Assembly (NCBI GenBank): GCA_002803225.1
Contig: NXFV01000141.1
Span: forward strand, 1 to 64,000
DNA from: Gamarada debralockiae
Lineage: Eukaryota > Ascomycota > Leotiomycetes > Helotiales > Hyphodiscaceae
Direction: 5' to 3'
Length of the DNA stretch: 64,000 bases
The notes under the pieces were generated by a model. It was not told the DNA's origin. It was given only the letters and a program-made list of their open reading frames with translations, and did not search any database. Every line of letters starts with the position of its first letter. Position 1 is the first letter of the stretch. Position numbers and translations under genes: made by a program. Positions 1 to 64,000 of this stretch are shown piece by piece.

Positions 1-262
1 GAAGGTATCAGTAGGAATAGTCTTTTGAGCCCCGGAAACCCAAGCAGGTCATATCCGAATCAAAGACAAACGTTGGCCGGGACCTCAGCAAAGAGATCGA
101 TGGACGCAGCCGTATCAATGAGCAATCTCAAGTGGAGAATACCAAGGGGACAAACAATTTGAGACCAGATGTCTAGCGAGGCAAGTCTTCGTAAGGATCT
201 ACCATCGTAGATTTCGGCAGTTAACGTGTTCCTCCATGTACCAGCATGACATCACGGACAGT

Positions 263-3178
263 CTAATTGGGCGGGGGAAGAGCTGGAGTGAATGCTCGGC
301 GCAAAGCGTTCTCGATGGCAGCCCACTCGATTTTCGCAACATGGGCGAGAGTCATTTGATTGAGACCTTTGCCATAGTTGATGTAGTCATCGAGGTCACC
401 GAAGAGCTTCAATTCCTTAGGCTCGTCTCTCATTTCGGCCTGCTCGGCCAGCGAGAGTTGCTGCGTAGTTGTACAAGCCTGGCGAATCTTGGCAATGTAC
501 CACTGGAGGAAGTCAGCGCCACACTCAAAGTAGGTCCGCTCAATCGAAAGCTTGTGGAATGCTGACTTACCATGATAACGTCGACAGGAACACCTGGCTT
601 GGGGCCAATAGTCCAGAGCTTGTTCCAGAATGATGCATTTGGAGCCAATCCTAACTCAATGGCGGTTCGATCGTCCACTCCGGCAATACACACAATGTCG
701 TCCTTCATGGACGGACTGAAACCTGGGCATTTGAGAGCAGCACGCCAAACTCGCTTCAGAAGGATGTGGTTCAAATTGACTTTGTCCTGATCGTTAGTGA
801 CACGTTCAACAAGGATCTCTAGCATCCTCTTGGTAGTCTCGTGCAGTAGGTTACGGTCTTCGATCGTGATGTAATCAACCATGTACCATGGATACTGCTG
901 ACTGTTAGTAGGATTTGGGCAAATTCCAAGGAGGAAACACACCTTGACCAGAGTGCTGATCAAACACTCGAACGAACGCTGGGGACATTCCTTGGAAAAT
1001 GGAGTCTTTCAAACATCAGCGAGTTGTGGAGTCAAGGCAAGCAAAGGACTTACGCGTTGGGGAGATTCGACATGCTTCAGCAACATGATGAGCTCTTCCT
1101 TGATGATGAAACCCTTGAAGCCGGAGTTGTACGGGTCGTTCGGATCCCGAGGAATGATACGAGGCCTCGTACCATCCCACTGAACGTTCTTCGCCTTCGG
1201 GAATAGCTCCTTCATTAATGCACCCTGGGTTGAAAGCTCGACCTCGACATGACGTTGGCCCAAGCGACCACGACCACCCACACGATTGTTCTCAAATCTG
1301 CTGACAGCCGAAACTGCCTCGCTCAAGTCCGTAAACTCGACAAAGCAATCAAGAGTCTTACTAGTGACTCGCTCCATGATAATATGAATTGGCTCATACT
1401 CCGATTCACTAAGAATTCTGGCATTGCGACCAAGGAAGGCAAGGACTTCGGCACGGTGTGTTCCATATGGGATCTTTATGTTGTCAGCAAGGGAAAGTGT
1501 GCGAGAGGATCATGACACGTACATTCTTGATCTTGATAACACCAAAGTTGTCAGGCTTTGCTAGTCGACAGTACTCGGAGAAAGGAACATTGTAAGGACC
1601 AAGTGCCTCAGCAAGAGTTGGGTTGCGTGAACCACCCTGCGTCAATGTCAGGAGCTCTTGGCTCATGGGACCGGATCCGAAGCCAACGTTAAAAGAACCA
1701 CCAGTCATGCAATCGAAGGGGTTCGATAATACGACCGCGGAGGACATGAAGGGGTCAGCCTCGTTAAGAGTGACGAGGCTCATGCCCTTGATTGGAGAAC
1801 CGCGATGCATCATTTTTGCCTTATTCATGTCTCCGTTCTCCGATGACTTGTGAATTCCTACCGCCCAGTCACTGACCGACTGCTTCCGAGTGGGCTCAGT
1901 GGCAGATATAATGGTTTTTCCACGACGGGATCGAAGCTGAGGAGTCTTACTCTCTGTACAACGTTGCTCGGAAGTGAGATCATCATCTGAAGGTTGAGGC
2001 TTCGAGACAGGTGTGGGAATGGCGCTGGTACCTGCGACGCCCTTGTTCTTGCGGGTTCGAGAAGACTCGGGAGTGCTGTTCTTTGAGATCTCCTTCTCAG
2101 GACTCAAAACCCGAACGCCACCGGTTGAAGCCTGAACCGGACCACCAAGAGTCGGAGTGCTTGAGCTGGATGATTGGTTGGTATTGCCACGACAGCTGTT
2201 GTTACGCCCCTTTCCGTTCAATGGTGCGAATGACTTCTTTTGGAAGCGCATGGTCGGGGCGTTGTTATTGTTGTGGCTGGAACCTGGTCTGCTCAACGTG
2301 GGGGTTCGCGAACCGGACTTGAAGTTTAGACCATGATTCTGGATGTTGTACATGTTACCGGGAGCGGAGTTGAAGCTGGAAGCCGCGGTATTCTGGGCGT
2401 TGTACATGGTGCTTGGAGTGGCTTGGAAGCTCGAGCTACCGTTTGGATTTCCGTACGTGGCGTTCGCGCTACCATTGTACATTTGGTTGACAGGTTGGTC
2501 GACGATACCAGCGCTGTAGCCCATGCCGAGGCTCTGGTTTGGGGACGCGGCGGTATAACTCAGGTCGGGGGAAACAAATGGCATGAAACCCAGCTGACCG
2601 TTCGCATTGTTGTACGAGTCGAGGTAGTTGGGCGCGACGTCACCAACACCAAAGTGACCATACGAACCCATGTTACTACTGAATGAGCTCTGAAGCTGAG
2701 AATTCATTCCACCTACGGGACCTCCGAGCTGCATCTGAGATTGCTGATATTGGTTGCCGCCTTGATACGCCATGCCTTGGATTTGTTGACCTGGCTGCAG
2801 TTGTTGATACGATGACGCCATACCACCGCTGCTGCCATCTGCCATGAAAGGAACTCCCCAACCTTGAGCACTGAAACCAGCAGAAGGAAGAACCGGAGTG
2901 TTGCCTTGGGGAATGTAAGGTGAAGAGGTCGGGTTCAAACCGTCGCTGCTACCTGTCTGCGCATGGGGGGCGAAGCCATTGCCACCGACGGCGTAGTAGT
3001 TGTTGCTTTGATAGTTTTGGGGCAGGTGGAAGGCAAGAGGAACCTGAGTACGGAAGGACTCGTTCGAATCGGTAGACTCAGTGCTGCCGAAGCTGGTTTG
3101 TTGCTGGAATTGCAAGTAGTTTGGCACCGAGTTTGGCATGCTGTTGCCCACTGGCAGGGCACCGCGTCGACGCTCCAT
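263..3178 (-). CDS. RRM-domain RNA-binding protein with long low-complexity N-terminus
   Basis: Five exons: 3178-1523, 1473-1054, 1005-943, 897-571, 523-263, giving about 908 residues; all four junctions keep phase 0 and use GT..AG ends. The first 540 or so residues are rich in Gln, Asn, Ser, Gly and Tyr (disordered, prion-like). An RRM begins near residue 545 with VIKIKNIPYGTHRAEVLAF and ends near ELFPKAK. The remaining ~270 residues form a conserved-looking helical domain of unknown role ending in ALPPPN. The intact reading frame extends upstream to 3598, but that stretch is Ser/Pro-rich and unlike the rest, so I place the start at 3178 (MERRRGALPVG); the longer start is possible. Family knowledge: such proteins act in mRNA binding. 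I do not recognise a specific orthologue. Confidence 0.8.
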
Positions 3179-5200
3179 TTGAGTCGTGTTTGTTGGTTGC
3201 GATGTGGAAGAAGATGGTGTTGAAGGTGTGAGGGTAATTTGTGGGATGCTGCAAGAGATGTGAAGTGGCGAGGAAGGTGGAGGTGATCGCGACGGAGGTG
3301 AATCGGGAGTAAAACTATGGGAGAGAGGCAAAAGCATAAAAGTGAATTGTCGATAAGCGCAGCGAGAAATCGTCAATCTCCGCAATTTCCCGCTAAGCCT
3401 GCTCTTACCAGGCGACCCTTTGATGGGAAGTCCAAGCGAATTAAGTGAATTCTGGGGAGCCGAAGTGAATATATCTTCAATTGTTTGTAAGAGATCTCTT
3501 GAGTGACCTCGGTTAGCCAGTGCTTCGCTTCGATGTCCTGCCCCTGAGCAACAACTGTTTTCTTCTCTCAGCAGCATTTCTGATAAACGCTGGTACATTC
3601 TTCACCCCTCCATTGGCTGCGGTTAATTGAGTCGTTTGAAGTGAATGTTTGTGGTGGAGTGAATTGGCGAACGGAAGTTGAAGTTGAGGGAAGATAGGTC
3701 TAGTAAATTTTCTTTCACGGGAACGTGCTATTGTTTGATAGTGAACATCTTCTTAAGGTGAAAGGCGAAGTGGCCGCGGCCTGATGAGGCCACCGATACC
3801 TCGCGGCCTCGTATCATCGGCATCGATGTGCTATTCTTCTCAGTGAGGGATGGGTCTTTGGCTGCCGCCGGATGAAAGGTTGAGTTGAGTTGCCCACCTC
3901 TTCAGTCGTCGTTTTTTTTGTTTTATTTTTACAAGTATCGTGGACAGTTGCATGAAGTATTTTGATTTTCTTCGGTTTACAAGGGCGTGGCTTTCAGCCA
4001 AGTCAGGAAGTTTCATGCTTGTTCCAGTTGCTCGAGAGCTCCAGATTAAAAGTAAGCCGGTATTGAGTGAGGAAGGAGAATCATCAAATACAAAGTCAAG
4101 TACCCATTACTTAACAAGAGTCCAGGTCCCCTCAGTGTCAAAGGAAAGAGGGTGTTGATTTCGAGAGAAGTCATTGTCGGATTAAGTACTCTGTATTGAT
4201 ATATCTATTCTTGTGGATATCCAGCTTCGCCTTGGCAATAGAACAGATTGCATATCACCCAAACAGAAGAAACTCGGTGTCAATGGCCAAACCAATGTCG
4301 ATATGTCTATCGTTGTCGTGATCCAGAGTTTATCAGCAGTATACGGGATTCAATTTTAACTTTGTAAGTGGCTGTGAAAACTCATGAAAAAGAATAGAAG
4401 GAACGCCGCCTGTAAGGTGCCATCCTCCCGTCTTCCGTTCGCTTTGTCGTCGGCATCTTTCTATCAGCAGTTCCATCGCTGTCTTACTGCCTCAGGAGTC
4501 TCACTCTTATAAGTATGGGCCTTTACAGGGTAACCACGTGATCTCCAAAGATGAGGCGAGTCTTCGTTAGCGTTTGCGATGCAGAAATCTTCTGGATCAA
4601 ATACATGAGTTGATGTATGATTTGTGAAGAAGTCTCTGGACTCTTGAAGTTGCTTTTAGAGTGAAGTTATATGAGTCAATGCGACTGGCTCGGCTCGGCA
4701 TCGTTTTGAAGATCGCTATGTTTTGAAACAGGAAGAAACACACCTAAATCAGAGTCTACACAAAAAGACAGCGGGACTGTGCGTAATTATCAAGGATCAT
4801 CACGGAATAATACATCCCAAATTTTATGCAAATTCCTGAGCCGTGGTGGTTGATTGGAATGCTCGAGGGATGCGAAAAGTGTTTCCATAGTTCCCCTTCC
4901 GAGCCATAACGAGCACCTGGTATTGTTTCGCGGCCCCAGCTTTCCTAATACATGATCAAGTGATTCTCTTCAGAGAACTTCGAAGAGTCAACTGTCTTTT
5001 GTAAATACCTTGAAAGAATTTGTTCCGCTGGCGGCTTGCGTTCTAACAGTTCCTTCTTGATATTATCATTCATTTTGTCTCCACATTTCCATGAAAGTTG
5101 GCCCCCTTACAACAACCTCATGCTTTTTCCAAGCCTTTCAATTTGAGGATATAATACGGCGCCAATACTGTGGCTCAGGAGACTCTCCCAGCACTTCTAC
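3179..5200. other. Intergenic region, probable long 5' leader of the RRM gene
   Basis: No supported gene. The part next to 3178 is probably the 5' leader of the RRM gene. The rest is unremarkable AT-moderate sequence with one CACGTG at 4535-4540. The short reading frames in it look random. Confidence 0.5.
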
Positions 5201-6578
5201 ATGTCGTTGGTGGCCGACGGCAATGATGGAGAGAATCCAGCAATCCAGGTCCAGTCCTTGGGACCAACCATCTTGACACCAACCAAAGAGATTGGGAACA
5301 TTGTTGCCAGAGGCAATGAAATTGTGGCAGATCACCGAGAATGGCTAGCTAAGTTTCCACAGTTGGAAGGACAAGTCGACCTGAAACGGATTGTGGCTTC
5401 AACATCACGATCATCATCCAGCAAAACTACCCCGCCGCCATCTCTCGAGTTCCGTGCAGCGTTTCCGGCTCCAATACCTCAACAACTCGTTCCTTCCGCA
5501 CTTTGCGACTGCAATCCTCAAATCTCCGCCGTCTCGGCAAGCTTCCTGGCATCCTTCTCACGCATCTCAGTGACAGCTGAACAATCCGCGCAATCAGTAG
5601 CTTCCGCAGCGTTGATATCGCAGGGGCTAGCAAGGAGTAGTGTCTCCGCTGCATCGGTTTCAGCGGCACTCAGTGCGAGCTCGGCAATCCGGTCAGCCAT
5701 CAATAGTGCGAATAGTGCTGTAGCTGCTGCTCAGGCCAGTGCTGCCGCTGCTGTTAGTAGTGCAAACTCGTTGGCTGCCGATGCGAAGGGTCAGTCCACT
5801 CTTTCTTTCAAGGTATAAGACAGATTACTGAAGTCTTCCAGTAGCGACAGCAACCTTCGCTGCTGCCCAAGCCCAAGCAACGATTTCTCAAGCCAATGTA
5901 TGCCTCTCTCCCCCCCCATACTTTGGACGATTCACTGACAGTCCTCAGGTCCAAGCATCAGCCTCCATCCTCGCATCCAGCTTAGCATCCATGAACGAGA
6001 CGCGTTTCGCTCTCGCTCTCACTTTCTCCATCACTGGCTCCTTGCTCGTCTCGATCTTAGCATATTTCCTGCTCCTCCGGTACCGAAAGCGTCGCAGACT
6101 GGCCAAGCAAGACGACATGACAAGAGGTTCAATGAGCAGTAGCAACGGACTTTCGTTGTCAGAGTTTCCGCACCCGAGGAAGAGCGAGTGGAGTTTCGTT
6201 CGTGCTGCCGATCCTCAGCCGATGCGAGAATCTCACCCAGCGACAGAAGTGATATTACCAGATGAGCCGCCTCGAGTCTTGTTCTCGAATCCAAATCATG
6301 CCCCAAGACCAGAGCGAGACGAGCATGTTGGGGAATGGGAAGGACCAAGACCGTCGTTGGAGAGGAAGACTATGCTGATTTTTGATCCTGAGCGTCCGGA
6401 TCAGCCTCCGAGGTACAAGTCGTTGTTGGTGGAGAGTTTGGGGAGGGTTAGTCCCTTTAGTAATAGGAGGTCGAAAGATATGAAGGCTGCTGGAGAGGGG
6501 GGGAAGAGGGCTAGCGCGAGGAGAATGAGTAAAAAGAATTTTGATGATGATATGGGCGAGATTGGAACTGCGTTGTAA
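5201..6578 (+). CDS. Ala/Ser-rich single-pass membrane protein, hypothetical
   Basis: Three exons: 5201-5789, 5842-5897, 5949-6578, about 424 residues. The donor at 5790 (GTCAGT) is chosen because the alternative GTATAA donor a little downstream would place a stop right after the junction. Residues ~90-230 are almost wholly Ala/Ser with Gln and Val, likely a long helical stalk. A transmembrane helix follows near residues 234-258 (FALALTFSITGSLLVSILAY), then a stop-transfer RYRKRRRL, then a ~165-residue polar tail rich in Arg, Pro and Ser. The layout suggests an extracellular stalk, one membrane pass and a cytosolic tail. No N-terminal signal peptide is visible in this model, so a further 5' exon may be missing. 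Function not recognised; a wall-stress-sensor-like role would be a guess. Confidence 0.6.
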
Positions 6579-7365
6579 GACCGTGGTCGATGTTGGAGGA
6601 GGAAACAGTCGTTAATGAAGAACGAGTGGATGACGAAGCGATTTGAAGAATTGATACTGTCTAGGTAGTTCTCATGGGGGCATGGTTTTCGATGACATTA
6701 CGGGTAATGTTAAGGTTGAGCCTTTTCTATAAATTTTAATTGTGGTTCGTTTATCTTTCACTTCGAGGCTACGTTCTAGCCCTGCAAATGACGTGCGAAA
6801 ACTCCGAAGACGCCTGTGTTCTGAATGTTGGCTTTCTGTAAGTCCCTGAAGTGATACGTAAAAAGCAGCATGCGAACGCGAGCTTTCTTGGAGTCTTTGT
6901 GGTGAGTAAACAAAACCTCTATGGCGGCGGATGTACAAGTAGGATTCGTGTAACCCCGCCTCCAAGGAAGTGAGACATCGCGCATATACCCAAAAGGGAA
7001 ACGTCGAAAGATCCTTGTAAGACCATCTACTTGCGGGGAGATCTAAGTGGAGGATAGAAGAGCACTTGTCAGCCCTCTTGCAATGACGTCCGTTAAATCC
7101 ACCCCTCAGAGCTTGGACCATTGACCAAATATGGGTTTATATTGTTGCTTTTGTTGGTTCTTAAACCAGGGCGGGTTAGGAGTTAGAAATCCTTCGGCCT
7201 TACGATGTAGAAGGCTAAACAAAAGCTTACGCATTGATGGAACCTCCAATGCTCAAGTTGAGATATTACCTACTTTAGGGATTGCTCCCCCATTCAAGAC
7301 TTGCACAAAGCAAAACTATTTCTTGAATTCCTAGGGTCATTCGAGCAACTGTCGCACTCAGCATC
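6579..7365. other. Intergenic
   Basis: A 149-codon open frame on the minus strand (7121-6672) is not convincing as protein. It shows no motif and no neighbouring exon. Nothing else seen. Confidence 0.5.
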
Positions 7366-8250
7366 ATGTCATCCCTTCAAGCAGACGTCTACGTTGCCCC
7401 CAGCGTCCCCGCAAAGTCCTCGACCGGAGGGACCGTCCCATGGTCACCCATCTCCTGTACTCTAATCCGAGCCCAGTCCTCCGCCATACTCGTCGACACA
7501 CCCATTACCATTGCGCAAACAACCGTTCTCGCAGACTGGATCGAAGACCTTATCCCTCACAAGAACCTAACTCATGTCTTCATCACCCACGGACATGGCG
7601 ACCATTGTATGGGGATCAAGATCTTGCAAGAACGATTTCCTGGTCTGAAAGCTGTAGCGACGAAGGGTACGGTGGCGCATATGAAGCAGCAGTTTGAGCC
7701 GAAGTTCTTTGCCGGGTTTTGGAGGGGTTTCTTCCCTGATGAGGGCGTATTGACGGATGTAGGGGAGTTGGTGATTGCGGAGCCATTGCCAGATGATGGC
7801 GTGTTTGAACTAGAGGGTCGTACATTGCGAGCGATTGATGTTGGGTTCACGGACACAGAAGGCACATCGGTCCTGCACGTTCCGGATCTGCACTTGGTTG
7901 TCGCAGGCGATGTCGTCTATGGCGATGTGCATCAATACCTGATTGAAGCGAACACGAAAGTGAAGAGGGACGAATGGATCAAGGCGATTGAGCTGGTCGA
8001 GAGTCTGAACCCACATACAGTAATTCCTGGGCATAAGAGACCGGGTGCTGTTGATGGAGTGCATTATTTGAAGAGTAGTAAGCAGTATATCTTGGACTTT
8101 CAAGTGTTCTTGGATGAGGGTGTGAGTGATCAGAAGGTGTTGTTTGGAAAGATGATGGAGAGATATGGGGGACGGTTGGAGGGTAGTAAGGGGGTGCTGT
8201 TCGGGAGTTGTGGTGCAGCGCTTGCTGCACAGAAGAAAGATGGAGCTTGA
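7366..8250 (+). CDS. Metallo-beta-lactamase-fold hydrolase
   Basis: Uninterrupted frame of 294 residues. The class-defining metal-binding motif HxHxDH is at residues 75-80 (THGHGDHCMG). A metal-bridging Asp lies in VAGDVVYGD and a further His in VIPGHKRPG, which is the expected order for the fold. The N-terminus carries the usual beta-sandwich strands (CTLIRAQSSAILVDTP). No signal peptide, so probably cytosolic. Family members hydrolyse thioesters, lactams, lactones or other esters; the substrate cannot be told from the sequence. No intron is needed and the start matches the first Met of the frame. Confidence 0.85.
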   Translation: MSSLQADVYVAPSVPAKSSTGGTVPWSPISCTLIRAQSSAILVDTPITIAQTTVLADWIEDLIPHKNLTHVFITHGHGDHCMGIKILQERFPGLKAVATKGTVAHMKQQFEPKFFAGFWRGFFPDEGVLTDVGELVIAEPLPDDGVFELEGRTLRAIDVGFTDTEGTSVLHVPDLHLVVAGDVVYGDVHQYLIEANTKVKRDEWIKAIELVESLNPHTVIPGHKRPGAVDGVHYLKSSKQYILDFQVFLDEGVSDQKVLFGKMMERYGGRLEGSKGVLFGSCGAALAAQKKDGA

Positions 8251-8463
8251 GCTTTCTAAACACTTTTCTTGTGATATTGGGAAGGTTCGAAATTATCCTT
8301 GACTTTGTAAACCACAGTTTTATGAATCGAAGCATCATGAATGTTGGTCTTTTTATTCTCCCTAACGCCATCTTGATCTTAAGTCTTTGTCGACTTGATG
8401 CCAACACTGGGATTACTGTGCCCTCTCCATATCCCTCGAACTCGCAACGTTCTTATGCTGCTC

Positions 8464-9191
8464 TTAATCGAACTGAAGATCCAAATTAGCATGCTGTTAA
8501 TTGAGGGAGAATAGGAAAGTTGACTTACAGGTGTCAAGAAGGACTCTGCCACGAATCTTGCTCTCGCGTTCAACTAGCCACAATGTCAGCAATTCCCAAA
8601 AAGCAAATGGTCTTGAGGCCACCTACGAAAAGCTTCATCTCCGAAATTTCCTTGTCAACCTCCTCCATAAACTGTATGATGAAATCCACCAATTTGTGCT
8701 TCAACATCTCCTCCGTGTGGAAATTCGTAACCAAGAAAGAGATATCATATCCCTGCAGCCCCGAGTGTCAGCACAATTTCCTACCACTTCTCATTGTATC
8801 CATGACCACACACCTTGACTGGCTTCCTCCGCAAAATGAAGAAAGCTTCCGCTCTCTGCGTCAAGAAGCGCGTGAACTTATGTACCAGAATATGCTCAAT
8901 CTCATCCGCTTGCTTGATCTTGATGCTGATGCGCACACTGTTTATACTTGGCTCGATGAGTACCCTCTCATTCTCGTTTCGCGCAACTGTCAGGGGATTC
9001 AGCAGCACTTCTGGCGAGGTCTGCGCTTCGATCTCAGGGACGTTGTGTCGTTCGGAGGTCTGGGATGCGAAATCTGAGAGGCATAGTGCGGAGGTCAGGG
9101 AAGAGCGGACGCATTGGAGGTATGGCCGTAGTGATTGAGACTGAAATGGTTAGTGAGCTGTAGAGTAATTAGGGAGAGGTAGTAGCACCAT
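8464..9191 (-). CDS. ARPC4: Arp2/3 complex subunit 4 (ARPC4, p20)
   Basis: Exons 9191-9189, 9140-8814, 8752-8627, 8573-8529 and 8493-8464 give 176 residues. The first exon is the ATG alone; the second starts [15 protein letters not shown], the expected N-terminus of the family. Diagnostic segments are [74 protein letters not shown]. The product is a core subunit of the seven-protein complex that nucleates branched actin filaments at endocytic patches and hyphal tips. Length is close to the 168 residues of the animal protein, with a slightly longer C-terminus. The first donor (GTGCTA) is weak, so the 5' exon is the least certain part. Confidence 0.93.
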
Positions 9192-9507
9192 TGTGTATGA
9201 GTTCTGCGGCGGAGAAGCCTCCTTCTGCTGATGTCGTGTGTCGTCGTTGCTTGGTGGGGTTTGCGCTTCCCAGGCATCCCGCGAAACGTAACCGCGCTAG
9301 TGTGATCCGCCACAGCGATTTCTCGATGTCTATTCGTCTTTCGAACACCACCACAACTTCTTTTCTAAATAAAAGTCCACTTACAATATCTTTTGTCGTC
9401 TTTAGAGAAGAGGCTGCAAAGCGACCGTAGTTATTGTCCCAGTCTTTTAGAGATTCCGCAGCTCAGAACATCGCCTTCTCTTCCGCCGCCAGTTCAACCC
9501 CGCCAAT
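9192..9507. promoter_or_regulatory. Bidirectional promoter between ARPC4 and UBP6
   Basis: Only about 316 bp separate the two divergent start codons, so the genes must share or overlap their promoters. A TATA-like AAATAAAAG occurs near 9364-9374, towards the UBP6 side. No further motif assigned. Confidence 0.5.
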
Positions 9508-11327
9508 ATGGCTTCAATACCAGGTGTGTAATCACTTCTTGGAGGCATACGTCCGAGCTCCTGCTAACAGACACTTCAGTTATAGTCAAGCATCAAGGCA
9601 AGAAGTACAATGTCGACCTCGACCCTACCTCTAACGGCGAAACCTTCAAATTCCAACTTTACTCCCTCACCGGTGTCGAGCCTGAACGACAAAAGATTCT
9701 CGTGAAAGGCGGTCAGCTGAAAGATGATACGGACCTCTCGAAGCTCGGCGCAAAGCCTGGACAAACATTTATGATGATGGGTACACCCTCTGGCGATGGC
9801 AATGAGCTCAGCAGGCCCAAGGAGGCCATCAAGTTTGTTGAGGACATGACCGAAGCGGAGGCTGCACAGCAAGTGGGAGCTATACCAGCTGGATTACAAA
9901 ACTTGGGCAATACGTGCTATCTCAATTCTACCCTACAAACGCTGCGTGCTGTGCCGGAGCTCCAGGAGCAGCTGGTCAAATATACGCCCGCTCCAACAGC
10001 TGGTCCTAGTGGCAATACTCTCGGTGACCTCAGCATGTTTGGCCTTGGTGGTATGGGAAACTCTTTGGATCTTACGGCTTCTCTGCGAGACCTGTACAAG
10101 CAAATGTCAGAAACTCAAGAAGGATTCCCACCTCTCGTTTTCCTCAACGCTCTCCGAACTGCATTCCCACAATTCGCCGAGAAGTCAAAATCTGGTCATG
10201 GATATGCACAACAAGATGCGGAGGAAGCTTGGTCACAAATCGTTAATCAGCTTCGCCAAAAGTTAAAGCTCAAGGATATCGGTAGCAGTGCTGAAGGATC
10301 AACTTCGCAGGATGTCTCGTTCATCGACAAATACTTGGCTGGAAGCTTTTCTTCGATAACCGAGTGCGATGAGCAAGCTGCAAGGGATGGCGGTGAAGAA
10401 CCTGTAAAGAGCGAGGATGTCTTCCTGAAGCTCGACTGTCACATTAGTGCCACAACCAATCATTTGAGGGATGGTATTATGGCTGCTTTGGAGGAAAAGC
10501 TCGAGAAGAAATCCCCAGTCCTCGACCGAGATGCCGTTTACACCAAAAAGTCCCGAATTTCACGTCTGCCAAAATACCTCACGGTCCACTTTGTTCGATT
10601 CTTCTGGAAGCGTGAGGCTCAGAAGAAAGCAAAGATCATGCGCAAGGTTACTTTCCCTCACGAGCTAGATGTCGTTGAGTTCTGCACGGAGGAACTTCGC
10701 AAAATGTTGATCCCAGTCCGAGACAAGGTTCGTGAGGTACGAAAGGACGAGGAGGATGTTGAGCGTGCCCGAAAACGGCAAAAGCGAATCCATGACAAGG
10801 AGATGGCCGACGCGGCTGCTGGAATCGTCGATTCTGTTTCCGAATCCAAGAAAGACGACAAGAAGAAAGATGATAAGAAGGATGGCAAGGCAAAGGATGG
10901 AGATACCGAGATGGAGGACGTAGTCTACAAGACTGATGCGGAAGTCGAGGCCGAGAAAGCAGCAGCCATTCTGGAAGCCAAGAGGGAGCTACATGCTTTG
11001 ATCAACCCTGAGCTCGCCAAGGACGATGGAGCGAACAAGTCTGGTCTCTACGAACTCCGCGGTATTGTCACACATCAAGGTGCCAGTGCTGACAGTGGTC
11101 ATTACACATCCTATGTTAAAAAGCAAGGACCTCTTGATCCCAAGACTGGCAAGCGAGGCGAGGAGGATGGCAAGTGGTGGTGGTTCAACGACGACAAGGT
11201 TTCGGAGGTTGAGGCGGAGAAGATTGATACCTTGTCTGGTGGTGGAGAGTCACATTCTGCGCTCATCCTACTTTATCGCGCTATTCCGTTGCCAACTGCG
11301 GATGGCTTGACGGAACAGCAGATGTGA
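9508..11327 (+). CDS. UBP6: Ubiquitin carboxyl-terminal hydrolase 6 (UBP6/USP14 type)
   Basis: Exon 1 is 9508-9523 (MASIP) and exon 2 is 9580-11327, about 587 residues. An N-terminal ubiquitin-like domain (residues ~6-80; IVKHQGKKYNVDLD ... LVKGGQLKDDTDLSKLGAK) docks this enzyme on the proteasome base. The USP catalytic domain follows: Cys box GLQNLGNTCYLNSTLQ with Cys118, and His box SADSGHYTSYV with His513, then KWWWFNDDKV. A Lys/Glu/Asp-rich insertion (KKDDKKKDDKKDGKAKDGD) sits before the His box and is likely a disordered loop. The enzyme trims ubiquitin chains from proteasome substrates. An open frame continues upstream of 9508 to 9393, but the ATG with the short first intron restores the canonical N-terminus. 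Confidence 0.95.
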
Positions 11328-11555
11328 GGAGAAGATGTGCATGCATAGTGGCGTTGGTTGCATTGGGGCCGGAAAAGTGTGATGGATGAGATACAGAATA
11401 GACCGCCTTGAAAATGCATAAGACGCGAATTACAACCTTAACAAAGAGCATATCGGTGTTTATGTGTGCTATCAACAAGAAGAAGGTATCAAGTGATGTC
11501 AACAAAGCGCAAATTTCCTATCCTTGTGGAATCGCCTTGGTGATCAAGTCAGCTG
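11328..11555. terminator. Convergent 3' ends of UBP6 and the HET gene
   Basis: The two genes converge over about 230 bp that must hold both polyadenylation regions. No definite signal singled out. Confidence 0.35.
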
Positions 11556-13884
11556 TTAAACAATCGTAACTACAGTCCGCTCAAGCCCTTCAAAAGGATC
11601 AGGTCCTAGAAGATTCGGATTCTCTTCATCTCCCCCTAACTTGGGCTGCTCCCAAAGATAGTTCTCCAAATGTACCTTCCGGCTTAGTCTTGACAACAAC
11701 GTGGCCTTCTGAGTTTTTACAACTCCATCAATTATCCCAACTCTCTTATATTTGTTCTGGGCCACTGCTTCCAAAATGAGTCCAAAGCGAATGTCCATGT
11801 ATATAGGACTTGGGCTTGCGGGATCGGGAAGTCGGGCTAGGAGCACGGCTAAGAGCTTCCTTTGAGAGACCTTACTATCTGCAATATCGAATCCTGCGTC
11901 TAGAAATATCGTTTCGGTCTTGCCATTGTGCGTGATCTCGGTTTCTATTACCTTGTCGCACGCAGAGGAGCGGAAGGGGTCCATGACGTATTCTGGGGGA
12001 GAGTAAGAGATCTCGCTCCAATTTCTGACTGATATGATGGGCAAAATGGGCCCTTGCAGTTTAATCCAACCATCTTTGATGCCCCCAAAAGAGTCTTCTC
12101 CTGAAGGCTCCAGTGACGAGTCCACGTAGGTGGCGAGTAGCTCAAAATCCGCCATCATGGACTTCCAGTTGCATCGATCGTAGAAGTTATAGACTGGGAA
12201 GTTTATGGACCCATCCACATACGCCCATGACCAAGATGGTGCGCGGTACGCTGCTGGGCTAGTAAGAGCTTGCAACCCACCAGCTCTGCACCAGAGTAAT
12301 CCTTCAATCAAGCCTTTCTGCCAAATGCCAGCAAAGTACTTGTCACTTGTCGCTCCATACAATGCTCTGGCCAAACCACCCAAGGCAGGAAGTCGGTCAG
12401 ACCCCTTCGTGATGCGCCGTCGAGCATACTCCTTCACCGTCTCATACCAGTCAAAATAATTGATGTCAGTTGTCTTTCCCGGGCTGCGTCCACTGATCCC
12501 AGTTATTGACAGGTCAATCGCGGCCGTCTTCTTAATCTGCTCGAAATGATCACCATCCCGAGCCACACAATCTCCATCTTCTGAAGCAAGCATCTCTGAA
12601 CATTCCCAGTACATTTGCTCTCTGCCAACAAGAAGCATTCGACGAGGCAGGTACCGTTCTTGTAGACACCATGCCCTGGTGCTGAGAGGCTCGACCGGGA
12701 CCGGATCCAGGGTGGTTCTCAATCTTTTAGGATATGGTGGCAAGAGTTTTACATGGATCTGGCCGAGAAATATAGTCGGGGTTTCTCTTGCGCACAGAAA
12801 GCCCTCTGAGTCTGCCGTGGCATTTGATGCACCGATCACAATATGCGCGTGTCTATATATCATCGTCATCTTGGCTGACTCTACCTGCCAATCGTTGAGA
12901 TTATCCTGAATGATGCAGAGAGAGTCGATCCATATGTACTGTATGCCAAGTCCTCTGGTTACGGCTATTGCATCTTGGAATGTCTGTGGCATTTCTTCTA
13001 TCCTGATCCCTTGTTTTCGACCTTCAAGGGTTTCCATTGTCGTGGTAAAAGGTTGACTTAGTCCCCAGCAGTGACTGAGAGCCGCGTATGGTGCAGACAG
13101 AGGAGCTGACTCGTCTTGCTCGCGAAGATAGACAAGGGCTGTCTGCGAGGTTCCAATATCCAGAGCCCGAGTTGGTAGGGGTGCGCTTCTATTATGATCC
13201 CTTTGGCAGCTTCGATGCTCATTTGTACAGACCAAAAGCCAGAACCTAAGCTGATCGAAAACCTCCTCAGAAAATGGATCCGACTCAATCGTTCGATCAA
13301 TCTCAACCCTTCCTCCCGTTGTCCGACCTACAGGAACTTAATGATGCTTAAAACATGACAACGAGTTACTTACCTGATTTACAAGAGATGCGCAACTCGG
13401 CTTCAATGTATCCATACCCATCCCAAGACGAAGTGACCTGACCACCCCCATCGCATGTGACTCGAACTATTGCATGCAATCTCGACTTCTCTTCGTTACT
13501 CGAGCGAGAAGTTCTTGTATTCTTCCACTCAAACTCACTGAGTGGCCAAGCCACAACTTCCAGACCGATCTTTGAATACCAAGAAATTGTCACGATATCA
13601 TCATCAAGATCCTTGGGAGGCTTAGGCCAGTCACCTGAATGCCTCGTGTCTTCTACAAGTTGTCGACGAGCCTCTTGTAGACCCTGGAGCACTAATTTAC
13701 AAAGGACGCAGGATGCTGAAGAGTTGTCCAGTGCTGAAAGGTCAGTGTGCCATGGTCGTGAGCGAGATTTTTCTTGGGATTCAGATTCGGATGAAGGAGC
13801 GGTCAAGAAGGTGGTTGCTAGCTCTTGGAGTGTTTCTTCGACTTGAATTGCACTGCAGATGCCACAGAGCTGGGTTGACGACAT
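11556..13884 (-). CDS. HET-domain protein (heterokaryon incompatibility)
   Basis: Two exons, 13884-13374 and 13327-11556, about 760 residues; the donor GTAAGT and acceptor CTGTAG join in phase 1. The HET domain starts near YAALSHCWGLSQPFTTT and runs through LGIQYIWIDSLCIIQDNLNDWQ, MYRHAHIVIGASNATAD and TRAWCLQERYLPRRMLLVG, all family hallmarks. The N-terminal ~170 residues carry a CGIC ... CVLCKLV Cys pair arrangement typical of the leader region of many HET proteins. Family members trigger growth arrest or cell death when incompatible hyphae fuse. The C-terminal ~250 residues vary between family members and here show no known domain. Confidence 0.9.
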
Positions 13885-14540
13885 TTGGATTTCGGGGCCT
13901 AGACTCTCCAGATTTTAATTGAGCACCTGGAATTTAAATCGACCGAACGGTCAACGGACACACAGGGCATCTCTTACTTTTGGCTCACATAAGCAAGGTG
14001 CCAGCTAACGCAGCAACTAGAAACGCAATGCATTCATTGGCTGAACGAACGCAAGACTTGCAACTTGAGCATGGTAGTTCATCATAACGACATCTCAACC
14101 ACTCTTAGCAGTCCAAAATCAATCAATAGGAAAATATAGTTCTGAAAAGCCGTCAAACAAATGCCTGCTTACGTACCCCACGCACTCCACGATATTACGT
14201 AACTCTTCTTTTAATAAAAAGCGATCGGAGGAAATATGTCTTGCTGGAAATCTATATTATATTGGTGTTAACCTCTAAAGTTAACCTGTAAATCTGCTCT
14301 AATCACTGTCCTAGGAATCGTCGGGCCTTTGTGGCCCTGATATCACGTGAGGAACACTAAAACTTTCCGTCTGTAAACTAACCTCCTATATTTAATACAT
14401 CAATGTCATGGCCAAGTCTTGTTGGCTCGAGCCAGCAAGACCCCAAGCGAGATTGTATTTATTTCCTGTGACAGAGCTTCTCTCTTCTTCTTCCTTCCCT
14501 TTCTCTCTAGCTTTAGATTCTTAATTGAAACGCGCGTTTA
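13885..14540. other. Intergenic, AT-rich
   Basis: Promoter side of the HET gene. A TCACGTGA motif lies at 14343-14350. No gene supported. Confidence 0.4.
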
Positions 14541-14630
14541 CGCTATTCCTTTAGGCCTTATTTGTATTTGCGCTATTCCTTTGGGTCTTATTTGTGCTTA
14601 TGCTATTCCTACGGGTCTTATCTGCATATA
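14541..14630 (+). repeat. Three tandem 30-bp units
   Basis: Exactly three consecutive 30-bp units (14541-14570, 14571-14600, 14601-14630) begin with YGCTATTCCT and contain GGSCTTATYTG-like cores, diverging mainly by transitions. They lie about 100 bp upstream of the kinase-like gene, in its leader or promoter. Confidence 0.8.
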
Positions 14631-14728
14631 AGCCAAGTCATCGACCTATGTCCTACTAAGTGTCCTGAGGTAAGCCAGGCCAGTACTTTGCTTATATAGA
14701 TATTAATAAGTGAATAGCAACCATCCAA

Positions 14729-15454
14729 ATGTTGCCCTATATCACTTCGGCAGACACCCTAATTTTATGTGAGCCTCGGCCATTTGCAGTCTCATCAAAT
14801 GCCCAGATTTACAACTATCGGGATGGCCACAAGGTGTATAAGCTCCATGGCACTCAGCGCGAGATTGATATGATGCTTGCTGCGGGGGACTGCTCAGTTC
14901 GCCCTTGTGAGAGGGTTATTTTCCCTTATCCTGATGGCACCTCAACCCTTGATGGCTTTACAATGCCACGCGAGACACCGCTTAGTAACGTGGCGACCGA
15001 CCCCGACCGGCGCTTGACCTTGATGCACGGGATGATCTCGTGCGTGCTTGCTCTCCATGCTCGAGGGATGGTCCATGGCGATATTAAGCTCGCCAATATG
15101 CTCCTTTGCTCGGATGACAAGGTCCGGCTCTGTGATTTCGCCGAGGCGAGACTACTGAATGAAGACCCGGCGGACTGGGACGGGATGACCACGACCAACT
15201 ACGTCTCCCCACATCGATGCCAGGCGTGGCCTGACGCGAGAGATTCTCCACCCGTAGTCGAAGATGATCTGTATGCCCTTGGTCTTAGTATTTGGGAATT
15301 ATACACGGGGAGGACGCCTTTTGATGATGGTTACGCGGATGATGTTCGTGAGATGATTAAGGCCGGGTAGACAGTAGACGTGGCAGAAGTCGATAACGCG
15401 GCGGCAAGGGGAGTGATCTACGAATATCTGAGACGTGGTGGGGCCAGGGTTTAA
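14729..15454 (+). pseudogene. Protein kinase-like gene with internal TAG
   Basis: The open frame 14729-15370 encodes 213 residues with a kinase C-lobe: HGDIKLANMLL (HRD-type catalytic loop with Gly for Arg), LCDFAEAR (DFG replaced by DFA), a TNYVSPHR activation-loop end and LYALGLSIWELYTGRTPF. A TAG at 15368-15370 stops it, yet the same frame continues with TVDVAEVDNAAARGVIYEYL and RRGGARV to a TAA at 15452-15454. That tail looks like the natural C-terminus of this fungal kinase-like family, so the TAG is probably a C-to-T change of a CAG codon. The N-lobe is short, with a likely Lys in VYKL and Glu in REID. A truncated but functional protein is possible. Confidence 0.65.
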
Positions 15455-17086
15455 AGAATCGGCGCGAGGGCAGCTGTAGGAATTGATTGGCAAAGCAACT
15501 ACTTCGATCAATGATCATAGTCTTTACCCTTGCTTCACTGGGAATTTGACGTGCGCTTGCTTGGCCGCTAACGGTAGTCGCCGGTCACCGCGGTGGGCCA
15601 AACCTTGCGTTGGCGTTTTTCTAAAGCACTTATATATTACAACGATTGGCTATCCTCGAGGCCCGTTGCAAGGCCGAGCTTTGTTGGGCTCTCGGATAAA
15701 CGCCTCGCTGTGGTAAGGGGTTTGATCAGCCCAAGCTAAGCTCTATGTTCATGTTTTGGCACATACCTGGCTCTGATATCGTCAGCCGCGGCTTTATGTT
15801 GGTGTTTCCTATAGCCGCTCATTACGAATGAGAAGGATGTGACAGCTTCATGACAATAGCAGGTCGCTAGACTATTCTCGCCAATGGGAAACAGAAGGGT
15901 GAGAGCTACTGCCTGTTGGAGGTGAAATTTAGGAAGGGTGTCATATTTGGTCTAAGGATGTATAGGAAGAAGGGCGACGTGTTTTATGTCTACGATAGAA
16001 ACAAGACATTCCTGCTTAAGGGTAAGATCTTGACTGCTGTGAAAGGATCGTTGGTGTATATCACCATTGGAACGGTGTAGAGCGCATGGGTAGACTCCGA
16101 CGAAGCACATTCTTGAATCTTCATACGAAGAGTGGATTTGAGGAACTGGTTGAGCTTTGTGATGTCAAAGTACCCGCTGGCTGAAGCGATTCTAGTATCG
16201 GACGGAAAGTTGGAAAGCAAGAGTGTGGACGGCGGGGCACGTTCTTGATTGCTTGAGAAGATTGGCTGCAGGAACTGACGACTCTGCACAAAGTTCTGGA
16301 TTCTATGTAACAATTTCTCAATTAAATTTTCCATGCGACCTCATGAGGTAGGAGCTTGCAAAGACGTCATGACTTCGAATCCATAAAATACACACTATAC
16401 AATTTGCAAGCAGTCCAGATTTGCTCACCTGAAAAACCTAGAACTGTGGACAGTCTTCTTATCATCCTCATCGGCGTTAAAAGCGACTTACTGATGGGAC
16501 CATGAAAGCAAGGTCTCAGATGGGGTAAACTTTTTAAGGAATGCTGTAAAGATTGTTTGTCAACAAAGGTCAGGATCGGCTCGCCAGGATGCTAACCCTC
16601 GCTACCAGCGGAGACTGACAACAATAATCCATTGACATTGACATCGAGAATGACGACAATATATCAAAGAGAGAGGGAATTGGCGGCAGTACTTCGCCCG
16701 GACTGTAGCATTCGCTAATAGCTGCAGGAATTTCCGACAGTGTCGTGGTTTGTTTGTCGCTGTCGGTTAGTTAGGTTCGACGGGGTTTTCCATTGTCAGA
16801 ATCAGAACCAGAAGATTTATTTATATCAGACTTGATGAGCCTTGCTCAAGACTCTGTGAATATTGCAGCAGACTTAAATTCACCTATTGCACAAGTCCCC
16901 AATTGCCGTTGTTCAAATCATCTTGGAGTCTGGAACATTGCGCAGTTCACTTGCCCCGCCGCTCAAATAAAAATCGTATATTCAGTTATGCGTTCTATAC
17001 CCATCCTGTGCAATAAGCCCGGATCCCAGCCATGCATCCAATCATCCATAACAGCCTACATATCATACACACCTCCTTCCAAACTA
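15455..17086. other. Intergenic, no supported gene
   Basis: Short frames on both strands (for example minus strand 16334-15990) show no motif. On the plus strand around 15890-16080 a Lys-rich stretch (RKGVIFGLRMYRKKGD) could be a gene fragment, but nothing identifies it. Confidence 0.35.
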
Positions 17087-17676
17087 TCAGTAATACAACT
17101 CTCTAATAACTTCAACTATAACCCCATGATCCTCATCCTGCTTCAGTCCACTCACAACAACCACAGCCACAACCCCCTCAACGCCCGTAACTCTAATCGG
17201 GACTCCACCCCCATGAATCGCATACTCGCCCGCACTATTTCCCAACCCATATTTCTCCCTAAAAGCCACCTCGTCCCCACCAAATTTGCAATGCATATAC
17301 CACGTACTACATCCCCATCTCAGCACTGTTTTGCGTTTCCGTGCAACCCAGGAATCGTTGTCGGGCATGACGCCGGAGTGCGTGCAGGTGTGGAAGAGAG
17401 TCTGGTTTTGGTTTGCGAGAGAGATGTTTATTACGACGGGCGTGGAGATGGGGAGGAGGCGGGTGCGCAGGGCGGAGCCTAGCAGCCAGGCGTCTTCGGT
17501 TGTGAAGTGCTCGAATACTAAGGAGGAGTCGATGCGGGATATGGATTCGAGCTTGCCAATAGTCAGCATTGGCCAAGATGGGGGCGGAGAGGAAGCTTGG
17601 GAAGAGGAATGCAACTTACGTCTCGAGGCGGAGGCTGGATCGGCCTCGGACTATCCGTCGTCCTCCTATCACTCAT
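17087..17676 (-). CDS. UPF0303 / DUF336 (GlcG-HbpS-like) family protein, similar to yeast YBR137W
   Basis: Exon 1 is 17676-17620 (19 codons, MSDRRTTDSP...) and exon 2 is 17551-17087, about 173 residues. Hallmarks: LVFEHFTTEDAWLLGSALR, PVVINISLANQNQTLFHTC, SGVMPDNDSWVARKRKTVLR, FREKYGLGNSAGEYAIHGGG, VPIRVTGVEGVVAVVVVSGL and KQDEDHGVIVEVIREL. This is essentially the full family domain. Members form compact alpha/beta oligomers; some bind haem, and the yeast protein has been linked to the Get/ubiquilin-related quality-control network. The exact role here is unknown. The intron has a GTAAGT donor and a CTGAC branch site. Confidence 0.9.
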
Positions 17677-17974
17677 CTTTCCAGTCCGGTCCCTCTTTTC
17701 CTTCTTGTAAACGTCCAATAATCTCGTTCCTCCTCAATAACCCCAAGTTCCCTATCCTGCAGGAACCTAACTTTACCCAAACTTGGTCGCCTTTGCTTTC
17801 CTTCCCAAGCTTTTTTCCCTATAACCAATCTTCTCCCTATACCCAGCTTTCTCCTTGTAGCCCTTCTCGGTATAAATCTGGGGGCCCCAATCAATAATCC
17901 CTTCTCACTCCTCGGCAAGTTATGAACCGCAGTACTCGTAGCCTTCGCAATATTCTTTCCCTTGTCCCTTCCAA

Positions 17975-18472
17975 TCACACCTGCTCCGTTTGAATCTCAA
18001 CCGGAATGGTTTTCTCCCACGAAAACTCGCCCTGTTCCTCTACCTCCGGCCAATTCGGTGTGTTCTTCCTAGTCCCAGCCTCACTTCCCAATATCTCCAA
18101 AATCACAGAGAGTTGATCTTCCCTCGCCCTCACGAAATCTGCGCTCTTTTTCCGTCTTTCAGCTTCGCCTTTCTCTTGCAGTCTCCTCTTCTTGAAAATT
18201 TATATCACTTGCTATGCCTTGAAGTCGAATGCCGTCAATTGCAGGTTTAATTATTGTAATGTTTTGCGGCAGTTTGTTGGGAGATGAGGTTGGGCTCGAT
18301 TGTTTTGAGTGGGGGGGTTTGGAGGGGAAGGTGTCAGACTTGGCTTGCGATTCGAGGTTTAGGACGGCTTCTCGGAGCTTCGCTGTGCGCGGACGCAGGG
18401 GCTTGCAATCTTACGTCGTTGCTGTAGCGGTCGTTGAACAAAGGCCGCAGAATTTCGAATTCGACATCTCAT
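17975..18472 (-). CDS. Small hypothetical protein, possible mitochondrial presequence
   Basis: Proposed exons 18472-18415, 18382-18209 and 18162-17975 give 139 residues with consistent phases. The N-terminus MRCRIRNSAAFVQRPLQQR is Arg-rich, lacks acidic residues and resembles a mitochondrial targeting peptide. Then come KLREAVLNLESQAKSD and, in the last exon, a charged helix ERRKKSADFVRAREDQLSVI followed by TPNWPEVEEQGEFSWEKTI. The second intron (46 bp, GTGATA donor) is weak. It is placed because the frame otherwise stops and only this join reaches the good downstream frame. Not recognised. Confidence 0.4.
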
Positions 18473-19163
18473 TGTCCCAAATCCATCATCCCCTCTACTT
18501 TTATCCCAAGAATGGTTGTATACGCAAGAGAGACATACGGGGTGGGAGTTTTCACGACGCCGTTGAGATAAGGAGGAATTATATTATGGGCGAGAGGAAT
18601 ATTACAGTGGGGTGGTCTATGAGGAATCCATCATCCTGTTTTAATACAACGACCACATAATATGATTTGCTTTTTATTCACGTTCTCCTCTCTCTTTTTC
18701 GCCTTCTGTCCCGCGATTAAGCCTTTGCTGTTCTCCGCTGCCCAGGAGGCCGAAGGCGTTTTCTGTCATTGTGCGAGGCGTTGCTAAGATGGAATTTGGG
18801 TCTAGTTGGTGATCATGCATTTGGAAACCGAGTGTGTGGGTATGGTCCTTGTAAGTTTTGGTTTCTTGGGACATCTGGAAGGTCAGTGAGGGCCAGGAGT
18901 TGACGTTTTGAAGGGAAGTTGGCAGGATGATGCTGGAGGGGATGACGGATCCGCCAGATGGAGAACACTGAATAACTGAATAATTCAGCTGGGTTAGAGT
19001 TTTCCTCTTAATAGAAGTTAATAGGATACAGGTTATTGCACTCGTGTTATGCTTGGAAAACTATATTCGATGCGAGCTATAGTTGAGTAGTGATAATCCC
19101 CAAATGGAGCCCGATCTATAGTCCTCAAAAAGGGGTAAAACCGTAGCTTTTGAAATTTCCCCT
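18473..19163. other. Intergenic
   Basis: AT-rich towards 18950-19150. No gene or RNA seen. Confidence 0.4.
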
Positions 19164-20639
19164 TCAATTATACCAAATATCAAGCAACACTCCCTTCTCG
19201 TTGCACAACTCATCAAGCTTCTTTACCACCTTGCCTTTTGCTCCAAACCGCAATTGTTGGCTCCATGCTCGTTCTACCCACGCCCTTCCCTCAACATAGT
19301 GACCCCGGATGTGCACGAATTCAATTATTAGACTCTTCAGATTGGGTACCACCACCTGCTTCATCTCGATCAGTCTAGTGACCTGCTCGAAGATGGTGAC
19401 ACCGCAATTCTTCAACTTGAGATGCTCCAAGGACGGTGGCAGGCAAGAGTCCAGTGACTGGGATTCGGCTGAGTGTTGTGCTGACGCTTTGTACCATCGC
19501 GAACCTTCCATCTTCTGTGGTCCGAGAAGAAGTTGAGCCGTAATGGAGAGGGTGCCTAATTTCTTGAATTCTTTTAGGGATTTGATGATGTCGAACTGCT
19601 CATATGTTATCATGTATCCAGGCTCAAGTGCGGTTCTATAAAGAATCAATTCCCTCAAGGTGCCTTTCAAGCTTGCCAGTGCGCCGTCGAATTGCTTTGG
19701 GTGGAAGGGGTATTCATGTCTCTCCTCATCATGCTCGTATTTCAAGACCTCGAGCTGGGGACATGAATTGAGGAGGTTCACGAGGGCTTTCGACGAGAAA
19801 TTGCACCGGTCCAACAGCAGGCGCTTGATATAGAACTTCGTTTCGGGAGACGGGGTTTTCCAGAACGTTTCGCGCATCATATCGCCGGAGAATGAACGTA
19901 GAGATGGCAGTGCTAGGAGATGGAAAGGGATAGCCATCAGCCCATCTTTGCAGACTCGCTTCTGATAGGAAATACTGAGGTTTCGCAGTTTGCCCTTAGC
20001 TTCAACTGTAAATGGGAAGCGGTGTGAGAGGAGGTTGCGGGTGTGACCAAGCCTTTGCCAACGCAAGTCTTGACAATTCTCGATTTGGAGGTCCTCGATA
20101 TTCGGTAGGAGAGAAATGGCAAAAGCAGCGACGGCGTCCCAAGACCCATCTTCTATGTCTTTCAACCATGACCCTGCCCTGTTGGATGACAAAGATACGA
20201 TGATTGCCTTGATCGTCTCAAGTTCTCTGTGATTGAAATGTGGTTGCTTAGGTGGCGAAAGAGCTGCGAGTGGATCCGCATCACTCGCATGTCGAGGTAT
20301 GACATCGCCCATGTGTTCAGCGTTTACATCTCTGAGCTGACCAGGCGGGGCCTCAAGGTCGTCTGGGCCTCTGTCAGTGAGATTGACGACTCGCACGTGA
20401 TCAGCGAGGCTGGGGCGGGCTAAAAGAGCCTTGATGAACTTTGGGAGCGTTTTGGATCCTGTCTGTATCAATTTCCGATTCAGGATCGGTTCACCCAGTC
20501 TGTACAGCCGGCACGAACAGCGTATGAAAGGCAGAAGGTCATTTCTCTGGATTCCATGATGTATGTATTCTGGCCTAGGTAAAGAGACCAGTTCCATAAT
20601 ATCTAGGAGGAGGTCGTCGGATAGGCTTTCGAGGCCCAT
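19164..20639 (-). CDS. F-box-like / leucine-rich repeat-like protein
   Basis: Single exon, 491 residues. The N-terminus MGLESLSDDLLLDIMELVSL, followed by SCRLYRLGEPIL, has the LP/LSDDLL spacing of a divergent F-box. From residue ~170 there are irregular leucine-rich segments: LLPNIEDLQIENCQDL, KLRNLSISYQ, YIKRLLLDRCNFSSKALVNLL, QLEVLKYEH, LEHLKLKNCGV, NLKSLIIEFVHI. This layout is usual for fungal F-box proteins that recruit substrates to SCF ubiquitin ligases, with the repeats binding the substrate. The substrate is unknown. Start chosen as the first Met of the frame. Confidence 0.75.
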   Translation of the reverse strand: MGLESLSDDLLLDIMELVSLPRPEYIHHGIQRNDLLPFIRCSCRLYRLGEPILNRKLIQTGSKTLPKFIKALLARPSLADHVRVVNLTDRGPDDLEAPPGQLRDVNAEHMGDVIPRHASDADPLAALSPPKQPHFNHRELETIKAIIVSLSSNRAGSWLKDIEDGSWDAVAAFAISLLPNIEDLQIENCQDLRWQRLGHTRNLLSHRFPFTVEAKGKLRNLSISYQKRVCKDGLMAIPFHLLALPSLRSFSGDMMRETFWKTPSPETKFYIKRLLLDRCNFSSKALVNLLNSCPQLEVLKYEHDEERHEYPFHPKQFDGALASLKGTLRELILYRTALEPGYMITYEQFDIIKSLKEFKKLGTLSITAQLLLGPQKMEGSRWYKASAQHSAESQSLDSCLPPSLEHLKLKNCGVTIFEQVTRLIEMKQVVVPNLKSLIIEFVHIRGHYVEGRAWVERAWSQQLRFGAKGKVVKKLDELCNEKGVLLDIWYN

Positions 20640-21738
20640 CGTGAGGATCTGGTCTCGCTCGTCGGAAATAACCCGTTGTGAATACGGTTCAGGCGCGTGG
20701 CATCAGGCAACCGTCGACCAGCCCTGAAGACCGCAAGGCTGATACTCGAGCCTTGGGCATGGGATGCTGTGACTGAACGAGTTGGCAGATGAATGACGCT
20801 GGAGACAGACCGAAGTATCGAGCTTTTTGGGACGAAGAGAGTTTGTGATCAAGGTTACGGAGCCTTATCTTTAATTGACATCTTCTATCATCGGTCTCAA
20901 CGATAATGACGGGTGTCAAGGATTATCGTCTAGGGTTATCAGATGACCATTCAGACGAGAAGACATTGGTTGAGGCTGATATGTGCCTTGCATCGCATCT
21001 GCAGTCGGTCAATCAACTATCTAACGAAAGCAGCTTGTTGAGAAAGCCTCGTCCATTTAGAGTACAGATTTTGTATCTTCATCTTGTCTTTTGATTGAAT
21101 GAGCTGAGTGAGAAAGCGGAAGGTTGACTGACCAATGATAATAGCCAAACAGAACCGCAGCCTTATCCATCACTCAACCGACGCTATTACTCAGGCAGTG
21201 GAGAAACTGCCAAGAGGTTGATGTGGACTTTGAGGATGGATGGGTTTTGAAATCTAGATGCTTGTCACGAATCACATCCTTGTCGAACTGGGCGAAGATC
21301 CGACAGAAAGAGCCGGAAAGAGGGCCTCCAGACTTGATTGGAATTCACTGGATTGTGGTGGGATCATATAGCAGATATTCATTGACAATCTGACAGATTT
21401 CTATGGAATAAAATAGGTAGAAGATTAAAATATAATTATTGTCGCATATATCTATTTTCAGTGGATCAAAGGCGGTGAGGCAGTTTCGGTTTAACGCATC
21501 CTTGTTCCTGCTCAAGACCCTCTCGAATTCGTGGCTGTCGTTCCCGATGTCAGTATCCACCCCAAAAGATGTAAACCTCCTTCCGTTCTTGAAAGAGACT
21601 ACAAGTCTCGAATCAGGACTATTTCTCTTCAGTCTGATCATGTACTGAACATCAAAGGTACGAACATCCCTTGTTCTCTTGCTTCCACCAGGCTCACAAC
21701 TTCTAGCAACGACCCCACCCCGAATGTATCCATTGAAA
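20640..21738. other. Intergenic between F-box gene and ALO1
   Basis: Divergent promoter region of about 1.1 kb. A minus-strand frame (21785-21345) overlaps the ALO1 start and shows no family; an AT-rich patch lies at 21400-21460. No gene called. Confidence 0.4.
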
Positions 21739-23364
21739 ATGGACCCCGCAATCACAGCAGAACTCTCCAAGTTCCACGACGACATCCCTTTCCGCGCAGT
21801 AACAAATCACACACAATCGACATGGGCACGAACCTTCCACTCCTCCCCCGAACTCTACATCCAACCCGAATCCATCGCCGAAGTCGAGAAGCTGGTGAAC
21901 TTAGCACGAAGATGTAGGAGACGTGTCACAACGGTCGGATGCGGGCATTCACCCTCAGATATGACCTGCACATCCAGCTGGCTTGTCAATCTGGACAACT
22001 TTAATAAAATCTTAGCGGTAGATAAGGAGAAGTGCGTGGTGGTTATGCAGAGTGGGATACGGTTGTATGCCATTGGGGCAGAGCTGGATAAATTTGGTCT
22101 TGCCATGCCGAACTTGGGCAGTATCGATCATCAGTCGATTGCCGGTGCTATCTCTACGGGTACGCATGGAAGTACGCTCCGACATGGCATACTGTCCAGC
22201 TCGATTCTCTCCCTCAAAATCACACTCTCGAATGGCAAGACGGAAACTTGCTCGCCAACTCAGAACCCAGATCTCTTTCGTGCAGCACTCATTTCCCTTG
22301 GTGCGCTGGGTATAATCACCGAAATCACTTTCCAAGCTGTGCCAGCCTTCACACTTACTTGGAAACAGACCGTGGATACTGATCTCTCTATGTTCAATGC
22401 TTGGAACAAGGAGCTGTGGACACAAACGGAATTCGTGCGGGTGTGGTGGTTCCCCTACACAAGAAGAGCAGTGGTTTGGACGGCAGAGAAGACAGACCTA
22501 GCACCACTTCCTCCCAATGGATCATACTATGATGGCTGGCTAGGTTATCAAATCTACCACAATCTCCTGTACCTCGCTCAATTTGTACCCAGGATCCTGC
22601 CTTGGGTAGAATGGTTCGTGTTTGGAATGCAATACGGATTTCCCAACGGCAGCACCACATCTGCCATCCAGCCTTCGAGACAAGCTCTGCTTATGAATTG
22701 TCTGTACTCGCAGTATGTCAATGAATGGGCAATCCCAATTTCCAAAGGCCCTGAAGCTCTCCGCCGCTTAAGCTCATGGCTCAACCACCTCCCTCCCTCA
22801 GACCCCGATTATGTTCCTCACAATGTCCCATTTTCTGCAGATGGCTTGTATGTTCACGCTCCAGTCGAAGTTCGAGTGACGGATACGAGCAAGAGCACGA
22901 CGCCTAGGCCGCATCTTGATCCGACCTGCACAGAAGAACCCACCTTGTACTTGAATGCTACGCTTTACAGACCCTACGATGCAGATCCACCTTGTAGAGA
23001 GCGGTACTACGAAGGCTTTGAATACCTGATGAAAGATCTTGGTGGGCGACCGCACTGGGCGAAGAATTTTGAGTGTACAGGCAAGGATATCGAGAGCATG
23101 TACGGTGAGCGACTAGAGGAGTGGAGGAAGGTTAGAAACGAGAACGATCCAGAAGGCATGTTTGTGGGTGAGTGGCACAGGAGGTTCATCATGGGTGATG
23201 GACCGAGGCTAGCACTTGAGGAAGTTGAGGTCGGCAGACGGAAGCTTTGGAAGGGGGGTATGAAAGTCACCGGTGTTGTTGAAGCGGATGGAAAAGAGGA
23301 AGAATCCCTGAGCAGTGAGGAAAGCTTTGATCATCTGCGAGCTTCGGAGGTTACTGTTAAATAG
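21739..23364 (+). CDS. ALO1: D-arabinono-1,4-lactone oxidase (ALO1)
   Basis: Single exon, about 541 residues from the Met at 21739 (MDPAITAEL); the frame is open for 20 more codons upstream, but those are atypical. The FAD-binding PCMH domain carries TTVGCGHSPSDM, where His70 is the residue that binds FAD covalently in this family, and GAISTGTHGSTLRHGILSSS. The C-terminal ALO domain has EFVRVWWFPYTRRAVVW and the end motif HWAKNFECTGKDIESMYGER. The enzyme oxidises D-arabinono-lactone to D-erythroascorbic acid, a fungal antioxidant, and is normally in the mitochondrial outer membrane; hydrophobic segments near IYHNLLYLAQFVPRILPWVE fit membrane contact. An acidic tail follows. Confidence 0.95.
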   Translation: MDPAITAELSKFHDDIPFRAVTNHTQSTWARTFHSSPELYIQPESIAEVEKLVNLARRCRRRVTTVGCGHSPSDMTCTSSWLVNLDNFNKILAVDKEKCVVVMQSGIRLYAIGAELDKFGLAMPNLGSIDHQSIAGAISTGTHGSTLRHGILSSSILSLKITLSNGKTETCSPTQNPDLFRAALISLGALGIITEITFQAVPAFTLTWKQTVDTDLSMFNAWNKELWTQTEFVRVWWFPYTRRAVVWTAEKTDLAPLPPNGSYYDGWLGYQIYHNLLYLAQFVPRILPWVEWFVFGMQYGFPNGSTTSAIQPSRQALLMNCLYSQYVNEWAIPISKGPEALRRLSSWLNHLPPSDPDYVPHNVPFSADGLYVHAPVEVRVTDTSKSTTPRPHLDPTCTEEPTLYLNATLYRPYDADPPCRERYYEGFEYLMKDLGGRPHWAKNFECTGKDIESMYGERLEEWRKVRNENDPEGMFVGEWHRRFIMGDGPRLALEEVEVGRRKLWKGGMKVTGVVEADGKEEESLSSEESFDHLRASEVTVK

Positions 23365-23690
23365 TGAGCTTGCAGCAGAATTACCTTCGAAGGAATGAGC
23401 TACAAATTTCCAGATGATTCCATGTCAATTTAGGCACTGGTACCAATCCACGGTGGTACAGCGGCCATTGAGATCTCTGTTCCTGAAAGTGTATGAAAGG
23501 AAAGTGGGTCTTTGGTCTTTCTTTAGCGACAACGCGCCCAAAGGTTCAGGCCACGATACTCCACAAGGCCTGTCATGTATTGTGGCTGAGTAGCATGCAG
23601 GCATAAACGGGAACAAGAGCTAAGTTTGTTCCAACTTCCCAGTATTTTCCAATATCCAGTATTAACTCTGGAGGATATCACTAAGAGGCA

Positions 23691-24025
23691 ATGGAGCAAT
23701 CTCAAGCTGCTGATTCAAAGTCCTTGCCTATCCTCTACTCCCTTCTTCGAGAGTCCGACGAGATCCGACTGCTCTCGCTACTGCCTCGCTCTTCCGGCGA
23801 CGAAATAAAATGCTCGATGACATCTGAATATGAAGCTCTTTCATCCATGTGGGGACCCAAAGTTTTCAAATCGATACGAGTCAATGACAGAACGTGTGCT
23901 GTGCGAGAGAATCTTTGGGATGCGCTGTACCACTTGCGGCTGGCAGATGAGAGTCGGGTGTTGTGGATTGATGCGATTTGCTTATATCTTGATCGACCTC
24001 AAACGGAATACAGCTGAAAGTTGAG
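23691..24025 (+). pseudogene. HET-domain gene remnant
   Basis: The frame from 23691 encodes the start of a HET domain (SEYEALSSMWGPKVFKSIRV, VRENLWDALYHLRLADESRV, LWIDAIC). It then changes frame: the expected continuation of the family (DLKxRNTxE) is found one base shifted as IDLKRNTAES before a stop. No downstream HET blocks or C-terminal region follow. I read this as a truncated, frameshifted relic of an incompatibility-type gene. Confidence 0.7.
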
Positions 24026-24134
24026 GTGTTGACCTCTATTTTGCGAGGGCTTTCGTTCCACAGCCTGTGGACTGCTTTATCGGCAGTACTAGGTGATCTA
24101 GGGTGAGCAAGGTGAGGCGAAGGTAGGGAAGCAG

Positions 24135-24560
24135 GTGAGCAGTGGTGATCCTGACTGCATTCAACCTCAAGCGCTCCTCCGTCAAACCTACTTCCCTTCT
24201 ATCCTAGCTTCAAGCTCGCCGCTAACCAGTCCATCTCAAACGGGGTTATTGACCCCGCTGGGCACCAATCTGTCTGGGTATGGGTCACCAGGCTTACAGC
24301 CAATATCGTTTCCCAGCCGGCCACGGTTTGAAGTGGCAATAACCGGGGTTCTGTCACTTAGCACTATCCCAAACTATCCTGGAGTGGAGATCTATGAAAG
24401 GCTAAAGTGTTTTCTGAACCAAGAGGAGCCAGCGTTCGGTTTGGATGAACAAAGAGAGGATGTCTTTGCTGCACTCGACTAACAGACTCTATTAATTGTG
24501 GTTGTGCAAACCGGGGGTGGCAAGACGCTGACATTTACACTTCCAGTCGTACGCTTCATC
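24135..24560 (+). pseudogene. Helicase fragment (Walker A region)
   Basis: The frame contains FGLDEQREDVFAALD, then a TAA at 24480-24482, then QTLLIVVVQTGGGKTLTFTLP. This is the Q-rich approach and motif I of a RecQ-like or mobile-element-associated helicase, interrupted by a stop. No later helicase motifs were found before the frame ends. It directly follows the HET relic, so the region looks like an accumulation site for broken genes. Confidence 0.55.
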
Positions 24561-25426
24561 ACCTTCGCCATCGCCATGGCCTTCCAACTCGGAACAAGAA
24601 CAATGGTTAAATTATTTTCAATATTTCAATATCCCTACAAAATAACACAGCTGTGTTAATGCAGAATGACTAGACAGCCTCGTCAAAGAGAAGGGAACAA
24701 CTCCGCCGCGATCGACCTCATCGCCGCGGAAGACAGAGCACCCAGTGGAGACAGGGAGGCTCCGGTTGAGCGATAAGAAGGGACCTAATGCCTTCTGAGA
24801 TAAGTATCGTCGCTCAGCGTTTGATTAAGAATGATTCCGTCGTTTACTTTCTCAATAATTGTGGATTGATTTACGAGAGCTTAATGCCATCGTAGGTTCA
24901 GTAACCTTCGATTTACAACAACCCTAATCCCTCAACCATACCTAATTAATGGTTCAGAAAGAACGGCGCCCCTCAATGAATAGACAAGGAATGTACGAAA
25001 CTTCGTTGTTGTCCACCCACTTGCTTCCTTCTCAAGCATAGTCAGGTGATCATGCTGTCCTGTAACTCCGTAATGCCGCTTCAGACGTCGAACGACTCGT
25101 CACAGGCTCCGAGTGTATTGATAGGAGGTTACTGCAGGTATTGTGGCCAAGTTTCTGAGGTTCGGTGAACAAGCGAGAACCTTGGAACTCTGGAAGTGCA
25201 AAGGTCGATCTTCTTACCACGAGACTAATAGAAGTATTTCCCTTTGACATTGCTTGCTGAACGAAGTAGAATTGAGGACGTCGTTATATAAATCATTTAA
25301 TTTATCATGACTGTATGAATGCCTTTATAGTAGCTCTCCCTCCCTTGCTACCTAGTGAACCGCAACCGCAGCTACAGTACGTCATCTGTTCACCCAGCCT
25401 TACAAAGCTCATAGCTCACAAGAAAA
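24561..25426. other. Intergenic, AT-rich
   Basis: No gene supported. Contains the 3' flank of the caspase-bHLH gene. Confidence 0.4.
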
Positions 25427-27962
25427 TTAGGGAAAGTGCCCGCCTGAGCTCATGTTACTTCCCAATTTGTCGCTTCCCATTGTAACTCTTAGACGCCCAA
25501 TGTTAGGCGGTGACCTTGCCTGCTCTCTCGAAATAGGTTCTGGTTCCCAAACTGGTCTTGACGGGGTTGGACTCAACATTCCCGAACCATCTCCCTGAGC
25601 TCTCGAATATCCAAAGCCGTAGGCATCAGTGACCATGATAGCCTCTCTCAATTCATCTAACATCTTCCGCACGTCCTCCCTTTGCCCTACGAGAAAGTCA
25701 TAGTCCAGGTTTCGAAATATCTCCTCTTGCAGGCGGAGCAAGATATCGGCCATCCACATGAGATCACGGATCCAGTCAACGGCACCGTTAATGATTTCTC
25801 CCTTGTTTGGTCCCTTCTCTGGAAACAAGTTTGGCAAGGATGACTCTGGTATCGAATTTGGGTGGCCGAAAGTTTGAGAGCTCGGTTTGTAAAGTCGATG
25901 ATGAGGAATTAGATGGGCCATTTCCTGAATCTTTTCGTTGATATTATCCCGTCGGCGTCTCTCAATGATGTTATGGCGCTCTCTCCGCGCTTTCCTTTTT
26001 GCCTCGTCCGTCTCGCTTGAGATCTGGCCGCCTATGACTGAAACAGGCGGTGTGGGAAGCGCCGGATTAAATGACGTTGGAAGACTTGCAATCGGTGTCG
26101 GAGGAAACTCGTTGGAAGGAACATTGGTGTTGAGATTCCAGAAAGGGGATTGGGATTCCACTATGGGATATTTGGAGATAGGCGTAGGTTTGATTTCCGG
26201 CTTTCCATCTGTCAAGCTCAATAGGAATTGTCCGGCTTCTCGCACTCGAGCGACTAATTCGTCATATTGTTGAGTTTGTATAGAAGGAGCACGTTGCTTG
26301 CATGTATCACATTCGTCCTTGGTTGTAGTGTTTTTCTTTTCCAATTCAGTGAGGGCTTCTTCGAGTGTTTTAGTAAGTTGTTTCTCGACAAACAGATACT
26401 TCTCAAGTGTGCGGATTCGTTCTTTTTGATTCTCTTCAGTGAGGTGGTTGGTTGACGTGACAGGACCCAGGCACATAACTGAGGGGTTAGATGGGAGGTA
26501 GCTCGCCAGCAACATGGGCATCGAAATGATCAGTAAAGTTGACAAGCTGTCGAATCCAGCTTCTATCTTGACTTCTTCGGCAGCTATTGGAATACATCGT
26601 AGCCAATCCAGGAGCAAGTCTGAAGAGAGATCACTGGCTTTGACGGTCTCTTTCAAACGAATTGCAAAAGCCAGCCTGGGGAATTTGTCCAGGGATAATG
26701 CGGCGGCTGATTTCGAATCATTGGCTTGTTGACCGGCGTTGCGTTCAAGTTGTGGGCCATCGATATCCTCCATCATTGAGTATTCCTGGTTATCCAAATG
26801 GCTCTGAGCAAAGTTCGAAGCCTGTTCGGGCATTCTCAAGACCGAAAGCTGTATACTCCTCAATAACGGCCGCTCATGTGTAAGAACGAGATGAACGGGT
26901 GCGGGGTGTCGCTCAATACCATCTTCAGGCATGCGAATTTGCGTCCTGCTGAAGATGTTGCTATAGTAAAATTCAGAGTTAGTATTTGCTCGATTAGGAA
27001 ATTGCAATATGTCACGACTCGTGAGACATTCTTATGATGAAATTTGAGGCACCGAAAATACGTACCTGTAAAGTTCCCCAATTGTGAAGCTTGGCCTCGT
27101 GCTCAGAGATCTAAGCTCAATGACCAACGCATTAGTGAAAGAATAAGGTCCGACGCCATTTGCCCTGGAGTTGAAAGCACAGGCGGCGATGAGCTCATTT
27201 GCCTGATTGCCGGAATTGGTGTTGGCACCTCCTGATGCACAACAATCAAGGAGAATCAAGACGTCGCTTTCTGCTTCTTCCAGGACGTTTTGAATGCCGC
27301 TCCATTTGACAGTTGGGCATTTCGCGCTCTTGTTGTTCCTCCAACTGGATCTGATTAGCGTCTCGTGCGGTTGAATAGATTAGTCAGGATACTCACCTCG
27401 TCCACATGAGCGTTCGCTCCCTAGTTAGCTTTCCATGCCCAGCATAATACACAATCTTCAAATGCTCTTTACTTTTCTCCGTAGGTTCCACAAAATCCAG
27501 CACTTTCTGATTTAACTTATGATGCGGATTGTCGTCGGGAATTTTCCAAATTTCGGTATCGAAATGGTAAACATCTCGGAAGACTTCGAACAGCCTCGCG
27601 ATTTCAAGAGAAACTGGTAACTGTGGATCTTCATCTTCCCAGCACAACATTAACACAGAAACCTTGGTATACCTCGATTTCGTCTCATTTGGAAAGACAG
27701 CTTTCGCGGCTGCCTGAAGATCTTGGCCGAACTCCTGGAGATCAATGTGGTGCTGCCAACGGTCCATGTCATGGAATGTTGGAGGTGGCGTGGAGTTTGG
27801 ACTACTTCCATATTGCTCAGTTGACCCTGGACTATCGTCGCTCTTCTGTTCCTCGGTTGGTGGCGAGAAGGGACCAGGCAGCGCTTGGTGGTCTTGCCCA
27901 CTCCAGAGCCAGGTCGGATCCGACTCAAGAGGAAGGGGCGAGTGTAATAGGCGATTCGTCAT
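25427..27962 (-). CDS. Caspase-like peptidase fused to a bHLH DNA-binding domain
   Basis: Exons 27962-27397, 27344-27066 and 26960-25427 give 792 residues, with all phases matching. The caspase-like (C14) fold has VSVLMLCWEDED, catalytic His176 in KIVYYAGHGK and the Cys box VLILLDCCASGG with Cys224 as likely nucleophile. Residues ~282-455 carry the companion region often found behind fungal caspase-like domains (FPRLAFAIRL ... LLLDWLRCIPIAAEEVKIEA). A predicted coiled coil follows (~455-490). Residues ~604-690 are a bHLH: basic region KARRERHNIIERRRRDNINE, helix 1 KIQEMAHLIP, then after a loop GPNKGEIINGAVDWIRDLM. The bHLH lies in the same 526-codon exon as the caspase companion region, so the fusion does not depend on an intron guess. 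A protease-released transcription factor is my inference. Confidence 0.85.
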
Positions 27963-28170
27963 GGTAGCGAAACGATATTTGAAGTTGAGATTTTATGTCT
28001 CAAGGCCGATGTGTCAGACTTGGGAGGAACATCCTCTTATAAGAGTCTGTCAAAACGCCATTCAACTCACAGCCTTGTGAAGGGTTCGGTGACAGATCGG
28101 GAATCCCTGCAATGTCTTGTTTGGAATACGGTATGCTGCTTTGACCTCCTGCGCAATTTCTTGGTATTAA

Positions 28171-28178
28171 TCACGTGA
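28171..28178. promoter_or_regulatory. TCACGTGA E-box palindrome
   Basis: Perfect 8-bp palindrome 209 bp upstream of the caspase-bHLH start codon. CACGTG is the classical binding core for bHLH proteins. A second copy lies at 28536-28543. Confidence 0.5.
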
Positions 28179-29082
28179 TTATGTTACATAATGATTGATA
28201 CATCTGCCTACTCTGTTGCCTACAGCTGTCTATTTCTTGTAGATGCATATAGGCATCTATAGCTACAGTCTTAGAAGAGTAACCCTCTTCCCACCAATTT
28301 GTCAGAATGATTGGTGATCCACCCCGTGACCTGCTTAGATAACAATCCAAAATCGGCTCCAGTTGGGAACGGATACCTCCACCGACCACCTTGATAGGTT
28401 AAAAGAAGTGGCTGTGTTCCAGATAACAGGCATTACTATTCCCCTTCCCCCCCTCCCCCCCAACTTTGAACAAAACCAGTCAGCAAGACAGAATCTTGTT
28501 GACGATCTTGACAGAATTCATAGTCATGTGATTCATCACGTGATCGCTTTTTACGCATCACCAGTTGGGCCGATCTTGCTTAACTCCTTATAGCGAATTA
28601 GAGGTTAGAGCAAAGTCAAGTGATCTAGCCGAGGTCTCTACTCCTTATGTATATATATGCTCTTAGCTAGCCTTTTTCCTTCTTCTTCTCTTTTCCTTCT
28701 TTAGTTTAATATCCTCGTCATCAGCGACTAGCCAGCTAAGGAATAAAGAGGTTGATTTCTCTTGACTTTTGGCCAGCGTCGTGACAATCTTCTCGAAATT
28801 GAACCGGAGTTCATCTTTTGGATCCACAGGCTAACATTTGTTCAAGGGGGATATAGTAGCAAAATTTATATTTAGACAACATGGAAACTATAACCGATTC
28901 TGAAAGGGGCCGGAAGAGGATCCCCTCTCTATGCTGTAGAAGGAACGAAATGCGAGTATAGCGCTTCCCGATTGCGCTGTGAATCAAGAGAGGTAATAAA
29001 TGTATTGTTGGTGATGGAGTGTGAACTGCCTGAAGAACTAGCACAGCTGCGCGCGCGCGCGATATTTATGTTGTCCGGAGGT

Positions 29083-29131
29083 CACGTGTAACGAACCACG
29101 TGTTTGCGAACCACGTGTCCATTGACCATGT
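29083..29131. promoter_or_regulatory. Cluster of three CACGTG cores
   Basis: CACGTG occurs at 29083-29088, 29097-29102 and 29112-29117, and a CATGTG lies near 29128. The 12-mer CGAACCACGTGT is directly repeated with a 15-bp period. A (GC)n run (29049-29061) precedes it. Confidence 0.55.
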
Positions 29132-30935
29132 GACCCCGCTACAATGCTCAGGCTGACTTGTCGTGCTTAAGGCTTAGGGCTCGGCTCAGGTTAGAGCAGC
29201 TTTTTTCAAAAAATTTTAGGGTAATATTTCTATGAAACAGCCTCTAATTTAATAAACGCGCCGTCACCGCCATATTGACCATATATTGCGATATCCTATA
29301 GTGAATTTGACTGTAGGGGAGTGTCTCAAAAACAAGGGGCTAAGAACAGGGTAATTAAACCGGGCAACTGGGTATCAGGTCCATGAAACACATTAATGCT
29401 TGGTTTCTCCTTATATGAGCTATCCAGATCATCAAACAGCAGCGAGAATAGCTTCAAACCGTATAGAACAAGATAATTTGTCTGCGATTTTATGCCTATG
29501 GCGCCGTTTGGTAGGTGACGTTTGTATATAAAATGCTGTGGACTAAAAGTAACACTACTAGCAGGTACTTTAAACTCAATTATAACATCGAAAATAACGC
29601 GATTATATAATTTTCAGTTATTTGGAGAGCTTTTAGCTCACTCTATTCATATTTAAAATATTTACTTAAAAAGGTTAAGGATTGAACAAGGTATTAAGTT
29701 ACAGTATAAAGAAAGAGGTGATATGTTGATAGACAGCCCGGCTGGCAACTTAACACGTGGTAGGGTGCTTGGCCCGACTATTATTAGCGAGTTAAATTAT
29801 AGTTAGCGTCGAATTGACCTTAAAAACATTGTACTGTGACATCGATTAGTATTTTAAAAACACATCGATATCATCATACTGACATAATACGAACTGACAG
29901 ACCAGCTTCACCTACCCAAGAAGAGCAAGGAGGCGTAGGTAGATGGCGGAACGGATATGTCTCATTGAACATAGTTTTCATCTGCCTCAAGCATAGTGGA
30001 AATATTGGGAATGCTAGGATTGCATATTTTCTAAGCATTCCTCGTATTAGGTACTTGCTTCATAACAAGTGTTTTAGGAGTTTGGACTCCTTGGTTTGGT
30101 AAAGTTCTGCAGCTTCTTAGATGATGTCGATTGATATATCTCTGTCCATATTGAGACCTAATCTTTGGCAAGCAAGACAATGTCGAGGTGATCAAGCTGA
30201 GTCTGCTGGCTGGTGGCAGGACCATGACATGAAGATTCTATAACACACTTTTGGTCCACATCTCCTTTGGTCTATGGAATATTCATCTCGAATTCCTTTC
30301 TTCCGAAGAAATCATTCTTGTTGTCTCTCTTCTTGTCATTGTCCCGCCTAATGTCATCACAGACCACTTTCTCAGCAATGCCTTCTCTCTCCTCTATCAT
30401 CACTGACAGTTATCCCATCGTCAATCCCCTATTTGGCGTTCAACCCTTCACAAATGCCCCAAAACATCGACAAATACTCTCCCATATAGAATCATCTCAA
30501 AATTGCACAGGTCATATTATGTCCAAGACGCGACGAAAGCAGAGCAGACCCACATGGTCAGCTTGCTTTCTTCCTGTAGATGACATCTTTGCCGGGACAA
30601 GATTTGGGACAAGACATGCTTTTAATAGTCCTATGGGGAGAGGGAGGAGGGGGAAGGGCGAGATTGGAGCACTTGCTTCACACTGATGAAATGCTAGGAT
30701 GGATAAAGATGGCCGGCTGAAGAGGTGGTGATATTTTTCAATCTTCCTTTCAGTGAACTAGCAGTTAAGCTGCTCTTCTACTATCAGTACGATGGCCTCC
30801 TCCTCTGGTTGACCCAAGACTCAGATATAGCTATCCATAGAGCCGATATATGCCCTGGTCCTTTCCTCATCGTCTATACATAGCATCCATCGTGCCGTGC
30901 CCTAGTATATCTCCCCATATGATCCAAGATACTAG

Positions 30936-31310
30936 TCACCGCCGCCTCTCCCGTCCAACCATACTCTCCTCTCTCGTCGCACCCTGAGCCCTCATCTCCA
31001 ACTCGTGTATCTTCTTCTCTAGCCCTATCCTCTTGGCTACCAGGGCGCCTCTCGATTCTTCGAGCTGTGCGATCTTCTCGGTGGGTGTGGCTTCGCGTCT
31101 TCTTTGGATTTCCTGGACATTGAAGTCAGTGAGGGTTCAACTGCAAAGGTTGTTCATGGAGGAAGGATTTAGTTGTGGACGCGAAGGGAGAGAGTGTACC
31201 TGTTTATGCTCTTTCTTAATCTTGAGACCAGCGCCGTACCACGCACCCGTCGCTGTGATAGCAGCGATCGATCCGGTCCATACAATGCGTCTGGTTTGTT
31301 GCGAGGCCAT
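30936..31310 (-). CDS. Small single-pass membrane protein with coiled coil
   Basis: Exons 31310-31200 and 31112-30936 give 95 residues; GTACAC donor, TCCAG acceptor, phase 0. The N-terminus MASQQTRRIVWTGSIAAITA continues into TGAWYGAGLKIKKEHKQ, one transmembrane helix. Exon 2 encodes a charged helix (TPTEKIAQLEESRGALVAKR, IGLEKKIHELEMR) ending in RRR. The short positively flanked helix is typical of mitochondrial inner-membrane or ER accessory proteins. No named family recognised. It lies just downstream of another small gene on the same strand. Confidence 0.65.
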
Positions 31311-31400
31311 GAGGTCCTCCCTCCCAGCTTTGATACAATAATCAATTACTCTGCCAATCAAACTTCGATTACTGTGCTGTACTCAGCACCCCAGGCCACC

Positions 31401-31733
31401 TCAATGCCAGAACTCTCTCCAGACCCCTTCAGCCTCTCTTGCTCTTCGCACCGTTAATTCGGCTTTCTTGCGCTCAACCTCGTCCTGCGCCGTCCGTCCG
31501 CTTCTCGAATAGTTCCAAGGTTGAAGTTCCGTCTCTTCCGCCGAATAAGAAGAATGCGCGGGTGAGGATACGCTATTGGAGCTCGACGTGCTAGAGATGG
31601 AAGAAAGAGGGCCGCTCCGTCGTGATAGGACCGGAGCGATGAAGTCACAGCGCCGATCCGGCGAGGCTGGTGTCGCAACAGCGGAGAACATGGAAAGTCT
31701 GGTGGTGAGTAAGCGGATTGCAGCTTCTGCCAT
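31401..31733 (-). CDS. Small basic hypothetical protein
   Basis: Single exon, 110 residues from MAEAAIRLLTTRLSMFSAVA. The Arg/Ser-rich N-terminus without acids could be a mitochondrial targeting sequence. A Ser-rich middle is followed by RTAQDEVERKKAELTVRRAR and the end EGVWREFWH. The frame stays open upstream to 31985, but that part overlaps the promoter of the divergent gene at 32111, so I use 31733. Its stop is only 90 bp before the next gene on the strand. A splice joining the two was considered, but it needs a poor donor. Confidence 0.5.
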   Translation of the reverse strand: MAEAAIRLLTTRLSMFSAVATPASPDRRCDFIAPVLSRRSGPLSSISSTSSSNSVSSPAHSSYSAEETELQPWNYSRSGRTAQDEVERKKAELTVRRAREAEGVWREFWH

Positions 31734-32110
31734 CTTAACAATAGTTAAACGTTGCTTTATTTCGTGTAATATATTTGAAGGGAATGAGAGCGATTTGGAC
31801 GTTTTATTTCGTCTTAGAAGGAAGGTCTCGTGGCTAAGTATTGTCAAACCCATCCATTCACGGGGACCGAGTGTCATTCCCATCACTTCCTTCGCGGGGC
31901 TTTCGCGAGCGGTTTCATCATCTGCTTTGAACCCCTCCAACACCACTGCGACGAACCTTCTCTTGGCCAAAACTGGAGATTGCACTCGTCCACAATTCTG
32001 CGTATTTTACCCTATAAATTGGCCTTGACATTCTTATCTGATGGTCCGAACTCAAACTGAACATAAGAATTGGTGATAGGAGTAGGAGGCCAACGCTCGA
32101 AGCGAACGTC

Positions 32111-33017
32111 ATGACAACCCCACGCGTGTTTGTGGTCCGCCACGGCGAGACTGAATGGTCCTTGAATGGCAGGCATACAGGAACGACGGAATTACCGCTT
32201 ACGGCGAACGGGGAGAAGAGAATTAGAGCAACCGGAAGGGCGTTGATTGGGGATGATAGGTTGATTGTGCCCAGGAATTTGGCACATATGTTTGCCTTCC
32301 CCACCCAGACCGCAGGAATGGCTTGGCTGATTGATTTCATCTGGCAGATATGTATCTCCTCGCCGACGCGCTCAACGGACACTCGAACTACTTGAGCTGG
32401 GATGCAGGGAGAAGCTGCCATGGGAAGAGCAAAGAATGTACGGCGATGAGGGAATCAGAACAGAGGCCAAGGTCCAGATTACGGATGATATAAGGGAGTG
32501 GGATTATGGAGAGTACGAGGGGATCACAAGTAAACAAATACAGGAGGATAGAAAGAAAGCTGGGCTGCCACCGTGGGATATTTGGAAGGACGGATGTCCT
32601 GGTGGAGAGTGAGCTTTGCCCTCTTTACCCGAAGCTCTGAAGGGGTGCTGACGAGTTCCTTTCAGGTCTCCAGAACAAGTCACAGAGCGGCTCGACCGTC
32701 TGATCGACGAAATCCGCTCGAAATACCACAGCCCAGTCATCGGCAAGCCGAAGGGAGAAAATAAGCCAGGAGATGTGCTGTTAGTAGCGCACGGCCATAT
32801 CCTGAGAGCTTTTGCTATGAGATGGGCAGGGAAGACGCTGCAGGATGGCCCGATCTTCCTGCTTGAGGCGGGTGGTGTTGGGACACTCAGTTATGAGCAT
32901 CATAGCATTGATGAGCCCGCTATTCTTTTGGGAGGCAGCTTCATGGTGGACGTCGCAGAGAATGCAGCCGAAAGTGCCAAATATAATATGAGGGCCGAAG
33001 AGCAGGCTAAGGGTTAG
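32111..33017 (+). CDS. SHB17: Sedoheptulose-1,7-bisphosphatase-type histidine phosphatase (SHB17-like)
   Basis: Exons 32111-32289, 32348-32608 and 32666-33017 give 263 residues. The phosphoglycerate-mutase/histidine-phosphatase fold is clear: catalytic RHG in [19 protein letters not shown], the acid in [10 protein letters not shown], and the second His in [37 protein letters not shown] and [16 protein letters not shown] match the fungal SHB17 subgroup, which dephosphorylates sedoheptulose-1,7-bisphosphate and feeds riboneogenesis into the pentose phosphate pathway. The first donor is GTTTGC, slightly atypical, but it restores the conserved sequence exactly. Confidence 0.88.
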
Positions 33018-33430
33018 ATGGATATTGGAATGATCAGATTACGGGGAGTTGAGGCTTATATATATGATTAGACTGAGTCATTGAAACATAAATTTATGAC
33101 CAGAAAATGACATTTGTTCACATAGATAAGAGGATTGAATATTTGTCACCATGGTCGTCGTTTTACTCCTACAGGAAGCCTGCCCTAGTGCACCTCTGAA
33201 CTGACCGCTCCCTTAACCTTCAACGACGTACGCAACACCCATGGTATGAGTCAACCGGCAACATTCAAACTCTCGGACTGTTCTTCAAACCCTTTAGTTC
33301 TCCCCAAAGTCATCAATTGTATGCTTTAGATCCTTGAAGTGTCCGACAAGGGCTGGAGTAAAATGTCTCCGATTGGCTTCGTTTAAAAAGGGGCCGAAAT
33401 CTAGCGTACCACTTCCACTTCGACAGCATC

Positions 33431-33437
33431 TATAAAT
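33431..33437 (+). promoter_or_regulatory. TATA-like box of the methyltransferase gene
   Basis: TATAAAT lies 84 bp before the start codon at 33521, followed by CT-rich leader sequence as in many fungal promoters. Confidence 0.4.
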
Positions 33438-33520
33438 TACCTCTCCCCTCACAGGATTTTCAACTCATCAAACCATACTCTCATAACTATCACATCAAAT
33501 CATCTTAGTGATCTCGAATC

Positions 33521-34591
33521 ATGGCTGACTGGGCGGAAAAGAACCGTGCTCATTTCAAGTAAGTCCGATTCTCTACACCCTCTCTTCACCACCGCATTTT
33601 GTGGCTTCACATTGCCCAAGGCTACAAGGCTGTCCCAACGCCGTCATCTCTCATTTCCCCCTCCATCAGCACATACTCCCAGTGCCTACTCTTCTATTTC
33701 ACGGTGCAATATTAACAATCTCCTAGTGAAGCAGCATCGACCTATAATTCTAAATTCGGCAAGACCATTCTCCAAATAATCGAAGAAATTCAAACACGAA
33801 GAGACTGGATAGGAGTCGATTGGATTGATGACTCGGAAGATGAATCTTCAAACAAGGCCCAGAAAACTGTCCGATTGCTGGACTATGCGTGCGGCACCGG
33901 TCTTGTATCACGTGTTCGTCTTCCCATTCCCCCTCGCTCTTCTTCGTATTTCACAATCCCGTTGTTGGGCATTGGGTAAATTCAAAATTGATCACTGATC
34001 AATGCACAGGCTCTCGCACCCTACGTAACCCAATCGATCGGCATCGACCTCTCATCCTCCATGGTCGCCGAATATAACACAGGCGCCTTCAATCAAGGGA
34101 TTCCCGAATCCGAAATGCACGCTGTGGTCGGAAATCTCATCGATGCCTCCTCTCCCCCAGACGCCTCCTTCTCTGGCCCAGAATTCTATGGCTTCGATAT
34201 CGCAGCTGTAGGAATGGGCTGGCATCACTTCACTGACCCTGCTTTCGCGGCGAAACAGTTGGCTGAGAGACTGAAGCCCGGTGGGGTTTTGTTGATTATT
34301 GATTTCTTGCCGCATGAGGGATTTGGGCGCATCCATGCTCATGGCCATGGTCATGGACATAATCATGGAGAGGAAAAGGAGGATGGGTATGGGGATGAGA
34401 AGATGGAGAGTGCAGCTGCGCATACGGTGACGCATATGGGGTTCAGCGAGGAGGATATCAAGAAGATGTTTGAAGAGGCAGGTGTGGGAAAAGATTTTGC
34501 TCATGTAGTATTGGGTAAAGGGGTTGTGTTTGAGAGTGAGGGGAAGAGCATGCGGAGAACGGCTTTTATGGCGAGAGGGAAGAAGGGCTGA
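33521..34591 (+). CDS. SAM-dependent class I methyltransferase
   Basis: Exons 33521-33558, 33727-33913 and 34010-34591 give 268 residues. Motif I VRLLDYACGTGLVS binds SAM; then YVTQSIGIDLSSSMVAEYN, the motif IV region FDIAAVGMGWHHFTDP, and ERLKPGGVLLIIDFLPHEG. This is the methyltransferase type 11/25 layout. An unusual His/Gly run (HAHGHGHGHNHGEE) is inserted after the post-motif strand, a potential metal-binding loop. The substrate is unknown. Fungal relatives are small-molecule or translation-linked methyltransferases of undefined role. Confidence 0.88.
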
Positions 34592-37201
34592 TATGAAGGT
34601 TCGTTCTTGTTAAGACGAAAACTTTGGTTTCTGAATAGGGGTTATGTAACCTTCGGGAAATTTTAATCAATTCATTGCTGGTGTTCTATATTACTCAAAA
34701 GTAGTTGTGAGAAGGGTTGATACGAGCAAGTCTTTTTCACGACACTCAGGGAAAATTTCTTTCTTGCGCTTTGCGCACCACATCACGACTCTAGCTCATA
34801 ACCGCGACGGACCTTGAATTGAGTTGCACTCGTCTCTGAGTGTAGATCTGTTGTCTGCTCATCAAGCATCTGCAAACGTGGAAGAGCATTCGACAACGAC
34901 ATTTGTTCAGCGACGACACATTGTAGACTATAGCAGCCAACTTTACAACTTCAGAGGTTCTGGTACGGACATAAAGAATGGAGAGAGGTGTATGGCTTCC
35001 ATGAAGTAGTTGTGGGTTTCGATTATGGGGTGGAATCTGTATGAGGAAAATATGCTGGTGAAGTTTTTTAAGAGCTGGCGAAGGTTGATACTACACTCGT
35101 TGTGAAGTAACATTTGGCCAGATGCCAGAGCTGCTCAGGAGGACAGCTGTAATAACAAGCTTTAGAAGAAGTTGTTGACTTGCGGCTAACCTGTGGAAAT
35201 CACTGAAAGCTTTTCATCGTCATGGTCACTTTCATAGAGCTTCTTCGAATGTTGAAATCGTTGAAGGTATTTAGCTAATTGTTACTTTTCCTTAGTAGAT
35301 GCAAAGCTCTTCCAGTGCTATCATTCTATATAAAGTTGTTTCCTTTGACAGACCTTTGACAGACCTTTGACACTTCCTGGCGCTCATGCCAATTAGAACA
35401 TGGTTTGGGCCAAACCCGATACTACAGTAACTATTCCCTCGCTTCACCTTATCAACGTCAACGCCACTCAAGGCATTTCCTAACACTTTCTACTTCAAGT
35501 CAGCAACACTTATAACCCCCCAAGGTTCCAATACTGTTCATTTATCCAACGTTATTCAGACCTACCTCATTCCAATATTAAAAAGTGCTCTTCAACCCAT
35601 AAAGGGAGGGGCAATGCCCCACAACACGCAGAACCGCTTCCTCTAAAACCAGCCTGTATACTACTCCTCTGAATTCTCTAGTATCACTCTTACATTAGGA
35701 TAGTTGACGAGATAGAGAAACCCAAGATACAAAAAACAGCCCGGGATTGGGCTACTACATATGCAATCGAGTTTCTCTTGGAGTGTTTATATCTCGACGA
35801 TTAGGATTGTATGGAAAAGAAGGAAAGACGAAAACAACTCTTACAAAGGCAAAAACCACCTGGGAAAGCAGCTAACAAGATTATCAGGCTATTTCAGGCT
35901 CGGCCTCCTCCTCTTGGCTAGTCAAGAGGCAATAGCCGCATAGAAATAGCACTATATTTAAACAGATTATCGCCAGCTGACAGTTTAATAGCAATAATGT
36001 AGAGTTTTTGGATAACAAGGTCATTGCGCTCATATGCTACGTTACTAATGCCTTTCCAGCATTACTAAGACTAGGTAAGGTTCTAGATAGAGTGATGAGG
36101 CACATGGTCAAGAACCTCCCATAAAAGAGATAAGACCTCTAGTGGAAAGTATTCTTCCTGACGTTCAACATCTCTTGGATACTCGGCGTGATTTGATGCC
36201 TTTATCAAAATTTGCTCGGTTTCACCAAGAAGTGCACCACATGGAACTCCAAGAAATTTTCTCGGAGGCGCCATGCCCATATCAGCAAGGCCAAACTCCA
36301 AGACCACGGGCAATTGAGGTAGACTTAGTTTCATCACGTAGATGTCTCTGACTATCATCCTAATAAACCTAATTGAATATTACTGGCAACGACTGCTACT
36401 ATTGTAATCTAGCTTCACTGGGCAGGCAGCATGCAAGCACTTCCCTATCATCACATGCTTTATAGAGCAGGGTTTCTTCAGTCAAGTGACTACAAAGCTA
36501 TTCGCTGAAATATGCCTTCTTCAGGACGCCTTTGATGGAATTGTATGATTTCTCGCTGTGATACCTCGCTACGACATTTGTCCGCGGATCTAGATCTCCA
36601 ATATGTAGTCCAATCTCCGTAGTCTTCGAGATACTTCTACACCTCTACCCGAGCCTCTCCAATCCAAAAACTGTCTATGCTACTTTGTCGCTACCTTCGT
36701 CCGAATAATCCTGGGTCATTATAGCGCCCCGGAGGGGGCTCCTGGGAGCCACAAGCTCCCAGGAACTTCCTCCTAGAAGCCTCGAGTTCCTGAGACAAAG
36801 CTCCTAGGAGACGTGGTCTCCCAGGAGCCCTGAGGCCCTAGGAGTGTAGACCTTGGAGAAAGCTCCTGGGAGGGCATGGCTCCCGGGTCAATTCTCCTAG
36901 GTAGCAGCCGGCCTCTACACGCTCCAAAGAACCCAGCCAGAACCCTGATCATCCGCTTCTTGTTCAGATTAATGAGCGGAACGAATTAACCAAATCATTC
37001 TTTCCATTATTCTAATGCGTTTGATTTCCCCATGTCTATGCTATTATAATACAGCTTTGAAGTTTCAATTTGTCTCCTGACTCTTTTTGTCGCACGAAAA
37101 TGCAAGGTCCAGTAACTCTATCCTAATAAAAATCTTTAATACTATTTCTTTAAATACTCTCAATGCAGTCGCTCCTTTTCAATCCCGCTAGTCCTAATCT
37201 C
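34592..37201. other. Long intergenic region, probably degraded mobile DNA
   Basis: 2.6 kb with no supported gene. Short direct repeats occur (an ACAGACCTTTG-type unit about 2.5 times near 35347-35372), and a palindrome-rich GC island lies near its end. Many short frames are stop-broken. Confidence 0.4.
36737..36902. repeat. Cluster of CTCCTRGGAG palindromes
   Basis: About ten imperfect copies of a 10-14 bp palindrome occur in 165 bp, among them GGCTCCTGGGAGCC (36737-36750), a perfect CTCCTAGGAG (36801-36810), TCTCCCAGGAG, CTCCTGGGAG and TCTCCTAGG. The block is GC-rich inside AT-rich DNA and could form hairpins. Confidence 0.75.
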
Positions 37202-38434
37202 CTAACAAGCAGCCGACGATGCTATGCCCAATCCACCTGAAGCCGCGCCGGCAGCGCTCGCAGCAATACCCGCAGCCAGCGCGAGCGAAGCACCTCCCGT
37301 CTCAGGGGCTGCGAGGACGGCCGCCAACCCAAGAGCGGAACTTAGTATGCCAGCAGCACCTGAACCGATCCCAAAAAGCGAATTACTACAGCCAGCTGAA
37401 GGCGGAGCAGGGGAGAAGCCACTCTGGAAGAAGTCGATCTTCGAAAATGCCCCGTGGTCTAGGCCAACGTACGTCACGATGGAAGCACTGGCTGGGAACG
37501 ATGCATCGCCGAAGATCGTGCCGGCTGTGTATGCGTCGTCGAAGGATGCTGCTGCGGGATTGGCCTCGCTGAAAGAGTAGCGGAGGTTCGCGGCCGCTTG
37601 AATGGTCCAGAAGAGGTTCATCTCGGTGTTCGTGGTAACTTGGGTAGTAAAGCTGTAGGTATTACTTTCCATATCTTGGAAGCTCTCGCTGTAATCATGA
37701 ATCTGGGCCAGTTCGCCATCAGCTGCGTTCATCTCGTTGACGAGGCCGGCCATCAGGTTCTCGTATGGCATATCAGTCACGGATAAGGTGGTCTTTTCTT
37801 GGCTGACAGTGATAGCGGAGACGGTATGTGGGACGGTTGAGCAGGTGTAGAGTCTGTAACAGACCCAGCCGTTGAAGAAGTCGACTGTCATCTCAGTTGC
37901 ATCACTGACATAGCAAGGGTATAACGAGTTGTCCGCAGAGTTATGAAGTGCGCCGACCATGACGCCTGCGTCTTGAGAGTGAGCGTTGGCACTAAGCATG
38001 ATCTGCATTTCCTTTTGTTGTTCGAGTGAGTGGTCGAACACAGTGAGTCCTGGATTGCCTTCCCAATAGAGATTGCCATTCGGATCAGCGTAATACTTGT
38101 CGTCTGGGTTGGTCTTAAGTGCTCCGGTGGGGTGATTATAGGTCCAGAATTCGTTTGTGTGTGCGCCAGTGTTACTATTATAGCAGTTGGTCGGATAGTA
38201 CTTGATGTTCTGGAAAGAGCTGGTGCCGACATGGACCATCTAATAGGGAGTCAGTAGTTACTCTAACTGGAGTGCTTTAGAAGCAAATGCTCAAGAGACA
38301 TGTTTTAGGAGCACTTGCTCTCGTAGCAGTCTCAAACAGGAAAGCGTTTTCTCCGCAATACTCACCTCGACTTCTTGAGCGAGGGCGAAGCCAGCCAAGC
38401 TAGCGAGGCCACATAGGAGAGATCGTTGATGCAT
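37202..38434 (-). CDS. Secreted protein of unknown function with Gly/Ala-rich C-terminus
   Basis: Exon 1 38434-38366 and exon 2 38239-37202 give 368 residues; GTGAGT donor, phase 0. Residues 1-20 form a classical signal peptide (MHQRSLLCGLASLAGFALA). The ectodomain contains several Cys (NCYNSN, YPCYVSD, WVCYRLYTC) and many aromatic and Asn residues. The last ~55 residues are Gly/Ala/Ser/Leu-rich and hydrophobic (GIGSGAAGILSSALGLAAVL ... GGLGIASSAAC), ending in Cys. This could be a membrane-inserting helix, a GPI-type tail or a glycine-zipper segment. No family recognised; effector or wall-associated roles are guesses. Confidence 0.75.
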
Positions 38435-40666
38435 GACTTGTGAACTGGGACTGAGGAATAAGATATAACTATGAAAGACTTGGAGAAGTTTGATTATGAT
38501 GAGAATGTGGAATAGAAGCTGATGATGCTTTCCTTCTCCGATTCCCAGTCCATTTATATGCAATTCGGCGAAGTCACAAACAGGTGAGGAAACATCTACG
38601 AAGCATTTCGGCACCTCCGTACTGCGCATCGAAGGAATCCCAATCTCACCATTTTCCAGCTTCAGAATGTTACTCAAACCAAAAGTCTCGTGCCGCATTT
38701 CACACAAAATCAAATTAAAAGGATTTCAGCCTCACCATTTCACAGCCCCAGAATGTCACTCCAAGGCTGCATCTTATTTTAGAGGCACAAAGTCCCGGCT
38801 GCGCATTTTCAGAGGAGCTCTCAGCTATCGGCTGCGACCAATGGCGTCCAACGGCGACCAATTGCAGGCTTGCCCAGCTACCGAGAACGGCACAGCTCAT
38901 TGATACACTTGAAAATGCTGACACGAAGTCATAAATAAGCTTAACGGTGGAAAGCCAAAACCGAATCCCGAGGTCCCATTCGCCTCGGCAAATGAATAGT
39001 CTGAAGCTGGGATGCGTATTTTGGAAGTTTAGGCCATTTGTCACAAAATGAAGGTGCGATTGGTCCTCCTTGAATTTTGGCGGTGAGAGCTCTTGGGCTG
39101 CGAAGTAAGCTATGCAGAGCTATTTGGAATCTGGTCGAGCGACACGGAGACTGGTTTTATAAAAGGGCAGGATGAGATTTTGCAGCGACGAATCTGGCGC
39201 GATCTGTGAAGCGATCTTCTACATTCATGTAGTTGTGTAATAGCTCGCTCGAAAGACGTGAAGAGGGACTCTGAGGTTGCAGGACGTCGTCGAAGCATCT
39301 TGTTCGGTAATTCGGAATGGCCAGTTTCGATATCGTGGTATCCTCCGCGGCTTGAAAAAAATTAAAGCTCTCGAGTCGAAGGTAGTCTCCGGGCTGCCTA
39401 CGAAGGGTTAAACAAAGGATATGAGGTGGTGTCTTGAGATGTGGTAGTTGGGGTCGCGGCGGCCCTGGCAGAGCACATCTGGGCACCGTTCTGGCTATTG
39501 TTTCTGATCGCCGTCCTGATATCAGGATCATATTATTTTCAGTGTGCGGGAAAGGGATCGAGGCCAAGATACTGTATTAATTGCTTTACAAGAGCCCATG
39601 TATCAACCTGGTACACAACCTCTTTAAAAATCACGGAAATTTTCAAAAATATTTGAATAAAAATTATGATTAAACGAAGAAATTTCTAGTTCACAATATT
39701 TTACGAAATAATATTTTTGATTTTTATTGATTTTTAAAGCATAAGTGTGCTTATAAGTGGATATAGTCTTATAAAGCAATTAATACGGTAGTCGGCTTTC
39801 AGGTTATGGTGGTGGATCTGTTGTTTTTGACTTCTTGATGGAGGTTGGGTGGAAGGGCTGAAGGGGTGCTAGGGGTTGTTGGGGGACGGTTGGAGAAGAG
39901 GGGTGCTTTTGTGAAGGCGCTTTTGTTTTGTTTTGAAGACTGAAGAGAGTGCCTGATGAAATTCGGTTATGTCATTACGCTTTCGGGTTGGAGCTGGGAC
40001 AAAGGCCTCGAGTTTTTTTCTGTCCCAGATCGCGGAGGGAGTTTTTGCATAATGCTCATCATATTGGGAGATAGATCAAGTTACACTGCTTCGATTTTGG
40101 AAACTTAAGGCAGAGATGCACGTTCATGCGAGGTTACACGATATTGCATGCGTGATACTTGCAGCCACCCCACTGGGAGGCTTCGAGGAGTTTGGGCTCC
40201 GCACCGAATCTCCATACAGGCAACACCGTAACGTTGAATAGCTAGATTACGAGTGATTGATAAATCCGAGGCCATATCATCTTGTCGGCGCCTTTGGGAT
40301 TTGTCTCGAGAACTATTTCGGACTCGAGTGAACTCTTCCTCGCAAGACGAAGCGGGCCTCGCTCAAGAGGCTCACAATGCTTCTCTTTTAGCCGATACTA
40401 GCTTAAAGAAATAGAAAGGTCGTGTTCGACTAGTAGAGAAAATTAACATTGCTAGAACAAAACTTGTATATTTGTTAAGGATAGCACAGAGCAGCAGGGA
40501 ATGAACGGTTCAATTAGCAGCTGAATGTATAAAACTGCTATTCAGAACTCTAGTATTTACGACAATCATGATCTAAATCCTAGGGTCTTCGTAATGCCAC
40601 CTTTTGCACCATTGTGCCTCCTTAATTTTCCCCAAATATCTCAAAACCCAAAGCATAATTTAGTAG
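38435..40666. other. Intergenic region with AT-rich core
   Basis: No supported gene. Strongly AT-rich at 39620-39780. Short minus-strand frames (for example 39567-39157) have no recognisable motif. Confidence 0.4.
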
Positions 40667-42332
40667 CTAAGACTTCTTGAAAGAGGTAGTAACATCGTCC
40701 ATCACCTGACCACTTGGAAAAACCCGCTTCACAATTTTCAGTTTTCTCTCATATTCCTTCTCTTCTTCTAATGCATCCTTCAAACTTTGTTGTGCTCTCG
40801 CTTGGATCTTGGCTTTCATTTTGACGTCAAGAGCATCTGTCCAGCTGGGCAGCGCCAAATCCTCACCCTCAACGCAAGTCCTCTTCCTCTTCTTCTGTCG
40901 ACTACTATCATATTTTGAGTCCCAGTCGAGAAGATAGTTTGCCTGGTAGAACTCATGCCAGGGATGTAAGTGCTGGAGAACAAAATCTCGGAAGTCTGTA
41001 ATAGCGTATTCGTGGATCTGGTCAATAAGAGAAAGCAGTTCCCAAGCAGTTCTCTCGTGGGTAACCCTACCGCTCCAAATCTTTTGAAAATCCTGCATGA
41101 CCTTGTCAGCTCTCGGGCGATCGCAAAAAATTCAGACATGGTTCTGGCATACATATACGTTCCTGCTCATGCAATCCAGATCTGCATGCTCTTCCTTCGT
41201 CCTTGGTCTCCGGAACCCCACCAAGATATGCCAATGAGCTCCAAAAGACGTCAGTGCAAATACTTGATAATCATGACTAGTGGGCGTCTGAAAGAGCTTC
41301 GGTGCGCCAACTGGTCCTGGTTTGCGGCTGAGGTGGTCAAGCATATCGAGATAGACCGCAGCAGCGGATGAAGCTTGACGACGAGCTTCCCTACAATCCC
41401 CGCTCCAGCCTTTGGCTTCGTATACCATAAAAGGAAAGGCGAGATCTGTCTCGCCCCATTTGGGATCGGAGAGGAGACCGCATTTCCTGTGCAGCTGTAG
41501 CTTTTCTAGTTTGTCTCGACGAAGTTCCACGCTCGGGTCTTTGTAAAGTTTACGGCAGTGTTTGTATCCACAAAAATGATCGTGATGTACCCTTGCACGG
41601 AGCTTGGGGTATGTAGTGAGGCCGAATGTCGCATCTGGAATGCGCTTCACAAGTACTGATTCTCCGTTGAGAGTACAGTCAGCGTCGTCTGTGCTGTTGA
41701 TGACTGCGTTATATTCATGCTTATTGCTACCAAATTAGTCAACTTGCTGACCTTGAAGAAGTGGAATCTAGCTGCCTTACATAGCCAGCCGGGAGTCCAT
41801 TCTCATATCGCTAAATATGCTAGACCAGGCGTCTGCCTCCCATGCATACTTGCTCTTGTTCCAGGTCTCGTTGTTCAGCATCCGCCCAGCTACGTCGAGG
41901 GCGCGGCGCCTTCGGCCCTTCTCCTCTTGGTTGTCCCAGTCAATGCCTTCAAATGATGGCAGAAATAGACTTCGGTTTGCTGGCACCCGCCTTGGATCGA
42001 CAGAGTCATAATAGTATAAGCCCTGAGCGTTCTGGGCCATGTCTTTCCCAAATTTGTCAATGATGCTGGGTGGATATTGCGCCTTCGGTATTAGAAAGCT
42101 ACCAAATGTCAATCTGAGATTCTAGACTAGAGTGAGGGGTTACCAACTGAACATTTGCAAAGTATCTATCGATAGCGCCTGCTATCCACTTTTCAGTCCC
42201 CAGAACCTCCCTCATGTTCACAGGCCGTACCACAGTTATGACGCCTACTAATTTAGCTGTTTTGATACAAGCTTTTAGTTCTTCCAGATCCTTCTTGCGG
42301 TTTTGATTGTGAGTCTCTCGGAGTTTCTGCAT
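40667..42332 (-). CDS. PD-(D/E)XK nuclease-like protein
   Basis: Four exons, 42332-42144, 42082-41781, 41726-41153 and 41101-40667, about 499 residues. The nuclease signature is GETDLAFPFMVYEAKGW, with candidate active-site residues Asp258, Glu267 and Lys269, preceded by a Cys/His stretch HHDHFCGYKHCRK that may bind metal. After the core comes YQVFALTSFGAHWHILVGFR, typical of the closing strands. The C-terminus is Lys/Glu-rich with a basic patch (RQKKRKRTC). The first junction is the least certain: the donor GTAACC joins an acceptor at CCGAAG, the only option I found that keeps frame. Family members occur in expanded, poorly studied fungal sets; DNA cleavage is not shown. Confidence 0.7.
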
Positions 42333-42475
42333 CCTTGCCCGTTTGGAGAGTTTGAAATCGAAAGCTCGCTCATGGTGATTTTGGAGAAAGTGAAAGAAAC
42401 TAAAGACTAGAATAACGGATTGGAGGTGTAGATCGATGTTTGAGGAATATAGTGTGAAGAGAGTGTTCAGAACAA

Positions 42476-42500
42476 ATACATATATATACACATATATAAA
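42476..42500 (-). promoter_or_regulatory. TATA-rich promoter element of the nuclease-like gene
   Basis: Alternating TA run (TATATATACACATATATA) about 145-165 bp upstream of the start codon at 42332. Confidence 0.35.
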
Positions 42501-44088
42501 GAGATGGCTCATATGACGTCTGCTGTGATTGTGTATCACGCTGAAATGTATGTCATTGGAAGCTCTGTTGTCGCGGAGGCGCACAGCCTCGGGCCTTTGC
42601 GAATCTAAAATATGTCATAGAAGAGAATGCTGGAACTTTGGAGTCCGACCACTGAATAAGGCATAAATGTGGCGCGCAGGTTGGCAGCAGATGGCAATGG
42701 TCCCATAGCATTGACGCCACTTTACCGTCTCGGCCCCGTGCTATTTAATCCTGAGCATTGAGCAAAAAGGAGCAGTATTGCAGCCTAGATTCGGGCAAGG
42801 CTGGCACAGATCAAGTAAATGACGTACCGTTGCAAACTGGTCATTCATCTCAAGGGGGCTGAAACTCGGAGAGCTTCAACACCAAACTGGTTAGCCCGGA
42901 AATTGATACTAGATCTCTTCTGCGCCCCTTGGAATTTCGATAGGTAACATAAAGGTTGGGTTTTCCTGGGCCTTGTATGGTAGCTGGTAGTCCACGCACT
43001 GAAGTCGATTGTAGGTCAAAACGAACAGCCGTCTTGGATAAATTTTTCACTAGGGGGTGCCAAATCTCGTGAGACAGCCCAAAACCTCGACAATTTTCTG
43101 CACCCAGACCACAAGTTTGAAATACATAAAAAGTATATTGGATTATAGAGTTAATTGCGGCGAACAAATCTATCAATTCAGAAATTTTATTTCGCGTTGT
43201 GTTACGAAGTTGCAGACCCCCCTGGTGTTTGTCAGGGAATTGTTTATGTAATCACCGCGCTATCGCGACGTGGTATAAAGAGGCTGGGAGAGCTTTACAA
43301 CTATCATTATCATTCAACAACACACTCGTACAATCAAGGAAGAAGTCCCAGTCTGTCAAGCTCATCAACCTAACATTACAACTGTGTACTATTATTGCCG
43401 CCATAACCGCTCTGACCTTCTGACAATTTTGATGGAGATAATTTAATCACGTGTCGTCAAAGTCAGGCTAAGGTTAGCTCTTTTTGCTTTTTCGCTTAAG
43501 CCAGCGTGGATTCCTGCAGGACCCTGACTATCCGTACAGAGAGGTGCCCACTTTTTTTTCGAGCATCGTATTCGGACATCGTAAAATGTCGTTTGCTAAG
43601 CCGTCGTACTCGTACAAGGAGAAAACTGCGTTCAGTGTGGACATACCCAGAAATGAGACCCCTCTTTCTGCCTATCGTCTGCAATTGACGTTCTTCGGGC
43701 CACTTACGAGGTGACGATTGACTCAAATCTGTCTCTGCCTGTTGATTTTAGCAGTGTACCGGTATGCCGTCGTGGACCATTTCACATCGATTAGGAGCGC
43801 CGCCCCTATCATGGCCAACGTAATAAGGGCACGGCTTACCTGACCCTCGTTATCTGCCACGTCTGCATCCAAACCTTCATCCTCAGCTTTCTATCCTTAT
43901 ATATTCAGGTCTCCTGTCTCTCCTTCTTGTCTGGCATTGAGAGACTATCCCTAGCTTCAGGTTTGAAGGTCGTAAGTGGCCCTTTCTCTAATGAATTGCA
44001 CTGGTTTTGCTGACGATGCGTTCTTAGATCTCCTTGCTTCCAAACTCCTTGCTAGAGCTCAACCTCGTTCATATCTTTTATAAGCAAC
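42501..44088. other. Intergenic
   Basis: No supported gene. The last ~150 bp may hold a 5' leader intron of the TLC gene (GTAAGT near 43973, CTGAC and TTAG near 44013-44028). Confidence 0.4.
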
Positions 44089-45037
44089 ATGCACGACCCA
44101 TTCTTCTTCGCAGCTCCGCAGGCGCTCGTCCAGCCACTCTGCGACTTCCTCTCCCTCCAGAGCCTACCCCTCCACGTCCACGAAATCCTATTTGCATTCG
44201 GAGTCTATCACATTATCTTCGAATACATCGCACCTCTGCTCTCAAGCTCACTGCTTTCAAAAAGATACACAAAGCTCTCCTATGAAAGCAGGCTACGATG
44301 GAACATGCATTGTGTATCGATGGTCCAGAGTGTGGGAATTTGCATGCTTGCATTGTGGACCATAGATATGGATCAGGAGCGCAGGCACATGAATCTCGAG
44401 GAGCGGATGTGGGGATACACTGGTGCAGCAGGTCTTGTCCAAGCACTTGCTACAGGCTACTTCCTGTTTGACCTGGCTGTCATGGTTCGCTACCTGGACG
44501 TCTTTGGATTGGGAATGCTGGCTCACGCCTTGAGCTGCCTCGTGACGTATACTCTTGGATTTGTACGTTTTTGCAATCATCAGATCTTGGTGAGTATTGT
44601 ACTGTACTGATTTTTCTTTTCAGCGGCCGATTTTCAACTACTACGGCTGCGTGTTCATGCTCTATGAACTTTCAACTCCATTTCTCAATATGCATTGGTT
44701 CTTCGACAAGCTTGGTATGACGGGGACAAAAGCGCAGTTGTATAATGGCTTGATACTTTTGGTAGTGTTCTTCTGCTGTCGACTGGTGTGGGGTGCATAT
44801 TCCTCATTCAACATCTATCGAGATGTGTGGAATGCATTGCACTTCGACAGCCAAGCGAAACTGTCAACCAATGACGAGATGATGAGATTTGGAGGTGAAA
44901 GAGTACTTCCAATGTGGCTTGTCGTTCTCTATATGAGTGGCCATGTCACCTTGCAGGCTTTGAATGTTTTCTGGTTTGGTAAGATGATTGCTGCAGTCAA
45001 GAAGAGATTCGTCAAAGTAGACGAGAAAAAGGAGTGA
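44089..45037 (+). CDS. TLC-domain polytopic membrane protein
   Basis: Exons 44089-44562 and 44624-45037 give 295 residues; GTACGT donor, TTCAG acceptor, phase 0. About seven hydrophobic helices are visible. Family signatures: LRWNMHCVSMVQSVGICMLA early, and NYYGCVFMLYELSTPFLNMH with the conserved ELSTPFLNxHW segment of the TRAM-LAG1-CLN8 (TLC) domain group related to TMEM56/TLCD4. Related proteins sit in the ER or plasma membrane and affect lipid composition. The C-terminus ends in a Lys-rich tail (KRFVKVDEKKE), possibly an ER-retrieval-like signal. Substrate unknown. Confidence 0.85.
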
Positions 45038-46939
45038 ACCTGAGGTAGATGTAGAGATAGTACTGACGCCGTTATAATTCAAGAAGAGTCAGAAATGAAG
45101 AAAGTCAATCTTATCCAACAACTGAACGAGTTTCCCCTACCACGCATGCGCCGGTGTGGATGTTCATTTCGATTGAGGAGTCCACTGTTCATGAGCTCTT
45201 CTCACCGCTTTCATTCTCGTCGATGCTTTTGAACCGCGCGTCCAGGCGAACCGACTTGGTCTTTTATTTGCGCGGACTGCCTAGGTGGACGAAAAGTTGC
45301 TCATTGGCTTCGTCGATGACTGTATCTAGCCCATCGAAGAATACTGTATTAATTGGTCTATAAGACAGGGTATTGCATGATAAATTCTAGGGTTTTGGTA
45401 TTGCAGAACCTGATCTTATTGTAGGAGTAAGACCTTATATATAGTACTGTCCTATAGTATAATAATTTTTAATGATTTCTCATGTTTTTACCTCTATCTC
45501 TATCCTAGTATATATAATATAAATAAATTAAGTGTCTATAAAGGCATAATAGCTGAGTAATTAATATAATGTTCAATATTCAATGCTATTTCCGTTGTCA
45601 GTGTGACAGCTCAACGAAATGGAGTCTCACGCTTGAAGACTCTCCTGTATTGTACGAAAATACTAGGCTCAGGAGAGAAGGAAAAGGTTCTATGAGTACA
45701 TGACGTGATATATATGAAGGGCGCGCTAGTGCACTCGGCTCTTCACGCATCAACGCGTCAATCTGACTTTTCGCCCTGATCGCAAGAGCTTTTCGGACCT
45801 TTTCCGACGGCGCCGCGGAGTACTCGGCAGCGCGACTCCATATCCGCTCTCCGAAAGGGATTTACTTGGAGAGCTGGCAGACTGATCTTGGCATTGTGGA
45901 TCTGCTGTGCACGTGATCAGGTGATATTCGCCAGAACTGTCAGAATCTCTGGACTTTACAGTAAACTTCGAAACCGGCTCCTCTCCAAACACACTCTTAT
46001 AAAAAGTCAGCCCCACTTTTTAGCCGAATCCTTGCACACAGCTTTACTGTTTTCAGTAAGGCGCTCTGCAAGGGTAATGTTCCGATGTACCCCTAGTCAC
46101 GTCTTGCTATCTTAGTATCGGCTCCTTTTTTTTTCTAAAGCATCTACCATAGTACAATGTCCGTTATGAATAGCAACCTCTTTCCTGCTTCTGGCCCAAC
46201 CATTTCAACAAGCCCGCAAGCGACACTATTACAAAAATAACAATACGGCCTAGAACAACTGGATCAAGGCTTAATATGCTCCACACCACAATCTACTGTA
46301 TACCAGGTTTGAGCACAGTGAAGATCAACCACATGTCCACACATGTCGTAGTAAACCAGTCTCGCCAGAAGATTATTGCATATCGGTCACGTTACATTAA
46401 AAATTTCTTCTACGGGCGGCTGTAGAGGGGCCTATAAAGTGCCTTGAGGAGAAGTAGAAGTCATGTTCTCTAGGAGCGTCGTATGTATACTAAGTTTTTA
46501 TAGTTATCAGAAAATCAGTTACCGGAATCGTCTTAATGCTTATAAGAGTATAATGCTGAAATATAGTTTTGAAAAAGCATCTCAAGCGTTTGACAAGAAT
46601 ATTAGCTCTTTATCTCGAGACTCCTACAGGCTCTTTATTACTATATCTCGTTAAACCATATACAAGTGGCTAATGTCGCGCTGCGTGCTCCGCTTCTACT
46701 ATAAGTATGCTAGAAGTAATTGAGTGCTATTAAAGCTAAGGGAGAGATATAGGCGTTGGAAATGAACTGGTTATGTTACCGTGGCACGTGAACAGTTAAA
46801 TGTTCTTGACATATATTCTTGAACATGCTGGATAAATCCAGTGGCAACATTCCAAAATATATAAACATCAGCTCCCCTAGGACCCTCTCTATCAAAGTTA
46901 TTATAATAAGATGTTTATGATATATTTCATAACTATGAA
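45038..46939. other. Intergenic, AT-rich
   Basis: Low GC at 45360-45600 and 46400-46900. A stop-broken stretch at 46463-46740 (LNAYKSIMLKYSFEKASQ...) may be a mobile-element relic, but no family can be assigned. Confidence 0.35.
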
Positions 46940-46982
46940 TTACTGTGGTTTCTTGGCATGTTTCTCCAGCAGCTTCACTATC

Positions 46983-47200
46983 TGTTGGGATTTCTAAGGT
47001 TCCGGTTCAAATGCATATATTAACTTGACTGACTTTCTACTCTACAGGTTCTACGACCCCTATATATACCTTATTTACCTCCCTACTAGAAGCTTCCAGA
47101 CTATGCTTCTAGGGTATGAGTCACTGTATTTCTAAGCTTTGCCACCCCTGATTGCCACTACTATTGCCACCACTATATTAGTCTTAGGTATTTCCCAACA
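46983..47200. mobile_element. Solo LTR (218 bp) inserted in the NLR C-terminus
   Basis: Ends are TGTTGGGATTTCTAAGG and, at the other side, TATTTCCCAACA: 5'-TG...CA-3' with a terminal inverted repeat TGTTGGGA/TCCCAACA. It is flanked by a perfect 5-bp target duplication CTATC at 46978-46982 and 47201-47205. Size, TG/CA ends and 5-bp duplication are typical of an LTR retrotransposon reduced to one LTR. Confidence 0.85.
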
Positions 47201-50200
47201 CTATCACCTCATGCCTATTCTCTGCAGCCCAAGACAGTAGCGTCTGACTATAGCTAGATTTAGTCTCTAGATTAACGCCCTTCTCGAGTAGCAGCTTCAC
47301 TATTGCCTTATGCCCCTTCCCTATAGCCCAAGATAGTGGCGTCCGACCATAGCTGGATTTAGTCTCTAGATTGGCGCCCTTCTCGAGCAGTAGCTTCACT
47401 ATCGCCTCACGCCCCTTCTCTGCGGCCCAAGACAGTGGCGTCCGACCAGAGGTATCCTTAGTCTCCAGATTGGCGCCCTTCTCTAGCAGCAGCTTCACTA
47501 TCGCCTCATGCCCATTCTCTGCAGCCCAAGATAGTGGCGTCTGACCAGAGCTAGATTTAGTCTCCAGATTGGCGCCCTTCTCGAGCAGTAGCTTCACTAT
47601 TACCTTATGCCCCTTCTCTGCAGCCCAAGACAGTGGCGTCCGACCATAGCTGGATTTAGTCTCTAGATTGGCGCCCTTCTCGAGCAGTAGCTTCACTATC
47701 GCCTCATGCCCCTTCTCTGTAGCCCAAGACAGTGGCGTCCGACTATAGCTGGATTTAGTCTCTAGATTAGCGCCCTTCTCGAGTAGTAGCTTCACTATTG
47801 CCTCATGCCCCTTCTCTGCAGCCCAAGACAGTGGCGTCCGACCAGAGGTGTCCTTGGTCTCCAGATTGGCGCCCTTCTCTAGCAGCAGCTTCACTATCGC
47901 CTCGTACCCCCTCGTCACAGCCCACCGTAGTGGTGTCTGACCAAAGGTGTCCTTGGTCTCCAAATCGGCGCCCTTCTCTATTAGCAGCTCCACTATCGCC
48001 TCGCGGCCATTCTCTGCAGCCCATAACAGCGGCGTCTGGCCAAAAGTGTCCTTGGACTCCAGCTCAGGGCCCTTCTCGAGCAGCAGCTCCACCACCGCCT
48101 TATGTCCGTTACGTACAGCCAACAACAGCGGAGTCTGACAAAAAGTGTCCTTGATATTTGGGTCATGTCCCTTTGTGAGTAAGGCTGTCATCGCTTCTCT
48201 TAGTCCAAAGTATGCCGCAAGGTGTAATCCTGTCATTTGTTTTGGTACTCTTTGACTGTAGCCTGAGTAGTCTCTAGAAGCCATCATAGCCTGGCTGGAG
48301 CTGGAGACCTTGGCTTCACTATTAAGAAAATCTACAACCAATGGCTCCACCTCTGCCGAAGCTACACGGGCATGGTGACCCCAGTTTCGAGCGGCATAAT
48401 CAAAGAAATGATATTGCTTTAGCCGAGTTTCGAAAGCCTCGTCCGTCCGACAGTAGCCTTCTGCGAAAATATCGAACGAAAGATAAGTGAGACATCTTAC
48501 GGCGATATGTTTTTGAGCGTCTGGGAAAAGCTCCGAGCTGGTGTACTTAAAATACTCCATGGTGGTCTCGTGAACTACTCGAATTATGTTGCTTCCCTGG
48601 TCGACCGTGACTAATCCCGCGCAGGAAGAAACGATGTCTTCAATATAGTAGAAGCTCTTTTCGTCCAAGCCCGTTGCACCAGGGTGCAGTTGCAAAGCAT
48701 GTTGCAGTTCATTCGTCGTAAGTGTTCGTTCCGCGTAGAATATCCAAGAAAGCACCTTCTTCGGTAGTCTACGGAGCTTGCCATTCGGCTCCCTGATCCG
48801 ATCGATAGTCCTATTGTAAGCTTCGCTCAGTCCCTCTTGCCCACCTCGCATTTTGTCCAATGCACTCTCAATCTCACGCTCCGAGTATTCATCTTTGAGC
48901 GACCCAACGAGAAGTTTAGCAAGAAGGAACCTTGATAAGCGGTTAGTATAATCAGGCTATCGAGAGGTTATAAGTATGTTACTGACATTCCATTAGCTAA
49001 AGTCGAGATATGAGTTTTGATCTTATGCTGCAGCTCGACTTTATCCTGGACAACGTGTCTCAGTTGACGTATCTGGCCTTCCAAATACTGCTCTATGTCT
49101 CCCTTCTGCGCTCGAATCTCAATTGTTTTAAGGGTCGTCATGCCTCCCAATTTTGTCAGAGCTTCTTGCATTATGTGTGGTCGGAAGGTTGCCAGAATTC
49201 GTGCGTTGTTGGATACGTACTGTAGCGCGGATAGTTTTGATAGGAATATCCCGCGAATGTCATCCTTGCACTCATCTAGAGCATCGATAACAATAAAAAC
49301 CAGATGGTATGTTTTAACGACGGAGGCGAGTTCGTTGAATATGTCCTCATATGTAGGTTCTGGTCTACTATGCAGATGATCGTGGTACCATTTCCGAATG
49401 GATTCGGTGATAGTGGGTTTTTGCAGCACCAGTTGTACGAGTAGAGAAGCAAGTAAATCGCGAAGTCCCAGCTCGTTCTGTTCTGAATAGCGACAGTAAA
49501 GAAATCCTATGCCTGTCTTGCCATCAGTACATGCATCGTCACGCCAATAAGCTTTAAAAATGTCGTTAACCACAATAGCAGTCATGGTTGTTTTCCCAGC
49601 TCCAGGAATCCCATGACAGAGCAGAGTCTTCGTGCTTGATTTCTCTTTCCGCCAATCCATGAATTCAGGAGATGCAAGGAACCACAGCCCGGTTCCAACT
49701 TCGTGATCACTAAATGCCGATATCTGTCTTTGTTTATAGTCGATTGGACTAAGCCAGCGATAAAGGCTTTCGCGAAAGTGCGCTATAGTGGATTAGCAAA
49801 TTGTTTTCACTAGAAAGTAACTAATAGGTAAGACATTCTTTCCTCAATAGAGTTGACTACGTTGTTTATGAGAGTCACTTTCTCATCTATTTTAGTAACC
49901 GTTTCAGAGACTACCAAGATTTGGTTACAGTAGTTCTTTACCACTACGAAAAGCTCAAACGAAAAGACTAACTCTTCATTACTTCGGCTGCAGTTGGTGT
50001 TTTATCCACCTGGGCAGGCGGGATGATCTCAAGAAGTTCCTTCGCGTAGGCCGCCGCAGTGGCTGCAGCGTACCTTTGCCACTGGTCGTTCTTGTGTGAA
50101 TCTGCATAGTCACAGATGCCTCTAATAACTAGACAAGGGAAATTATTCATTAGGCCAGCTGCTTCCATCTCGAAACAAATGCATTCCTCTCCAGTCTGTT

Positions 50201-50990
50201 TTAATAACAACTCTCTCTTCACTGCATCCTTAACGAGAGTGTTTCCCGATGCAATGGTGCCGTAATGGACCTCTGGTTGAGTCGAGATCCGCTCAGAGCG
50301 CGTTGTCGGTCGCTCGGATTCGCAGCCGCGGGAGTCGTCGCCCTGGACGGGGTGATCCGCTGCATCAAACAACTGATCATTTTCGTAGCCTTGATGGACA
50401 TAGCCAGGTTTTCCAGGCTTCGATTCGGCCATCTGCGGATAACGCTTCAACATTTCCCTTAGGAATTGGGGCACTTTAGACGGTTCAAGCTCATGCTCTG
50501 CCTGAAGGCTGGAGAGTGCTTTGAGAAGAGCCTCAGGGGGCATGTTTAGAATGCCTTTGCGCTCAAGCTGATTCCCCTCCTTCGCCTTGACAAGGTCATA
50601 CTGAACGACCCCACCGCTTGTTCCATCAGGCTGACTAACGACGATGTCGCCTAGCCGAATGTCGTAACCTTTCTTTGGCTTAGGGATTCCGGCTCCAATA
50701 CCAACCATAAGACCGAAGCGGATCTCAGGAAAAGACGACAGCATAGTCGATGCAGTAGTTGCTGCAGGTGTAATTCCATACACTCCGGCAGGAAGCGACG
50801 CAATTACTACGTTATGTTCATTTATGCGGCCCCAGGAGTAAGAGTTCTTATCGGTATGAGGCTGCGCGAAGTCGAGAGGTTTTTCGTGCCTTTCGTCGAG
50901 CATCGCGATCGCCGCTGCTCGTTCGAGCGGAAGAGCGGTGATCCATCCGATAGTATACAGGTCACGACTTTCTAAGCTCGGAGAAGTCAT
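47184..50990 (-). CDS. NLR-type receptor: PNP-like, NACHT, ankyrin repeats
   Basis: Exons 50990-49973, 49910-49835, 49766-48987 and 48930-47184 give about 1206 residues. The N-terminal purine nucleoside phosphorylase-like domain (residues 1-~330) has GWITALPLERAAAIAMLDE, GLMVGIGAGIPK and ECICFEMEAAGLMNNFPCLV. A linker with LYRWLSPIDYKQRQISAFSD and GTGLWFLASPEF leads to the NACHT domain: Walker A GIPGAGKTT (417-425) and Walker B LVFIVIDALDEC (to 531). From residue ~857 there are ten full 33-residue ankyrin repeats plus a partial one, several nearly identical. These STAND proteins control allorecognition and cell death in fungi. The last codons and stop lie inside an inserted solo LTR. The intron before the NACHT linker is the least certain junction. 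Confidence 0.88.
47187..48233 (-). repeat. Ankyrin-coding tandem array, 99-bp units
   Basis: Ten 99-bp units plus a partial one. The six or so central units encode TPLSWAAEKGHEAIVKLLLE and KGANLETK with only a few changes per unit, also at synonymous positions, whereas the first three units are clearly divergent. Confidence 0.9.
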
Positions 50991-52039
50991 GGCAAATATT
51001 AGGTGAAGTATAGCGGGATGAATCGGCTACTAAATTTAGCAGCTCATAACCCACGTCGTTGTTCTAGAATTGTATGACCTGAATGAAACCTGGTAGTCTC
51101 CTCGTCGCAAGCTAAGCAAATAGCTATGCAACTTCGGCTAAGACGGGGTGCGGGGTAAGTCTTAGTTGATAGATGAAAATTTGACAAGGGAGAAATGAAG
51201 GCGAGTGATGACCACCAGTGGGTGCACTAGTTGCATTTCATATCGGAATAGTACTTCAAACTCGATATATGAATTAACAAGTAAGTTAAATCAATTTATA
51301 GATTTTAAAATATCTAGATTTCATGTGCTATTGTAGAGTTATTAAAGCATCAAAATAGACATTAGAATTTCACACTAAAATTCGCGAATATTTACTCTTC
51401 TTTTACTTTAGCTTTTTATAACTGTTTATAAACAAGCCATACTCAAATTTTGGAAGCGAAAAATCAGATCCAATGCTCTTCTTATTATAGATCTCAAAGA
51501 ATAGACAAATTAACTTAAAGATTGATTTGTTATTAATTTATGAATTCAACGAGTTTTGGTGTAGTTTTCGCTTATTATGTACCAGTGTCCCACGAATTAG
51601 TGCACCCACTGGTGGACGAAAAACGATGATTGCGTGCTAGATCTCGGAGCGAGGTACATCGGAATATTACCCTTGCAGTGCGCCTTACTGAAAACGGCAA
51701 AGCTGCACGCAAGGATTAATTCAGAAAAGTGGGGCCTACTTATAAGAGACTGTTTCGGGGGAAGCCGGTTTCGAAGTTTACTAGCAACAGCGGCGTTAAT
51801 TGAGACGAATGTGAAGAATTCCTGAGCAGTCAGGAGGCCAAAATGGCTGGTGCAGATTTTGAGCGAGGAGCTACTCTAGGTATCCTTGTGCGGTACAGGG
51901 AATTTCCTCGTTTTTATTGGTCGAGGTTTGCAGAATGACGTGCTGGTGGAGGCTGTGCTGATCATGACCATACAACAAGAATATCAACCGGCACAACTGT
52001 AATTCAACCTCCCAAAACTATCCTCAGATTCCTGGTACA
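50991..52039. promoter_or_regulatory. Shared upstream region of the NLR and G-alpha-like genes
   Basis: About 1.05 kb between two divergent start codons (50990 and 52040). It contains the TIR element. No other motif assigned. Confidence 0.45.
51212..51615. mobile_element. MITE-like element with perfect 18-bp terminal inverted repeats
   Basis: CCACCAGTGGGTGCACTA at 51212-51229 is found exactly inverted at 51598-51615. The 404-bp span is AT-rich inside and has no coding frame. No clear target duplication is seen at the ends. It lies between the divergent NLR and G-alpha-like genes. Confidence 0.8.
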
Positions 52040-53907
52040 ATGGCAGATCCCATATTGACCATCGGAACTGCTGGTTCTGTCGCAAACATCATTGATGTCC
52101 TGGCCAAAACTATCAGTACCTTGCGTGAGCTGCACAACCAATGGAAACAAGCCGATTTCACCTTGGTCAATCTCATTGCCCAGCTTACCGCTCTTAGGGC
52201 CGGATTAAATAAGAATCAGGAGTGGATGGATACCGATATGGTCGAAATGCATCACCGGCTGGTTATGGATTTGGAGGTTTCTATATCCTGTTGCAGGATG
52301 CTTATTATCAAACTTCAACCTTATGTCTCAGAACTCCATCAGAACGCTGGTAATGCGCTTGATTTTGAGAGTAAGATGAAACTCTTAGTTAAGAATGGCA
52401 CATTGGGGAAACTACAGAAGATGGTTGAGCGCCAGACTATTGCTTTGACTCTTCTCCATACTGCATGCAATAGGTGAGGGAAAATATTTGGGTTTGCTAG
52501 ACGAAGCTGACGACTCGCAGTAAATCTATTTCTGAGCAAAAGATCCTGCTTGAACAAACAGCTTCCCGCAAGAGTTTCCGACGAGTCAGGGACGATTCTT
52601 CAGCTCTATATGTTCAATACGACACTTTCTCCTTGCGTAGTCGATGGAAGCGTATCATATCCAATATGTCCAAGATTTCCAAGATGTTCGACTTTGACCG
52701 TGAACTCTTCATCTCGAAGGTCAGTGAAAGAGCACTACAAATCCCTTGAAGGATACTGTGGAAAACCTACGCTGACTACAGCCTCAAATCAAGCGACCTC
52801 TTGCGGTGCCTACCAAGAATCAGATAATGAGATCCCAAATGATTGACAGAAATATTGAGGAAGAATCTCGCAGACTAAGCAGGGAACTTAAAGTCTTGGT
52901 TCTTGGAGATCCCGAATGTGGGCGCACAGTTGTGAACCAAGTAGAGGTCATCTACCAGAACGGCTACACGATCGACGGGCTTGCCCTGTATGGGCTCACT
53001 GTTAAGAAGAATATATTAGAGATCATGAAGATTATGGTGTCAATTGTTGGGAGGGTAGGCACCGAGTTGGACGAGACAACAAAGACCTATGCAGAGCTAC
53101 TATCCGAAGAGATTCAGAAAAGTCAGCCTAGCGCTGCAAATATCATTCTCACTGCGGCAACTGCTAAAGCGGTCCACGGATTGTGGGCAAGTGAGCAATT
53201 TCGGTCAATATTATCTGAGTGTACAGACATTTGTATTCCCGACTCTGCTATTTAGTACGTTCGATCCTCGCTTCTCAAGTGCCTGCTTATTAACCAGTTG
53301 AAACAGTTTCATCGAGGAAGTCCATCGAATTGCACGAGAAGACTACATACCAACCGAGTCCGATATCCTCAGGGCAACAACTACAACGACAGGGATTTTT
53401 GAAGCGCGATTCACTATGGGTTCTTTCCTTTTCCATATATTCGACATGGCCGGGCAACGTTCAGAGCAGATAAAGTGGATACATTCGTTTGAAAACGTAA
53501 ATGCCATCATATTCTGTGTTGACGTTGCCTGCTATGATCAGGTGCTTCTCGAGAGTCCGGATCAAAAGAGCATAATGAAGAGTTTAGTCCATTTCGACTC
53601 GGTGGTTAATTCCCGATGGTCTGTGCGTACTAAAATAAACCTATTCTTCTGCAATGTTGGACTCTTCCGACACAAGCTGGGCCATTCTCCATTAAGCAAC
53701 TATTTTCCAGATTATAGTGGTGGGAATGATGCCATTAGAGCCTTGAAGTATATCCGTTCGCGCTTCATTCAGGTCAGCCGAGCACGCTTAGACATATATG
53801 CGCATGTTGTTAATCTTTCGGATACCTCAAACCTTCAACTCATGTTCGCGGTTATCAAGGAGATCATCCTGGGGGATTCACAATGGCAGCGATTCTCGAT
53901 CACATAG
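52040..53907 (+). CDS. STAND-type N-terminal domain fused to degenerate G-alpha GTPase
   Basis: Exons 52040-52473, 52521-52719, 52782-53254 and 53307-53907 give 568 residues with consistent phases. Residues 1-~210 form a helical domain starting MADPILTIGTAGSVANIIDV, of the kind that opens many fungal STAND proteins. The G-alpha part begins at QMIDRNIEEESRRLSRELKV. G1 is GDPECGRT (Lys replaced by Arg); switch I is LRATTTTTGI; G3 is DMAGQRSEQIKWIHSFE, with Gly changed to Ala but Gln kept; the NKxD position reads FFCNVGLF; the TCAT position reads NLSD. Several nucleotide contacts are therefore missing, suggesting a pseudo-GTPase. The usual N-terminal lipidation site of G-alpha is replaced by the fused domain. 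Signalling in non-self recognition is inference from architecture and neighbour. Confidence 0.85.
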
Positions 53908-56900
53908 CAGGGGATACAGTTACTTTCTTCAAGTTCTCCACTTGGAAAGTGTGCAGACAACGAACTATGCAGGTAGTACCGATGACAAGAGGAGAAATAA
54001 CAACGAAAGAAAGAGCGACGGCAAGAAAATGAAAATGCAAATGCGCTGTCTCTGAGGGCCGGCTTACTGTAGTTTCTTACCTTCCTCGACCACTCTTCTG
54101 GCAGACAAGTATCCATCGCTGGGGCGCCTGTCATACCTCATGGCCAATCTTTGCCGAAACACCTGTCTTTATTTCAGAACGCTGAGAGCCGGATTCTTTC
54201 GAATGTTGTAAAAGGATGTAGTGTGATCGAATGTTAGAGCGAGGCGTTAATTTGTGCTGTGCGGGGAAAAGGATTCTGAGATTCTTCAAAGTCAACCCTT
54301 TGCACCCACTTGTGCTGAATCGTTAAACACATACTTTCTTGGGCTCTGTCACGTCAGCTTTAGTGTCTTGCGCCAAGATCTTAGAGCCAGAGAGATTATT
54401 GAACATGTGTGTGCGTTCAATCGCTGACCTGAAGGCTCAAACAGAAGAGCATTGTCTGATATTGTGAACGGTTTCGTCAATTTTGACTGAAAGTGGTAAT
54501 TTGGAGACTTCTGGGTCGAGAAAGGACCACCAGGTTTTAAAGAAAATATAAATGGCCAAGAGGCCACCTTGTCCTATAATCATCCAAGTTTATCGAGAAC
54601 GGGAAGGTGGATTGTGGTGTGTTTGGAGCTAGAGCAGTTATGCTTGGGTAGAGGGTTCTTCTGGAAGCCGAATAGATCGGAACCCGACGGTCGTTGCGAG
54701 CCGTTGAATATGCCGAAGCCGGTTAGAAGTAGACCGAAGAAGTGCTATTGACGGAAGAAACGGCAATGAGAGTAGAAAAGCTGACAAGAATTGGAGCAAC
54801 GACGAGAAAGGTGAAGAAGAGGATTGGGAAGGATCAGCCAAGCTCTGAAGCCGGAGCAAATGGCTAGAATCCAAAGGTTCAACTTCAATCTAGTCTTGGC
54901 CAGTAGGAATAGAACCGGAAGATATTATACAGGCTTCTGTCGAGCGGGAACTTGTTACTCTGCTCTTCAATGGTGAGGTTACACCGACTTTCCTTCTGCA
55001 ACTATAATAAATACTGATTTGGCTCGAATTAAGCTATGAGGTCGATTTGCGGAAAAATTTCTTTTTCATGTGGAAGTCGACAACGATCACTCGCATTGGG
55101 GAGGAAGTCCCGCGCGAACCGCAGCTTCCATCCAAGCAAAACTTGGGCAATGAAAGTGAGGATCCCTAATGTGAACCATAGCGAGGATGTTGCCCTTCTT
55201 CATCACTGGATGGATTCAAGTGTTCGACCCTGCTCAGCTTGACGTGCCGGCAGAAGATTCCCACCCTTTAAGACGGGTTTTGCCTCCACAGATCTAACAC
55301 ATACCTGCACAACCAAGCCAGTCCCAGATAACACATGCAGTAAGTCTTTACTCCAACCCCAAAATAGTAAACAGACTTTACCTATCCACACCCAAAATCA
55401 TGCCACATGGCGTTGGGTGAGGTCGAACATGCCTTTCCAGCAAGGCGTCGCGCAAGACGAAAAGATCAATTACAACGATCACCCTACAGCCTTCCCGAAA
55501 GGCTACCATTCACAAAAACTTTTCCTGCCCTAATCTGCGTCCAACCATTTTCTTGAAACCTTCAAAAAGTGCAGAGGAAACCCATGAAACAAACCCGGCA
55601 GCCAAAAGACCTGCAGATCATTTATGGGGATACTATTGCTACTATCACACCCACTCAAGTTTGACGATTCGTGGAGTTTTTGAGAAATAAGATTGAAGGA
55701 CGCCACAAATTTGGTCGGAACTTGGTGCTCAGCATGAAAGGAATTTGAAGGTGAGCAAGAAGAGTGCCAGGAAAAAATGCATGTGAGGGATAGCGTTGTG
55801 GGCAAGGAAATAATCAGCACAGGAGTCATAGCTTTGCTATCAGAAATGTGTGCGGTGCACAGCCAGGGTAGGGTTATCGCCTCAAGAGATGTGATCTTGG
55901 AATTTTTTGAAATACACAGAGTGAACGACACAAAAACCGAAGATGAGGGAAGGAACGATGGAAGGACTCCAGGCATAGCGAATAGCTACGAAGAACGCGG
56001 CCAGAGGGTACGCGGCAGCGAAAGGCAAAATCAGAAGAGGCAAACGACGATATTCAAACCACGAAATTCACGCAACCGAATGGCCTGAGGAAATAATAGC
56101 CTTGTCTTGCATTCGCCTGCTTTACTTCTCTTCCTAAGCAACGATATCGCGAAAACAATCCGAATCGCATCATCACTCGACGACGGCGAATCTGCATCAT
56201 TCCGTCACGACAAATCAAACATACAAATCACATCAGATGAAATCAAATCAACGCAAAACACCAACACCGAGTCACCAACTTCTCTTACATCTCGGCGTCT
56301 CGCTCACAGCAAATGGCTATCTCCTTCGCACACTACAGCAGACCGTCATCGCAGATCAACGCTCAGGCAATTTGAGCCTTCCGTCAAAATTCGGCACGAG
56401 GTCCGACGGCCTGACCAGTCACAACCCCAACTCACTCACAAATGGAGTAGGGGATGACACTGAAAACCAAACGATCCTTCTCCAGCCCCAGCATCATCAA
56501 TTCAGATCACGAGTTGGATCAAGATCCAACACCGCTGCGCGATGTCAACGGACACGGGCTGTGCGTTCTACCTTTGCTGCCGCAATAGACGGGGTATGGA
56601 CGGTGAATCCCTTCCCATCTCATCCCATCCCATCGCCATGGCAAGCCGACCCTTCAAGCCCACATCGTATTTGGCATCGTAGCCTACGAAGTGAAGTACT
56701 CGTCCTTTACCCGTTCCTCCTCTGCGTCCTCAATCGAATCCACCAACTCAGAGGATTCCTTCATCGCGACTTTGCGACACCTTACAACTGCCGACAACGC
56801 GTCGGGTTGGGAGAGAGATTCGACTGGAAGTTTGGGTTCTACTGGTGGCGCTTCTCCACGGTGCCACACTCCTGGTAAGCATCGTAGGTGCATTGTCGTG

Positions 56901-57633
56901 ACGGGAATGGCGCTACACTACCCCACCACATACGCCAACCTTTTGGCTAATTTCTATCTTGCAATGAATAGTTACCGGTTCGTCTCTACCACATCAAGCA
57001 ATTGATGATACACCTGGCCGAAAGAGAAGTCAACCCATTGCGATTGAACTTACATCGCGAAATCAACCAGTTTATACGCAGTTGTCGGCGAGAGGAGATT
57101 TGCCTGGGCAGTTACACGATTCTAAGGTCACGATGCATTTATTGTTTACCACGGAGAGGAGGCTTGCATATGCACTAGTGCCTTGTGGGGTTAAATAAGT
57201 ACTGACGATTGATGCAGAGGATACTTCCCATTTCATGAAAATTTACTACAGTCATACAAATCTCATCCATTCTCGAAGAACCATCACGAAGGCGACAACG
57301 GCCAAAAATCAACATCAAAACCGTTATCACCATCCAACATGCCGAACGCTTCATCAACGATGGCCTCCCCTTCGGAGCCCCGCATCAACCATACCCGAAG
57401 TTTTCTATGGGTAAGTACTATCCTGCGAACTACAAAGCACCTACCAAAGCCACACCGACAGCGAAAACTTAATTTGAGGGTCCCATTTCTGCTTTCATTT
57501 TGCTTCTCTTGTCATTTTCTTCCCCTTGGGACGAAAGTTGTACGTATCTTAATCCAGTCCCACACCGCCAGCGAGATGAATATGCCACTTGCTGACGATC
57601 TTGCAGCCTTATACACATTGCGCACTCTCCTGA
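53908..57633. other. Long region without an intact gene
   Basis: No supported CDS. A Ser-rich frame at 56691-56880 (KYSSFTRSSSASSIESTNSE...) and a short frame from 56454 (MTLKTKRSFSSPSIIN) may be 5' exons of the zinc-finger relic downstream, but stops lie between them. The rest shows nothing recognisable. Confidence 0.4.
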
Positions 57634-58561
57634 GTGGAGAACTTCTCCGCTCGCCACCCTATTCAGCGAGAATGTTACAGTGATCAAGTTCAATCAAGTA
57701 ACCTCGAAACAAATCTCTTTCCCTCTAGTTTTGAAGATCTCTGTCGCTCGGGACCGGCAGAATCTCCTAGCTGGGATGGAGCGTCTTTTGGGTGGCTTGA
57801 AAGTCTCGACCACTACGGGCTGGAATCGTGGGATTCCGGTGCCGAGGAAGACGGTTTTGGTGGATGGAACAGAGAAGATTGGGATAAGACGCTGTTTGAA
57901 GGCTGGGATGCAGCGCAACCGGCACGGAACGCAATGGACATGGAGGAATTGGGGGCAGCAGAGTCAGATGAGCGTGACACGACGACGATCCGAGGTTGGG
58001 GCGCATTGGAATTGGAAATATCGGAGGAAGAAGAAGAAAGACTAGCGATAGGCGAGCCTCCCCGCCTCACCTTTGATTTCACTACGCTATCATCGACTTC
58101 AACAAAACACGGCAGTACATCTCTAGGACCAAAGGACGCCCGGAGGAACGAGGTAGTGATAAGCTTGCCGAAGACACCTTCAGCAGACCAGTGGCTATGC
58201 GAACACCCAAACTGTGGTTGAGCATTCACAGATTATCACAAACTCAAGTATGTTAACTCTGAAAGATGAGTTTTCGTTATCGTTGCGATTTCTAGTGCAT
58301 TCGCTGACTCTATGAAGGCGACACAAGCAATACCCATATCAAGCCACACAAATGCGTCGAACCGTCCTGCGCTTCTCATCAAGTTGCTTCTCACTGAAGA
58401 AAGACCTCATCCGACATCAAACCAAGCACAATGGCCACCGTTTCTACTGCCAGCATGCTGGATGTAAGCATGCTGGATGTAGGAATGCTCTAGGCGGTGC
58501 TGGAGGGGGCTTCACTCGGAAGGATAATTTGAAGAGACACATCAATACGCAACATCCTTAG
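57634..58561 (+). pseudogene. C2H2 zinc-finger protein, disrupted
   Basis: An acidic, Trp-rich region (SWDGASFGWLESLDHYGLES, FGGWNREDWDKTLFEGWDAA) leads to finger 1, WLCEHPNCG-stop-AFTDYHKL; the TGA at 58219-58221 sits where CGA (Arg) is expected. After an intron (GTATGT donor, GAAG acceptor) comes KRHKQ, then a frame change: IKPHKCVEPSCA is in one frame, and FSLKKDLIRHQTKHNGHRFY CQHAGC in another. The last finger ends GGFTRKDNLKRHINTQHP. So the gene has at least one nonsense and one frameshift lesion. The 5' limit is uncertain. It was probably a sequence-specific transcription factor. Confidence 0.7.
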
Positions 58562-59430
58562 GTGGAATTAGAAGTTGGTGGCAACTGGCTTTGCCATCGT
58601 TTGACAAGCCAATCTGTTAGAGACCTAAACCACCAATAACTAAACCAAGATGGCATTTGCATGCCCTCGCTATGATTTTTTCGCGGAAGATAGTCCTAAC
58701 TCAAGAGTCGGCCGAGAAATCACTCCTTCTTCCCCCTCTTTATCAAGCGGATGAAGGACCGATCACAATTTTCCGAAGCGTCGACTTCAAAAAGTTACTA
58801 ATTCAATTGGTTGGGCTTTAAGTAAACACTTCGGGGGAAAGCCAGCGAAAACGCGGGGAATGCGGGGAAGGGGAAGGGATTATTAAGGAGGGGAAGAAGG
58901 AGCCGGCGCGGGCCGGATCCAAGCTTTAAACAGCGTTTCAGATGAGGTGCAATTAACAAGAGAAGGTCATGTGAACTAAATTAATCAAATACTTAGAACC
59001 TAACCAAAACGAGGAGTGCTTAATGTGGGAAAAGAAGAGAAAGCCATCTCGGGATATCCCGATTCGGAGAGTCTCATTGGTGTATTAACTAACACAAAAA
59101 TAGTGTTACGAATTCCAAGGGAAAGTCGTAAGAATTAACTGATTGGTAAAATGTTACTGCTGAAGGGTTTTTGATCGAGAATAGAATACTTTTACTTACT
59201 ATGGACAACTTGAGGAATTTCTCTTCATCTGGCCATTCGGCCCGCAGCGGACCGCCTAGATTCACCCAAGATAGATGAGCCTGTTTCCATGCAATCAAAG
59301 AATTTAATAAATATCGGTGTAAAATCTCCAGTGTTTTGAGTTTCGGCCCACATCTCGCGGTCACAACTTCTTGCTGTCTCTAACTACACAATTTCTCATA
59401 AATCCTCCTAGGGTGAGACATAGTACAGCC
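58562..59430. promoter_or_regulatory. Upstream region of the GH5 gene with two GCGGGG sites
   Basis: Tandem GCGGGG motifs at 58853-58858 and 58862-58867, in a purine-rich stretch, fit the SYGGRG consensus of the carbon-catabolite repressor CreA. They lie about 570 bp before the GH5 start. Repression by glucose is a plausible inference. Confidence 0.4.
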
Positions 59431-60669
59431 ATGTTGTCCTACCTTTGCACTCGAACTGTGCTCTGGATGACCCTAGCATCCAGTGTAGCCTATAGCACTG
59501 TCCTTTCCACCTCAAGCCGCTGGATCGTCAACTCAAGCGGTGATCGCATCAAGTTCCGCTGCGTCAATTGGGCAGGAGCAGCAGAGACACGGATCCCAGA
59601 AGGACTGCAATGGCAACCCGTCGCCACAATAGCATCGTGGATAGCCGACCAAGGTTTTAACTGTGTCCGTCTCACGTACTCCATCGACATGGCTCTTGAT
59701 CCAACTCAAACCGTTTCCGCTTCATTCGAATATGCGGCTTCCTCAGCAAGCACTGGAGCAGGTACAACCCTTTACCCTGACTTGTACAACACAGCAGTGG
59801 GAAAGAATTCGTGGCTGTCATCTGCCACTACTTTGGATGTATTTGAAGAAGTAATTAAGGCGCTTGATAACGTCGGAGTTATGGTGATATTGGATAATCA
59901 CGTCTCGCATGCCTCATGGTGCTGCAGCACAACTGACGGCAACGGATGGTGGGCCTCAGCATCCGGATACGTGGCTGCCAATTCTCAGTACTTCATAACG
60001 GACAACTGGATTGCAGGATTAGAAGCAATGGCGAAATTCGCCGCCTCATATTCTAACGTCGTTGCCATGTCCTTGCGCAATGAACTCCGCGCTGTGGACA
60101 ACCAGGACGAGAACAATCATGCAGACTGGTACTCTTTGATGCAGGAGGGTGCGTCGGCCATTCATTCAGCAAACTCGAACTTGCTGGTCGTATTCGGAGG
60201 TGTCAATTATGCGCTTGATCTGTCGTTTCTGTACAGCGAACCGCTCGATTTCTCGGCTCTCGGCTTAGAGAATAAGGCGGTTTATGAGTTCCACAGCTAT
60301 CAGTGGAGCAATAGTGATTACGATGACTGCTCCGAGTGGGACACTCTAATTGGATCGCAAACCGGATACCTTCTCACGCAAGGCCAATCGTACACAGGTC
60401 CCCTTTGGCTTAGCGAGTTTGGATGGACGCAAGTAGATACCCCCACAGACGAGGCAGAGTACAGGAGCTGTTTGATTCCATACATGGAGGGCAATGATGC
60501 GGATTGGTCAGTGTGGGCTGTTCAGGGGAGTTACTATGTGAGGAACGGGGAAGTCAATTATGATGAGACTTATGGTTTGCTCAATACTGATTGGAGTGGA
60601 TGGAGGAACTCATCTTGGATTGCTTCAGTTGGGTCAATGTTCACCGTGAACCAGGGGCCTGGGTCGTGA
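59431..60669 (+). CDS. Secreted GH5 glycoside hydrolase
   Basis: Single exon, 412 residues from the Met at 59431. The signal peptide MLSYLCTRTVLWMTLASSVAYS is followed by the GH5 barrel: GDRIKFRCVNWAGAAE, GFNCVRLTYSIDMAL, VMVILDNHVSHASWCC, the acid/base Glu218 in MSLRNELR, the substrate-side YEFHSYQW, and the nucleophile Glu329 in LWLSEFGWTQ. Both catalytic glutamates are present, so it should be active. Related fungal enzymes attack beta-linked glucans or mannans; subfamily not determined. No carbohydrate-binding module. The frame opens at 59371, but only the Met at 59431 gives a signal peptide directly. Confidence 0.9.
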   Translation: MLSYLCTRTVLWMTLASSVAYSTVLSTSSRWIVNSSGDRIKFRCVNWAGAAETRIPEGLQWQPVATIASWIADQGFNCVRLTYSIDMALDPTQTVSASFEYAASSASTGAGTTLYPDLYNTAVGKNSWLSSATTLDVFEEVIKALDNVGVMVILDNHVSHASWCCSTTDGNGWWASASGYVAANSQYFITDNWIAGLEAMAKFAASYSNVVAMSLRNELRAVDNQDENNHADWYSLMQEGASAIHSANSNLLVVFGGVNYALDLSFLYSEPLDFSALGLENKAVYEFHSYQWSNSDYDDCSEWDTLIGSQTGYLLTQGQSYTGPLWLSEFGWTQVDTPTDEAEYRSCLIPYMEGNDADWSVWAVQGSYYVRNGEVNYDETYGLLNTDWSGWRNSSWIASVGSMFTVNQGPGS

Positions 60670-61261
60670 ATTAGAGACCGTACATCGGTGTATGAGTCTG
60701 GTACGATGAGACCGTTTCATTGTCCACCTTACTATTTCTCCTACCTCAACCAAGCAATTCGATATACTTTGTCACTCATTCTAAGGATTGACCTCCACTC
60801 CTTCAATGTCGCTAAATCTAGGAAGTTCAACTCTAAACACGATGAAATGATTGTCAAATTTGACGCCGCTATCTTTAGGATAATGCCATACAGATAGAAA
60901 AGAGGCAACTTCAGTAGAGTGCAACTTTACAAGTAGCGAACAACAATAATCCTTATGACAGCGACAGAATAATCGGCAGATACCTGTTCTATAATAGTGG
61001 AGCTTCATGAATACGACACGTGAGACGGCTGTATCAAGGAAAGCGGGTCAAGCTTCGATCTCGACTTCGCTCTTCCACATGATGGTGTCGTGGAAGTCAA
61101 ATAATCGCTGTGATTCAGATCAGTGCACAATTCTCGTATTATAGAGAAAATTTTGAGCAGTTAGGCCTTTTAAGCCACTTCTTTTTGCTCATTCACGCGC
61201 AGTAAAAGCCGCCCATCATTTATCCATTCCACCAGAACTGGTGACTTAATCATCGAAGAGT
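60670..61261. other. Intergenic
   Basis: A minus-strand stretch near 61102-61046 reads LFDFHDTIMWKSEVEIEA-stop and may be the tail exon of an unidentified gene. Nothing else supported. Confidence 0.35.
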
Positions 61262-62400
61262 CTACACCATGGGGGTGGAAGAATTGCTCCTCTCCTTCGC
61301 AGCATCATACAGAGTTTGGATATCATTCGCCCACTGCGTTACATTCGGTCCGAAGACTTCGCAATCATAGGTCAAAAGTCCATTAACTTCTCCTTCAACA
61401 TCAGTAGTTTGAGTGCAGACATCACCACTGCAGGAGAAAAGTTCGTTTTGGTCTCGAAGTTCAGTTGGTCTCGAAGTTCAGTTTGGTCTCGAAGTTCAGT
61501 TTGGTCTCGAAGTTCAGTGAGTAGGGCGTGGCCTCGGTAGTTCCAGGCGTTCAGTGTCTCGTCGATTTCGTAGGTATGATTGATGGCATTAATTGCTTCT
61601 TGGACGTTCCAGAGACTGCGAGAACGGTAGTGGGAAAGCTACCAGAAGACTAACACATAATAGAGAGGAAGACTCACTGCTCAATCGAAATATTGTTGCC
61701 AATTCCGCTGTATTCTCCTTGAAGGCCGATACGCGTTGGATCGTACGGACTCGATTCGATGGAGTAGAAAGGCGAACCAAATGGAGGATGTGCATAGTGA
61801 TGATTATCACTGTAATCTCCAGCCCCAAGGTCATACCAACCGGTGGTGCTGTCGACAGGTCTCGTTGGATCAAGCGACGGGAGAGTATCAGCAAGGCCAA
61901 ATTCAGGATAACCTTGGATGACTTGGCCCCAGCCTTCATTATAGATAACCTGCGAACAAATTAGTATTGTAAGGCTCATCTGGATAATAAGACTGAACTT
62001 ACCCTTGTTACAATGCTTGGGTAGCTTTATGCTGGTTCACAACTAGTTCAAGTTGACGATCAAACTCTGCTTATTGATCTACGTTGGGCAGATAGGTGAC
62101 CGATATTCAATTTGGCAAGTAATAGCTCTGCAAGGTCGCAATGCATGCATGTCTTGCATTAGCGTAATACCTATCTAGTCGCATGCTTGGTAGAATAGGT
62201 CATCTCGACTTTGGTCTATTCGAAGGTTAGCAAACAGCGTCGCTTTATGGAGCCACACTACTCACGTGCTTCCGAAGCATGTTGGAACCGAGACTCTTCA
62301 AGGTTTGCAAGTCAAATACCATAGCTTCTCTGTTTGGAGGGGCGTATATCCCATCTGGTCAGAACCCTTGATCCAAAGTCCCGTACATGAAGATAAATTC
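61262..62400 (-). pseudogene. GH2 family glycosidase, multiply broken
   Basis: Pieces in order: YGTLDQGF-stop-PDGIYAP PNREAMVFDLQTLKSLGSN MLRKH; after an intron TKVE, then, one frame over, DLFYQACD-stop-IGITLMQDM; VDQ-stop-AEFDRQLELVVNQHK; a 1-bp frameshift into SYPSIVTR; the catalytic-region exon VIYNEGWGQVIQGYPEFGLA DTLPSLDPTRPVDSTTGWYD; and the end HLWNVQEAINAINHTY ... NALL. An 18-bp unit (ACTGAACTTCGAGACCAA) is present four times at 61450-61521, one copy 17 bp long, which breaks the frame before QNELFSCSGDVCTQ. The N-terminal sugar-binding part is absent. It was probably a beta-galactosidase/glucuronidase-like enzyme. Confidence 0.85.
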
Positions 62401-63158
62401 GCTATTTAAACTATCCGCCAATTTCTGACGATCTTGTTCACGAGGAAACAATTCCGCAACACGCCTAGAGTGGCCAAATGAGTTGTGGAAGAGAACCAAA
62501 CTAAGCTGACCACAGCTCGGAACTATTCAGAATCTCGGCGTTAGCACTACTCCTTCTAGAAGGGATTTGGAGTACCGAGCCTATTTCAGGAGGCGCAAGG
62601 CTCGGAGGTGAACACCTGAACCGTGTCTCGCGACTCCTGAAATTGCCTATAACAGGAAGAAAGGGAACTGAAAGACAAATCTCATACATAGAGCACCGCA
62701 AGTCCCGTAACTAATTGTTGGTCGTTCAACGTAAGTATGAATTTCGTCAAGCCTTCGGTGCGTCTCTCTCTTGAAAGAGGTTGATCCTCATTGCAACGTG
62801 ATCCTTCAAGAACAACTTGACAATCGGGGTTTCACAGCCCTCCACTTATGGTCCAGCCGCGGAAGGAGCTTCTTTGAAATCCCGCCGGACTTGTATCTCT
62901 TGATGACTTGTGTGTCCGCGTTGTTGAGGTATGTTTCTGGTAGAGTATCGTAGAAATAGCCCCAGAAAATTGCTAGGGTGGTAATTAATGGTGTGACAAG
63001 GAAGGCTGCGAGAGCCTGCCATCAAATTAACATTCAGTTGCACTCAGTCTGGCCTGGAAAAGTTGAATAGAGACGTACCCATATCCGACGATGTCCGCAT
63101 CTACATCAAGAGGTTCATCGGTTGCTGTGCAATTGAGACTACCATTGCAGCTTCCCAT
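62401..63158 (-). pseudogene. Polytopic membrane protein relic
   Basis: Pieces: MGSCNGSLNCTATDEPLDVD ADIVGYG (from 63158); after an intron ALAAFLVTPLITTLAIFWGY FYDTLP; later LTKFILTLNDQQLVTGLAVL YV-stop; and VVSLVWFSSTTHLATLGVLR NCFLVNKIVRNWRIV-stop. The DQQLVTGLAVL and WFSSTTHLATL blocks are signatures of a fungal integral-membrane family of unknown role. Stops and frame changes separate them, so the gene is dead. It runs straight into the GH2 relic. Confidence 0.7.
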
Positions 63159-64000
63159 TTTTAATGTGACTATTCAATGGGGCCTACCGAATATAACTCT
63201 TTGGAAAAGTGAGATGATAAAGTGACATTACACAAGAGATACATGGATAAAAGAATGAAGCGGCGATTTTGTCAGTGAAGTTGACAGCTTCGTGCGGCTG
63301 AGATGAACAAGGATACTCTACCAGGATTGACCGTTTCCATCAGAACACCTGCAGCCACTTCCGAATAGATGAATCTACTGGTATTAATTTCGCGCAACCC
63401 CGGCCCCCACCATCGCACTCACAATATTTGCTGGGTCTGAACCTGACGAGGCGTGCGGCAAGAAGTCGCTGGACAACGGTCCAAACACAGAAGGCGTGAA
63501 CACAAACTCATCAGCAGCAATGCCAAGGCTGACGCATGCTGTCTGTCCCCTGGTTGGGTGAGGCGAGGCATTGGTAACGAAGCGCTTTCTGTCGTCAGGA
63601 GTCCGGCTATCAGACGACAGCCGACCGGATCAACACTTTGCCGCAGAAGGTGTGGATATAACGTTAGGGGTGAAGACAAAGACTCAAGGCGCATTTAGTT
63701 TAGCCGAGACCAGATTTTGGAGGTGCTGGCGTGTAGATCAGGCCTCCGCCGTGCATCTATCTAGCGAATGGGAATTCCCCCGCACCATCCCCGAGATGAT
63801 TGCCGTTCGACGCGACTACCAAACATTTGCAAGCATTTACAAACCATGAGATGATCAATTGGCGCCTCCACAACTCCAAAATCTAGTACCATAAATGAGC
63901 TTATAAACATCTTACGATGGTAACTCTCATGATCTTCGAGTCTATACACTACCCTCAATTATAAAAGGGGAACATCGAACTCGGAACACACGACCCCGCA
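63159..64000. other. Right end of window, no supported gene
   Basis: A minus-strand stretch around 63620-63420 could encode TACVSLGIAADEFVFTPSVF GPLSSDFLP before a GTGAGT donor, perhaps an exon of another decayed gene; not identifiable. Confidence 0.3.

Follow-up and report, generated by a model that had tools for sequence, protein, structure and literature searches.

The window analyzed in this study, the whole stretch of 64,000 nucleotides from contig NXFV01000141.1 of the ascomycete Gamarada debralockiae, raises the question of how a caspase-like protease came to be encoded together with a basic helix-loop-helix (bHLH) domain, and of what such a protein may do in the cell. The initial annotation took the combination of a protease and a DNA-binding partner to suggest a direct switch from proteolysis to transcription, an interpretation that, taken as a whole, was partly supported by the analyses described here.

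We predicted the gene on the minus strand from position 27962 to position 25427, with three exons and two introns. The spliced model gives a product of 792 amino acids with no internal stop, the length that had been given before. Exon 1 (27397..27962) encodes the N-terminal region and the portion of the caspase-like part containing His176 (codon 27435-27437), exon 2 (27066..27344) encodes the portion containing Cys224 (codon 27239-27241), and exon 3 (25427..26960) encodes the C-terminal portion of the caspase-like part (C-part), a companion region, a coiled coil, a linker, the bHLH domain, and the tail with the stop codon. Both intron 1 (27345..27396; 52 nt) and intron 2 (26961..27065; 105 nt) are bounded by GT..AG; the acceptor of the former was picked by homology. 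An acceptor for intron 1 located 6 nt earlier, which would yield a product of 794 amino acids, was rejected, as homologues such as P0012 read WTSWRNN and fit the 792-residue version. The caspase-fold region spans both introns (approximately residues 82-331; 26813..27719, with limits taken over by offset from the modelled homologue P0010). It is followed on the same strand by the companion region (residues 374-453; 26447..26686), delimited by the family alignment and by its conservation in the database protein P0001, then by a coiled-coil-like helix (approximately residues 455-494; 26324..26443), which was modelled, with low confidence, as a single long helix, and finally by the bHLH domain (PF00010; 25760..25987), located by a Pfam match and by alignment. 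The caspase-like region therefore reads in frame into the coiled-coil-like stretch and a full bHLH within one predicted gene, so that the join described for the His-Cys pair and the companion region stands. The further statement of a single exon is correct for the caspase C-part, the companion region, the coiled coil, and the bHLH, all in exon 3, but not for the catalytic His and Cys, which are encoded by exons 1 and 2, respectively.

As the introns and the ends of the gene are predicted, we considered whether the caspase-like gene terminates ahead of the coiled coil, with the bHLH belonging to a separate gene or to a decayed read-through. Exon 3 lies in one open frame (25427-27031), and a frame of this kind is expected to stay open over 510 codons by chance with a probability of approximately 6e-12, given the base composition. 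No in-frame Met is present between residues 444 and 629 of the 792-residue product, so a separate bHLH protein beginning after the companion region would need another exon. Furthermore, the same fusion recurs in P0001 (480 residues; source given as 'lgn'), which is collinear with the window product across the junction and identical to it at 309 of 443 positions (approximately 70%), counted over a stretch that begins shortly ahead of the Cys, crosses the junction, and stops where helix 1 ends. Over the coiled-coil-like stretch (residues 454-507), 37 of the 54 residues are identical. The P0001 record diverges within the HLH loop, which places its helix 2 outside the comparison; its His lies outside it too. 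A fusion found in a single assembly had been named earlier as an observation that would speak against the fusion; P0001 carries the same join, and sister genes with in-frame joins were found as well (see below). Altogether, we consider two separate genes, or an artefact of the gene model, to be very improbable.

The window product carries His176 in YYAGHGK and Cys224 in LLDCCASGG, and the alignment of LLDCC places the catalytic Cys at position 224, the residue that had been singled out for mutation. Since PF00656 matched the exon 1 frame alone with 15.1 bits (E of 0.019), under the cut-off of 21.4 bits, we made the caspase assignment via the homologues P0014 and P0063, which score above that cut-off, and via the caspase fold predicted for the homologue P0010. 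In the family alignment, the His column was occupied by His in 77 of the 86 covered rows, the Cys column by Cys in 136 of the 137 covered rows, and the position two residues before the Cys by Asp in all of the 137 covered rows. Asp at this position is typical of metacaspases and MALT1 but absent in caspases, and on this ground the protease is predicted to cleave after Arg or Lys and not after Asp. In five homologues (P0021-P0024 and P0145), the position of the catalytic His is taken by Gly (YYGGGGK) although the Cys is kept, and this group possibly comprises dead proteases.

Other assignments of the protease part were examined and rejected. A known metacaspase was set aside because the relatives matching PF00656 score near its cut-off and the 12 PF00656 matches in the own genome do not include the window locus. 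Raptor/Kog1 was set aside because Raptor_N exceeded its cut-off in this genome on another contig (C844; 225 bits) and the window locus was not among the two matches. A CHAT protease was rejected on the motifs, which read YYAGHG and LLDCCASG here, and huntingtin, the sole PDB sequence match obtained with the family alignment (E of 0.0082), was taken as noise. No Pfam match to NACHT or NB-ARC was found in the three exon frames.

The bHLH matched PF00010 with an E of 2.5e-12 over model positions 1-52 of 53. Although the model of the bHLH half is weak (pLDDT of 55.6 and pTM of 0.24), the helices were modelled, and the nearest solved chains were those of MITF, TFEB, and USF. In the basic region, the residues H-E-R, which read the E-box, are kept in both of the fused copies, namely the window product and P0001. 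A long linker separates the coiled coil from the bHLH; it appears rich in Pro and Ser by eye and is identical at 47 of 91 positions between the two fused copies. The same genome encodes a separate bHLH regulator (L016; a frame of 588 codons), the C-terminal half of which aligns with the fused bHLH through the basic region, the HLH, a KGPNKG..NGAV..RDLMWM stretch, and the YSR tail. The fused bHLH differs from L016 in its shorter loop, in a core identical at 26 of 36 positions, and in its attachment to a protease. The core of L016 is identical at 32-36 of 36 positions in 53 database proteins, a conservation partly built in by the HN..ERRRR pattern with which these proteins were chosen. The two fused bHLH cores share 27 of 36 residues, and their caspase C-parts and companion regions share 103 of 112 and 68 of 80, respectively. 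The fused bHLH is likely a captured copy of a conserved regulator.

The module of the protease is present at 36 places in the own genome after grouping of the matches. We read 21 of the loci (the window locus and L041-L060), with the joins taken from the DNA, and in eight of them a partner domain with an E below 0.01 lies downstream in the same open frame. Besides the bHLH, the partners are NF-YA (1.5e-22), a methyltransferase (1.5e-15), Vts1 (5.7e-15), Clr5 (2.8e-11), and Myb (6.4e-6), as well as two that score under their cut-offs, WD40 (PF00400; 3.1e-5, 24.8 bits) and Zn2Cys6 (0.0098). At L045, DUF7514 lies in the following frame (unspliced), and weak pieces of a methyltransferase lie downstream of L041. 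No Pfam match was found in the tails of L048, L054, and L060, in the L057 frame, or in frames further downstream at L042, L051, and L055; the in-frame tails scanned were those of loci other than L041, L042, L044-L047, L051, L055, and L056. Further copies of the regulators were found outside the caspase places detected, NF-YA on C138 and C515 and Vts1 on C594 and C1106; the whole frame was read for one separate regulator copy, L016. The NF-YA copy on C515 (G000:C515:12998-13165) lies in an open frame of 844 codons. In the caspase-like protein that ends in NF-YA (L043; G000:C1019), the flanks are nearly identical to those of the C138 copy and the stretch ahead of the DNA-reading motif is nearly unchanged, while the motif itself, GPGGRF in the C138 copy, reads GPGERS.

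A similar variety of partners was found among the database relatives. We compiled the first family from the best 120 of 514 matches and the best 120 of 123 matches of a second search; the two large searches in this study (514 and 393 matches) scored only the candidates sharing most words. Among the 125 listed rows, precomputed Pfam matches show a partner other than C14 in 31, and 94 have no recognised partner. About half of the 31 were rescanned with Pfam; the partners of P0007, P0065, and P0143 were not reproduced and that of P0139 fell under the cut-off. Eight of the 31 partners are of DNA-binding types (bHLH, GATA, bZIP, C2H2, and HMG box). The partners of the relatives comprise GATA with bZIP (in a protein named atf1), GATA, C2H2, HMG with SAM, a Spa2-type SHD, SUZ, MTHFR, GMC oxidoreductase, NTF2, DUF7082, HET, WD40, and ankyrin repeats, the last three of which take up the same C-terminal position in other family members. 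No activity is common to all partners, and some database joins, such as those with MTHFR, GMC, and NTF2, may result from misjoined gene models. The copies of GATA, bZIP, and C2H2 appeared intact by eye. P0028 carries the caspase-like module with GATA and bZIP (the protein named atf1), and P0033 carries the module with two C2H2 fingers, which we take to resemble those of the carbon repressor CreA. The relatives that we looked up, Cadophora gregata, Lachnellula suecica, and Botrytis elliptica, belong to the order Helotiales of the class Leotiomycetes.

In the phylogeny of the modules (144 modules, of which 43 were labelled and 101 were unlabelled), 20 partner labels required 20 changes, with a least possible number of 19 and a mean of 31 after shuffling. 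The tree was obtained by a quick search and carries a warning that long branches may meet. Four of the ten C2H2 labels (P0003, P0005, P0006, and P0008) were given by likeness to P0009, itself named C2H2 in its record, and two labelled rows, P0135 and P0139, do not reach the cut-off. Among close relatives with labels, the partner is mostly the same, and every partner occupies a clade, or several, of its own. The two bHLH-bearing modules make up one side of a branch; the relative closest to them, P0029, has a different tail. P0180, the module of which is 63% identical to that of the Vts1-bearing L053, carries an HMG box and a Zn cluster in place of Vts1. A second tree comprised 35 of the 125 first-family rows, 18 of the 120 rows of a second branch (see below), 20 loci of the own genome, and the window locus. 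We compared three of six pairs (bHLH, Vts1, and C2H2) segment by segment, and the partner drifts faster than the protease in two of the three. In the fused Vts1 pair, the partner is identical at 32 of 46 positions versus 214 of 241 in the protease and companion part, while in the C2H2 pair (P0033 and P0061) the tail is 90.7% identical versus 90.1% in the protease part.

The second branch was found from the Vts1-bearing paralogue L053 (best 120 of 393 matches). Its 120 listed rows comprise 62 with a homeobox, most of them together with rhodanese, 16 with a C2 domain, two with Myb, one with an HMG box, a Zn cluster, and Fungal_trans, and one with Vts1; the catalytic His is present in all of the 119 covered rows and the Cys in all of the 120. 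Many of the named rows are of Sordariomycetes (Pyricularia and Fusarium were looked up), and the make-up of caspase, homeobox, and rhodanese recurs in many members of that class among the matches listed. Thus, a DNA-binding partner, present in the window gene as the initial annotation had stressed, is not peculiar to it, as the same module is joined to several DNA-binding and other partners. P0246, P0266, and other proteins of the HOX4 class have an N-terminal caspase-like module with both His and Cys. A homeodomain requires the Asn after WFx for reading DNA. In most cases, the homeodomain in the HOX4 class has the sequence WFHHR; among the 71 rows with a residue at the fourth place, one of them plainly misaligned, none has Asn there, whereas the homeodomain of the Phialocephala protein P0196 reads WFQNRR. 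The HOX4 class is reported to comprise MGG_06285 (MoHOX4), pah7, and NCU00100 (PMC5666362), the deletion of MoHOX4 to result in smaller conidia (PMC2779367), and that of pah7 to change only the perithecium pattern (PMC3360767). The word 'caspase' does not occur in the main text of PMC2779367, PMC3360767, PMC5666362, or PMC8406175.

Elsewhere in the window, a HET-domain gene lies at 11556-13337 on the minus strand (E of 2.1e-30), a HET fragment lies at 23685-24017 on the plus strand (E of 1.1e-9), approximately 1.4 kb past the 3' end of the fusion gene, and Pfam recognised a gene of the NLR type at 47184-51026 on the minus strand, whose consecutive frames contain PNP_UDP_1, NPHP3_N/NACHT, a winged helix, and ankyrin repeats. 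Upstream of the fusion gene (approximately 28900-29900) is repetitive DNA with many partial copies elsewhere in the genome. One repeat copy (C27:22943-23277) adjoins another locus of the caspase family (C27:23666). A general Pfam scan of 20 frames in the window recognised no gasdermin.

We prefer, with a probability of approximately 0.42, the reading that the bHLH fusion is a protease-armed sensor, in which the bHLH would serve as a bait or contact point that brings the caspase domains together and switches them on. The captured regulator would be an interchangeable part on a common protease module. What acts on the bHLH as a trigger may be non-self molecules or dimer partners in an altered form, the proximity of the caspase domains would activate the protease as in animal caspases, and the output of the active protease may be cell death or a signalling cut. 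An interchangeable bait is suggested by the resemblance of the bHLH to a regulator kept elsewhere, combined with sister genes bearing other regulators. The sensor is further favored by the C-terminal slot being filled with either WD40, ankyrin, and HET or copies of regulators, by the persistence of further copies, by the fast drift of the partner in two of the three pairs, and by the diversity of partners sharing no activity. The HET gene, the HET fragment, the NACHT-ankyrin NLR, and the upstream repeats were counted on the same side. Against it stand the E-box residues of the bHLH and the apparently intact GATA, bZIP, and C2H2 copies, which a bait would not need, the tail of the C2H2 pair, which is as conserved as the protease part, the recurrence of the HOX4 class in Sordariomycetes together with the phenotypes of its deletions, and the 94 of the 125 listed first-family rows without a recognised partner; that no gasdermin was recognised among the 20 frames scanned was also counted against it.

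The same evidence has to be weighed for the protein as a protease-to-transcription switch, in which activation of the caspase would cut the linker, release or destroy the bHLH, and thereby alter the expression of E-box genes. The H-E-R residues kept in both copies, the proximity of the bHLH to MITF, TFEB, and USF, the long linker, the recurrence of partners of DNA-binding types, including the homeobox in the second branch, and the catalytic pair kept throughout that branch agree with it. So do the deletions of MoHOX4 and pah7, reported to alter conidium size and perithecium pattern (PMC2779367 and PMC3360767). The kept H-E-R residues and the developmental phenotypes thus leave room for a switch by self-cleavage. 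On the other hand, MTHFR, GMC, NTF2, WD40, and ankyrin partners have no known role in transcription, and the DNA-reading residues are changed in two partner types, NF-YA and the HOX4-class homeodomain, so that a bait fits at least as well. We consider the switch somewhat unlikely, albeit close in weight to the sensor. Third in order comes the possibility, which appears improbable to us, that the C-terminal domain acts as an address, bringing the caspase to the complex of a regulator (the dimer partner of a bHLH, the HAP complex, or the Spa2 complex) in order to cut or block it. Such addressing would agree with the fused NF-YA, in which the DNA-reading motif is changed and the stretch ahead of it nearly unchanged, with the oligomerising or complex-forming nature of several partners, and with the further regulator copies that persist in the genome, but WD40, ankyrin, and HET partners suit a sensor better.

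Extending the sensor reading to the whole family, we tentatively propose a class of receptors in which a protease of the caspase fold captured copies of the fungus's own regulators (bHLH, NF-YA, Atf1/GATA, C2H2, Myb, homeobox, Vts1, and others) as integrated baits or contact points, a fungal counterpart of the plant integrated-decoy receptors with a hidden protease in HOX4. To our knowledge, the triggers and outputs of the fungal relatives of caspases are mostly unknown, and a module joined repeatedly to copies of gene regulators offers candidate triggers or targets that can be addressed gene by gene. It also predicts, from the motifs, an unnoticed protease in the developmental regulators of the HOX4 class, for which deletion mutants exist. 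The initial annotation knew of no such system, and we likewise found no description of fusions between caspase-like proteins and regulators in the open-licence part of PubMed Central, among the matches listed.

The closest known proteins are those of the HOX4 class (MoHOX4 MGG_06285 of Pyricularia, pah7 of Podospora, and NCU00100 of Neurospora), which, like the window product, begin with a caspase-like module containing this His and Cys, followed by a companion region and then by a domain of a DNA-binding type. They differ in having homeobox and rhodanese where the window gene has the coiled coil and the bHLH, and no Pfam match to homeobox or rhodanese was found in the exon 3 frame. For animal caspases and the paracaspase MALT1, the identity is 6-14% among the 50 matches listed, and the window protease differs from them in being joined to a bHLH; the Asp two residues before the Cys sets it with MALT1 and metacaspases and apart from caspases. 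The CHAT and S8 protease receptors of fungi bear WD40, TPR, or ANK repeats and are clustered with gasdermins (PMC12881547 and PMC10197012). They resemble the present family in combining a protease with an exchangeable recognition part, WD40 and ANK being found in both. In contrast, the window protein is C14/MALT1-like by its motifs and has no NACHT, many of the partners in its family are regulators, and no gasdermin was recognised nearby (among the 20 frames of the window that were scanned). In plant NLRs with integrated decoys, copies captured from conserved regulators are joined to an output module of an immune type. The window protein differs from them in having no nucleotide-binding domain, and an immune role is a proposal here; by analogy, the captured copies of regulators in the caspase-like family would work in a similar way.
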